Made by a program: the position numbers and the translations under genes. A DNA stretch of 41,224 nt from Bacteroidota bacterium (GTDB lineage Bacteria; Bacteroidota; Ignavibacteria; Ignavibacteriales; Ignavibacteriaceae). The DNA lies in contig JAKAJV010000076.1 of assembly GCA_021813585.1 (NCBI GenBank), positions 1 through 41,224 of the forward strand, written 5' to 3'. Under the pieces are notes generated by a model. The model worked only from the letters and a program-made list of their open reading frames with translations. It searched no databases and was not told the origin of the DNA. Below, one piece after another: positions 1 through 41,224 of the stretch; position 1 is the stretch's first letter; each line of letters begins with the position of its first letter.

Positions 1-97
1 AAAGTGGGAATCCATTTTTTATCATATTTTCGCATCTTGGATACCCGCTTTCGCGGGTATGACACTCAAGCTTTATAATTTTGCGTAACATGAGTTA
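1..97 (-). repeat. Dispersed TIR/REP-like element, copy cut by window start
   Basis: The reverse complement of these bases matches 39416-39512 at 95 of 97 positions by eye. The outer terminal repeat lies at 82-97 and one complete 25-bp palindromic unit at 39-63; the second palindrome is cut by the window edge at 1-13. The outermost bases of the element (95-97) form the TAA stop of the aminotransferase gene on the minus strand, so insertion may have set that gene's end. A window beginning inside a repeat also suggests a contig edge, which I cannot verify. Confidence 0.85.
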
Positions 98-1255
98 TTT
101 TTTAAATTTCCTTGTTATGCTGTTCAGGCCTTCCGTAACTCTATCAATCTGGCTGTCGCTAATGCCAGGCCAAATCGGCAGCGTAATTATCCTGGGATAA
201 ATATACTCGGAAACCGGGTAATTTTTAATATCGAGATTATAAGTTTCCCTGTAATAAGGATGACGGTATAGGGGAATAAAATGCACGCTCGTTCCAATAC
301 CCATGTTCTTTAATTCGTCAATCACCTGCGACCGGGTAATTTTCAATCCTTCAATATCCAGAAGGATTGGATACAGATGATAAGAAGGTTCAACATCGTC
401 CTTATACTTATACAATTTTAAAAGCCCGTTGTCTGCCAAAAGCGAGTTGTACTTATTAAAAATATTTTTCCGTGCACTCTGCATAATTTCCAGCTTCTTA
501 AGCTGCGCCAAACCAAGCGAGGCCTGTATATCCGTAAAGTTATATTTGAACCCGGGAGCTACAACCTCATAATACCAGGAGCCTTCAGAGGTGTAACGTT
601 TCCACGCATCGCTGTTAATTCCGTGCAGCCGCATAATCGAGCACCGGCTTGCAATTTCCTCATCGTCGGTACTTATCATTCCGCCTTCGCCTGTTGCCAG
701 AGTTTTTGTAACATAAAAGCTGAAGCAGGTTGCATCTCCAATCGTACCGATCATTCTTCCTTTATATTTTGCCGGCAGAGAATGGGCAGCGTCTTCAATT
801 ATTTTAAAATTATTCAGCCGCGCCAGCTTTAATATCTCATCCATATCGCAGGGATTGCCGCCGTAATGGACAGGGATAACTGCCCTTGTTTTATTTGTAA
901 TATGCTTTTCAATTTCTTCCGGATCGATATTAAATGAGTCCTCCTGTACATCAACAATAACCGGCTTAGCCTTAAAGTAACAAACTATTTCGGCGGTGGC
1001 GGTAAACGTAATAGAAGGAACGATCACCTCGTCTCCGGTCTGAAGTCCTATTGCTTCCAGTGCCAGATGGGCAGCCGCCGTCCAGGATGAAACAGCAAGA
1101 GAGAATTTGGAGCCGATAAAGGAATTAAATTCATTTTCGAATTTCAAAGTCTTCGGCCCGGTTGTCCACCAGCCGGATTTAATTGTATCAACGACTTCGT
1201 TAATTTCATCGTCGGTTACAAGCGGCTTATGAAAGGGTATATAATCGTTTTTCAT
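95..1255 (-). CDS. DegT/DnrJ/EryC1/StrS-family PLP aminotransferase
   Basis: This 386-residue protein has the usual length of sugar aminotransferases that transfer an amino group to a 4-keto or 3-keto nucleotide sugar. The motif EDAAHS is at residues 154-159, and the PLP lysine is K184 within SFYVTKTLATGEGG. It would act in the cytoplasm to make an amino sugar for the adjacent polysaccharide locus; the substrate cannot be told from sequence. It is the last gene in its direction, 32 nt after a methyltransferase. Its TAA stop is formed by the outer end of the dispersed repeat at 1-97. The C-terminus still looks full length for the family. Family assignment is sure, exact sugar unknown. Confidence 0.93.
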   Translation of the reverse strand: MKNDYIPFHKPLVTDDEINEVVDTIKSGWWTTGPKTLKFENEFNSFIGSKFSLAVSSWTAAAHLALEAIGLQTGDEVIVPSITFTATAEIVCYFKAKPVIVDVQEDSFNIDPEEIEKHITNKTRAVIPVHYGGNPCDMDEILKLARLNNFKIIEDAAHSLPAKYKGRMIGTIGDATCFSFYVTKTLATGEGGMISTDDEEIASRCSIMRLHGINSDAWKRYTSEGSWYYEVVAPGFKYNFTDIQASLGLAQLKKLEIMQSARKNIFNKYNSLLADNGLLKLYKYKDDVEPSYHLYPILLDIEGLKITRSQVIDELKNMGIGTSVHFIPLYRHPYYRETYNLDIKNYPVSEYIYPRIITLPIWPGISDSQIDRVTEGLNSITRKFKK

Positions 1256-1287
1256 TTTTAAGTTTTAAATTCCATTCCATAGATGAC

Positions 1288-2016
1288 TTAAATAGCTTTT
1301 TTAACCCAGCATAAAACGTGAGTTCTCAGCAGCGGGAATAAGTTTAACAAATTATAGAAATTAGGATTAAGCCTGGATACCGGTCTAGCAATGGGAGGAG
1401 CCAGAGTAATCTTCCATATTTTAATTTCCTTTGAAGGGAAATAACTCTTCAATTGCCTTACCGGGACTCCTTTTACATCTTCATTCTGCGGATTATCGTA
1501 GATGAAATCGTACCAGAGAATGCCGCCCCCCGGTTTTGCAAGTCTCCACATTTTGTCTGCTAACTTTATTCTCAATTCAATTCCCAATATCGAGCTAAAA
1601 ACCATCGATTGAAAAACAACATCAAAATTATTTTCAGGCAAATTTAATGCCGCTGCATCGCACTCTATAATTTTTATCCCGGATGGAAGCCTGCTTCCGG
1701 AAGTCTCTACCCTTTCATGTATAATATCATTGCCGGTCAGGTTTTTCGGATCGAATCCGAGCCGTATAAAATCCAGCAAATTATCACCGTATCCGCTGCC
1801 TATTTCCAGCAGCTTCAATTTATCAACTCCGGAAGATAAACCCGAATACTTAAGCCATCTTACCAAGGCTCTCTCTTTTTCCTGACGGCTTTTATAAACA
1901 TCGGGATTCAACATGCCGTACCTGGAAAAGTTTTTCCCGTCTCTTCTTTTATACTGCTCCTTTATCCGTTTTATTTCATCAAGATCGAAATCGGGATTTT
2001 GATGCTCTTCATTCAT
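1288..2016 (-). CDS. Class I SAM-dependent methyltransferase
   Basis: The 242-residue protein carries the SAM-binding motif I LLEIGSGYGDNL at residues 69-80, an acidic strand-2 end (GNDI) shortly after, and a motif-IV-like NNFDVVFQS near residue 128. No membrane segment is evident. Its start overlaps the end of the upstream glycosyltransferase by 4 nt (ATGA), so the two are probably translationally coupled. In this context it probably methylates a sugar or lipid-linked glycan intermediate; that is inferred from neighbours only. Confidence 0.88.
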   Translation of the reverse strand: MNEEHQNPDFDLDEIKRIKEQYKRRDGKNFSRYGMLNPDVYKSRQEKERALVRWLKYSGLSSGVDKLKLLEIGSGYGDNLLDFIRLGFDPKNLTGNDIIHERVETSGSRLPSGIKIIECDAAALNLPENNFDVVFQSMVFSSILGIELRIKLADKMWRLAKPGGGILWYDFIYDNPQNEDVKGVPVRQLKSYFPSKEIKIWKITLAPPIARPVSRLNPNFYNLLNLFPLLRTHVLCWVKKAI

Positions 2017-2993
2017 ATCTTATCTTTTTTAAGTAAAGAGAAAGAACCGGATTTATTCAATCTAAAAAGACCTGCCAAAAATCCAGCACCGTAAGCTGTG
2101 TGGATTATAGGATATACAATAACCGAAAATAACCTAGCTAAAAAATTTCCCTTAGTAAAAAGCGAGATTATTATATCTATAAATAAGTAAAAAATCAAAG
2201 GCAGAAGCCATAAAAAATTTAAATACACAAGTGGAAGAGATAATAAGTACAAAACGAAAAGAGACGGGATAAGATGCCTCAGCTTAGCTTCCGACTTTAT
2301 TTTTTTCAGCACCAGGGGCTTATAAATGCCGTACTGGAAATATTGTTTGAACAAGCTTCCGGCAGAACTGCGCGGGTAATACCACAGCTTTATTTCCGGG
2401 TTAAGGAAAATTTTCTTGCCCAGGCTTTTTGCCCTGTAATTAAATTCATCGTCCTGGTTTCTAATAAGTCTTTCGTCGAAAAATCCGGTTTGGCTAAAGA
2501 GCTCTTTTTTCCATGCGCCGTAAGGAACACTGTCAACATAACCCTTAAAATCCGGGTTATGTGCTTTACTATCTCCGATGCCAAACGGATTAGAGATAGC
2601 TTTAGCCACTGCTTCCTGGAAATTTGTCTTGCTCTTTGTTAAATAGGGACCGCCAACAATATCCGCGCCGGTCTCCTTGAATGTCTGCAAAATCTTTTCG
2701 AAATAATCCGGTGAATAATCCGAATGAGCATCAAGCCTGATGATTACATCTCCGCTACAATGCTTAATGCCTAAGTTCAACGCGAACGGCACATATCTTT
2801 GGGGATTTTCCAACAGCCTAATATTTTGATACTTCTTCGACCACTCTTTAACTATCGCTGCAGTCCGGTCTTTGGATGAGCCGTCAATAATAATTAATTC
2901 CTTATCCTCGGGTTTAGCATTAACAAAAAACTCTAGCAGGTTCCCTATGTGCTCTTCTTCGTTATACGCGGGGCAGACAACGCTAATCAGCAT
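2013..2993 (-). CDS. ExoA-like family 2 glycosyltransferase with C-terminal membrane segments
   Basis: The 326-residue protein begins with the GT-A fold signature VVCPAYNEEEHIG (5-17). The DxD-like site is in RLDAHSDY (87-94) and NQDDEFNYR (179-187) resembles the acceptor/catalytic region. These, with the GGP and NPFGIGDSK segments, match the succinoglycan ExoA-type subgroup of GT2. About residues 241-310 are hydrophobic and probably anchor the enzyme in the inner membrane, where it would add a sugar to an undecaprenyl-linked intermediate. It lies 27 nt downstream of a GT4 gene and overlaps the following methyltransferase by 4 nt. The donor sugar is not predictable. Confidence 0.9.
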   Translation of the reverse strand: MLISVVCPAYNEEEHIGNLLEFFVNAKPEDKELIIIDGSSKDRTAAIVKEWSKKYQNIRLLENPQRYVPFALNLGIKHCSGDVIIRLDAHSDYSPDYFEKILQTFKETGADIVGGPYLTKSKTNFQEAVAKAISNPFGIGDSKAHNPDFKGYVDSVPYGAWKKELFSQTGFFDERLIRNQDDEFNYRAKSLGKKIFLNPEIKLWYYPRSSAGSLFKQYFQYGIYKPLVLKKIKSEAKLRHLIPSLFVLYLLSLPLVYLNFLWLLPLIFYLFIDIIISLFTKGNFLARLFSVIVYPIIHTAYGAGFLAGLFRLNKSGSFSLLKKDKI

Positions 2994-3020
2994 AATGTCC
3001 TTCGATAGAGTTAGTAAACA

Positions 3021-4133
3021 TTATTCCAAAACCTCTTTATAAATTTTCATCATTTGATCAACGTTATCGGATAAATTATAGAACTCGGCTGCCCTCATTC
3101 TGCCGTTCTTCCCCATAGCTGCTCTAAGGCTTTTATCCAGCAGAAGCCGCTCAATTGCACCAGCAGCCTGCCGGGCATTTTTTTTATCAACGACAAAGCC
3201 GGTCTCGTTATCCGCAACAATTTCCGGCAGTCCGCCTGCATTCGAAACGACGACAGGCTTACCGCAGGCCGATGCCTCAAGTACGGCAACCCCGAAGCTT
3301 TCGCTGTCCTCCACAGATAACGAGACAAAAATATCGATCATGTTCTGATACCTTGGGACGTCATTATGGTTTATAAACCCGGTAAATTTTGTATCGTTAA
3401 GAATACCTAAACCGGCCGCTAGGTTTTTCAACTCATCTCTTTGAGTGCCCTGGCCGGAAATTAAAAGCTTTAGCGGAAGCTCCGGGTGCTTATCCTTTAA
3501 AATTTTAAAAGCTTGCAGAAGATATTCAATCCCGTACTTTTTTTCCAACGTCTTTATTGTGCCGATTACAATATCATCCTTCCCGAATATACTATCAACC
3601 TGCTGCGGGAAAAATTTTTCCAGATCTATTCCGAACGGCGTTACGAAAATCTTTTTCCCGGAATACTTACCTACTTCCGCACTCATTACTCTGCTGGTGG
3701 AAAGGACTCTATCGGCTTTGGAGAGAATATACTTAAAAACTTTTTTATGAACTAACGACCTGCCCGGGAAGTTATAAACATCGGAGCCCCAAACCGAAAT
3801 TAAATAAGGATGGAAATTTGCCAATGCGCCGAGCAGCCCGTAGCTGGTGGCGTAATGCGCGTGAAGGATATCCGGTTTAAAGTCCTTTATAATTTTTTTT
3901 AGCCGGGGAAATTCCTTTAGATAAACCAGCTTTGAAAGGCTGCCGTCCTGCTTCTGGAACAGTTCAGGCTTAAATCCGGACCCGATAATTCTGAGATTAT
4001 CAAGCTCCAGATAGTCCGGTTTGCTGTATTCCTTTAATCCGAAAACAGTAATATCCAGGCCTTTACCGGACAATGAATTCACCCACTTTATTGTATGAGA
4101 GGCAGAAGGATCTGCTAAAAATAATACTTTCAT
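3021..4133 (-). CDS. GT4-family (group 1) glycosyltransferase
   Basis: The protein has 370 residues with a two-Rossmann GT-B layout. The N-terminal domain has KVLFLADPSASHT and HAHYATSYG; the C-terminal nucleotide-sugar domain has the EX7E pair E278 and E286 in ESFGVAVLEASACGKP followed by GGLPEIV. It is probably a cytoplasmic or peripheral retaining transferase building the polysaccharide repeat unit. It appears to be the first gene of the minus-strand group reading toward the window start, transcribed divergently from the methyltransferase at 4302. The sugar and linkage are unknown. Confidence 0.92.
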   Translation of the reverse strand: MKVLFLADPSASHTIKWVNSLSGKGLDITVFGLKEYSKPDYLELDNLRIIGSGFKPELFQKQDGSLSKLVYLKEFPRLKKIIKDFKPDILHAHYATSYGLLGALANFHPYLISVWGSDVYNFPGRSLVHKKVFKYILSKADRVLSTSRVMSAEVGKYSGKKIFVTPFGIDLEKFFPQQVDSIFGKDDIVIGTIKTLEKKYGIEYLLQAFKILKDKHPELPLKLLISGQGTQRDELKNLAAGLGILNDTKFTGFINHNDVPRYQNMIDIFVSLSVEDSESFGVAVLEASACGKPVVVSNAGGLPEIVADNETGFVVDKKNARQAAGAIERLLLDKSLRAAMGKNGRMRAAEFYNLSDNVDQMMKIYKEVLE

Positions 4134-4301
4134 AGCTGCGAATTTAAGATATTCTTTTTGTCTATAAAAATTAAAATTCTTTTAAGAGCAAAAAGAATTT
4201 GAATAAGCCGGAATTATTATAATGATTTGTATTTTTGTCTTCCTATGTTAAATTTATTTCCGGGTTTTAAATTAAAATCAAATACAAGAAATTTTAATCT
4301 T

Positions 4302-5216
4302 ATGTATGAGCAGCTGAAGGATAATAACATATCTTGTCCGGTTTGCAACTCGAAAGCTTTTAAGAAGACCGGGAAGCCGGAAATTGAGGATAAGTCTTTA
4401 GGCTTCATAAGGCATAATTATTTTGTAGCCGAATGTTCCGCGTGCAATTACTATTTTGTTTATCCACCGATTGATTTTTCGATTCAGGAATGGAATAAGC
4501 TTTACGGCGATTCCTACTTCCCGCAAATGACCGCCTGGCATAAGAAACAGCGAGTAGTTGACGCTAAAAAAAGGCTGGACTGGATAAAATCGAACTGCAA
4601 CTTCGAGATAAAAAATTTCTTAGACGTCGGCTGCGGCGAAGGACTTGCCCTTGTTGAAGCGGACAGCAGAGGCTGGAGCGCAGAAGGAATTGATATTACC
4701 GACAACAGAATTGAACCCGCAAAAAAAGACGGAATAAAATTTATTAACGCAGATCTTATCAGTTCACGGTTCCCCGGCGAATATTTCGACTGCGCTTATA
4801 TGGATTCAGTGCTTGAGCACCTTACCGATCCCGTAGCATATCTTATTGAGCTGAACAGGATTCTAAAAAGAAACGGCGTTGTTTATATAGGCGTTCCCAA
4901 CGAGGATTCTTTATTCAATATAGTAAAAAGGATTTTATACAACCTAACAGGCAAAAAAAATATATCTTCAAAGATTAAGCCTTTCATGCTTCCTTACCAC
5001 GTAGGCGGCTTTAACAAAAAATCAATTATTAAAATCGCGCAGGTAACAAACTTCGAAGTTGCAGCGACACATAACTTTGCCTCCAGGTTCGAATTTAGAA
5101 AATATAAACCGTCTGCAAAAGGATTCTGGCTGCACCTGTTTCTTCTGCCGGTAGACCTGCTTGCAATAATCCTTAGGCGGGAAGCTTACTACGAAGCGCT
5201 GTTAAAAAAACAATAA
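4302..5216 (+). CDS. SAM-dependent methyltransferase with N-terminal zinc ribbon
   Basis: I start this 304-residue protein at the ATG at 4302, because the open frame upstream to 4227 encodes no recognisable domain. Residues 12-48 form a zinc ribbon with paired cysteines C12/C15 and C45/C48 (SCPVCNS and CSACNYYF), the layout seen in methyltransferases of the Methyltransf_23 type. Motif I is FLDVGCGEG at 106-114 and VLEHLTDP marks motif IV. A hydrophobic stretch near the C-terminus could touch the membrane. It is the only plus-strand gene inside the polysaccharide locus, ends 4 nt before the convergent polymerase gene, and probably acts on a glycan or lipid carrier intermediate. Confidence 0.88.
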   Translation: MYEQLKDNNISCPVCNSKAFKKTGKPEIEDKSLGFIRHNYFVAECSACNYYFVYPPIDFSIQEWNKLYGDSYFPQMTAWHKKQRVVDAKKRLDWIKSNCNFEIKNFLDVGCGEGLALVEADSRGWSAEGIDITDNRIEPAKKDGIKFINADLISSRFPGEYFDCAYMDSVLEHLTDPVAYLIELNRILKRNGVVYIGVPNEDSLFNIVKRILYNLTGKKNISSKIKPFMLPYHVGGFNKKSIIKIAQVTNFEVAATHNFASRFEFRKYKPSAKGFWLHLFLLPVDLLAIILRREAYYEALLKKQ

Positions 5217-5220
5217 GCCG

Positions 5221-6612
5221 TCACGCCAGTCCCTTAGTGCTGCCTGTGCTTAGCCTTGAGTATATGAAAATTAAAATTATGTAGGCCAGCCAGAAAGGGA
5301 GATCCCTGGTTATGAATCCGTAAGTTAAATACCCCGTAATTTCAAAGAAGGATCTGATTAGTACGCCTATCCCTATGCTAGTTACAGCAACGCTAATGAT
5401 AAAAACATTTTTTGAAACAGGCCTGGACAGCTTAAGTGTTCTAACAGCGAGATAGAAAAATAAAATCCAGAAATAGACCGCTGATATAAATCCCAGTATG
5501 CCGTTTTCGGCTGTAAAGAAGATGAAGAAGTTATGCGGATGCGGCTTTCCGACAATCCATGCGCCGGAGCTGTAATATCTGGTTACAGCGGAAGGCATGT
5601 AAGTAAAGAAATATTTTTGGAACATATCTGGGCCCACGCCGAAGATAGGATATGCTTTTATAATGTCGATGCCTGTACTCCAGAAGTAATCGCGGTTGCT
5701 TATCCTGTTTAGTCTTAAGAACAACGATATAAAATCCTGGACAGGCGGAATGAACAACAAAATTAGAAAAACAGCCAATGCCGAAAAAAATATTTTGAAG
5801 AACAACGGCCGGTTTAAGGTAAAGATTATGAATATGCCGCTTAAGGTTATTGACAGCATGCTTGCCCGCGAGTCTGCGAGCAAAAGAATAATTAAATTTA
5901 TTAAAAGGAAGATGATGAGCAGGGCTTTCATCTTAAATGGCTTAAATGAATCGAAGAAGAAGAGTGAAATTAAAAACGGCACGGAGACTACGAGCAATAG
6001 TCCGGCATAATTCGGGTTCTCATAAAAGCCTGCAAACCTTGCAAGATTTCCCTGCAGCATTAAGAACGAGAATCCCGAGCCGGCCAAAGAAACTAATATG
6101 CTTCCGCCTAAAACAGCCACCGATATGAATAGTGCCGCTATGTAAATGTAAATTGTTTTTTTATTTTCGATGAATGAATAGAAGATATAGCAGATGCCGA
6201 AGAAGACTGCCATGCGTAGAATTGAAACCGCACCGGAAAGATTATCTATTGAAAAGACAGAAGAAATAAACAAAGTGAAAAATAAAAAAGCCAGGAATCG
6301 GATTATTTCAGCCGGTACTTTGGGGTAATCTTTTGTTATGAATCCGTAATTTTGTAAAAAAAGTACTATCAGAGCTCCTAGCGCTATAATATTAATTACG
6401 CTCCGTATCTTTTCTGCTTCGTCGCCGGTTACCACAAGGTATGCAAGTATTATTGAAATTAAAATAAAATAACGCTTGTAACGGTACAATAAGAAAACAA
6501 GGATAAGCGCTGCAACAGCAATCCATGAATACGGTAAAATTAAAACGATAAAAGACACAAGCGCCAGTGCGCTTAACAATGCAGTCCTGTTATTTAGAAA
6601 GCCCGATTCCAT
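5221..6612 (-). CDS. O-antigen ligase/polymerase-type membrane protein (Wzy/WaaL-like)
   Basis: The 463-residue protein is hydrophobic over most of its length, with roughly ten to twelve membrane segments. A long periplasmic loop in the second half carries the PF04932 signature: FGVGPDMFQ, then KPHPHNFFIFFTAENGILGF; the His in HPHN is characteristic of this family. YENPNYAG before the loop is also typical. Such proteins polymerise undecaprenyl-linked repeat units (Wzy) or transfer glycan to a lipid or protein acceptor (ligase). Because export, chain-length and flippase genes are present nearby, a polymerase role is the simpler reading. It starts 9 nt after the GT9 gene. Confidence 0.88.
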   Translation of the reverse strand: MESGFLNNRTALLSALALVSFIVLILPYSWIAVAALILVFLLYRYKRYFILISIILAYLVVTGDEAEKIRSVINIIALGALIVLFLQNYGFITKDYPKVPAEIIRFLAFLFFTLFISSVFSIDNLSGAVSILRMAVFFGICYIFYSFIENKKTIYIYIAALFISVAVLGGSILVSLAGSGFSFLMLQGNLARFAGFYENPNYAGLLLVVSVPFLISLFFFDSFKPFKMKALLIIFLLINLIILLLADSRASMLSITLSGIFIIFTLNRPLFFKIFFSALAVFLILLFIPPVQDFISLFLRLNRISNRDYFWSTGIDIIKAYPIFGVGPDMFQKYFFTYMPSAVTRYYSSGAWIVGKPHPHNFFIFFTAENGILGFISAVYFWILFFYLAVRTLKLSRPVSKNVFIISVAVTSIGIGVLIRSFFEITGYLTYGFITRDLPFWLAYIILIFIYSRLSTGSTKGLA

Positions 6613-6621
6613 ATGAAAAAT

Positions 6622-7773
6622 TTACTTTGATATTTTTTTTGTCAATCCTAACGAGGTAACAAAGCGTTCAACACTGCCAAGGACTTCATCAAAACTTAAT
6701 TGGTTCATGCATTCAAAAGAAGGACAGCCGTTTCGTCCGGCGTTGGTAAAACAAAATTTTTCTCCCGGCTTAGGCGAGCATGTTATTTCCTTCCTAACAT
6801 AACGGTGATTCTTTCCCAACGGAATATGCATCGACGGGTCCGTCGGTCCAAAGATGGTAAAAGTAGGCTTGCCCAGCAATGCTGCAATGTGTAAAGGTCC
6901 TGAATCGTTTGAAATAAACAATGATGATTTTTTTATTTCGCATATCAATTCTTCAACTGTTGTTGTTAGAGTATATTTCAGGTTATTCTTTATCAATTCA
7001 CCGGAAACTTCCTGTGAAATTGTACCTGACGGAGCGATAATCCGGCAGTCGTATTCTTCATTCAATTCGGCAGCAAGTCTAATATATTTATCAAGGTTCC
7101 ATTCCTTAGCGCGCCAGCCCGCAAACGGATGAATTAGGATAATACATAGGCTGCTTAACTCCGGCTCCGGCTCTTCATCTGGCTCCGCTTCCGGATAAGC
7201 TAAAAAATTTCTTACCACTTCAAGATACCCTTCGGTAAGATGAGAATATTTTTTTGCCGGAATAAATTTTGTGTACAGCGGATAAAAATAATCTTCGTTC
7301 GAACCGATTATTTTCTTTGCCCTCGTAAACAATAGCATAGCCGCCGAAGTTATTACTCCGGTCAGATCGATTACCACACCAGCATCTAAACCGGCAACTG
7401 TTTTTATCAAACTTTTCTTAGGCAGTCTGTCGTTAAAATAGAATGCATCGTGGCCTGCGGTTATTATGTCCAGGTCTTCGAAAACAATTTTGTAAATCGG
7501 CTTTGTCTCCTCAAAGCAAATTAAAACCATGTTCTCTTTGCAATGTTTCCTTAATGCCTTTATAGCCGGAATGGTAAATACGGCATCACCTAACTTGCGC
7601 ATAACAATAACGGCAACCTTTTCGTTATCTGCCTTCTTCATCAAAAAAATTTTTCTTATTACAAAAACACAAACCGACAGTACAAAAGACACTGCCCCGC
7701 TGAAGAATTTATTTTTTCTCAAGGCTTCCGAGATAAAAACCTTCCGCCGTTTAAATGTTTTTGAATCCGACAT
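6622..7773 (-). CDS. GT9 heptosyltransferase-like glycosyltransferase
   Basis: The 383-residue protein matches the ADP-heptose:LPS heptosyltransferase (GT9) fold. It has VAVIVMRKLGDAVFTIPAI in the N-terminal domain, and ILIHPFAGWRAKEW and SNDSGPLHIAALLGKPT in the C-terminal nucleotide-sugar domain. A hydrophobic helix around residues 27-45 may anchor it to the inner membrane. Late cysteines (CSPKPGEKFC, CPSFEC) resemble those of many GT9 proteins. Its 5' end overlaps the 3' end of the flippase gene by 23 nt. In this locus it may add a heptose or another sugar; the donor is not certain. Confidence 0.9.
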   Translation of the reverse strand: MSDSKTFKRRKVFISEALRKNKFFSGAVSFVLSVCVFVIRKIFLMKKADNEKVAVIVMRKLGDAVFTIPAIKALRKHCKENMVLICFEETKPIYKIVFEDLDIITAGHDAFYFNDRLPKKSLIKTVAGLDAGVVIDLTGVITSAAMLLFTRAKKIIGSNEDYFYPLYTKFIPAKKYSHLTEGYLEVVRNFLAYPEAEPDEEPEPELSSLCIILIHPFAGWRAKEWNLDKYIRLAAELNEEYDCRIIAPSGTISQEVSGELIKNNLKYTLTTTVEELICEIKKSSLFISNDSGPLHIAALLGKPTFTIFGPTDPSMHIPLGKNHRYVRKEITCSPKPGEKFCFTNAGRNGCPSFECMNQLSFDEVLGSVERFVTSLGLTKKISK

Positions 7774-9301
7774 CTTTTAAATTTTTAAACATTACAATTA
7801 ATTGGATTAAAGAATTATTACCGGTTAGATATGAATTTAATAAATAAATTGAAATGAAAATAATTATTTGGAAAATCCTGTCTAATGAGCTGCCGCCGGT
7901 TATTGCAGGGGAGAATATTATAACAGTTATTATGTAGCTTACCAAGGCATTAACCGCGCAAAAGACAAACTCTTTAACGAAGACAGTTTTATCGTTAATC
8001 TTTATCTTTCTAATAACCAGCAGGATGCTGGCGATGAAGAAGAACATGTAGCTCAAAGTTGAACTCAGCGCAAGCCCTTCCTGGCGCAGGGGCAAAACAA
8101 GAATAAAGTTGAGTACTATCTTTAAAAGGCAGCCGGCAACAGTAATCACCAGCAGATGCTTTACCATATCGGTACTGTAGAGCAGCTTGTTAACAACCAC
8201 ATAGGAAGAATAAAATATCAGGCTGAGCGAGTAAATTTTTAATACTTCAAACGTCATCCTCGTATCGCTAATATTAAATGCACCTCTCTCGAAGAGAACT
8301 TTTATTATCAGGTCTCCGTAAAAAATAAATACTACGCTTATCGGGACGAATAGGAACAAATTCATGCTGAAGAAATTATTCATCCTGCTCTCCAGCTCTT
8401 GATGTGAATTTTCACTGAATGACCTGGACAGTTTAGGGAAAAGCGCAGTGGACAGAGCTACTGAAAAAATGGTAATAGGCAATACGAATAAATTCAAAGC
8501 ATAATTTAATGCGGCAATTCCCCCTTTCTCAACTTCATTGTACAGGTAGCGGTCGGCAATAAGATATATCTGGCTGATAGACTCGATAAGCACCGTTAAA
8601 AGGAATGAGGAGTTGATAAAGACGATTACGCTCCTGTCTTTTAATATTTTAACCAAATTAAAGCTTACCGCGCCTTTTGAATAAGCCAGCAGATACAAAA
8701 CCTGCAGCAGGCTGCCCAGCACGTAGCCGGCAGGAATAGTGTAGACTCCCCAGCCGGCGGATAAGAATAATACCAAAAGAATAATTGCTATATTTAAGAG
8801 AAGCTGTGAGTATGCCGGAAATTTGTATTCGTATTCCGATTGAAGATACGCAGACAAGACGGATACCGCTGCATTTAACGGAACGGTTAAAATAAAAATA
8901 CGGAAAACAACTACGGCAGTGGCTACTGAAGATGACGGGCCGTTCTGAAGATACAGATCGACAATGCCGCGAGAGAACAAAAACAAAATTGCAAGCAGCA
9001 TTACTCCGCCCAGAACGAAAAGCCAAAAGGTAGCGCTAACAAAATTTAACGCTTTCTCTTCCGATTCGATTTTTATTTTGTTGTAATTGGGGATGAAATA
9101 ATTCTGCCCGAGGTAAAGGATAACCGTGTTAATAGTAATTGGAAGAACCGCACCCACAAGATAAAGGTCGTACTGAATATTTAATCCGAAAAAATTTGCG
9201 AATATGGCTTCCCTAACCAAGCCAAGCCCTCTTCCTATTAACCCGACGACGGTAATAAGCAGCGATGCGCCGGCAACCGTAGAGGTGAATTTTTTCGTCA
9301 T
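7751..9301 (-). CDS. MurJ/MviN-superfamily lipid-linked oligosaccharide flippase
   Basis: This 516-residue integral membrane protein has about fourteen predicted helices and the MOP-superfamily pattern of MurJ/MviN, including the early GRGLGLVREAIFANFFG segment. MurJ flips lipid II; homologues placed inside polysaccharide loci often serve as Wzx-type flippases. Because it lies between a nucleotide-sugar enzyme and glycosyltransferases, I favour a polysaccharide flippase. Whether the genome has another murJ cannot be seen here. It starts 7 nt after the end of the decarboxylase gene and overlaps the GT9 gene by 23 nt. Confidence 0.88.
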   Translation of the reverse strand: MTKKFTSTVAGASLLITVVGLIGRGLGLVREAIFANFFGLNIQYDLYLVGAVLPITINTVILYLGQNYFIPNYNKIKIESEEKALNFVSATFWLFVLGGVMLLAILFLFSRGIVDLYLQNGPSSSVATAVVVFRIFILTVPLNAAVSVLSAYLQSEYEYKFPAYSQLLLNIAIILLVLFLSAGWGVYTIPAGYVLGSLLQVLYLLAYSKGAVSFNLVKILKDRSVIVFINSSFLLTVLIESISQIYLIADRYLYNEVEKGGIAALNYALNLFVLPITIFSVALSTALFPKLSRSFSENSHQELESRMNNFFSMNLFLFVPISVVFIFYGDLIIKVLFERGAFNISDTRMTFEVLKIYSLSLIFYSSYVVVNKLLYSTDMVKHLLVITVAGCLLKIVLNFILVLPLRQEGLALSSTLSYMFFFIASILLVIRKIKINDKTVFVKEFVFCAVNALVSYIITVIIFSPAITGGSSLDRIFQIIIFISIYLLNSYLTGNNSLIQLIVMFKNLKDVGFKNI

Positions 9302-9308
9302 TATAAAA

Positions 9309-10256
9309 CTAGCTCTTACCTATTACACTCTTAAAGTATTCAATTGTAACTTTCAAACCTTCGCTTCTTCCCACCTTCGGTTCCCAGCCGAGTATTCGCT
9401 TGGCCTTCTCTATATTCGGCTGCCTAACTTTCGGGTCGTCCGCAGGAAGTTCTTTATAAATTATTTTGCTCTTTGTCCCGGTTATTTTTATAACTTCTTC
9501 GGCAAATTCTTTAATTGTAATTTCATCCGGGTTGCCGATGTTAACCGGATCAGTTTCATTAGACATAAGGAGCTTGAAAATTCCGTCCACTAAATCCGAA
9601 ACATAGCAGAAGCTGCGGGTCTGGGAGCCGTCTCCGAACACGGTCAGGTCTTCGTCTCTTAATGCCTCGCCTACAAATGCCGGCAATGCTCTTCCGTCAT
9701 CAAGGCGCATCCGGGGGCCGTAGGTATTAAAAATCCTTACTATCCGGGTATCTACTCCGTGATAGCGGTGGTAAGCCATCGTTATCGCCTCAGCAAAGCG
9801 CTTGGCTTCATCGTAAACGCCGCGCGGGCCAATAGGATTTACGTTGCCCCAATAGTCTTCCGTCTGAGGATGAACAACCGGATCGCCGTAAACCTCGGAG
9901 GTAGAAGCAAGCAGCACCCTCGCCTTTTTTTCTTTTGCCAGGCCGAGCACCTTGTGGGTTCCCAGCGAACCAACCTTCAAAGTTTGAATCGGAAGCTTTA
10001 AATAATCGATTGGGCTGGCAGGCGAGGCAAAATGGAGTATGTAATCTATCCTGCCGGGCAGGAATATATAATTCGTAATATCATGTTTAACGAATGAAAA
10101 ATCTTCGTTGCCGGCAAGGTGGGCAATATTGTTTATATTTCCGGTAATTAAATTGTCTACACAAATTACCTTAAATCCTTCCGCTAATAATCTATCGCAA
10201 AGATGAGAGCCTAAAAAGCCTGCCCCGCCTGTAACAACCGCTGTAGGTTTATACAA
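9309..10256 (-). CDS. UDP-glucuronate decarboxylase (UDP-xylose synthase) type SDR
   Basis: The 315-residue protein is an extended short-chain dehydrogenase/reductase. GGAGFLGSH at 10-18 binds NAD, and Y148 and K152 form the YxxxK catalytic pair in GVYDEAKR. The segments [20 protein letters not shown] and [11 protein letters not shown] are signatures of UDP-glucuronate decarboxylase, which converts UDP-glucuronate to UDP-xylose in the cytoplasm. The start codon is a TTG at 10256, preceded by a GGAAAGGAAAAG stretch and only 2 nt after the stop of the chain-length gene. This suggests xylose or a derivative in the polysaccharide, but a related UDP-sugar epimerase activity cannot be excluded. Confidence 0.9.
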
Positions 10257-10258
10257 AA

Positions 10259-11407
10259 TTACTTTTCCTTTCCTTCTTTTTTATAGCTGTATGTCTTCCT
10301 TTCGCCTGCAACAAAGATGAAAGACATTAATAGAAAAACAAAAATTCCTCCAACCGCCGTTGAAAAGATTGTTCTGGGCCCGGCGGCTTTAAGCGGAGGT
10401 ATTGCCTTATCTAAAATCTGCACCGTAGGCAAATCCTTGTTCTCCTGTATTTTTTCTTTGTAATACTGCTGCTGCAAAAGCAAGTACACTTCATTCTGAA
10501 TTTTTACCTGCCGCAGCAATTCGGCCAGCTGCTTGCCGAGCTCCGGTACGTCTTTAAATGCAAGAAGATAATCCTGGTTCCCCATCTCCATCTTATTATA
10601 CTGGTCTTTCAACTGCTGCAGCTTGTCTTTAAGAGCGATCAAAGTCTTATTGTCCTCGCGCAGGTTCGTCTGCATTAAGTTCAATTCCATTTCGGTCTTT
10701 ACAATCTCTGACTTTAATTTAGCAGCGGCATCTATGGCTGCGGAGAGCTGCTCGGGCAAAGCAACAGCCTTATTCTTTTCCTGGAATATCATTAATTTAT
10801 TTTCGGCTGAATCAAGATCGGCCTTGGTTTGAACAAGCTGAGTCTCGATGTATTTTCTTGCCCGGCCCGCCTTGGAGGACAATTTTTCGTTATTTATTTT
10901 ATCTAGAGCTTCCACAAAGCAATTTGAAAGATCGGCGGAAAGATTCTTTATCGAATCCCTCATACCGGTGAACACAGGGAACCAGGGAGTATTCACATCA
11001 ACGCTAAGCTCTATTATACCTTCCTTCGTAATATCAATCTCCAGGTTCTTATCCAGTTTTTTAGCGGCTTCGTAAATATTATCCGAATTGTAGTAGCTTA
11101 CCAGGTTGTACTTTTTAACTACATAAACAGCGGCGGTGCGGCTTTTCAATATTTCCATGTAAAGCTGCGAGTTTGCGTTCGGCAGCCCGCCCATTAATAT
11201 GGAAGAAAAGTCCTGCCCGCTCAGCAAGCTCCCTAGTCCGCCAAGCTGCGTATTGTTTTCCGGCGGCAAAACAGATACTGTAGCTTTGTAAGTAACCGGG
11301 TACACAAAGAGCAAGACGAAAAATAAAATTATCGTGGATAAGATGGTAACCTTTAAAATTTTTCCCCGGTTAAAAATTATTATATTTAAGATATCGTGGT
11401 ACGTCAC
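10259..11407 (-). CDS. Wzz-family chain-length determinant / polysaccharide co-polymerase
   Basis: I place the start at the GTG at 11407. It sits 2 nt after the exporter stop with GAGGA about 8 nt upstream, whereas the open frame to 11536 lies inside the exporter gene and has no domain. The resulting 382-residue protein has an N-terminal membrane helix (about 15-35), a long periplasmic part rich in coiled coil (about 160-310), and a C-terminal membrane helix (about 345-368). This is the Wzz/GumC-like architecture that sets polymer length with Wzy. No cytoplasmic tyrosine-kinase domain is fused. It is coupled to the exporter and precedes the UDP-sugar enzyme. Confidence 0.9.
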
Positions 11408-11409
11408 TG

Positions 11410-13035
11410 TTATTTCCTCGATGCTACTATTATTGCAACCGTTGCGGCTATAATCGAAGCGACCTGCCCGGCCACCTGCAAAGCTGTTGTGAATACATCC
11501 CAGAATCTTGGAGGCGCAGGCTTTTCGGGAACCCAAATCGTATCGCCCGGCTTCAAGGAATCAACTTTATCCGCGTCTATCCATTCACCCGAGTTTACTC
11601 TTATTACCCGCACATCGCCGGTTTCCGCTCTCCATCCGAATCCGCCTGCCAATTTTAAATAGTCGTCCACCGTCAAGCCTTCTTGATAAATTATGTTCCC
11701 CGGGTTTACTACCTGTCCCAGCATAACAATATAGTTCTTTGCTTCAGGAATATTTATAACGTCACCCTTCTTCAAAATAACATCTTCGGATGTATCGTGC
11801 TTTAGGAACAGTCTAGCAAAATCTACAACAACTTTTCCTTTCCTCTGGATTGATTTGGCCTTGAAGTAAGCATACTCGTCGTCGCTCATATCTTTGCGCT
11901 GCATCTGCTTCAGCATCTCATATTCAGGGTCGTATTCTTCGGTACCAAGAGAACGCCAAAGGCTTGCATCTTCCAGCGAAGCGTCTTTTAAGAATCCGCC
12001 GCATTCTCTAATAATATCGGTAAGCGTAGTTTTGTCCTCAACTATCTTGTAAGTACCGGGGTATTTTACCCAGCCTTTAACTTCCACGTAATGATCGATA
12101 TAATAAAGCGGGATTTTTCTGACTATGACCATATCCTGGTTATCAAGAATCATTCTGCCGTCAACAAGTTCATTGTAAGAAAAATAAAAACTGCGCTGGG
12201 TTTTACCGTCAGGCAGGAAGCGAACGATTTCAATCGAATCCGTCTTGGCTTTGCTTAAGAAGCCGCCCGCAAGCTTAATTAAATCCGTAACCGTTTCGCT
12301 GTCAACATATTCATAAACGCCGGGATATTTTACCTCGCCTCTAATCGATACCACTTTATCAACCTTATCCACAAGAACGATATCGTTATCTTGCAATAAA
12401 GGATTCTCTGCCTTATCTCCGAATCTGAGGAATTTAAGGAAGTCGTAATATTTTGTTTTTCCGTCTGCCCCGGTAACTTTAATGTTTCTGTAATTTGAAG
12501 TCGGGCTTAATCCGTAAGAGTTCCCTATCAAGTCCATAAGCCTGGAGTTGCCCGGTATAATATAAGAAGACGGTTTTTTTACATCGCCGATAAGCGAGAC
12601 TTTTATTTTTCTAAAATCGATTAGCGAGACAAAGACGTCGACATTCTTATAATATTTATCGATAGCATCTTTAATTGTTACTTCGGCCCGGGTAAGGCTC
12701 GAATTTTTCAGGTCTACTCCGCCGACTTTAGGGATAAATAAATAGCTGTCCTGGTTAACTACAAGGCTTAGAGAGATATCCTGCATACCGCTAATGGAGA
12801 TAAATAATTTATCCCCCGGACCTACAATATATTCTTTAGGATCGACGCTGCCTTCCGAAACTCCGGTATAAAACATACCTGCAGCAGCCGAATCGCGCTT
12901 ACCGGTAAATGCTCTTTCCTGGTAATCGGGGAACAGTTGTGCACTGGCCTGGAACCATGAGGCCGATGCAAACAATAATATGCACAAGAATAATTTTATT
13001 TTCACGGAATAAAAATTAGAAAATAATTCTTTCAC
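11410..13035 (-). CDS. Wza-like polysaccharide export protein with SLBB repeats
   Basis: The 541-residue protein has an N-terminal signal peptide (hydrophobic core about 13-30 ending ASAQ), a polysaccharide export domain beginning YIVGPGDKLFISISG, and about four SLBB repeats, each with a GxVxxPGxY core (for example VRGEVKYPGVY-like and VKGWVKYPGTY) and an LIKLAGGF-like helix. A C-terminal hydrophobic helix (last 25 residues) resembles the outer-membrane pore helix of Wza. No lipobox is visible, unlike classical Wza. It starts with GTG 1 nt after ftsX ends. Role: the outer-membrane exit channel for the polysaccharide. Confidence 0.9.
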   Translation of the reverse strand: MKELFSNFYSVKIKLFLCILLFASASWFQASAQLFPDYQERAFTGKRDSAAAGMFYTGVSEGSVDPKEYIVGPGDKLFISISGMQDISLSLVVNQDSYLFIPKVGGVDLKNSSLTRAEVTIKDAIDKYYKNVDVFVSLIDFRKIKVSLIGDVKKPSSYIIPGNSRLMDLIGNSYGLSPTSNYRNIKVTGADGKTKYYDFLKFLRFGDKAENPLLQDNDIVLVDKVDKVVSIRGEVKYPGVYEYVDSETVTDLIKLAGGFLSKAKTDSIEIVRFLPDGKTQRSFYFSYNELVDGRMILDNQDMVIVRKIPLYYIDHYVEVKGWVKYPGTYKIVEDKTTLTDIIRECGGFLKDASLEDASLWRSLGTEEYDPEYEMLKQMQRKDMSDDEYAYFKAKSIQRKGKVVVDFARLFLKHDTSEDVILKKGDVINIPEAKNYIVMLGQVVNPGNIIYQEGLTVDDYLKLAGGFGWRAETGDVRVIRVNSGEWIDADKVDSLKPGDTIWVPEKPAPPRFWDVFTTALQVAGQVASIIAATVAIIVASRK

Positions 13036-13036
13036 G

Positions 13037-13900
13037 TCAAATCTTTAATGTTATTTTCCTTAAGGAGAATATGCTTACAATAATTCCGATGACAGGCCCT
13101 ATGGCAAGCAGTATTAAAATATAAAGTCCGCTTCTAAAGTTCAAGAACCTTTGCAGATCAATCAAGCTGCCGAAGTAATAAATAATAAACGAAAAGACGG
13201 CAAGTGAAATTATGCCGGCAAAGAGTCCTATAAAAATGCTGTTCAGTATTATCGGCATTTTAATGGCAGATAATTTTGCCCCAACCAGCTTCATTGTTTC
13301 AAGCTCTTCGTATTTGGATTTGGTAATTAACTTTATCGTGCTGTAAACAATATATAAAGAAATCAAAAGAAGCAAGGCGGTAATAGCGAAAATATATTTC
13401 TTAATCCGGTTAAGCAGGCTTAACAGCTTGTAAACAAATTCCTGCTGAAAGACTACGTCATCAACACCGGGTATTTGAGAAAGCTTTTTTACAACCTTGT
13501 CCAGCGAATCTTTCTCGACATAATTTTCTTTAAGAGTTAAAAGGAAGGATGCTGGCAGCGGATTATAGTCCAGCACCTTTTGGAAATCTTCGCCCGTCTC
13601 TTTAATAAAGTTCTTCGCCGCCTGGTCTTTATCGATAAATTTAACCGTGTTTATATAATAATTTTTTTTCAACGAGCTTTGCATCTGTTTTATTTCGGGC
13701 CCGGAAAGAGAATCTTTTAAAAAAACATTTATACTCACATTGCGTTTCAGCGATCTCTGGAAATGGTCTGACAGTTGAATAGAAATAACCGAAGCCGCAA
13801 TAAGGCTTACGGAGATGCTTGTAGAAATTAAAGAAAGGAAAAAAGAAGACTTTGCTCTCCCGATAAGTTTAAATGACTCTTTCAGCCAGAATATAATCAT
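13037..13900 (-). CDS. ftsX: FtsX-like cell division permease
   Basis: The 287-residue protein has the FtsX layout: one membrane helix near residues 20-42, an extracytoplasmic domain of about 120 residues, then three helices in the C-terminal half. The segments VSINVFLKDSLSGPEIKQ and YEELETMKLVGA are characteristic of FtsX. With the ATPase FtsE it controls peptidoglycan hydrolases at the division site. FtsE is not next to it in this window, so its partner must be encoded elsewhere. It abuts the exporter gene downstream, probably just a shared transcript. Confidence 0.9.
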   Translation of the reverse strand: MIIFWLKESFKLIGRAKSSFFLSLISTSISVSLIAASVISIQLSDHFQRSLKRNVSINVFLKDSLSGPEIKQMQSSLKKNYYINTVKFIDKDQAAKNFIKETGEDFQKVLDYNPLPASFLLTLKENYVEKDSLDKVVKKLSQIPGVDDVVFQQEFVYKLLSLLNRIKKYIFAITALLLLISLYIVYSTIKLITKSKYEELETMKLVGAKLSAIKMPIILNSIFIGLFAGIISLAVFSFIIYYFGSLIDLQRFLNFRSGLYILILLAIGPVIGIIVSIFSLRKITLKI

Positions 13901-13941
13901 AAAAAAAGAAAACGATTTTTTATATCTTCAAATTACATGAA

Positions 13942-14451
13942 TTAAAAATTAGATTCATCAATCCAGTTGGTTATCATCCATTTTTGAGTATCGGGGTCCT
14001 TCCTTAAAGACATGTTCACCCTCCCGTCCAGCCGTACCACATCGGTCGGATTAAAAGTTATTGTAAGATTAAAACCTCTAACTATGTTTGCGGTTGAAGA
14101 ATCGCTGGAAGCCAGGATAACATTGTTCCAAATAAGTGCAAGGCGCTGCGAATTCTGAAATAAGCCGTACGTGGTTTTCATTTCGTCGTCTCTGCCCCAG
14201 GAAACATCGAACCCCTGGTCGTAGTCGTGGTATGTAAAAACGAAATCTCCGCTTATCAGCCGACCGTAAATAATGGTATCCTTAAATGTATAAGCGTACT
14301 GAAAATTCTGGAAGACGCCGTCTATGGTCTTCTGGTCTGAAATTGTAGATGAGGCACTGCCTGCACTTGTATCCAGCGCAGGCGCAAAGGGATTTTTGCA
14401 GCCGGTAAAAAGCATCAGCACTATAAAATATTTTATTAATTGCCTCTTAAT
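13942..14451 (-). CDS. Small lipoprotein of unknown function, probable ATT start
   Basis: The mature part is a 150-residue secreted domain with a lipobox LFTGC. A conventional GTG start at 14421 would leave only eight residues before the cysteine with no positive charge. Reading upstream to an ATT codon at 14449-14451 gives an N-terminus with K, R and K followed by YFIVLMLF, a normal lipoprotein signal, and GGGAG lies 4 nt further upstream. I therefore list the longer form, with the GTG start as alternative. The domain (DGVFQNFQYAYTFKDT, then beta-rich) resembles small cystatin/NTF2-like lipoproteins but I do not recognise the family. Confidence 0.7.
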   Translation of the reverse strand: MKRQLIKYFIVLMLFTGCKNPFAPALDTSAGSASSTISDQKTIDGVFQNFQYAYTFKDTIIYGRLISGDFVFTYHDYDQGFDVSWGRDDEMKTTYGLFQNSQRLALIWNNVILASSDSSTANIVRGFNLTITFNPTDVVRLDGRVNMSLRKDPDTQKWMITNWIDESNF

Positions 14452-14526
14452 AATTCTCCCAAGGGTTTGCAGTAATATAGCTATTAAAAATTAAATTAAT
14501 GAATTAAAAATATCTTTATCTAAATA

Positions 14527-15102
14527 TTAATACGTTCTGCCTTTTAATTCGCTCCAGCTGGGCAGATCGCTGTTCTTCGAGTCCTGCCAATAATAAATAC
14601 TCCAAATTGCTCTGGAATCTCTAATCATATTAAATCTCAAATCGCCCTGGTAGTTTTGCGGTAAATTAGGATCATTTGTCGGAACATTTAAGGAGTAGGT
14701 AGCTGTATAAATAAGGCTGTCTCCCTGCGGGCTGTAATTTTCATTAGTCAAAGTAAGAGTGATTGGAATGTCCTGCCCGACCTTTGCAGCCATGTTTGTA
14801 AAATACTGTTCTTCATTTTTCTTACCCCAATCCTCTGAAAGAGACGGGAACTGAGAAAGAGCGCCGCTTGAGGGTGAAAATACAAAAACTCTTTGCGTAA
14901 AAGAAAAATCGGACAGGCAGGAAAGATAATTTTCTACGCTTTTATCCTTTAATGAATTTACGAGATTCGCAATCAAGATGTCCGGAGTTACCGCCTGCTG
15001 GTAGTTAGAACGCGGCTGGTTCGGCGGCTCGGCGCTGCGCGTGCTGAATATATCGCATCCGCTAATTGAAATGCAGAGTAATATAAAAACAAACAATCTC
15101 AT
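14527..15102 (-). CDS. Small lipoprotein of unknown function
   Basis: The 191-residue protein begins with a lipoprotein signal peptide and lipobox SISGC (cysteine at residue 16), so it should be attached to the inner or outer membrane. Its mature part, with a TPDILIANLVNSLKDKSVENYLSCLSD-like opening and a C-terminal WSIYYWQD, is similar in size and ending to the next lipoprotein (which ends with a similar W-x-I-x-x-W pattern). The two may be diverged relatives. It overlaps the upstream methyltransferase by 4 nt. No function can be assigned. Confidence 0.8.
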   Translation of the reverse strand: MRLFVFILLCISISGCDIFSTRSAEPPNQPRSNYQQAVTPDILIANLVNSLKDKSVENYLSCLSDFSFTQRVFVFSPSSGALSQFPSLSEDWGKKNEEQYFTNMAAKVGQDIPITLTLTNENYSPQGDSLIYTATYSLNVPTNDPNLPQNYQGDLRFNMIRDSRAIWSIYYWQDSKNSDLPSWSELKGRTY

Positions 15103-15833
15103 TTGCGGGCAATAATAATAATTCTGGGAGAAGATTCTAGGTCAAAAGGCTTCCCACATGAGTCGCCGAAACAATTTACAATCGTAAATCCAGCATTTTG
15201 AATAGCGTTAAATAATTCATCCTTAGTATACATTCTTACGGATTCCCTGAAATATCTTTCACCATCATTTTTTCTTATAATAATTTGTTTGTTTACCCTG
15301 TTACCTTCGATATATCTTCTTTGAATTATTTTTTCATCCTCAAAATCTTCACACGATTCTTTTACGAGGTTCCTTGTAATAAAACCTGAATTAAAATAAT
15401 CGATTACAAAATATCCCTTTTTAACTAGATGGTCAAATGCAGTTACCAGTATGTTCAGGTTCTCGCATTCGTCCTCAAAATATCCGAAGCTTGTAAATAA
15501 ATTAACAACCAGAGAGAATTTTGAGCGGATGGAAAATGTTCTTAGATCGGATTGGATGAAGTTAATTTTTACTCCTGCTTTTTCCGCTGCATGCTTTGCA
15601 GTATTTAATAAGTTTGTACTTAAATCGACTGCGGTAACCGGGTATCCTTTTTCGGCAAACAGTATTGAATGCCTGCCGCTGCCGCATGCCATATCAAGTA
15701 TATTGCCAAATGCAGGCAGCTCGATATTATTTAAAATTAGATCAACAAGCTTTTGTGCGTCGTCATTATTTCTATGACGGTAGACTTGTAAATATTCCTG
15801 TGTATCAAACCAATCCTTAAACCATTCAGTCAT
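15099..15833 (-). CDS. Class I SAM-dependent methyltransferase
   Basis: The 244-residue protein has motif I ILDMACGSGRHSI near residues 43-55 and the VTAVDLSTNLL acidic loop, followed by LVVNLFTSFGYF. This matches small cytoplasmic methyltransferases of the Methyltransf_25/11 type with a C-terminal beta insertion. The substrate is unknown. Its ATG overlaps the last base of the recR stop codon, and its own end overlaps the lipoprotein start by 4 nt, so it is embedded in a tightly coupled operon. Confidence 0.88.
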   Translation of the reverse strand: MTEWFKDWFDTQEYLQVYRHRNNDDAQKLVDLILNNIELPAFGNILDMACGSGRHSILFAEKGYPVTAVDLSTNLLNTAKHAAEKAGVKINFIQSDLRTFSIRSKFSLVVNLFTSFGYFEDECENLNILVTAFDHLVKKGYFVIDYFNSGFITRNLVKESCEDFEDEKIIQRRYIEGNRVNKQIIIRKNDGERYFRESVRMYTKDELFNAIQNAGFTIVNCFGDSCGKPFDLESSPRIIIIARK

Positions 15834-16429
15834 TAAACTTCAATTCTTCCTAAAACCGCTCTCCCTATTGTCGCTTCATCGGCAAATTCAAGATCGCCGC
15901 CCATTGGCAGACCTCGTGCAATCCTTGTAACTTTTACGCCCAGAGGCTTAATTAACTTTGCAAGGTATAGAGTTGTAGTCTCGCCTTCGGTATCCGGGTT
16001 TATAGCCAGTATTACCTCATGAATGTTCTCGGTCTCAAATCTTTTAAGCAGTTCTTTAATTTTAAGAGAATCGGCGCCGACGCCGGATAGCGGCGAGAGC
16101 ACTCCTCCGAGTACATGGTACAGACCGTTATACTCATTCGTTTTTTCTATCGCGATAACATCACTGGCTTCTTCGATGATGCAAACGAGTGAATTATCCC
16201 GCTTGGGGTTTTTGCATATTTCGCATAAATCCTCTTCGGCATAATTAAAGCATCTCGAGCAAAACCTTAGCCTGGTTTTTAATTCCTGCAAAGATTTTAT
16301 AAGACTATCAACCGATACCTGATCATTTTTTAAAATGTGAAGAGCTAGTCTTTGAGCGGTTTTTTTACCTATCCCGGGTAATTTACTCAACTCTTCAATT
16401 GCGGTTAACAAAGGTTGGGCTATCTGCAA
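15833..16429 (-). CDS. recR: Recombination mediator RecR
   Basis: The 198-residue protein has the full RecR architecture: an N-terminal helix-hairpin-helix (LPGIGKKTAQRLA), a four-cysteine zinc finger (CSRC...CEIC, about residues 57-72), a Toprim domain (VCIIEEASDVIAIE, then INPDTEGETTTLYL) and the C-terminal Walker-B-like region (ARGLPMGGDLEFADE). RecR loads RecA at gaps together with RecO. It starts with TTG, 2 nt after ybaB ends. The ybaB-recR pairing is widely conserved in bacteria. Confidence 0.97.
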   Translation of the reverse strand: MQIAQPLLTAIEELSKLPGIGKKTAQRLALHILKNDQVSVDSLIKSLQELKTRLRFCSRCFNYAEEDLCEICKNPKRDNSLVCIIEEASDVIAIEKTNEYNGLYHVLGGVLSPLSGVGADSLKIKELLKRFETENIHEVILAINPDTEGETTTLYLAKLIKPLGVKVTRIARGLPMGGDLEFADEATIGRAVLGRIEV

Positions 16430-16431
16430 TT

Positions 16432-16758
16432 TTACAATCCCGGGATATTTATTCCTGGCGGAAGCATTCCTTTGGTAACTTTAGCCATTTCTTCTTCGGC
16501 AAGCTTATTGGCAGACTGCAGCGCCTTATTTACGGCTGCAACAACCAGATCTTCCAAAATTTCTTTTTCTTGAGGATTAATGACCTGGGGGTCAATCTCA
16601 ATAGATATCAACTCTTTATTGCCGTTAGCACTGGCTTTAATCATTCCGCCTCCGGCTTCTTCACTAACGGTTAAATTACCAAGCTGGCTCTGAACCTTTT
16701 GCATCTCCTCCTGCATTTTCTGCACCTGTTTTAGCATTCCTTGCATTCCGCCCTTCAT
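16432..16758 (-). CDS. ybaB: YbaB/EbfC-family nucleoid-associated protein
   Basis: The 108-residue protein opens with a helical MxxxLKQVQKMQEEMQ region and has the family core GNLTVSEEAGGGMIKASANG and the strand ISIEIDPQVI. Family members form dimers that bind DNA. It is directly upstream of recR, the usual arrangement. It is the first gene of the minus-strand group and is divergent from the PurC-like gene at 16895, so its promoter should be within 16759-16894. A CTCCT complementing AGGAG lies just before the ATG. Confidence 0.95.
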   Translation of the reverse strand: MKGGMQGMLKQVQKMQEEMQKVQSQLGNLTVSEEAGGGMIKASANGNKELISIEIDPQVINPQEKEILEDLVVAAVNKALQSANKLAEEEMAKVTKGMLPPGINIPGL

Positions 16759-16894
16759 TAAAATCCTCCTGTATAATTTATTCTACACTTTTTTTGTTTG
16801 TATTTTTTAATTTTCGTGCAAATATAATATATTCGATTGACTTTTTATACCTATTTTTTATAATTTCTCCAGTAAAAAAAATCCAAAGAAAGTT

Positions 16895-17605
16895 TTGAAT
16901 CAAAATAAGTTACAAAATAATCATAACCATGTAGAAGAATTTCATAAAAGGGAAATACCTTTAGATATGCAGGATTATTTTGTTGTTGAATATTTTGATT
17001 TTTACAGCAACAACGGAAGCAAGAAGATAAAGGTAAAAGACCTGGGTGAAAAGTTTGCTTCTATTAATTCTTTTTTCTTCGATTATTTGAAAGAATACCA
17101 CATACCTGCGGGATTTGTAAAACATCATGATAAGACTTCTCTTAAATTTATTAAGCACAAGCGGTTTCCGTTCTCTATAAAAATTCTGAATGTAATTGAT
17201 AAAAAAACCGCAAGGATTTTCGGTAAGAAGGAAAGCGAGTTCTTAGGATTGCCGATTTTTGAAATCCATTACGGCAACAGCAAAGACTTATTAATTTCAG
17301 AGAGTCATCTAATTGCCTTCGATCTTTGTACAAACGAAGAAATAAAAATAATTTATAGGATATGTTCCAAGGTAAATGCAGTGTTAAAATCCTATTTTGA
17401 AAGAAGAGGCTTCCATCTTGCAGAGGTTTCTTGCAGCTTCGGCAAATCGGATGATAAAATATTTCTTGTCGACGATTTTACTCCCCACAGCTTAAAAATA
17501 ATCCCATTAAATAAAGATGAAGATGGAATTGATCCGTACAAGTTCAACACATCCGCAGAAATAAAGCACTATACCGATCATTTGCATAATTTGATGAGCG
17601 CTTAA
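16895..17605 (+). CDS. Degenerate SAICAR synthetase (PurC)-like protein
   Basis: The 236-residue protein aligns by eye with PurC along its length. VEYFDF (about 29-34), KFASINSFFFDYLKEYHIP (about 49-67), SHLIAFDLCTNEEIKIIYRI and LKSYFERRGFHLAEVSCSFG follow the order and spacing of the PurC fold. Key positions are altered. The GKAK nucleotide loop expected near the N-terminus is absent, the RNIAAGS-like region reads KILNVIDKK, and the DEISPDSCR motif reads DDFTPHSLK. I infer a catalytically impaired or repurposed paralogue. The start is TTG; an ATG at 16967 is an alternative that would cut into the fold. It ends 3 nt before psd. Confidence 0.68.
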   Translation: MNQNKLQNNHNHVEEFHKREIPLDMQDYFVVEYFDFYSNNGSKKIKVKDLGEKFASINSFFFDYLKEYHIPAGFVKHHDKTSLKFIKHKRFPFSIKILNVIDKKTARIFGKKESEFLGLPIFEIHYGNSKDLLISESHLIAFDLCTNEEIKIIYRICSKVNAVLKSYFERRGFHLAEVSCSFGKSDDKIFLVDDFTPHSLKIIPLNKDEDGIDPYKFNTSAEIKHYTDHLHNLMSA

Positions 17606-17608
17606 AAA

Positions 17609-18259
17609 ATGTTTACTAAATACGGTTATTCTACTCTGGGTATTATCTCTATAATTACGTTCGTTTTGATATCAACTAGTTTTTTCATTCAAAATAATTT
17701 TATTAAAACCGCAATAATTATCGTTTCCCTACTACTGCTGCTGTTTACAATGTATTTTTTCCGGGACCCCGAAAGGCAGATTCCGAAAAAAGAAAATGTA
17801 ATTTTATCGCCCGCCGACGGGAAGGTGATCTTGGTAAAAGACGTACTGGATAATGAATACATAAACGGCAGGGCCAAGCAGGTTTCAATTTTTATGTCGC
17901 CTCTTAATGTTCATGTAAACAGGATTCCCGTAAGCGGCGTTGTAGACTATTTAAAATATTACCAGGGTGATTATATCGCCGCATTCGAAGATAAAGCTTC
18001 GGTAAGAAATGAAAGAGCAGTATTCGGCATTAAGAGCAAATTCGGCAAGGTATTGTTTACTCAGGTTGCCGGCTTTATTGCCAGAAGAATTGTTTACACA
18101 ATTAAGCCGGGCGATAGCGTAACAATGGGAAAGAGATTCGGAATGATCAAGTTCGGCAGCAGAGTTGATGTTGTAGTACCCGATTCTTGGCAAGCAATAG
18201 TAAAGGAAGGAGATAAAGTATTGGCGGGAGAATCAATCCTCTTTGAGTTTATTAAATAA
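17609..18259 (+). CDS. psd: Phosphatidylserine decarboxylase, short proenzyme type
   Basis: The 216-residue proenzyme has two N-terminal membrane helices (about 8-50), the FRDPER and SPADGKV motifs (about 51-72), and the self-cleavage site G183-S184 in IKFGSRVD, where the serine becomes the pyruvoyl prosthetic group. Length and motifs fit the short archaeal/Bacteroidota class rather than the long E. coli class. It makes phosphatidylethanolamine from phosphatidylserine at the inner membrane. It lies 2 nt upstream of pssA, which makes its substrate. Confidence 0.95.
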   Translation: MFTKYGYSTLGIISIITFVLISTSFFIQNNFIKTAIIIVSLLLLLFTMYFFRDPERQIPKKENVILSPADGKVILVKDVLDNEYINGRAKQVSIFMSPLNVHVNRIPVSGVVDYLKYYQGDYIAAFEDKASVRNERAVFGIKSKFGKVLFTQVAGFIARRIVYTIKPGDSVTMGKRFGMIKFGSRVDVVVPDSWQAIVKEGDKVLAGESILFEFIK

Positions 18260-18261
18260 AA

Positions 18262-18981
18262 ATGAATAAATTAAGAATTACTCCTTCGGTTATTCCGAAT
18301 CTCTTTACCGCAATGAACATGTTCTGCGGTTACCTGTCAATGCTTAATGCAAGCGAGGGAAAGTATAACTACGCTGCGTGGCTTATTGTAATCGCTGCTA
18401 TATTCGATGCGCTAGACGGAATGGTGGCTCGTTTAACCAACTCCAGCAGCGAGCTTGGAGTAGAGCTAGATTCACTATCCGACCTTGTCAGCTTCGGCGC
18501 TGCGCCAGCATTCCTTATTTACCAGACTTATTTAAAGGACTTCAATTCGATCGGGGTTATCATCAGTTCTATGCTGATGATTGCTGGCGGATTCAGGCTG
18601 GCCAGGTTCAACGTACAGCTTGTCGGTTTTGATAAAGCTTATTTTAAGGGGCTGCCGATCCCTTCATCGGCAATTACAATTGCGGCGTTCATCCTTACTT
18701 ACTTTAATTCCAAAACCGGATTCGAACAGCCGTATTCGTCGTTCATTATTCCGCTTGTACTTTTAGTTTCGTTCCTTATGGTAAGTACAATCAGATACGA
18801 TACTCGCCCCAAGTTCACAAAAAAAGGTTTTAAAGAAAAGCCATTACAGATCATCTTCGTGATTATATCGATAATTATTAGCTTTATTACCGTAGGCAAG
18901 GCACTGTTCTTTATATTTGTTTTCATTCTCCTATTTGGTATTTTTAGGCACGTGTTTTACATACTTGCTAAAAAATTCTGA
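18262..18981 (+). CDS. pssA: CDP-diacylglycerol-serine O-phosphatidyltransferase
   Basis: The 239-residue membrane protein carries a perfect CDP-alcohol phosphatidyltransferase motif with D49, D52, G53, A56, R57, G66, D70 and D74 at the canonical spacing. About six to eight hydrophobic helices follow. It joins serine to CDP-diacylglycerol to form phosphatidylserine, which the adjacent psd product decarboxylates. The IPNLFTAMNMFCGYLS opening is typical of PssA rather than PgsA. Confidence 0.95.
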   Translation: MNKLRITPSVIPNLFTAMNMFCGYLSMLNASEGKYNYAAWLIVIAAIFDALDGMVARLTNSSSELGVELDSLSDLVSFGAAPAFLIYQTYLKDFNSIGVIISSMLMIAGGFRLARFNVQLVGFDKAYFKGLPIPSSAITIAAFILTYFNSKTGFEQPYSSFIIPLVLLVSFLMVSTIRYDTRPKFTKKGFKEKPLQIIFVIISIIISFITVGKALFFIFVFILLFGIFRHVFYILAKKF

Positions 18982-19033
18982 AAGCAATTTTCTAATCATT
19001 TAACTTTCACTAAATTTATCAAGGATTTTAATT

Positions 19034-19300
19034 TTGTATAAAGTAAAAGTTTTAGTTAAACGAAGACCGTCAATATTAGACCCGCAGGGCAAAGCAGTGG
19101 AAAAAGGAGCTTTCCATCTTGGGCTTACAAACATAAAAGATACCAGGATTGGAAAATACATAGAATTCATGGTTGATACGGGCGATAAAGCAGCCGCAGA
19201 AAAGGAAGTGAACGACTACTGCTACAAATTACTGGCTAATCCTATTATGGAAGATTATGAATTTACCTTAGAACCTGCCGATTCGGAGGGCGGCAATTAA
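19034..19300 (+). CDS. purS: Phosphoribosylformylglycinamidine synthase subunit PurS
   Basis: The 88-residue protein matches PurS: KVKVLVKRRPSILDPQGKAV, then GAFHLGLTNIKDTRIGKYIEF. PurS helps channel ammonia between PurQ and PurL in the fourth step of purine synthesis. The start is a TTG at 19034 with AAGGA 8 nt upstream; no ATG is available nearby. It directly abuts purQ. purL is not in the window. Confidence 0.95.
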   Translation: MYKVKVLVKRRPSILDPQGKAVEKGAFHLGLTNIKDTRIGKYIEFMVDTGDKAAAEKEVNDYCYKLLANPIMEDYEFTLEPADSEGGN

Positions 19301-19999
19301 ATGAAGCCTAAATTCGGTGTGGTTGTCTTTCCCGGCTCTAACTGCGATCACGATGCATATTATGCACTAAAAAAAATTATCGGTGCAGAAGTTACGTTCT
19401 TATGGCATAAAGAAAAGGAGTTGCAGAACTCGGACGTTATTATTTTACCCGGCGGCTTTTCGTACGGCGACTACCTGCGCTCAGGCGCGATTGCCAGGTT
19501 CTCCCCCATTATGAATTCTGTTTATGAATTTGCCGAAAAAGGCGGGACGGTAATAGGTATATGCAACGGATTTCAGATTCTTTTAGAAGCCGGGCTTCTG
19601 CCTGGCGTAATGATAAGGAACAAATCTTTGCAGTTTGTTTGCAAGGATATTTATTTGAAAGTTGAGAACAAAGAAACCGTATTTACCAGAAATATTGAAC
19701 CAAGTAAAATTTTAAAAGTACCGGTTGCTCACGGAGACGGGAATTATTTTGCCGATGAAGAGACCCTCAATTCTTTAATCCGGAATAACCAGATTGTTTT
19801 TAAATATACCTCTGCAAACGGCGAGACTGAGGAAGAATTTAATCCAAACGGTTCCACCATGAACATAGCCGGGATAATAAATAAAAACGGCAATGTGCTG
19901 GGTATGATGCCTCACCCGGAAAGAGCTTGCGATCCTGTACTGGGAAAAACAGACGGAAAGCTGGTCTTTGACTCTTTGTTAAACAGTTTTTTAAATTAA
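19301..19999 (+). CDS. purQ: Phosphoribosylformylglycinamidine synthase glutaminase subunit PurQ
   Basis: The 232-residue class I glutamine amidotransferase has its nucleophile C88 in [11 protein letters not shown] and the His/Glu pair in [11 protein letters not shown] near the C-terminus. PGSNCDHDA and [17 protein letters not shown] are PurQ signatures. It releases ammonia from glutamine for PurL in the cytoplasm. It begins at the base after the purS stop and is followed 13 nt later by the first tatA gene. Confidence 0.97.
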
Positions 20000-20012
20000 A
20001 GAGGGCTTAAAA

Positions 20013-20207
20013 ATGTTCAGTAATTTCGGCACAGCGGAAATAATTCTTATTGTTCTTATAATTCTGATCCTATTCGGCGCAAAAAAAATTCCCGATCTTG
20101 CGCAGGGAATAGGTAAAGGAATAAGAGAATTTAAGAAGGCGGCTAAAGATATTGAAGAGGATGCTACGGATTCGAAGGAAGAGAAGAAGAACGGCGATAA
20201 AAAATAA
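20013..20207 (+). CDS. tatA: Twin-arginine translocase TatA/E-type protein, copy 1 of 3
   Basis: The 64-residue protein has one N-terminal membrane helix (about 8-22), the [16 protein letters not shown] hinge and amphipathic helix, and a charged acidic/basic tail ([14 protein letters not shown]). TatA oligomerises to form the protein-conducting element for folded Tat substrates. Start ATG with GAGGG about 10 nt upstream. Two close paralogues follow on the same strand; no tatC is in the window. Confidence 0.93.
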
Positions 20208-20296
20208 TTTTCTACAGTTTGAATTTGCGCACTTTATTTTCAATTTTAATTCATTATTTTTTGGCAAAGTAAATATTTTATTTTAAAGGTGAAGAA

Positions 20297-20497
20297 ATGT
20301 TTGATAATATAGGATTCGGTGAGCTGTTCTTAATTATGCTGGTAATCCTTGTTCTATTCGGATCAAAAAAGATTCCGGACCTGGCCCAGGGCCTTGGCAA
20401 AGGTATAAGAGAATTTAAAAAAGCAATTAAAGACGTTGAAGACGACATAAAAGTATCTGTTAACGACTCCGATAAAAAAAACAATAAACAAGCTTAG
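20297..20497 (+). CDS. tatA: Twin-arginine translocase TatA/E-type protein, copy 2 of 3
   Basis: The 66-residue protein has the same design as its neighbours: membrane helix about residues 8-22, [16 protein letters not shown], an amphipathic helix, and an acidic tail (DVEDDIKVSVNDSDKK). The helix start has E9 in GFGELFL, a polar residue at the position common in TatA. It lies 89 nt after copy 1. Tail sequence differs from the other two copies, suggesting an old duplication with functional divergence or relaxed constraint. Confidence 0.93.
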   Translation: MFDNIGFGELFLIMLVILVLFGSKKIPDLAQGLGKGIREFKKAIKDVEDDIKVSVNDSDKKNNKQA

Positions 20498-20551
20498 TCT
20501 TTAGGCTGTCTGCCGGCTAAGTATTTAATGAGATTTAATTAAGGCAAAAAA

Positions 20552-20755
20552 ATGTTAGAGGATTTAGGCTTCGGAAAGCTGTTATTAATCGTTCTGGTAA
20601 TCATGGTTTTATTCGGCGCTAAAAAAATACCGGATTTGGCCCAGGGTTTGGGCAAAGGAATTAGGGAATTTAAAAAAGCAATGCGCGATGACGACGATGA
20701 TATAAAGACTCAGGATAATACCGGTACAAAACCGGAGAACAAGGAAATTAAATAG
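20552..20755 (+). CDS. tatA: Twin-arginine translocase TatA/E-type protein, copy 3 of 3
   Basis: The 67-residue protein again has an N-terminal membrane helix, [16 protein letters not shown] and an amphipathic helix, followed by an unusually acidic run DDDDD near residue 46. Unlike copies 1 and 2, its helix start reads GFGKLLL, with lysine where the others have glutamate. It is followed by a strong intrinsic terminator at 20786-20819, which probably ends the transcript. Confidence 0.93.
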
Positions 20756-20785
20756 ATTTTGATCTTTTTGAGTTTTTATTTTTAG

Positions 20786-20819
20786 CCCGCTTATTTTAAT
20801 TTGAGTAAGCGGGTTTTTT
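20786..20819 (+). terminator. Intrinsic terminator after the third tatA
   Basis: An 8-bp perfect stem, CCCGCTTA (20786-20793) with TAAGCGGG (20806-20813), encloses a 12-nt loop and is followed by six T (20814-20819). It lies 30 nt after the tatA stop and 28 nt before gatA, so it separates the two transcription units. Confidence 0.9.
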
Positions 20820-20847
20820 ATTATTAATCAAATTATAAAGGTTTACT

Positions 20848-22275
20848 TTGCTGCCATATAAAAATTTTTCGTCAAAGCTCCAGTTGGTTAAACATGGTAA
20901 GTTATCGCTGTTGGATAATGTAAATTTTTTCTTGAATAGGATTGAAGAGAACAAACATCTAAACGCATACAACTTTGTCTTCGGCTGCGAGGCAAAGGAA
21001 CAAGCAGTAAAAATAGAAGAAAAGATTAAATCAGGCAGCCACGGAAAGCTGGCCGGACTGGTACTGGCGGTAAAAGATGTTTTGTCGATTAAAGACAAAC
21101 CGACAACTTGTTCCTCAAATATGCTTAGAGATTTTACTTCCCTGTACAGCGCTACGGTTGTAAAAAAATTATTGGATGAAGATGCAATAATAATCGGCAA
21201 GACGAACTGCGATGAATTTGCGATGGGTTCTTCCAACGAGAATTCTGCCTTCGGGCCAGTGTTAAATCCTTATGATAATGAAAGAGTCCCAGGCGGTTCA
21301 AGCGGCGGCTCTGCTGTTGCTGTTGCAGCCGGGCTTTGCGATGTTTCACTCGGTACAGACACCGGCGGCTCAATAAGACAGCCTGCTGCCTTCTGCGGAG
21401 TTTTCGGGCTTAAACCTACATACGGAAGAGTTTCAAGATACGGATTAACTGCTTTTGCTTCTTCATTCGATACTATTGGGCCGTTCGCAAATAATATAGA
21501 AGATATGACCCAGGTGCTTCAGGTTATGGCTGGGCACGATACAAACGATTCAACCTCTTCGCCTATGCCTGTTCCCGATATGATAAATAATTTGGTTTTA
21601 AACGCCGGTAAATTAAGATTGGGCATTGCAAAGGAATATTTAGGCGAGGGGCTTTCTCCCGAAATAAAAAAAGCAGTCGAAGAAATTATAGCCAAATTAA
21701 AATCGCTGGGCTTTCAAGTTGAAGAAATTCATCTCCCGCATAACGAATATACAATTGCAACCTATTACATTTTAACAACCGCCGAAGCTTCATCAAACCT
21801 TGCACGCTACGACGGCGCGCGCTACGGCTACCGTTCTGAAAATTCTTCTTCGCTGATGGAAATGTATAGGTCCTCCCGCTCGGAAGGATTCGGCAGTGAA
21901 GTTAAAAGAAGGATAATGCTAGGCACTTATGTGCTTTCCGCAGGGTATTACGATGCATACTACCGTAAGGCGCAGAAGGTGCGCCGCTTTATAAAAAATG
22001 ATTTTGACGAGGCGTTTAAGAAAGTGGATATTATTTTAGCGCCTACCTCGCCGACTGTTGCATTTAAGATAGGCGAGAAATCCAGCGATCCGCTTGAAAT
22101 GTATTTAAGCGACATCTACACTACTTCAGCAAACTTAGCCGGCATTCCGGGGCTTAATATACCGATCGCAAAAAATTCCGCCGGGCTGCCCATAGGAATG
22201 CAGCTGTTTGCAAAACAATTTGATGAACTGAATCTGCTTAAAATGGGATATTACATCCAGGAAAATGTTTCGTAA
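20848..22275 (+). CDS. gatA: Glutamyl-tRNA(Gln)/aspartyl-tRNA(Asn) amidotransferase subunit A
   Basis: The 475-residue amidase-signature protein has the full Ser-cisSer-Lys triad: K76 in LAVKDV, S151 in PGGSSGGSA and S175 in [11 protein letters not shown]. GatA hydrolyses glutamine and passes ammonia to GatB for transamidation of mischarged tRNA. The start is a TTG at 20848 with AAAGG upstream. gatB and gatC are not nearby, which is common. It follows a terminator, so it should have its own promoter. Confidence 0.96.
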
Positions 22276-22383
22276 TTATTTTGCCGAAATAAATTAATAC
22301 CCTCTTCCTCTGCGTTCAATTTATAAATAACGACTTTATAAAATAGTTTAGAGGCAATGCTTAAATACAAAATGATGGTTCCT

Positions 22384-23184
22384 TTATAAGAAATAAAAGC
22401 TTATACCGAATTCTACATTATCTGCAGAAAATTTAAAATCGCTTGGATAATGAGAAGTTTGTACTTCGTGAAATGAATAAGCCTTACTAACCGGATTATA
22501 AACCGCAACTCTATTAACCACTGCAAGTGTCCCCCATTGTTCTGAAGTCTTGATTTCATATTCAGCACTTAGGCTCATATTTTGGGTGAAGAACCATTCT
22601 GCCCCCAAGAACCCTGCAACTCCAGCAGACCACAATTCAAGTGAATTGCTGATATAATATGGATTGCCGGAATTAAAATCATAATAATTATTTTTCAAGA
22701 CACTTTTGGAATATCCCAACTCCGGCCCTAAACCAAAATAAAAAAGGACATTTGAGTTGATATACGGATACTTCACAAATTGAAAACTTATTGTGTAATT
22801 CTGTGAATTATAATTATACCTAGTATTTAAATCTACTTTGGTTGGATCTTCCAGAATAATCCCAATGTTGTTGAGGTCAATAATATCGGCGGATTGAAGG
22901 TTTATAAAATTAAATCCAAAACCTAGCCTAACTGCATCGTGCAGGTCATTCTGATATTTTGCATACATCGTAAAGCCATTAAATCTTTTAGGCTGAAACA
23001 GTTTGTTTATTTGAAACTCCATTGACCAGGTATCAACGGTTAAAGAATTATTTTTTACACTGTCTTCTGCCGTATTATCTTTAGCATAAACTCTTACAGA
23101 CGTTGCTAAAGATAAAATAAGTATAAATAACAATATATTTACCGTAATAGCATTACGATTGGAATAGCGCATATTTTTCCTCAT
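22384..23184 (-). CDS. Predicted outer-membrane beta-barrel protein
   Basis: The 266-residue protein has a signal peptide ending near residue 34 (SVRVYA) and then alternating aromatic/hydrophobic strands. It ends EFGISFYFL with a terminal aromatic/leucine strand, as in outer-membrane barrels. The GAEWFFTQNMSLSAEYEI segment resembles the OmpA-like barrel strand pattern. It has a paralogue 37 nt upstream on the same strand. The start may be the internal ATG at residue 5. No ligand or function can be predicted. Confidence 0.75.
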   Translation of the reverse strand: MRKNMRYSNRNAITVNILLFILILSLATSVRVYAKDNTAEDSVKNNSLTVDTWSMEFQINKLFQPKRFNGFTMYAKYQNDLHDAVRLGFGFNFINLQSADIIDLNNIGIILEDPTKVDLNTRYNYNSQNYTISFQFVKYPYINSNVLFYFGLGPELGYSKSVLKNNYYDFNSGNPYYISNSLELWSAGVAGFLGAEWFFTQNMSLSAEYEIKTSEQWGTLAVVNRVAVYNPVSKAYSFHEVQTSHYPSDFKFSADNVEFGISFYFL

Positions 23185-23221
23185 AAAATTTTAAAGTTAA
23201 ATTCTTTTTTAATTTTACTAA

Positions 23222-23965
23222 TTACAGATAAACCATAACTCCGAATTTCAGATTAGAAAGATGAGCCTCAAACAAATTTCTTGAGACAGCGCTTTGCCCG
23301 GTTAATGGAGTTTCATAGTTTCCCGTTGTTTCATTTAATGAATGATGATTGCTTATTGCTATCATCCCATATTCTGCAATGACGCTGAATGGATTTGCAA
23401 TATTCCATTCTACGCCAATTCCCGCAGATAAGCCCGCTCCCCACACATCATCATTTATATTCGCGTAAGTATGTTCAACTGATGACTGATTTAAGATATA
23501 ACTGTATTGTTTTTCATTTTTCTTGTAGGCTAGAAACACGGGACCACAGCTGACATAGAAATTCAGCGTCTTGTTTGCAATTGGATAATAAATAAACAAC
23601 ATGTTAATTTTTGTGCCCTTAATTTGGTCGGCGCCATAATTGAAGGCAACGGGAATGCTACCATTCGGGCTGATAGTAGAATAATTGCTTAGATCATTCA
23701 GCAAGCCTATAAATGTTACCTCCCCCATTATGTACATTGATTGTCCGATTAATCTTTTTGCGCCGACTGAAAAATCGGTAGTATTTGTAAAGTCGGCATA
23801 TTTTGAAACATCAGCCAGGAACGCCCATTGGCTTTCATAATGCCTAACGGCATCTGTCTGGAAATTTAATGTATCGGTTTGAGCAAAGTCTTTAGGAGTT
23901 AAAAGGAAAAAAGTAAATAGGAATAATAAAATTGAGATGACGAACGAACAAGATGATGCTTTCAT
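23222..23965 (-). CDS. Predicted outer-membrane beta-barrel protein
   Basis: The 247-residue protein has a signal peptide ending FAQ (about residue 29), barrel-like alternating strands and a C-terminal strand ending FGVMVYL. The segment GVEWNIANPFSVIAEYGM aligns with the equivalent strand of the following gene, so the pair probably arose by duplication. It is the promoter-proximal gene of the pair and is divergent from the copper regulator. Function unknown. Confidence 0.75.
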   Translation of the reverse strand: MKASSCSFVISILLFLFTFFLLTPKDFAQTDTLNFQTDAVRHYESQWAFLADVSKYADFTNTTDFSVGAKRLIGQSMYIMGEVTFIGLLNDLSNYSTISPNGSIPVAFNYGADQIKGTKINMLFIYYPIANKTLNFYVSCGPVFLAYKKNEKQYSYILNQSSVEHTYANINDDVWGAGLSAGIGVEWNIANPFSVIAEYGMIAISNHHSLNETTGNYETPLTGQSAVSRNLFEAHLSNLKFGVMVYL

Positions 23966-24301
23966 AGAACTTCCCTCTCGGTTTAATAATAATTAGTATT
24001 TATAATTAACCTTGTAGAAATTCTCTTTAAGCTTCACCTTTTTTAATTCGAGCTATTTTATTCTTCAGCACATATTTATAGATAAGATTGATAACATTCA
24101 ATGCAAAAATTGAAATATTTTATTAACATTAAACAAGTGTTGAAAATATATTTGTACAGACAAAGTTATAAAACCTTACATTTTTTCTCTTCCCTTGCCA
24201 AGGAAGGAGGCTAAGTGCTGAGTAAAATATTTTTTATGAACTTCTAATGAACAATAAATATCATTTATAATGTTTTAAATTAAACCGTGATTAAAAATAA
24301 T
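23966..24301. promoter_or_regulatory. Divergent intergenic region with TATATTTG promoter element
   Basis: This gap of more than 300 nt separates the outer-membrane gene (minus) from the copper regulator (plus). On the plus strand TATATTTG at 24147-24154 matches the TAnnTTTG -7 consensus of Bacteroidota, although no clear -33 TTTG precedes it. Downstream are a CCTTG-C-CAAGG palindrome (24193-24203), AAGGAGG at 24204-24210, and a ten-codon reading frame from a GTG at 24215 to a TAA at 24247. Nothing else is evident. Confidence 0.5.
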
Positions 24302-24910
24302 ATGGCAAATGAACAATTTCCCGATACCGGGACATCTAAACTTCTAATTAAGAATATGGTGTGCAACCGATGCATAAAAGTAGTAAAAGAAGAGCTTGAA
24401 AAACTTGGACTTGATGTAAGAAGTATTGTGCTTGGAGAAGTAGTGGTTAATGGTAAATACGATGTCCTTCCGGTTGAAAGGATAAAAGCAGTTCTAGAGC
24501 AAAACGGCTTTGAGTTGATTGAGGATAAAAGGGCAAAGCTGATAGAACAAATTAAGCTCGTCATTTTGGAGCTTGCAAGAAACCATGCCGGTTCGGATGC
24601 GGAGGACATTAAATATTCCGATTACATTGTAAAAAATATTGGTATGGATTACCACTACTTGAGCGGTCTTTTTTCTTCTGTTGAAAACATTACAATAGAG
24701 CAGTATATAATTCTTCAGAAAATAGAAAGAGCAAAAGAACTGTTAAAGTACGGTGAACTTACATTAAGCGAGATTGCATATAAGCTAGGCTACAGCAGCG
24801 TTCAGCATTTATCAAATCAGTTTAAAAAAGTTACGGGATTAACTGCCAGCCAGTTTAAGAACATGACTGAAAACATCCGCAAGCCGCTGGACAAGGTTGG
24901 AAGCGTCTAA
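24302..24910 (+). CDS. AraC-family regulator with N-terminal HMA copper-binding domain
   Basis: The 202-residue protein joins two domains. Residues about 13-78 form a heavy-metal-associated fold with the metal pair C21 and C24 in NMVCNRCIKVV. Residues about 105-195 form an AraC double helix-turn-helix with LTLSEIAYKLGYSSVQHLSNQFKKVTG. HMA domains bind Cu(I), so this is a regulator that can sense copper directly. The genes downstream encode CopZ and CopA. I start at the ATG at 24302; an in-frame GTG at 24287 is the alternative. Related fusions occur in Bacteroidota; I infer that it activates the copper genes. Confidence 0.88.
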   Translation: MANEQFPDTGTSKLLIKNMVCNRCIKVVKEELEKLGLDVRSIVLGEVVVNGKYDVLPVERIKAVLEQNGFELIEDKRAKLIEQIKLVILELARNHAGSDAEDIKYSDYIVKNIGMDYHYLSGLFSSVENITIEQYIILQKIERAKELLKYGELTLSEIAYKLGYSSVQHLSNQFKKVTGLTASQFKNMTENIRKPLDKVGSV

Positions 24911-24955
24911 ATTTTTCTCTTTATCAAATTCATAAATGTAAATTCAGCAGCGTAT

Positions 24956-25023
24956 GGTTAGAGCGTTACATAACTGTAACCTAAAATTATAACATTTTAT
25001 TAAAATTATGTAACGCTCTAACC
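24956..25023. promoter_or_regulatory. Perfect 18-bp inverted repeat, candidate copper-regulator operator
   Basis: The arms at 24956-24973 and 25006-25023 are perfect inverted copies, with repeat starts 50 bp apart, close to five helical turns. An additional partial site (GTTACA-taac-TGTAAC, 24965-24980) overlaps the left arm. The right arm ends 12 bp before the TAAATTTG -7 element of the copZ promoter, so it occupies the -33 position. This is where an activator would bind. No T-run follows, so it is not a standard terminator. A small MITE is the alternative. Confidence 0.65.
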
Positions 25024-25035
25024 GGATAGGTTTAT

Positions 25036-25043
25036 TAAATTTG
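25036..25043 (+). promoter_or_regulatory. Predicted -7 promoter element of copZ
   Basis: TAAATTTG fits the Bacteroidota TAnnTTTG consensus exactly and lies 40 nt before the copZ ATG. No TTTG is found about 20 bp upstream; the right arm of the inverted repeat lies there instead, which suits an activator-dependent promoter. GAAAGGAAA before the ATG is the ribosome binding site. Confidence 0.55.
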
Positions 25044-25083
25044 AGCCGTAAAAAAAGTTATTTAATGACGAAAGGAAATAAAA

Positions 25084-25287
25084 ATGAAAACTGCGGAATT
25101 AAAGATTGAAGGCATGACATGCCATCATTGCGTAATGGCAGTAAAGAAAGAATTAAGTAGAATTGAAAACCTAAAAGTTGAAGATGTGCAGATAGGCAGC
25201 GCAAAGGTTGAATACGATGAAGCTAAAGTCACTGACAAAATGCTGGCTGATGCAATAGAAGAGGCCGGATATAAGTTAGTCAATTAA
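25084..25287 (+). CDS. copZ: Copper chaperone CopZ (HMA domain)
   Basis: The 67-residue single-domain HMA protein has the Cu(I) site C13 and C16 in GMTCHHC and the family ending EEAGYKL. It is cytoplasmic and would pass Cu(I) to CopA. The site has histidine between the cysteines (CHHC), whereas the CopA HMA domain has CASC. A short hairpin at 25298-25317 lies between this gene and copA, and may set the relative amounts of chaperone and pump. Confidence 0.93.
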   Translation: MKTAELKIEGMTCHHCVMAVKKELSRIENLKVEDVQIGSAKVEYDEAKVTDKMLADAIEEAGYKLVN

Positions 25288-25297
25288 AAATTTATTA

Positions 25298-25317
25298 GGT
25301 GCAATAAAAACTGCACC
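25298..25317 (+). promoter_or_regulatory. Short hairpin between copZ and copA
   Basis: GGTGCA (25298-25303) pairs with TGCACC (25312-25317) across an 8-nt loop. No T-run follows, so it is unlikely to terminate. It begins 10 nt after the copZ stop and may stabilise the copZ end of the transcript. Stem is only 6 bp, so this is a weak call. Confidence 0.35.
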
Positions 25318-25362
25318 GCCGTATTTATGTTTAATATGTGCAGTCTGTTTTAAGAAGGAACT

Positions 25363-27621
25363 ATGATGGGAACTGATGAGATAAAAACACTTACCCTGCC
25401 GGTAGAGGGAATGACTTGCGCAAGCTGTGTAGCAAGAGTGGAAAAAGCCCTCAAAAAGGTTGAAGGCGTAAGCAGTGTAAATGTAAACTTTGCAACCGAA
25501 AAGGTAACGCTTTCTTTTGATGATAAATCGACCGATCTGGCAAAGCTTGCTGCTGTTGTTGAAGACGCAGGATATAAGCTCTTAACTGCTCATGAAGAAG
25601 AAAAAATCGAATCCCAGGTTCAAAGCCGGGTTGAAATGCCGGAAGACCTGGAGCAGAAGAAATCGTACCGGCAGCTTAAATCCGAATTTATCTTTGCAGT
25701 AATTTTAACAATTCCTATAATGGTCATCAGCATGGTTGATATGACGGCATGGTTTCACCGGCTGGTCCCCGTGCCTATGGAATATATCGACAGGCTATTG
25801 TTTATTGCAACGGCTCTGGTAGTTTTTATATCGGGCAAGAGATTTTATACAATCTCATGGAGACTGTTAAAACATTTTTCCGCCGACATGAATACACTGG
25901 TAGCTGTCGGGACGGCGACGGCATTCATCTACAGCACAATAGCGGTTTTATTCCCAAAAATACTTTCAATAACAAATGCAGCAGACCATATTTACTTTGA
26001 TACCACAGCAACAATTATAACCCTGATTTTAATGGGGAGACTGCTTGAGGCACGCGCAAAAGATAAGACCTCTTCAGCTATTAAAAAGCTTGTCGGGCTT
26101 CAGCCTAAAAATGCCTTCGTAATAAGAAAAGGAAAAGAGGTAAGCATCCCGATAAGCGATGTGCGTGCAGAAGATATTGTAATAGTTAAGCCCGGCGAAA
26201 AAATTCCTGTCGACGGAATAATTACAAGCGGCTTCTCTTCAATTGACGAATCGATGGTAACCGGTGAAAGCATTCCGGTTGATAAAAAGAACGGTGACAA
26301 AGTAATCGGCGGTACCATAAACAAAAACGGCAGCTTCCAGTTTAAAGCCACTGCCGTAGGTAAAGATACATTCATTGCTCAAATAATTAAATTGGTTGAA
26401 CAGGCACAGGGATCGAAAGCGCCTATACAAAGCCTAGCGGATAAAATAGCATCGGTGTTTGTTCCGGTTGTAATAAGCATTGCCGTAATAATCTTTATGC
26501 TCTGGTTATTTGCCGGCGGCGCTTCGTTCACTTATGCGATGATAAATTTTATTGCAGTGCTTGTTATTGCGTGCCCATGCGCTTTAGGGCTTGCAACTCC
26601 TACCGCCATCATGGTCGGTACAGGCCTAGGCGCATCGAAAGGTATTCTAATTAAAAATGCCCAGAGCCTAGAGCTTGCTCATAAGATCAGGATTGCTGTA
26701 CTGGATAAGACAGGAACTATTACTTTAGGCAAACCCTCTGTTACGGATGTTGCTGCATTAAATAACTTCGATGAAAATAAGCTGCTGCAGATTGCCGCTT
26801 CAATTGAAAATAAATCCGAGCATCCGATAGGGCAAGCCATCACAGACTATGCAAAGGATCATAATATTATTACAGGCAATGTGGAAGGATTTAATTCCGT
26901 AACCGGGCTAGGACTTACAGGAATAGTTGACGAGCAGGCCACAGCAATCGGTAATTTATTAATGATGAAGGAGTACTCGATTAACACCGGAAATGCAGAA
27001 GAAACGGCCGGCAGATTTTCATCGGAAGGAAAAACTCCGGTGTTTGTTTCGGTTAACGGTAAGCTTAGCGGAGTAATTGCCGTCGCAGACCCGATTAAGC
27101 CATCATCTAAAAATGCAATATCGCAGCTTAAGAGAATGGGAATTGAAGTAGTGATGATTACCGGAGATAACGAGAAAACTGCTAATTCAATTGCTAAAGA
27201 AGCCGGCATTGAAAAAGTAATTGCAGGTGTGCTTCCTCAGGATAAGGCAAAACATGTTAAAGATATGCAGCGCGAAGGGAAAGTAGTTGCGATGGTAGGA
27301 GACGGCATAAACGATTCCCCCGCTCTTGCACAAGCCGATGTAGGTATTGCTATTGGAACAGGGACCGACGTAGCGATTGAAACTTCGGACATCACTTTAA
27401 TAAAAGGAGACTTGCAGAGCGTAGTGCACGCGGTAAACCTTTCCCATAAAACAATACGCACTATTAGGCAGAATTTGTTCTGGGCGTTTATCTATAATGT
27501 AATCGGCATTCCGGTTGCGGCGCTGGGATTTCTAAATCCTATTTACGCAGCAGCTGCAATGGCTTTCAGTTCGGTCAGCGTAGTTTCAAATTCGCTGCTT
27601 CTGCGCAGAAGGAAATTTTAA
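25363..27621 (+). CDS. copA: Cu(I)-exporting P1B-type ATPase CopA
   Basis: The 752-residue protein has one N-terminal HMA domain with C19 and C22 (GMTCASC), eight predicted membrane helices, the intramembrane CPC site (C404-P-C406), the phosphorylated aspartate D448 in [18 protein letters not shown] of the nucleotide domain and GDGINDSP. The last helix has [12 protein letters not shown], which with CPC places it in the Cu(I)-exporting P1B-1 group. It pumps Cu(I) out of the cytoplasm. It follows copZ and probably shares its promoter. ATG ATG start at 25363 with AAGGAA upstream. Confidence 0.97.
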
Positions 27622-27640
27622 TAATATCTCCTCTTTTATT

Positions 27641-28621
27641 CTACGGCGTCATCTCCCTGTTGTATTTTTTCCTGTATTGAATAGGAGATAATCCTGTAAT
27701 GCGTTTGAATGTCTCGCGGAATGCTTTGGGATCTTGATAGCCAACGTTATACATTACTTCGTTCACATTTTCCCGGGACGATTCGAGGTTAATTTTTGCA
27801 GCTTCAACTTTTACGCGGTGGACGTATTCCGTTACCGTGTTGCAGGTTGCTTTCTTAAATCTGCGTTCAAGGCTTCTCCGACTCAGTGCAAGCATACCGG
27901 CCAACTGTTCGATTGTAATCTTTTCATTGAAGTTTTTCTCTATATATTCCTGCGCTTTCTTTACCTGTTCATCGTCGTGTCCCTTCTGTCCTTTGAAAAT
28001 AATGAACTGAGACTGGTTGTCTTTATCAATATCAATCATAAAGGCTTTTGAAATTATGAGTGCAACATCTCTACCGGCATATTTTTCAATCAGGTATAAA
28101 AGAAGATTAAGATATGAATAAGCCCCTCCACTTGTGTAGATGCCGTCCTGCGCCGTCATAATTTTGTCGTCGAGAAGAATTACATCCGGGAACATGTTTC
28201 TAAATTCATTTGCAAAAATCCAGTGGGTCGTACACTGCTTACCTTTCAGCAGCCCGGTTGATGCGAGAAAGAATGAGCCGATGCAGAAGCTTGCAATCTC
28301 GGCGCCGTTTTTATATTGATTGATGATCCACGGAATAAATTCTTTGTTCATCTCGCGTGCTCTAACCTGGTCGTCGTGCAAAGCAGGAATAAAAATTAAA
28401 TCAGTTTTCTTGACGTCATTAATAAGCACATCCGGATTAACAGTGAACAAGCCAGACGTTTGCGTAGTTGCTCTGGAAAGCCCGACAAGCTTCACATTAA
28501 AAATTGGATCGCGTCCCATTTGGGATAATATTTTATTTACCTCGCCAAGTATTTGATGAGTGCCTTCAATATTAACTAAGCTCGTATGCCCGCGCGGTAT
28601 TAATATTGATACGTGTTTCAT
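27641..28621 (-). CDS. GlxA-family AraC-type transcriptional regulator with DJ-1/PfpI-like domain
   Basis: The 326-residue protein has an N-terminal class I amidotransferase-like (DJ-1/PfpI) domain (about 5-190) with IASFCIGSFFLASTGLLKG around the nucleophile-elbow cysteine, and a C-terminal AraC helix-turn-helix (about 222-318, TIEQLAGMLALSRRSLERRFKK and NEVMYNVGYQDPKAFRETFKRITG). GlxA-like regulators often control detoxification or nitrogen catabolism genes. Convergent with copA, 19 nt apart, so not part of that operon. Target genes unknown. Confidence 0.9.
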   Translation of the reverse strand: MKHVSILIPRGHTSLVNIEGTHQILGEVNKILSQMGRDPIFNVKLVGLSRATTQTSGLFTVNPDVLINDVKKTDLIFIPALHDDQVRAREMNKEFIPWIINQYKNGAEIASFCIGSFFLASTGLLKGKQCTTHWIFANEFRNMFPDVILLDDKIMTAQDGIYTSGGAYSYLNLLLYLIEKYAGRDVALIISKAFMIDIDKDNQSQFIIFKGQKGHDDEQVKKAQEYIEKNFNEKITIEQLAGMLALSRRSLERRFKKATCNTVTEYVHRVKVEAAKINLESSRENVNEVMYNVGYQDPKAFRETFKRITGLSPIQYRKKYNREMTP

Positions 28622-28703
28622 ATTTTTTCTCTTAAGGATTGTGTTTGTAAGCGGGGTTAAAATAATAAAAATTTATAGAATGAGTATTGAAATTGCAGTA
28701 GTT

Positions 28704-28746
28704 AAGATTACACTGTGTTTTACTGCACAGTGCTGCCGGTAATCTT
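28704..28746. promoter_or_regulatory. Nested palindromic stem-loop
   Basis: Outer arms AAGATTAC (28704-28711) and GTAATCTT (28739-28746) enclose inner arms CACTGTG (28711-28717) and CACAGTG (28726-28732). It lies between the GlxA-like regulator and higA, 82 nt upstream of the regulator start. It lacks a T-run in either direction. It may be an operator of the regulator or a structured RNA end of higA. The rest of the 28622-28882 gap shows nothing I recognise. Confidence 0.45.
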
Positions 28747-28882
28747 TAGTACGATATCCTGGTTTCGAATAGTTTACGTACTTCCCGAAAGCTTTTTCAT
28801 AATTGGCAGTCCTTATAGTAGCTGTTTTACTGCTAATAATAATTTCAGGTTATATAATTTTTTTAGTTTCATTAGATACGAT

Positions 28883-29170
28883 TTAAGAAGCAATACGATT
28901 TACATTAACCATTTTTCCACTAACTTTTATCTTCCAGAGATCATATTTAGATTGAAGGTCGAGCCAAAATTGAGCTTCAACTCCAAATCCTTGTTCCAGG
29001 CGTAAAGCCATTTCAGCGGTAATGCCAGTATTTTCATTTACTATTTCCGAAAGGTGCTTACGGCTAATATGTAAGTTCTCAGCCGCTTTAGAAATAGAGA
29101 TGTTCATTTCCTTTAAAATATCTTCTCGAAGTATTGCGCCCGGATGAACCGGTTTCATATTTCTCTTCAT
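28883..29170 (-). CDS. higA: HigA/VapI-type XRE antitoxin, without adjacent toxin
   Basis: The 95-residue protein has the HigA signature HPGAILREDILKEMNISISKAAENL, a helix-turn-helix through SRKHLSEIVNENTGITAEMALRLEQ and GVEAQFWLDLQSKYDL. HigA represses its own promoter and normally neutralises HigB, encoded just upstream; only 88 nt separate it from the next gene, so no higB is present. The start may be the ATG at 29158, which has AGAGA a few nt upstream. A palindrome at 29209-29221 lies in its promoter region. Confidence 0.9.
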   Translation of the reverse strand: MKRNMKPVHPGAILREDILKEMNISISKAAENLHISRKHLSEIVNENTGITAEMALRLEQGFGVEAQFWLDLQSKYDLWKIKVSGKMVNVNRIAS

Positions 29171-29208
29171 AATTTTTTTATTTCAATGATAATATAATTA
29201 TAAGCTGC

Positions 29209-29221
29209 AACCTAATAGGTT
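29209..29221. promoter_or_regulatory. Candidate HigA operator palindrome
   Basis: AACCTA-A-TAGGTT is a perfect 6-bp inverted repeat with one central base, 38 nt upstream of the first higA ATG. HigA-type antitoxins bind short palindromes of this size in their own promoters, so autoregulation is the likely role. Confidence 0.55.
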
Positions 29222-29258
29222 ACAAGTGAATCTCAAAGAAAATTTAAGGTTTCTCGAT

Positions 29259-29810
29259 TTACGCAGAATTTTTCGATTTTAGCTTTGCAATCTTCAATAT
29301 GGTATTCCAGTTTCGAGTTGTTACTTCCTTGCCGAATTCTTTTTCGAGCGCGCCCATTGCTTCGGGTGTGCCTGTTATTGAAAGATCAAGAACAGAAAAT
29401 ACTTCCGATTTTGTTTTAGAAAGAATAGTAAATGAATTATTCGGCGGAAAAAAGTTTGATGAAGTTTTATCTTTTACTTTTTCAGTAAGGAATGTAACAT
29501 ACAATCTTGTTTGCGGTGTTACTGTAATTTTCTTAAAAGGATCAAGAGCGACTAACCTTTGTAATTCGGAAAATGATCTTAGCAAAACGGGAACCCGAAA
29601 TTTAAATGCCTTCTCGATTGCCGATGAAATTGAAGTCTGTAATTCATCAATCTTATTTGAATCCGCTTCAAACACAACATTACCGGATGCTAATAAAGTT
29701 TTTACATTCTTAAGACCAATTTTCTCGAGAATTTTTTTAAGTTCCGCCATTGGAACTTTTTTATTTCCGCCGACGTTAATGCCGCGAAGAAAAGCAACGT
29801 ACTTTTGCAT
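29259..29810 (-). CDS. DUF1697-family protein
   Basis: I begin at the ATG at 29810, giving 183 residues that open MQKYVAFLRGINVGG, the DUF1697 signature; the frame upstream adds residues with no family match. TLLASGNVVFE and the C-terminal TRNWNTILKI are also characteristic. The biochemical role is not established. It stands alone on the minus strand 88 nt from higA. Confidence 0.88.
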   Translation of the reverse strand: MQKYVAFLRGINVGGNKKVPMAELKKILEKIGLKNVKTLLASGNVVFEADSNKIDELQTSISSAIEKAFKFRVPVLLRSFSELQRLVALDPFKKITVTPQTRLYVTFLTEKVKDKTSSNFFPPNNSFTILSKTKSEVFSVLDLSITGTPEAMGALEKEFGKEVTTRNWNTILKIAKLKSKNSA

Positions 29811-29948
29811 AAATCTATTTCGGATATTTTTTATACATGAAAATATAAAACGATTCATTCAATAGTATTTATTTATTTTGAGTTTAACCATGCCCGGAAA
29901 TACAAATGATCAAAATTTACTTCCTTAACTTTTTATATAAATGTTAAG

Positions 29949-30112
29949 AGTGTGACAGAAGTTGATCCGTAATAAAGTTTGCAAAGAATGCCGGTGCAAA
30001 GATAACCAATCATGCTCAAAAAACTTTTTGGGGAGGTTACCGCGGTTATTTTGAAGAGCCGGACGGACACTTGTGGGAAGTTTTGTGGAGTCCACAATTG
30101 CTACCGGTATAA
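29949..30112 (+). pseudogene. Relic of a VOC (glyoxalase/bleomycin-resistance) gene, 3' part
   Basis: From 29969 to the TAA at 30110-30112 the plus strand reads a VOC C-terminus (KFAKNAGAKITNHAQKTFWG, then GYFEEPDGHLWEVLWSP). Just upstream, 29949-29966 continues the family in another frame (SVTEVD), so one base appears lost around 29967. No start codon or N-terminal half remains. It is a decayed fragment rather than a gene. Confidence 0.8.
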
Positions 30113-30124
30113 AAATTAAACCTC

Positions 30125-30390
30125 TTACGGAAAATATTTGTAAATATCTTTGCGATGAAGTACTCTATAAATTGTTATTTTGTCATCTTCATATTTTAGA
30201 CCAAGGCGGTAATTGCCAATCCGAATACGATAGTAATGTTCAAATCCTGTAATTTTTTTAATATTGCTTAGTAATTGCAAATTCTTGGCGGCAGGGATTT
30301 ATTGAAATACTAATTGATTTACTTTAGTCTTAATTTCACCGGGGAGTTTTTGAAAATCTTTAAAAAAGTTTTCTTAAAGGTAATGAGCAT
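30125..30390 (-). pseudogene. Decayed RelE/ParE-family toxin gene
   Basis: Starting at the ATG at 30390, the minus strand encodes MLITFKKTFL, then needs a one-base shift to continue DFQKLPGEIKTKVNQLVFQ. It meets an in-frame TAA where the family usually has glutamate, then continues IPAAKNLQLLSNIKKITG, HYYRIRIGNYRLGLKY and YRVLHRKDIYKYFP to the stop at 30125. This is the complete outline of a RelE/ParE toxin with two lesions. It begins 7 nt after the intact antitoxin at 30397-30591. Confidence 0.82.
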
Positions 30391-30396
30391 CGGCTT

Positions 30397-30591
30397 TTAT
30401 TTTTTTAGATTGTCTATGATTTTTTTTGCTTCTTCCAGATCTACCTCACCCTCATTTTCAATTTCTTCCATGGCTTTAGCAAGACCATAATCGAGTAAAA
30501 GCTTTTCGATTTTTATAAAGTCTTCATAATCAACTATAACTGCATTCGGCTTGCCTTTCTCATCGACAATATATGACTTTTTCAAATCCAT
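30397..30591 (-). CDS. Antitoxin of a RelE/ParE-type module (toxin decayed)
   Basis: The 64-residue protein has the Phd/RelB-like opening SYIVDEKGKPNAVIVDYEDF and an acidic, helical C-terminus (EEIENEGEVDLEEAKKIIDN) of the toxin-wrapping kind. Antitoxins of this form usually bind their own promoter through the N-terminus. The toxin frame directly downstream has a frameshift and a stop, so this is a solitary antitoxin that could still act as a repressor or neutralise related toxins. Confidence 0.83.
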   Translation of the reverse strand: MDLKKSYIVDEKGKPNAVIVDYEDFIKIEKLLLDYGLAKAMEEIENEGEVDLEEAKKIIDNLKK

Positions 30592-30703
30592 TTTGTAGTT
30601 GCCTGTAATTTTTTTACGAGATTAAAATTGTTAGCGATAATGTAACAAATAACTTCTTTTATTCAAAGGCATGATTTATTTGATACTAGAGGAAATGTCG
30701 TCT

Positions 30704-31285
30704 TTAATGAAACTTTTCTCCTTTGGAAAGCATTTCGATAATCTGCATCATCCGTTTTTCTCTTGTTTCCGGTTTCTTAGCAGTTTGAAGACGCCAGGCA
30801 ATTGAATATAAGTTAGTGCGGTTAAGAGTCTGGAAAAATTTAAATGCTTTCTTATCCTTGGAAAGCTGCTTCAAAAAATCTTCCGGTATTTTCATATCAG
30901 CCGGTGAGTCGTAGGCTTTTTCCCATCTGCCGTCTGCTTTAGCTGCATCAATTTCTTTCAATCCTGCCGGTTTCATTTTTCCAAGCTTAATTAATTGTTC
31001 AACCCGTTCCGCATTTTTCCGGGACCAAATGCTTTTTGATCTTCGCGGAGTAAATTTTTGAAGCCAGGACTTATCATCAAATTTGTTAGCTTGGCTGTCA
31101 ATCCATCCAAAGCATAAAGCTTCTTCCAAAGCCTCGTCATGCGTTATTGAAACAATACCTGAATCCTTTTTATAAAGCCTCAGACAGATCCCGCTTGGAG
31201 AATTATAATTTTTTTCAAGCCAATCGCGGAATTCTTTTTTAGTTTTAAAAGAAAAAGTAGATATCGGTTCAGTATTCTTTTTCAT
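30704..31285 (-). CDS. YdeI/OmdA-family protein
   Basis: The 193-residue protein matches the YdeI/OmpD-associated family: TKKEFRDWLEKNYNSPSGI near the N-terminus, EEALCFGWIDSQANKFD in the middle (about 55-71) and a C-terminal helical OmdA domain ending RMMQIIEMLSKGEK. Family members have been linked to resistance to antimicrobial peptides, but the mechanism is unclear. Its start overlaps the end of the luciferase-like domain gene by 17 nt, so the two are coupled. Confidence 0.88.
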   Translation of the reverse strand: MKKNTEPISTFSFKTKKEFRDWLEKNYNSPSGICLRLYKKDSGIVSITHDEALEEALCFGWIDSQANKFDDKSWLQKFTPRRSKSIWSRKNAERVEQLIKLGKMKPAGLKEIDAAKADGRWEKAYDSPADMKIPEDFLKQLSKDKKAFKFFQTLNRTNLYSIAWRLQTAKKPETREKRMMQIIEMLSKGEKFH

Positions 31286-31616
31286 TTATTCTTTTCGCCT
31301 TTTGTTCAAGAGCTAACTTATATGATTTTTCCAGAAGAGTTATTGCTCTTTCAATATCGCTTTCATTTCTTAAATGGATGCTGACCCAACCGCTGTCAGG
31401 CAGAATATGATGCGGCTCTGCTTCGCCTCTTCCTACAATATCGTTCCTAATTTTCATCGGGAAAGGAATATCGACAAGAAAATTCCCGTGGACATGCCCG
31501 ATTTCTCTTTTACCAAGTTTGTACTCAGTACCGCCAAACTGATGAATGCTGGAAGTGACTCCAGCGAATTTAATCATTGCCTGATGAATTATTTCGCCTG
31601 CATTCATTTTATTCAT
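31269..31616 (-). CDS. Luciferase-like domain (DUF5519-type) protein
   Basis: I start at the ATG at 31616 (115 residues), because the first twelve codons of the longer frame to 31652 add nothing typical. FGGTEYKLGKREIGHVHGN, VDIPFPMKIRNDIV and AEPHHILPDSGWVSIHLRN follow the small luciferase-domain family. Members are stand-alone proteins of unknown activity despite the name. The 17-nt overlap with the YdeI-like gene suggests a shared transcript. Confidence 0.82.
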   Translation of the reverse strand: MNKMNAGEIIHQAMIKFAGVTSSIHQFGGTEYKLGKREIGHVHGNFLVDIPFPMKIRNDIVGRGEAEPHHILPDSGWVSIHLRNESDIERAITLLEKSYKLALEQKAKRINEKEY

Positions 31617-31652
31617 AACAAATCTCGTTCTTATTCGATAAATTTTTAACAT

Positions 31653-31869
31653 GAACAGTTGAATATAATTTATTCATCCAATAATGTGTGTTTCTTGTAT
31701 CTCATCGACTTAATACAATACTTCTACCCACAAAGAAGAATTTGATCTTCAATTGGCGCAATCGACCATCGAAACTGTCGTAATTGTACCTTTTGCCTTG
31801 AAAGTTACGGGAGTATGTTTGTATTAGAAACCCAACGATGCGGACAATTAAAAATATTCGGAGATTAAA
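31653..31869. other. Intergenic stretch without a supportable gene
   Basis: I see no recognisable complete gene, terminator or promoter pair here. The plus strand has a short open stretch ending in a TAG near 31828, and the minus strand has a longer open frame running through to 32058, but neither has a family match I can name. Decayed coding sequence is possible given the relics nearby. Confidence 0.4.
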
Positions 31870-32028
31870 TTGGAAAAATATATATTCAAAGATGATATTA
31901 AACTTAAAGATCCTTTGATCGATCCGAACGGGTGCTGTGTGGAAATGTATTTGAACGGGAAGGATGTAAGAAACATGGTTCGTATTAACCTTGAGAAGCA
32001 ACTGGACTGTGAAAAAATAAACAACTAA
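31870..32028 (+). CDS. Small hypothetical protein, TTG start
   Basis: A 52-codon frame starts at the TTG at 31870, with GGAG 6 nt upstream, and ends at the TAA at 32026-32028, shortly before the SRPBCC gene. The product (KDPLIDPNGCCVEMYLNG, then RNMVRINLEKQLDCEK) has balanced composition and three cysteines. I do not recognise a family. It could be a real small gene or the tail of a decayed one. Confidence 0.4.
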   Translation: MEKYIFKDDIKLKDPLIDPNGCCVEMYLNGKDVRNMVRINLEKQLDCEKINN

Positions 32029-32051
32029 AATTAATTTTAAGGAGAAAAAAT

Positions 32052-32492
32052 ATGTCAACTATAACGCTTCATAGAGTATTTAAAGCAGCACCGGATAAAA
32101 TTTATCGTGCTTTTCTTGATGCCGATGCCCAGGCAAAATGGCTTCCGCCAAACGGCTTTACTTGCAGGGTACATCATATGGATGCCAAAGTCGGTGGAAC
32201 ATATAAGACGTCGTTTACAAACTTTTCAACGGGCAAAAGCAGTTCATTTGGCGGCAAATTTCTTGAACTAGAACCGGGAAAGCATATTCGCTATTCAGAT
32301 CAATTTGATGATCCGAATTTGCCTGGAGAAATGATTACCACGATTACAATCAAACTGGTTTCCTGCGGATCGGAAGTTACAATTACTCAAGATGGCGTAC
32401 CGGATGTTATTCCTCCGGAATTTTGTTACCTCGGCTGGCAGGAATCACTTGATCAATTGACTAAACTTGTAGAACCGGTAATTCCTGATTGA
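32052..32492 (+). CDS. SRPBCC/AHSA1-family protein
   Basis: The 146-residue protein has the START-like AHSA1 fold: LHRVFKAAPDKIYRAFLDA, AKWLPPNGFTCRVHHMD, then the strand pattern SFGGKFLELEPGKHI and a C-terminal helix WQESLDQLTKLVEPVI. These proteins have a deep hydrophobic ligand cavity; in bacteria they are often paired with ArsR regulators, with unknown ligands. AAGGAG lies 8 nt before the ATG. It is followed 35 nt later by a RibD-like reductase. Confidence 0.9.
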   Translation: MSTITLHRVFKAAPDKIYRAFLDADAQAKWLPPNGFTCRVHHMDAKVGGTYKTSFTNFSTGKSSSFGGKFLELEPGKHIRYSDQFDDPNLPGEMITTITIKLVSCGSEVTITQDGVPDVIPPEFCYLGWQESLDQLTKLVEPVIPD

Positions 32493-32527
32493 CATTTAAA
32501 TTTTAAATTCATAAAAGGAAAAACAAA

Positions 32528-33145
32528 ATGAGAAAAATAATCGTCCAAGAATTCATAACTTTAGATGGCGTAATGCAAGCACCCGGCGGACCTGAGGAAG
32601 ATACATCAAGCAGCTTTAGATATGGTGGTTGGGTTGCCCCGTATTTTCACGAAGCTGACGAAGCGGCTGGTAAGTTCATGCAAAGATGGATGGAATCGAC
32701 AGACATTCTTTTAGGTCGAAAGACTTTTGATATCTTTGCTGCCTACTGGCCTTCACATGCAGATATGTGGCCTGGGATAAATGATGTCACCAAATATGTT
32801 GTAAGTACTATCAAGAAAAAGTTAGATATTGAAAAGTCTGGTTGGAAAAACTCAGTTTTGCTTACAAGCGTCGATGACATTAAAAGGCTTAAGAATTCTG
32901 AAGGATACGATATCAAAGTACATGGTAGCGGTAACCTGGCTCAGACACTGTTCAAACATGATTTGGTCGATGAGCTGTGTCTCATGATGTTCCCTATAAT
33001 ACTGGGTAAAGGTAAACGTTTGTTCGGTGAGGGTAGTATTCCTAGAGCCTTCACACTAACTGATAGTTTGATTACATCAAACGGTGTTATTTTCGCTTAT
33101 TACCTGCGGGCTGGAGAAGTAAAGACAGGCACCGTTGGAGAATAA
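32528..33145 (+). CDS. RibD C-terminal-domain (dihydrofolate reductase-like) protein
   Basis: The 205-residue protein has the reductase fold shared by DHFR and RibD: KIIVQEFITLDGVMQAPGG, LLGRKTFDIFAAYWP, KVHGSGNLAQTLFKHDLVDE and PIILGKGKRLFGEG. Family members bind NADPH-like cofactors; the substrate is generally unknown, and true DHFR or RibD activity is unlikely for this stand-alone type. Two relatives lie at 37822 and 40856. AAAGGAAAA precedes the ATG. Confidence 0.9.
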   Translation: MRKIIVQEFITLDGVMQAPGGPEEDTSSSFRYGGWVAPYFHEADEAAGKFMQRWMESTDILLGRKTFDIFAAYWPSHADMWPGINDVTKYVVSTIKKKLDIEKSGWKNSVLLTSVDDIKRLKNSEGYDIKVHGSGNLAQTLFKHDLVDELCLMMFPIILGKGKRLFGEGSIPRAFTLTDSLITSNGVIFAYYLRAGEVKTGTVGE

Positions 33146-33228
33146 GGCGGTTAACAACAATCAGTCGGTGGTAGCGAAGGATATTAAATCATTATGAAAA
33201 TCAAATTCAATTAATATCTGAAGTTAAT

Positions 33229-33367
33229 ATGACAGTTACACAAGAATCTAAAAGCGGATATGCGCCCGTAAACGTTATTAAAATTTATTATGAAATTCAC
33301 GGTGAAGGCGAGTAGTAAAATCACGGCTGCCGCTGTGGCAATAATTGAAGAGTTTTTAGATAAATAA
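33229..33367 (+). pseudogene. Alpha/beta hydrolase relic with internal deletion
   Basis: From the ATG at 33229 the frame gives a typical hydrolase N-terminus (SGYAPVNVIKIYYEIHGEGE) and stops at 33313-33315, before the expected LVLLHG strand. Directly after, another frame gives a C-terminal helix (KITAAAVAIIEEFLDK) and stops at 33365-33367. The roughly 200 residues expected between are missing, so the gene lost its centre. The N-terminal frame could only yield a 28-residue peptide. Confidence 0.72.
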
Positions 33368-33379
33368 GGAGAAAAAATC

Positions 33380-33799
33380 ATGAACAAAAATAATTCACTA
33401 AAACTCGATGTCTATATAAACTACAAGGGAAATTGCAGAGAAGCATTTCAATTTTATGAGAAACGTCTTGGCGGCAAAATAATATCGATTTCAACTTTTA
33501 AAGATCTGCCGGACCCGGCTAATATTCCTAATGGAGCTAAAGAAGATGATGTACTGCATGCACGGATTGAGATTGGCGGTACAGCGTTAATGGGTGCTGA
33601 TATTCCGAATGCCGAGCCAATGCGCAGCGCTTATTTATCTCTTACTATCGATAGCATTGAAGAAACCGAAAGAACATATAAATTACTTTCAGATGGCGGT
33701 CAAATTTTTATGAAGATGGAAGAAACATTTTTTGCTAAGCGGTTTGCAATGCTTAGAGATAAGTTCGGAACGAACTGGATGCTGCTTTGCGAGAGCTGA
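33380..33799 (+). CDS. VOC-superfamily PhnB-like protein
   Basis: The 139-residue protein has the PhnB-like VOC fold, with the paired beta-alpha-beta units opening LDVYINYKGNCREAFQFYEKR and closing FAMLRDKFGTNWMLLCES. LHARIEIGGTALMGADIP lies in the centre. Most members lack a proven substrate; they resemble glyoxalase and bleomycin-binding proteins. AAGGAG is 9 nt before the ATG. Related proteins lie at 35512 and 36829. Confidence 0.9.
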   Translation: MNKNNSLKLDVYINYKGNCREAFQFYEKRLGGKIISISTFKDLPDPANIPNGAKEDDVLHARIEIGGTALMGADIPNAEPMRSAYLSLTIDSIEETERTYKLLSDGGQIFMKMEETFFAKRFAMLRDKFGTNWMLLCES

Positions 33800-33906
33800 A
33801 ACTAAATAACTTAAAGTTAGTAATGCGCTTTAAAATATAATTTAAGTTCTTGTAGCAATTTATATATCGCATTTATAGATACAAATAATTACTAAAGATT
33901 TATACC

Positions 33907-34362
33907 TTGTCAAAAATGAAGTCTGTTTTAAACGAAGAAATCAGAAGCGGTCTAATCAAAAGAATTAATTTATTAGGAGAAGATTCTACGCCTAAATGGG
34001 GAAAGATGAAAGTCGATCAAATGGTAAGGCATTGTATTTTATGGAATGATCTTTCGCTGGGAAGAATACCTTCCAAACAAACATTCTTCGGATTTCTTTT
34101 CGGGAAACTGGCATTAAGAAAACTTCTAAAAGACGAAAAGCCAGTGCCGCAAAACATGCCTACATTACCGTCATTAATTATAAAAGATCATACCGGTAAT
34201 TTGGAATCGAACAAGCAAAAGTGGATTAAACAAATAAACGAATTCGCACAGTCTGATGACTACACAATAATACATCCTTTTTTCGGTAAGATGGATAAAG
34301 ACCAGATTGGTAAATTAGCATATAAACATACCGATCATCATTTACGTCAGTTTAATGTTTGA
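33907..34362 (+). CDS. DUF1569/DinB-like four-helix protein
   Basis: The 151-residue protein (TTG start at 33907; an ATG at 33916 is equally possible) matches DUF1569 of the DinB superfamily, with TPKWGKMKVDQMVRHCILW, and a C-terminal HPFFGKMDKDQIGKLAYKHTDHHLRQF. Its histidines (H in VRHC, HTDHH) occupy the positions that bind metal in DinB proteins, so it may be a metal-dependent thiol transferase relative. No strong ribosome binding site is seen. Function unproven. Confidence 0.85.
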   Translation: MSKMKSVLNEEIRSGLIKRINLLGEDSTPKWGKMKVDQMVRHCILWNDLSLGRIPSKQTFFGFLFGKLALRKLLKDEKPVPQNMPTLPSLIIKDHTGNLESNKQKWIKQINEFAQSDDYTIIHPFFGKMDKDQIGKLAYKHTDHHLRQFNV

Positions 34363-34523
34363 AAGAAAAGTACGTAGAAAGATTTAACCAGAGATAGTTT
34401 TTTTAGAATTCTTAATGTCTCGTATTCGGCAGCCTAAATTGCCGTTGTCGGAGTCTTCGCTTCTCCTCGAAACATCGTGCAGAAAAAGATTGAAATATTT
34501 GAAGTGAATGGGTTTTATTTTAG

Positions 34524-34934
34524 TTAGAGTGCACCTTGAGTTACTAAATACTTTTCGACTTCATCAATAAAATATTTGGCATCGTCCAGAGCGTTCCTCA
34601 AATCCCCTGAAGAAATTTCTTTTAACTTAGTGATATCATAGTCTGATTCTTGTCTATTAATGTATGCCGACTTATAAATTTCGTTCATTCTTTTGCTGAA
34701 GATTTTATTTTCGTGTATATATCTTTTATTGAACCAGCCCATTAGCTGCGGGTGTTTTGAAGTAACAAAATTTTCTTTGTAACCGAGAGCGAGTACAGAA
34801 TAAAAAATCGAATAGTATAAACGATTTAAGATAATATTCTTCCGACCATCTTTCAGTCCGTATTCTGCATCGCTAAGAGCCTGTTTGGATTTTTCTAGAG
34901 AATTTCTAATCAGAATGTTTTTATACTCGGGCAT
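34524..34934 (-). CDS. HEPN-domain protein, toxin candidate of MNT/HEPN pair
   Basis: The 136-residue all-helical protein resembles PF05168 HEPN proteins: LILNRLYYSIFYSVLAL-like helix (about 34-50), KHPQLMGWFNKRYI, and a conserved R94-x3-DYD (NRQESDYD). The classic RNxxxH RNase motif is not present in that exact form. HEPN proteins paired with nucleotidyltransferases act as toxins or tRNA-targeting RNases whose activity the partner blocks by nucleotidylation. Its start overlaps the nucleotidyltransferase gene by 14 nt, consistent with one module. Confidence 0.83.
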   Translation of the reverse strand: MPEYKNILIRNSLEKSKQALSDAEYGLKDGRKNIILNRLYYSIFYSVLALGYKENFVTSKHPQLMGWFNKRYIHENKIFSKRMNEIYKSAYINRQESDYDITKLKEISSGDLRNALDDAKYFIDEVEKYLVTQGAL

Positions 34935-35268
34935 AATAAACGCCTTTGTCTATTGCATTTTGAATAAAAATTGGGTTCATCTCTCTTCTAATATATTCTA
35001 TGCTTTTATATCCTTCGGAAGTGAAAAGCTTACAATCTATAAAAACATCGAATGTATATTCTATGTCGGAAACTAATCCGGCAATCTTAAGTTGCTTCTG
35101 ATAGTTTAAGCTGTCAAATATAAGGACTACATCGAAGTCGCTGTTTTGGGAAGCTGCAAATTCCGGATTGTTTAGTCTCGAGCCAAAAAAATACATGCCT
35201 TTGTAATCTGCAATCTTTTGGCTTAACTCTTCATTAATGGCATTAAGTATTTCATTGTTGTTATTCAT
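34921..35268 (-). CDS. MNT-type nucleotidyltransferase, antitoxin candidate
   Basis: The 115-residue protein has the minimal nucleotidyltransferase signature G29-S30-R31 and D44-x-D46 (FFGSRLN and SDFDVVLIF), with a third acidic residue likely in FDVFIDCKLF. Between GS and the DxD there are 13 residues, a few more than the usual ten. Such enzymes transfer AMP to a partner HEPN tyrosine. It is translated just before the HEPN gene and overlaps it. Confidence 0.85.
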   Translation of the reverse strand: MNNNNEILNAINEELSQKIADYKGMYFFGSRLNNPEFAASQNSDFDVVLIFDSLNYQKQLKIAGLVSDIEYTFDVFIDCKLFTSEGYKSIEYIRREMNPIFIQNAIDKGVYYARV

Positions 35269-35511
35269 TAAAATTCCTCATTCAGGCTGAATGAAATATA
35301 TTCAAAATAATATAACAATAAATTATTAAAATCTTATAAAAGTTACTACCAAGAAGGAATCAAAATAAGTCACGTTTGAGGAACTGACGCAAACAGCCAT
35401 CAAAATTGACGCAGCCAGACCTTTCGCTTTGCAGCAAACGAAAGTAAATTTGCACCAGCGAATCATTAACGCGGATAACCGAAATAAAATATTCTTAGAA
35501 AGAACTCTCAA
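35269..35511. promoter_or_regulatory. Promoter region with palindromic operator candidate
   Basis: The gap between the MNT gene (minus) and the double PhnB gene (plus) includes an imperfect palindrome at 35421-35444: CTTTCG and CGAAAG outside TTTGC-A-GCAAA, with one bulged C. It is followed directly by TAAATTTG (35445-35452), a TAnnTTTG -7 element 60 nt before the ATG at 35512. A repressor bound there would cover the promoter. No other feature is evident in the gap. Confidence 0.5.
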
Positions 35512-36423
35512 ATGAAAAATATAAATCCTTTTTTGTGGTTTGATGACGGTGCAGAAGAAGCGGTCAACTTTTATGTTTCTTCTTTCGCTTCTACTTTCGA
35601 ATCTTCCGGTAAAGAAAAACAAACTGAAATTTTAGCCACCAGCAGATATGGCGACGCAATGCCGCATCTTAAAGGCAGAGTAATGACAATTAATTTCAAG
35701 CTTCTCGGCGAAGATTTTATCGCATTAAACGGCGGACCGGTGAAAGATTTTACTTTTAATCCATCAATTTCATTTTTAGTTGAATGCGAGACTAAAGATG
35801 AAGTGGACGAGCTTTTCAATAAATTGTCAGAAGGCGGAAAAATTTTTATGCCGCTCGGCAAATATCCATTCAGCGAAAAGTTCACCTGGATAGAAGATAA
35901 GTTCGGTATTTCCTGGCAATTGATTTATGCAAATACTCAACCAAAGTCTACACCGTTTTTATGGTTTAATAGTCAAGCTGAGGAAGCAATGAATTATTAC
36001 ATATCCTTATTTTCACAGCTTGGAACTAAATCTTCAGAGATAAAAAAACTGAGCCGCTTCGGCGTAAATGAAAACGGTCCGATGGGAAAAGTTCAGCACG
36101 CTGTCTTTTCTTTAAATGGTCTGGAGTTTATGGCGATGGACAGCAATCCCGAAGACTTTACTCCGGCAATTTCATTATTCATCAACTGCGATACTCAAAA
36201 AGAAGTTGATGAGCTTTGGGATAAGCTGCTCGATGGAGGAAAGCCAATGCAGTGCGGCTGGCTAACGGATAAGTTCGGTTTAACATGGCAAATCGTTCCA
36301 ACTTTATTGATGAAATTTATGAGCGATCCGGACAAGAAAAAAGCACAGCACGTTATGGAAGCAATGATGAAGATGATAAAAATCGAAAGCAAAGATTTAA
36401 TCAAAGCATATGAGGAAGCATAA
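35512..36423 (+). CDS. Two-domain PhnB/3-dmu-9_3-mt VOC protein
   Basis: The 303-residue protein contains two tandem VOC domains. The first starts INPFLWFDDGAEEAVNFY (about 3-20) and ends DKFGISWQLIYA; the second starts STPFLWFNSQAEEAMNYY (about 145-162) and ends DKFGLTWQIVPT. Each carries the 3-demethylubiquinone-9 3-methyltransferase-like pattern, a misleading family name: no SAM site is present. The two halves differ, so the duplication is old. A helix at the C-terminus follows. It opens a run of plus-strand genes and ends 14 nt before the DUF1801 gene. Confidence 0.9.
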   Translation: MKNINPFLWFDDGAEEAVNFYVSSFASTFESSGKEKQTEILATSRYGDAMPHLKGRVMTINFKLLGEDFIALNGGPVKDFTFNPSISFLVECETKDEVDELFNKLSEGGKIFMPLGKYPFSEKFTWIEDKFGISWQLIYANTQPKSTPFLWFNSQAEEAMNYYISLFSQLGTKSSEIKKLSRFGVNENGPMGKVQHAVFSLNGLEFMAMDSNPEDFTPAISLFINCDTQKEVDELWDKLLDGGKPMQCGWLTDKFGLTWQIVPTLLMKFMSDPDKKKAQHVMEAMMKMIKIESKDLIKAYEEA

Positions 36424-36437
36424 GGAGATATTCTAAA

Positions 36438-36800
36438 ATGGAAACCAAAACAAAAGATAAAACCGTCGAAGCTTATTTTAACGTTCTTCCAGATCAAGCT
36501 AAAGTTAAAATGCAAAGCTTACGCAAGGCAATAAGAGAAGCGGCGCCGGAAGCTAAAGAAATTATAAGCTACAAAATGCCAGCGTTTAAGATGAATAGTA
36601 TTTTAGTATGGTACGGCGCATTCAAGAATCATATTGGATTTTTCCCGACTGCCGATGCTATTGAAGTATTTAAGAAAGAATTATCTGAATACAAAACTTC
36701 AAAAGGAACGATTCAATTTCCCCTTGATGAGCCGCTTCCTTTATCATTGATTAAGAAAATTGTAAAGCACAGAATAAAAGAAGTTCAAAAGAAAAAATAA
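36438..36800 (+). CDS. DUF1801/YdhG-like protein
   Basis: The 120-residue protein matches DUF1801: VEAYFNVLPDQAKVKMQSL, EAKEIISYKMPAFKMN, and FPLDEPLPLSLIKKIVKHRI. The family fold resembles frataxin-type iron chaperones and YdhG, but the role is unproven. AAGGAG precedes the gene. It sits between two VOC genes on the same strand, a neighbourhood seen often in soil Bacteroidota. Confidence 0.88.
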   Translation: METKTKDKTVEAYFNVLPDQAKVKMQSLRKAIREAAPEAKEIISYKMPAFKMNSILVWYGAFKNHIGFFPTADAIEVFKKELSEYKTSKGTIQFPLDEPLPLSLIKKIVKHRIKEVQKKK

Positions 36801-36828
36801 TTTATAGCATAATGAAAGGAAATAAAAA

Positions 36829-37257
36829 ATGAAAGCGATCAATCCCTACTTGAACTTTCCCGGAAACACCGAGGAAGCGTTTAACTTTTACAAATCTGTT
36901 TTCGGCGGTGAGTTTGTCGGCTTAACTCGCTTTAAAGATGTACCGGACGAAGGTAATGTAAAGCCGCATGAAAAAGAAAAGCTAATGCACGTATCACTGC
37001 CAATTGGCAAAAACAATGTTCTTATGGCTACCGATGCTCTTGAATCAATGGGACAACTAACTCTCGGGACCAATTTCCATTTAAGCGTTACTGCCGACAG
37101 CAAAGAAGAAGCAGCGAAAATTTTTAACGGACTTTCGAAAGATGGGAAAGTTTCAATGCCGTTAGCTGATACTTTCTGGGGCGATTATTTCGGAATGCTT
37201 ACGGATAAGTTCGGGATTCAATGGATGGTAAATTATACTTATCCGAAAGATAAATAA
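36829..37257 (+). CDS. VOC-superfamily PhnB-like protein
   Basis: The 142-residue protein opens INPYLNFPGNTEEAFNFYKS and closes MLTDKFGIQWMVNYTYP, with HVSLPIGKNNVLMATDALES in the middle, the single-domain PhnB pattern. It is a likely relative of the domains at 33380 and 35512. The substrate is unknown. AAAGGAAAT lies before the ATG. Confidence 0.9.
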   Translation: MKAINPYLNFPGNTEEAFNFYKSVFGGEFVGLTRFKDVPDEGNVKPHEKEKLMHVSLPIGKNNVLMATDALESMGQLTLGTNFHLSVTADSKEEAAKIFNGLSKDGKVSMPLADTFWGDYFGMLTDKFGIQWMVNYTYPKDK

Positions 37258-37384
37258 GGTATTGTTTCAATCGGTAAATGAATTCATTGAATAAAGGAAT
37301 ATTGGAGTACTGGAATAAGCTTTCATTACTCCGCTTCCAAATTATTAACAGATTAGATAATGAAAATTTACGAAGGAGTTATTT

Positions 37385-37819
37385 ATGAGACCCGAATCAT
37401 CAACAATTGCAGCATCGAGTCTTCCTAAACAGAAGGCAGGCACGAAAATTTTAATCAGCAGAATCTTGAGCGGAATTGCCATATTGTTTATGCTCTTCGA
37501 CAGCATTACTAAATTAATTAAAACTCCGCAGGTAATTGAGGGGACTGTTAAACTTGGTTACCCGGTAAGTGAAATCCCGGTCATTGGATTAATCTTACTT
37601 ATACTTACTATTCTATACATCATTTCGCAAACTTCAATATTTGCAGCAATCTTGATTACGGGATATTTAGGCGGAGCGGTAGCTTCCGGTTTAAGGATTA
37701 TGAGTCCGCTTTTCAGCAGCACATTATTCCCGGTTTATTTTGCGGTAATTGTTTGGGGCGGATTATATCTTCGCGACGATTTTATCAAACAATTTATCCC
37801 GTTTAGAAGAAAGGATTAG
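37385..37819 (+). CDS. DoxX-like membrane protein
   Basis: The 144-residue protein has four predicted membrane helices (about 22-40, 67-85, 87-105, 115-130) and the DoxX-like pattern ILSGIAILFMLFDSITKL, EIPVIGLILLILTILYII, TGYLGGAVA. DoxX-like proteins are inner-membrane and of poorly defined function, often linked to oxidative or thiol stress. GAAGGAG is just upstream, and its stop is 2 nt before the next gene, so they are co-translated. Confidence 0.88.
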   Translation: MRPESSTIAASSLPKQKAGTKILISRILSGIAILFMLFDSITKLIKTPQVIEGTVKLGYPVSEIPVIGLILLILTILYIISQTSIFAAILITGYLGGAVASGLRIMSPLFSSTLFPVYFAVIVWGGLYLRDDFIKQFIPFRRKD

Positions 37820-37821
37820 TA

Positions 37822-38385
37822 ATGGCAAAGTTAATTGTATTCAATTTTATTACGCTTGACGGCTTCTTTGAAGGACTAAACCATGATATAAGTTGGCATA
37901 ATGTAGATGAAGAATTTAATCAGTATGCAATTGAGAATTTGAATTCAATCGGAGGGCTTTTGTTCGGTAGAATTACATACCAGCTAATGGCAAGTTACTG
38001 GTCAACTAAACAAGGGGCTGAAGACGATCCTCTGGTAGCGGCTAAAATGAATTCGCTTCCGAAATATGTTATTTCAAAAACTCTGGATAAAGTAGAATGG
38101 AACAATTCAAAATTGATCAAAGAAAATATTGCGGATGAAATTCAGAAATTAAAAAATCATTGGGATAAAGATCTAAACATTTTCGGAAGCGGTAAATTAA
38201 TCTCTTCACTGATAGAAACTGATTTGATCGATGAATTCAGAATAATGGTAAACCCTGTAATCCTTGGTAAAGGAGCTCCGCTGTTCGCCAATAAAAACAA
38301 AAAGCTGAATCTTGAATTGATCAAAACGAGATCATTTAAAAACGGAAATATTTTGCTTTGTTATAAACCAACCGCCGGGAAATAA
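37822..38385 (+). CDS. RibD C-terminal-domain (dihydrofolate reductase-like) protein
   Basis: The 187-residue reductase-fold protein has LIVFNFITLDGFFEG, LLFGRITYQLMASYW, NIFGSGKLISSLIETDLIDE and PVILGKGAPLF. Like the gene at 32528 it lacks a deaminase domain. It is closer in its central GRITYQLMASYW segment to the partial gene at 40856 than to the one at 32528. It begins 2 nt after the DoxX-like gene. Confidence 0.9.
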   Translation: MAKLIVFNFITLDGFFEGLNHDISWHNVDEEFNQYAIENLNSIGGLLFGRITYQLMASYWSTKQGAEDDPLVAAKMNSLPKYVISKTLDKVEWNNSKLIKENIADEIQKLKNHWDKDLNIFGSGKLISSLIETDLIDEFRIMVNPVILGKGAPLFANKNKKLNLELIKTRSFKNGNILLCYKPTAGK

Positions 38386-38461
38386 TTCTTAAGATGCATT
38401 AAGTTGATTTTAGTCACGATAATCTTTATAATGGCGACAAGCTGTAAGATTTTGCTTGCGC

Positions 38462-38499
38462 AACCAAAAGGTTTCGTTTATATTGGCAACCGAAAGGTT
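38462..38499. promoter_or_regulatory. Tandem AACC-N4-GGTT operator candidates upstream of arsR
   Basis: Two palindromes, AACC-AAAA-GGTT at 38462-38473 and AACC-GAAA-GGTT at 38488-38499, are 26 bp apart and lie just before the arsR ATG at 38507; each is preceded by GC (GCAACC). ArsR-family repressors bind short palindromes in their own promoters, so autorepression is the likely role. Confidence 0.62.
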
Positions 38500-38506
38500 T
38501 CATATT

Positions 38507-38845
38507 ATGAGAAGAGATGTTTTCCAAGCCATAGCGGATCCAACAAGAAGAGAAATATTAAGTATGCTGGTTGCACAGCCGCTTAATATAAATTCCGTTA
38601 CTCAAAACTTTAAAGTCAGCCGGGCGGCAATTTACAAGCACTTAAAAATCCTTTCCGAAAGCGGGCTGGTGGTAGTTAAGCAGCAAGGACGCGAGCGGTA
38701 CTGTGAAGCTAAGATGGAAAAGCTTAGCGAAGTGTCGCGGTGGATTGATCAGTATAAAAAATTCTGGGAAGAAAAATTGGACGCACTTGAAAATTATTTG
38801 GATAAATTACAAGCTAAGGGAAAAAAACATGGCAAAAAAAAATGA
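38507..38845 (+). CDS. ArsR-family transcriptional repressor
   Basis: I start at the ATG at 38507, which places the tandem palindromes upstream rather than inside the gene; the longer frame to 38456 adds residues not typical of the family. The 112-residue protein has the winged helix opening RRDVFQAIADPTRREILSML and the recognition helix VSRAAIYKHLKILSESGLV, then QQGRERYCEA. No CxC metal site is present, so it is not an arsenic sensor; it resembles the SdpR-like repressors that pair with AHSA1 proteins. Directly after it is a cut-off ahsA1 start. Confidence 0.9.
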   Translation: MRRDVFQAIADPTRREILSMLVAQPLNINSVTQNFKVSRAAIYKHLKILSESGLVVVKQQGRERYCEAKMEKLSEVSRWIDQYKKFWEEKLDALENYLDKLQAKGKKHGKKK

Positions 38846-38861
38846 ACAGATACTTTGTTAG
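38829..38861 (+). pseudogene. Truncated 5' end of an ahsA1 gene
   Basis: An ATG at 38829, overlapping the arsR 3' end exactly as in coupled arsR-ahsA1 pairs, encodes MAKKNEQILC and stops at 38859-38861. The opening matches AHSA1 starts (compare MARKSD at 39671). The frame breaks where the minus-strand RelE toxin gene ends (stop at 38858-38860), so the toxin module seems to have replaced the rest. Confidence 0.65.
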
Positions 38862-39139
38862 TAAACTTCATCATGCGAACCTATATCAAGCAGAATGATT
38901 TCTTGAAGTGAAGTTGCTTGGTTTGTTATAATGGTAAAAATAATTCTAACATCATACTCAACGTAACATGCCCAGCATTCTTTAAGTTCGCCCTTAAGTT
39001 TATGTGTATGCAGTTGACGCATAAATGGGTCTTGCTGCAATAATGCTAATATAGAATAATATTTTTCTTTTTTTTGCGGAGTTTGGCGCAATATATTTTT
39101 AAGTGATCGCCTGAATTTTGAAGACCAGTGTAGTATCAT
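38858..39139 (-). CDS. RelE/YafQ-family toxin (mRNA interferase type)
   Basis: The 93-residue protein has the RelE fold pattern FRRSLKNILRQTPQKKEKYY, HKLKGELKECWACYVEYDVR and LLDIGSHDEVY. The conserved H, K, and R residues and the DIGSHDEVY ending fit the RelE/StbE-YafQ group, which cleave mRNA on ribosomes. It overlaps the antitoxin gene by 4 nt (ATGA). Unlike the toxin at 30125 it is intact. It ends convergent to the arsR unit and cuts its ahsA1 partner. Confidence 0.9.
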   Translation of the reverse strand: MILHWSSKFRRSLKNILRQTPQKKEKYYSILALLQQDPFMRQLHTHKLKGELKECWACYVEYDVRIIFTIITNQATSLQEIILLDIGSHDEVY

Positions 39140-39354
39140 TCTTCAGTTTCTAGTTCTTTGAACAAATCATCTACTGAACCGCTGTGAGATAATCCGGCTT
39201 TATATTCAGCCATTCCTTCTTTGACTGACTGGATGAGATTTTTTCGTTTTTCTTCTGTTAAGCGTTTATGTAAAATGTTAGCAAGAAGAATTTGTTCTTC
39301 AAGTGATAATTGTTCTGCCTGATCAAGTACTGAATTTAATGTTATATTTTTCAT
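39136..39354 (-). CDS. Antitoxin of the RelE-type module
   Basis: I start at the ATG at 39354 (72 residues); an in-frame TTG at 39375 is the alternative. The protein opens MKNITLNSVLDQAEQLSLEEQ and ends acidic (SVDDLFKELETEE), the usual form of the addiction-module antitoxins found with RelE-type toxins. It precedes and overlaps the toxin. The dispersed repeat at 39416-39564 lies about 60 nt upstream of the start, so it flanks the module's promoter. Confidence 0.82.
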   Translation of the reverse strand: MKNITLNSVLDQAEQLSLEEQILLANILHKRLTEEKRKNLIQSVKEGMAEYKAGLSHSGSVDDLFKELETEE

Positions 39355-39415
39355 TTTGTTCTCTATTGTGTCCAAATTTGCGTTTTAATGATGAGATAAT
39401 CAAGCTATTTCTTAA

Positions 39416-39564
39416 TTACTCAAGTTACGCAAAATTATAAAGCTTGAGTGTCATACCCGCGAAAGCGGGTATCCAAGATGCGAAAATATGATAAAAAATG
39501 GATTCCCACTTTCGTGGGAATGACAATGCGGACATCAAAATGTATTCCTGCGTAACATGAGTAA
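39416..39564 (+). repeat. MITE/BIME-like element with terminal inverted repeats and two REP-like hairpins
   Basis: The element begins TTACTCAAGTTACGCA (39416-39431) and ends TGCGTAACATGAGTAA (39549-39564), 16-bp terminal inverted repeats with one mismatch. Inside are two 25-bp palindromes, at 39450-39474 and 39500-39524, in opposite orientation. Each is a hairpin with a GAAA loop (the second read on the minus strand), and stem bases that differ between the two change in pairs, so pairing is kept. There is no coding sequence. No clear target duplication is visible. A second, oppositely oriented copy lies at 1-97. Confidence 0.85.
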
Positions 39565-39631
39565 ATTATATTAAAATACATTTGTTAAAAAACTCGAGTT
39601 AAAGTTTCGGCAAGATAATAAATATGTATCG

Positions 39632-39687
39632 GAAAATTCTTTGTTAAATTACAGGCTAAGGAGAAAAAGCATGGCAAGAAAAAGTGA
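39632..39687 (+). pseudogene. Relic of an arsR 3' end
   Basis: The sequence KLQAKEKKHGKKK followed by TGA at 39685-39687 repeats the end of the ArsR protein at 38507 (KLQAKGKKHGKKK). DNA similarity extends about 20 nt further upstream with a one-base loss. The first part of the gene is absent. Its frame overlaps the start of the ahsA1 relic at 39671, as in coupled arsR-ahsA1 pairs. Confidence 0.75.
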
Positions 39688-39890
39688 TACTCAAACAGAA
39701 ACAAAAGAATTGATCATAACCCGTATTTTGAATGCTCGTCGGGAACTAGTGTTCAAAACCTGGACTGATCCGAAAAATGATCATGAAGACAATTGCAAAA
39801 GGCGTTTCTGCTCAATCACCTAAAATGCTTGAAGGAATGGAGGCAGGCTGGAGTCAGTCATTCGACAAGCTTGCAAAAAGCTTAAAATAA
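39671..39890 (+). pseudogene. AHSA1 gene relic with internal deletion
   Basis: The N-terminal part from the ATG at 39671 is a normal AHSA1 start (TKELIITRILNARRELVFKT, then WTDPKN). Around 39777-39785 the frame changes, and the C-terminal part (KGVSAQSPKMLEGMEAGWSQ, then SFDKLAKSLK) runs to TAA at 39888-39890. About 70 to 80 residues between are missing. AAGGAG precedes the ATG, so a short truncated peptide could still be made. Confidence 0.8.
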
Positions 39891-39908
39891 TTTAAGGATA
39901 AAATCGGT

Positions 39909-40397
39909 ATGGAAAAGAAAAATCAAAACTTTGTTATTTTTGAAGAAAATGAGATTCCAAACAGAGAATTAAAAATCTCGCGGCTTCTCAACGCACCAAT
40001 TGAATTAGTCTGGAAGGTGTGGACTGACCCTGACCATATAAAAAATTGGTGGGGACCGAACGGCTTTACCAACACAATTCACAAAATGGACTTTAAGGTA
40101 GAAGGCGAATGGAATTTAACAATGCACGGACCGGACGGAACAAATTTTCCTAACAGAAGTATCTTCAAAGAAATTATCACACATAAAAAAATTGTGTTTG
40201 AACATTTCAACCCGCATTTTATTGCTACTCTTCTTTTTGAATCCAAAGGCGAAAGAACATTAATAAACTGGTCTTCGTTATTTGACACTTCAGAAATGAG
40301 AGAAACTTTAATCAAAGCGCACAAAGCTGACGAAGGCATGAAACAGAATGTTGAAAAATTAGAAAAATATTTGCAGCAACAGTTGAAGTTAAATTGA
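39909..40397 (+). CDS. SRPBCC/AHSA1-family protein
   Basis: The 162-residue protein has the AHSA1 opening LKISRLLNAPIELVWKVWTD, WWGPNGFTNTIHKMDFKVEG, and a C-terminal helix ending LEKYLQQQL. It is intact. Its N-terminal extension of about 20 residues is longer than in the copy at 32052. It starts 18 nt after the ahsA1 relic, so it may be the surviving member of a set of tandem copies. Ligand unknown. Confidence 0.9.
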   Translation: MEKKNQNFVIFEENEIPNRELKISRLLNAPIELVWKVWTDPDHIKNWWGPNGFTNTIHKMDFKVEGEWNLTMHGPDGTNFPNRSIFKEIITHKKIVFEHFNPHFIATLLFESKGERTLINWSSLFDTSEMRETLIKAHKADEGMKQNVEKLEKYLQQQLKLN

Positions 40398-40415
40398 TAA
40401 GATTGGAAGTGTAAA

Positions 40416-40856
40416 ATGAAAGATGAACCATTTGTAATTGAGCGAACATTTAACGCTTCAGTTGAAAAAGTCTGGAAAGCAATTACGGATAAGAACGAAA
40501 TGAAGAAATGGTATTTTGATCTTGCCGAATTCAAACCGGAAGTTGGATTTGAATTCCAATTTTTGGGAGGAACCGAAGAAAAGAAGTGGCTGCATCTTTG
40601 TAAGATAACTGAAGTCATCGAACAAAAAAGGATTACTTACAGTTGGAGATATGACGGCTATGCCGGAATATCTTTCGTAACATTTGAATTATTTCCCGAT
40701 GGGATTAATACAAGATTAAAATTAACTCATGCTGGTCTGGAGAGTTTCCCGGTAGATATTGTACCTGAATTCAAAAAAGAAAATTTTGTTGAAGGATGGA
40801 ATTACATTATCGGTACTTCATTAAAAGATTATTTAGAAAAGAAAGAGCGCTTGTGA
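40416..40856 (+). CDS. SRPBCC/AHSA1-family protein
   Basis: The 146-residue protein opens FVIERTFNASVEKVWKAITD and has MKKWYFDLAEFKPEVGFEF, then ITYSWRYDGYAGISFVTFEL, the pattern of AHSA1-type START-like proteins. It ends EGWNYIIGTSLKDYLEK. It differs clearly from the preceding copy and so is not a recent duplicate. It overlaps the next gene by one base (TGATG), so the two are coupled. Confidence 0.9.
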   Translation: MKDEPFVIERTFNASVEKVWKAITDKNEMKKWYFDLAEFKPEVGFEFQFLGGTEEKKWLHLCKITEVIEQKRITYSWRYDGYAGISFVTFELFPDGINTRLKLTHAGLESFPVDIVPEFKKENFVEGWNYIIGTSLKDYLEKKERL

Positions 40857-41224
40857 TGAGAAAATTAGTTTATGAAATTAATGTTTCGCTGGACGGCTTT
40901 GCCGACCACACTGCAGGCAGCGTTGTAGATGATGAACTGCTCGATTTCTTCAGCAGACTGCTTGACGAAACTGATATCGAAATATTTGGGCGGGTAACAT
41001 ACCAGCTTATGGAAAGTTATTGGCCTAATATTCATCAGGAGCCGAATGCTACCAGAGGGGAGCTCGAATTCGCGAACAGATTCAACTCTATTTCAAAGAT
41101 TGTATTTTCTAAGAGTCTTCAGAAGGCTGAATGGAATAATACAAAGTTAATTAAAGATGATGCAATTGAAGAAGTGAGGAAGTTGAAACAACAGCCGGGC
41201 AAAAATATTTCAATTGGCGGTATT
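40856..41224 (+). CDS. RibD C-terminal-domain (dihydrofolate reductase-like) protein, partial
   Basis: The gene starts at the ATG at 40856 and runs off the window end, giving 123 residues. KLVYEINVSLDGFADH, IFGRVTYQLMESYWPN and KIVFSKSLQKAEWNNTKLIK match the copy at 37822. It is intact as far as visible, and translationally coupled to the SRPBCC gene. Confidence 0.9.
   Translation, partial: MRKLVYEINVSLDGFADHTAGSVVDDELLDFFSRLLDETDIEIFGRVTYQLMESYWPNIHQEPNATRGELEFANRFNSISKIVFSKSLQKAEWNNTKLIKDDAIEEVRKLKQQPGKNISIGGI

Follow-up and report, generated by a model that had tools for sequence, protein, structure and literature searches.

An IS701-group MITE very probably carrying a CGTC-type REP pair of another system in an Ignavibacteriaceae genome

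Introduction

How a gene-less unit with terminal inverted repeats and two internal hairpins comes to be where it is, which enzyme acts on its ends, and whether its hairpins belong to it or to another system, are questions raised by a locus close to one end of contig JAKAJV010000076.1 (assembly GCA_021813585.1), from a member of the Ignavibacteriaceae. The window, i.e. the whole stretch of 41,224 nucleotides that was analysed, is this contig (C6 below), and the genome to which it belongs (G000) has 4,541,192 bases in 142 contigs. An initial annotation made from the window alone took the locus to be a mobilised structured element, with MITE-like ends and BIME-like inner hairpins. Sequence comparison supports such a reading, by way of copy number, ends, target duplications and paired changes, and also points to different origins for the ends and the hairpins.

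The element and its ends

Positions 39416-39564 read TTACTCAAGTTACGCA ... TGCGTAACATGAGTAA and had been described as a 149-bp unit whose 16-bp arms have one mismatch. The arms are as described, but 60 full copies define a true element of 145 bp with 14-bp arms, the consensus of both ends being ACTCATGTTACGCA. Since the bases outside 39418-39562 belong to the target duplication, the true ends lie 2 bases inwards of those first noted (Table 1). The two palindromes, in inverted orientation at 39450-39473 (+) and 39501-39524 (-), both match the hairpin motif; where their stems differ both sides differ and pairing is kept, and each, read in its own orientation, has a GAAA loop, all much as first noted. 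The window has three matches to this motif, versus none in 100 shuffles, the third (40-63) being in the truncated copy. Fold z-scores of the element are -7.6 as DNA and -8.7 as RNA, and since REP 1 and REP 2 are near-copies in inverted orientation, a single strand can alternatively fold end to end.

Table 1. Positions in the window of the complete element, its parts and the second, truncated copy
Feature	Position	Strand	Size and basis
Complete MITE copy	39418..39562	+	145 bp; ends set by 60 full copies and target duplications
Left terminal inverted repeat ACTCAAGTTACGCA (consensus ACTCATGTTACGCA)	39418..39431	+	14 bp; alignment of copies; end type shared with IS701-type elements
Right terminal inverted repeat ACTCATGTTACGCA	39549..39562	-	14 bp; alignment of copies
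Target duplication, left half TAATT	39413..39417	.	1 mismatch to right half in the window copy
Target duplication, right half AAATT	39563..39567	.	Flank comparison of copies
CGTC-1-type REP 1: tag TGTC, 8-bp stem ATACCCGC/GCGGGTAT, loop GAAA, tail CCA	39449..39475	+	Sequence, hairpin motif, anatomy per PMC3733652
CGTC-1-type REP 2 (inverted): tag TGTC, 8-bp stem ATTCCCAC/GTGGGAAT, loop GAAA, tail CCA	39499..39525	-	Sequence, hairpin motif; two-sided changes keep pairing
Second MITE copy, truncated inside REP 2 by the contig start	1..95	-	Genome and window motif matches, BLAST (L053)

An automated repeat search of the window reported no inverted repeat, the arms being established by hand and by alignment, and the end pattern has 4 matches in the window versus 2.4 expected, which is not above chance; it is the genome-wide counts that are decisive. 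Rfam gave no family in the window. Only a 48-codon chance reading frame and part of a 45-codon one overlap the unit, which in being short (145 bp), without coding capacity and bounded by terminal inverted repeats (14-bp arms) has the features of a MITE.

As to its surroundings, immediately to the right (39641-39900) there is a shortened AHSA1/SRPBCC-like gene, whose N-terminal part (39641-39823) stops early and, by eye, is followed by a C-terminal-like tail before 39890; its sequence suggests a pseudogene that has lost an internal segment, and two intact AHSA1 genes (39909-40397 and 40416-40856) lie next to it. Just to the left, on the minus strand (38858-39375), are two small overlapping genes of 93 and 79 codons that, by eye and from their translation only, resemble a toxin-antitoxin pair of type II.

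Copies, burst and target sites

One outcome that would have spoken against mobilisation, that only the two copies in the window exist, is not what was found. With 3 mismatches allowed, hairpin 1 has 103 matches in G000 versus 0 for the control, and the end pattern, with 2 mismatches allowed, has 174 sites versus 5 for its reversed control. Local BLAST over the fetched stretches yielded 103 distinct pieces, 60 of them full-length, and most partial ones end at a contig end. The check for copies genome-wide that had been suggested at the outset has thus given about 100, with shared ends, target duplications and paired changes. Ten of the 60 full copies are identical to the consensus, the median being 2 differences in 145 positions, and such near-identity is the signature of a recent burst; two full copies, with 15 and 23 differences, are clearly older. 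Many contigs of G000, e.g. C4, C5, C6, C7, C8 and C38, begin or end inside a copy, so that the 145-bp repeat is itself one cause of the fragmentation of this assembly.

The target duplication is of fixed length, as is expected for a MITE. An exact 5-bp duplication flanks 42 of the 57 full copies for which both flanks are available, versus a mean of 7.1 with shuffled right flanks, and is absent from the other 15. Duplications of 3, 4, 7, 8 or 9 bp were found for no copy and of 6 bp for five, and the 34 copies with one of 2 bp fit a TA-rich target. The logo of that target is T-TANTA-A, the target being TTANTAA. When the flanks are joined, just 3 of 57 sites are inside a reading frame of at least 100 codons, in comparison to 989 of 1140 random positions nearby. 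Sites between genes divide into 33 co-directional, 14 convergent, 4 divergent and 3 undecided, counts that stand without an intergenic-orientation baseline. The MITE was not found in phages, nor the composite, as an exact pattern, in viral contigs; in plasmids the hairpin part alone was matched, in three records.

A likely IS701-type source of the ends

The same type of end is present in relatives on elements with other interiors, of 93 bp and 406 bp (both G010), 235 bp (G004) and others, including in G013 a 148-bp element with three copies that have exact duplications. In G040 a 399-bp relic with the same ends still codes for the final portion of a transposase, which when read through is matched by NCBIfam NF049921 (IS701 family transposase) with E 3.9e-16. 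A Pfam search with this relic gave nothing useful, the C-terminus of a relic used as query in 59 genomes matched itself only, and the back-translated transposase tail led to two genome contigs, no viral contigs and no complete IS. When 80 genomes of the family were searched with NF049921, 31 had matches and 4 had matches above the curated cut-off (250 bits); in all four of the latter the elements carry ends of the MITE type. L270 scores 327 bits, and L274, at 185 bits, is under the cut-off.

IS701-type elements of 1,076-1,183 bp were delimited in five genomes of the window's family, G100, G003, G096, G089 and G006, and two, of 1,150 bp each, in Piscirickettsia salmonis plasmids. G003 and G006 are of the window's genus, the G006 element being under the curated cut-off of NF049921. 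The arms of these seven are of the type ACT[CG]A[ACT][GC]TTACGC[AG] at both ends (one starts with G), and four have an exact 5-bp duplication, which is absent in three.

In G000 itself there were no matches to NF049921, no complete IS701-type transposase gene and no matches to PF01609. The remains of such elements are nevertheless present at contig borders, where the starts of 80 of the 142 contigs were read in addition to the MITE loci. Contig C82 ends 127 bp inside an IS701-type element that is 97% identical to the IS of G006, and C34 starts with the final 125 bp of another (87%). An assembler would be expected to break off in this way at an IS that is repeated in the genome. With two resident contigs breaking off inside IS701-type elements, the mobiliser is likely to be a resident IS701-type transposase rather than a RAYT. 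The ends shared with autonomous elements are not identical in all respects: the two resident pieces carry the variant ACTGAAGTTACGCA, two bases off the ACTCATGTTACGCA of the MITE, and the IS that does have the end of the MITE (L272, in G089) is from another genus, with a last-base change in its left arm. A different parentage was considered among PF01609 (DDE_Tnp_1) elements of the genus, and at 30 loci among the matches listed none had a matching end pair around the transposase.

The inner hairpins as CGTC-1-type REPs

In the survey by Di Nocera and co-workers, CGTC-1 REPs are described as having a C/TGTC tag, an 8-bp stem starting AT, a 4-base loop and a CCA tail, and as occurring mostly as HH pairs, i.e. 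with the tags outside; TGTC is there a variant of the CGTC tag (PMC3733652). Both inner hairpins have every one of these features, and they are paired in the HH arrangement. Among 59 genomes, 30 contain the exact motif GTCATNCCC(N8)GGGNATC, for which the control gave 0 matches in all; G000 has 203 and the others 0-47. Across the examined loci there are 51 distinct hairpins, in which the third stem pair is T-A, A-T or G-C and the seventh mainly G-C or A-T.

The fold and its covariation, a check proposed at the outset, were followed through 18 composite elements (8 genomes, 3 genera; 3 of the elements from G000), an alignment that left out a partial contig-end copy (L088) and the degraded or unpaired L365-L368, L374, L375 and L090. 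In it, 93.0% of cells in arms and hairpins pair, where shuffles give 90.3% and sliding gives 25-44%. Changes on both sides were seen in 7 pairs versus 2.5 in shuffles, none of 500 being as high; further pair types, one of five measures of covariation, were not above shuffles (461 of 500 as high). The inner hairpins are probably a separate entity, a captured CGTC-1-type REP pair inside an IS701 MITE.

REP pairs outside the MITE

The examined loci contain 59 distinct REP pairs, 44 with IS701-type ends and 15 without. Of the latter, two (L087, L362) are decayed composites and three come from one REP field (L372). Three are of particular pertinence because of what surrounds them. In G000 a pair at C2:13403-13473 (L369, 204-274) is inside a different, 20-bp inverted repeat; in G027 another (L096, 1501-1571) is inside an 18-bp inverted repeat resembling it, with TGAGTYCACTC...AAAG in both genomes; and in G046 a third (L099, 1464-1527) is inside the 17-bp inverted repeat GAGACWTCTGAAAAATT. 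For each, none of 40 shuffles gave a repeat as good. Around the remaining pairs without IS701-type ends, those at L091, L092, L093, L095 and L371 included, there is no repeat clearly beyond chance. The REP pair may have been taken up more than once as a passenger by MITE-like elements; alternatively, inverted repeats may be its preferred targets.

In contig C1 of G051, a GIY-YIG gene together with a mixed CGTC REP field occurs twice, near 206023 (L330) and near 212474 (L372), at a distance of about 6.45 kb, an arrangement suggestive of block duplication.

GIY-YIG nuclease genes beside the REPs

One hairpin locus, L101, adjoins a GIY-YIG gene, and its protein served as query in 59 genomes. The gene of G000 (C129:2891-3172; PF01541, 58 bits) is flanked by hairpins on either side, of which the upstream hairpin has an imperfect end. 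Work in Nat Commun in 2025 reportedly describes Neisseria GIY-YIG nucleases, Ssn, that cut single-stranded NTS repeat DNA site-specifically; the combination of a GIY-YIG domain with repeats beside the gene, by which an Ssn-like gene may be known, is present in the C129 gene.

With the strict motif, the eight best matches among 30 loci inspected (67-100% identity, that of G000 included) all have hairpins, 10 of the 30 having them overall. With a looser motif within 300 bp, 71 distinct loci have REPs in 8 of 8 cases at 65% identity or more, in 18 of 29 at 55% or more (11 of these 29 homologues thus having none) and in 5 of 42 below 55% (Fisher p 1e-5 versus the group at 55% or more), the identity limits used (50, 55, 60 and 65%) having been picked after seeing the data. 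In a tree of 57 proteins, which is weakly resolved, the program warning of few columns and unsettled bootstrap, 20 of 22 REP-flanked proteins are in one group of 30 rows with support 82/86, and the REP-flanked label requires 7 changes in comparison to 17.8 in shuffles, none of 500 being as low. At the level of genomes, ten have a nuclease match below 1e-35, and these ten include all eight that have at least 10 exact hairpins, the limit likewise having been picked after seeing the data; this association holds at the 1e-35 limit (Mann-Whitney p 6e-7, with relatedness not corrected for and with the REPs beside the nuclease themselves raising the counts); at a limit of 1e-38 six of the eight stay in the nuclease group. 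One of these genomes, G024, has no REP near its best nuclease homologue (L338).

The association extends beyond the phylum. In 14 records from the plasmid collection, hand-picked from 32 to span genera, REPs are near the gene in 8, several being of another sequence type, e.g. GTCATCCTCGGG... in Rhizobiaceae and GTCATCCCCGCG... in Azospirillum; none is near the gene in the Planktothrix, Sinorhizobium K101, R. tumorigenes, Novosphingobium, Spirosoma and Sphingobium records. Around the homologue of N. gonorrhoeae (57% identity) the fetched 2.3 kb contain 16 hairpins. CGTC-type REPs are thus beside one group of small GIY-YIG nucleases in G000, in eight relatives and in several Proteobacteria. A tie of GIY-YIG genes in general to the hairpins was considered and rejected: at the 30 best-scoring PF01541 loci the strict motif is near the gene in 2, and the looser one is anywhere in the locus in 3. 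A PDB search gave only weak matches, to UPF0213 proteins.

Several features of these genes deserve mention in their own right. Similar small GIY-YIG genes are in tandem arrays in G013 (C1:2945594-2947066), G030 (C1:120132-122135) and G049 (C86:45030-46137), with spacings of about 315, 450 and 420 bp respectively. Two REP-flanked nucleases have a decayed look, L332 (G008:C129:1094-1375), in which the YIG motif reads CIC, and L336 (G001:C3:154352-154633), with two stop codons. On Planktothrix agardhii plasmid p1, a REP-less relative (L380) is between the gene for an MmeI-type restriction enzyme and drmA of DISARM.

Alternative explanations

That two inverted REP-like hairpins are in one unit, as in REPINs, and that Y1 transposases are widespread (in 54 of 59 genomes, with two matches in G000), would accord with the unit being a REPIN or BIME moved by a RAYT (Y1 tyrosine transposase), its terminal repeats being incidental. 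At 30 Y1-transposase loci, however, the hairpin occurs in none by the strict motif and in one by the looser motif, the two matches of G000 being outside those 30, and the tag is CGTC, not the GTAG of REPs that flank a Y1 transposase gene. RAYT-type movement is not known to make a target duplication, in contrast to what is seen with 42 of 57 copies. CGTC-type hairpins are moreover reported as not flanking tyrosine transposases (PMC3733652). This origin is highly improbable, and of the two kinds of transposase with matching ends that had been put forward at the outset, DDE and RAYT, it is the former, of the IS701 group and with the same end type, that is supported, there being no strict-motif hairpin at the 30 Y1 loci. 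A different possibility is that the hairpins are functional cargo, acting at the RNA level as transcription stops or mRNA stabilisers, with copies being kept by host selection. Avoidance of reading frames by the copies, their location mostly between co-directional or convergent and rarely divergent genes, and the conservation of hairpin pairing across the composites are what such selection could yield. However, the copies are near-identical, the target logo and duplications explain their location as transposition into AT-rich intergenic DNA, the orientation counts lack an intergenic baseline, and elements with the same end type but without such hairpins have spread as well; cargo maintained by selection is accordingly unlikely.

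Two enzymes might also be at work, the REP pair moving or inserting on its own, possibly together with the GIY-YIG nuclease and possibly with a preference for inverted repeats, so that the MITE is merely one landing place. Stand-alone and nuclease-flanking REPs do exist, there are more such REPs in genomes with a close nuclease, three pairs (L369, L096, L099) are inside other inverted repeats of 17-20 bp, and CGTC dimers are reported inside 41-bp palindromes in H. neapolitanus (PMC3733652). The inverted repeats that enclose those three pairs might just as well be ends of other MITEs, and the five further pairs named above, also without IS701-type ends, are devoid of a surrounding repeat beyond chance. 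To our knowledge no strand-transfer activity has been ascribed to a single-domain nuclease, which is a further point against self-insertion. We regard it as rather unlikely.

A composite element

The unit is very probably a non-autonomous MITE of the IS701 group that carries a REP pair of another system, i.e. a composite, a reading drawn from comparison of sequences. A DDE transposase of the IS701 group, produced from another place in the genome, would bind the 14-bp ends (of the ACTCATGTTACGCA type) and in trans insert the 145-bp element into TTANTAA, thereby giving the 5-bp duplication; a recent burst would have led to the roughly 100 copies, almost all between genes. That the mover is an IS701-type transposase is proposed because of the shared ends, the duplications and the IS remains found in G000. 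The REP pair would ride along as a captured passenger. Movement probably does not require it, given that elements whose ends are of this type but whose interiors differ have also spread. Gene neighbourhood points to the resident GIY-YIG enzyme as what may recognise the hairpins, in which case each insertion would add two nuclease sites.

On balance we favour, with the reserve due to a claim of several parts, the wider proposal in which the IS701-group ends move the unit, the inner CGTC pair is a site for the resident GIY-YIG nuclease, and the burst sowed some 200 such sites (203 compared with 0-47 in 58 relatives). In it CGTC REPs would be partnered by one GIY-YIG group in Ignavibacteria and Proteobacteria, and the pairs would ride repeatedly in varied MITE-like inverted repeats. 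Carriage by an IS701 MITE would be one concrete answer to how CGTC REPs get mobilised, and nucleases whose genes adjoin REPs in more than one phylum are a candidate partner enzyme for them. The genome also offers a natural experiment, in that a transposon burst has raised the number of REP sites well above that of relatives.

Comparison with known systems

IS-derived MITEs are well known. MITEAba12, with its relation to ISAba12, is similar in lacking a gene, in having terminal repeats shared with an autonomous IS, in its fixed duplication length and in the confinement of IS identity to the ends; it differs in its IS and in a 9-bp duplication, in comparison to IS701-type ends and 5 bp here, and has 90 copies over all genomes surveyed, whereas about 100 are in one genome here and the interior is a recognisable CGTC REP pair (PMC6382973). 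A precedent for a MITE containing a repetitive extragenic palindrome is QMITE2 of Coxiella burnetii, whose palindrome is a GTAG one, unlike the CGTC-type pair combined with IS701-type ends described here (PMC10969869).

REPINs with their RAYTs also feature paired inverted palindromes and a gene flanked by them, the distinction being a GTAG tag and a Y1 transposase there versus a CGTC tag and a GIY-YIG nuclease here. In the Neisseria Ssn/NTS case a small GIY-YIG protein similarly has surrounding repeats, and no MITE is known to be involved. A literature search with little subscription coverage turned up no paper linking GIY-YIG genes to REPs, nor MITEs of IS701.

The closest parallel for the hairpins is with CGTC-1 REPs and the neisserial dRS3, which share the TGTC tag, 8-bp AT stem, 4-base loop, CCA tail and HH dimers (PMC3733652). 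The 2013 survey has CGTC repeats without associated transposase genes and leaves open what mobilises them (PMC3733652), whereas here the REPs are inside an IS701 MITE and REPs are adjoined by one group of GIY-YIG nucleases. Its CGTC-1 dimers of H. neapolitanus are likewise placed regularly inside another inverted repeat, the 41-bp palindromes, for which the section on them reports no target duplications or IS (PMC3733652), whereas here the repeat is a mobile element and its IS group is identified. The novelty lies mainly in the composite, an IS701 MITE that amplifies the REP hairpins of another system.
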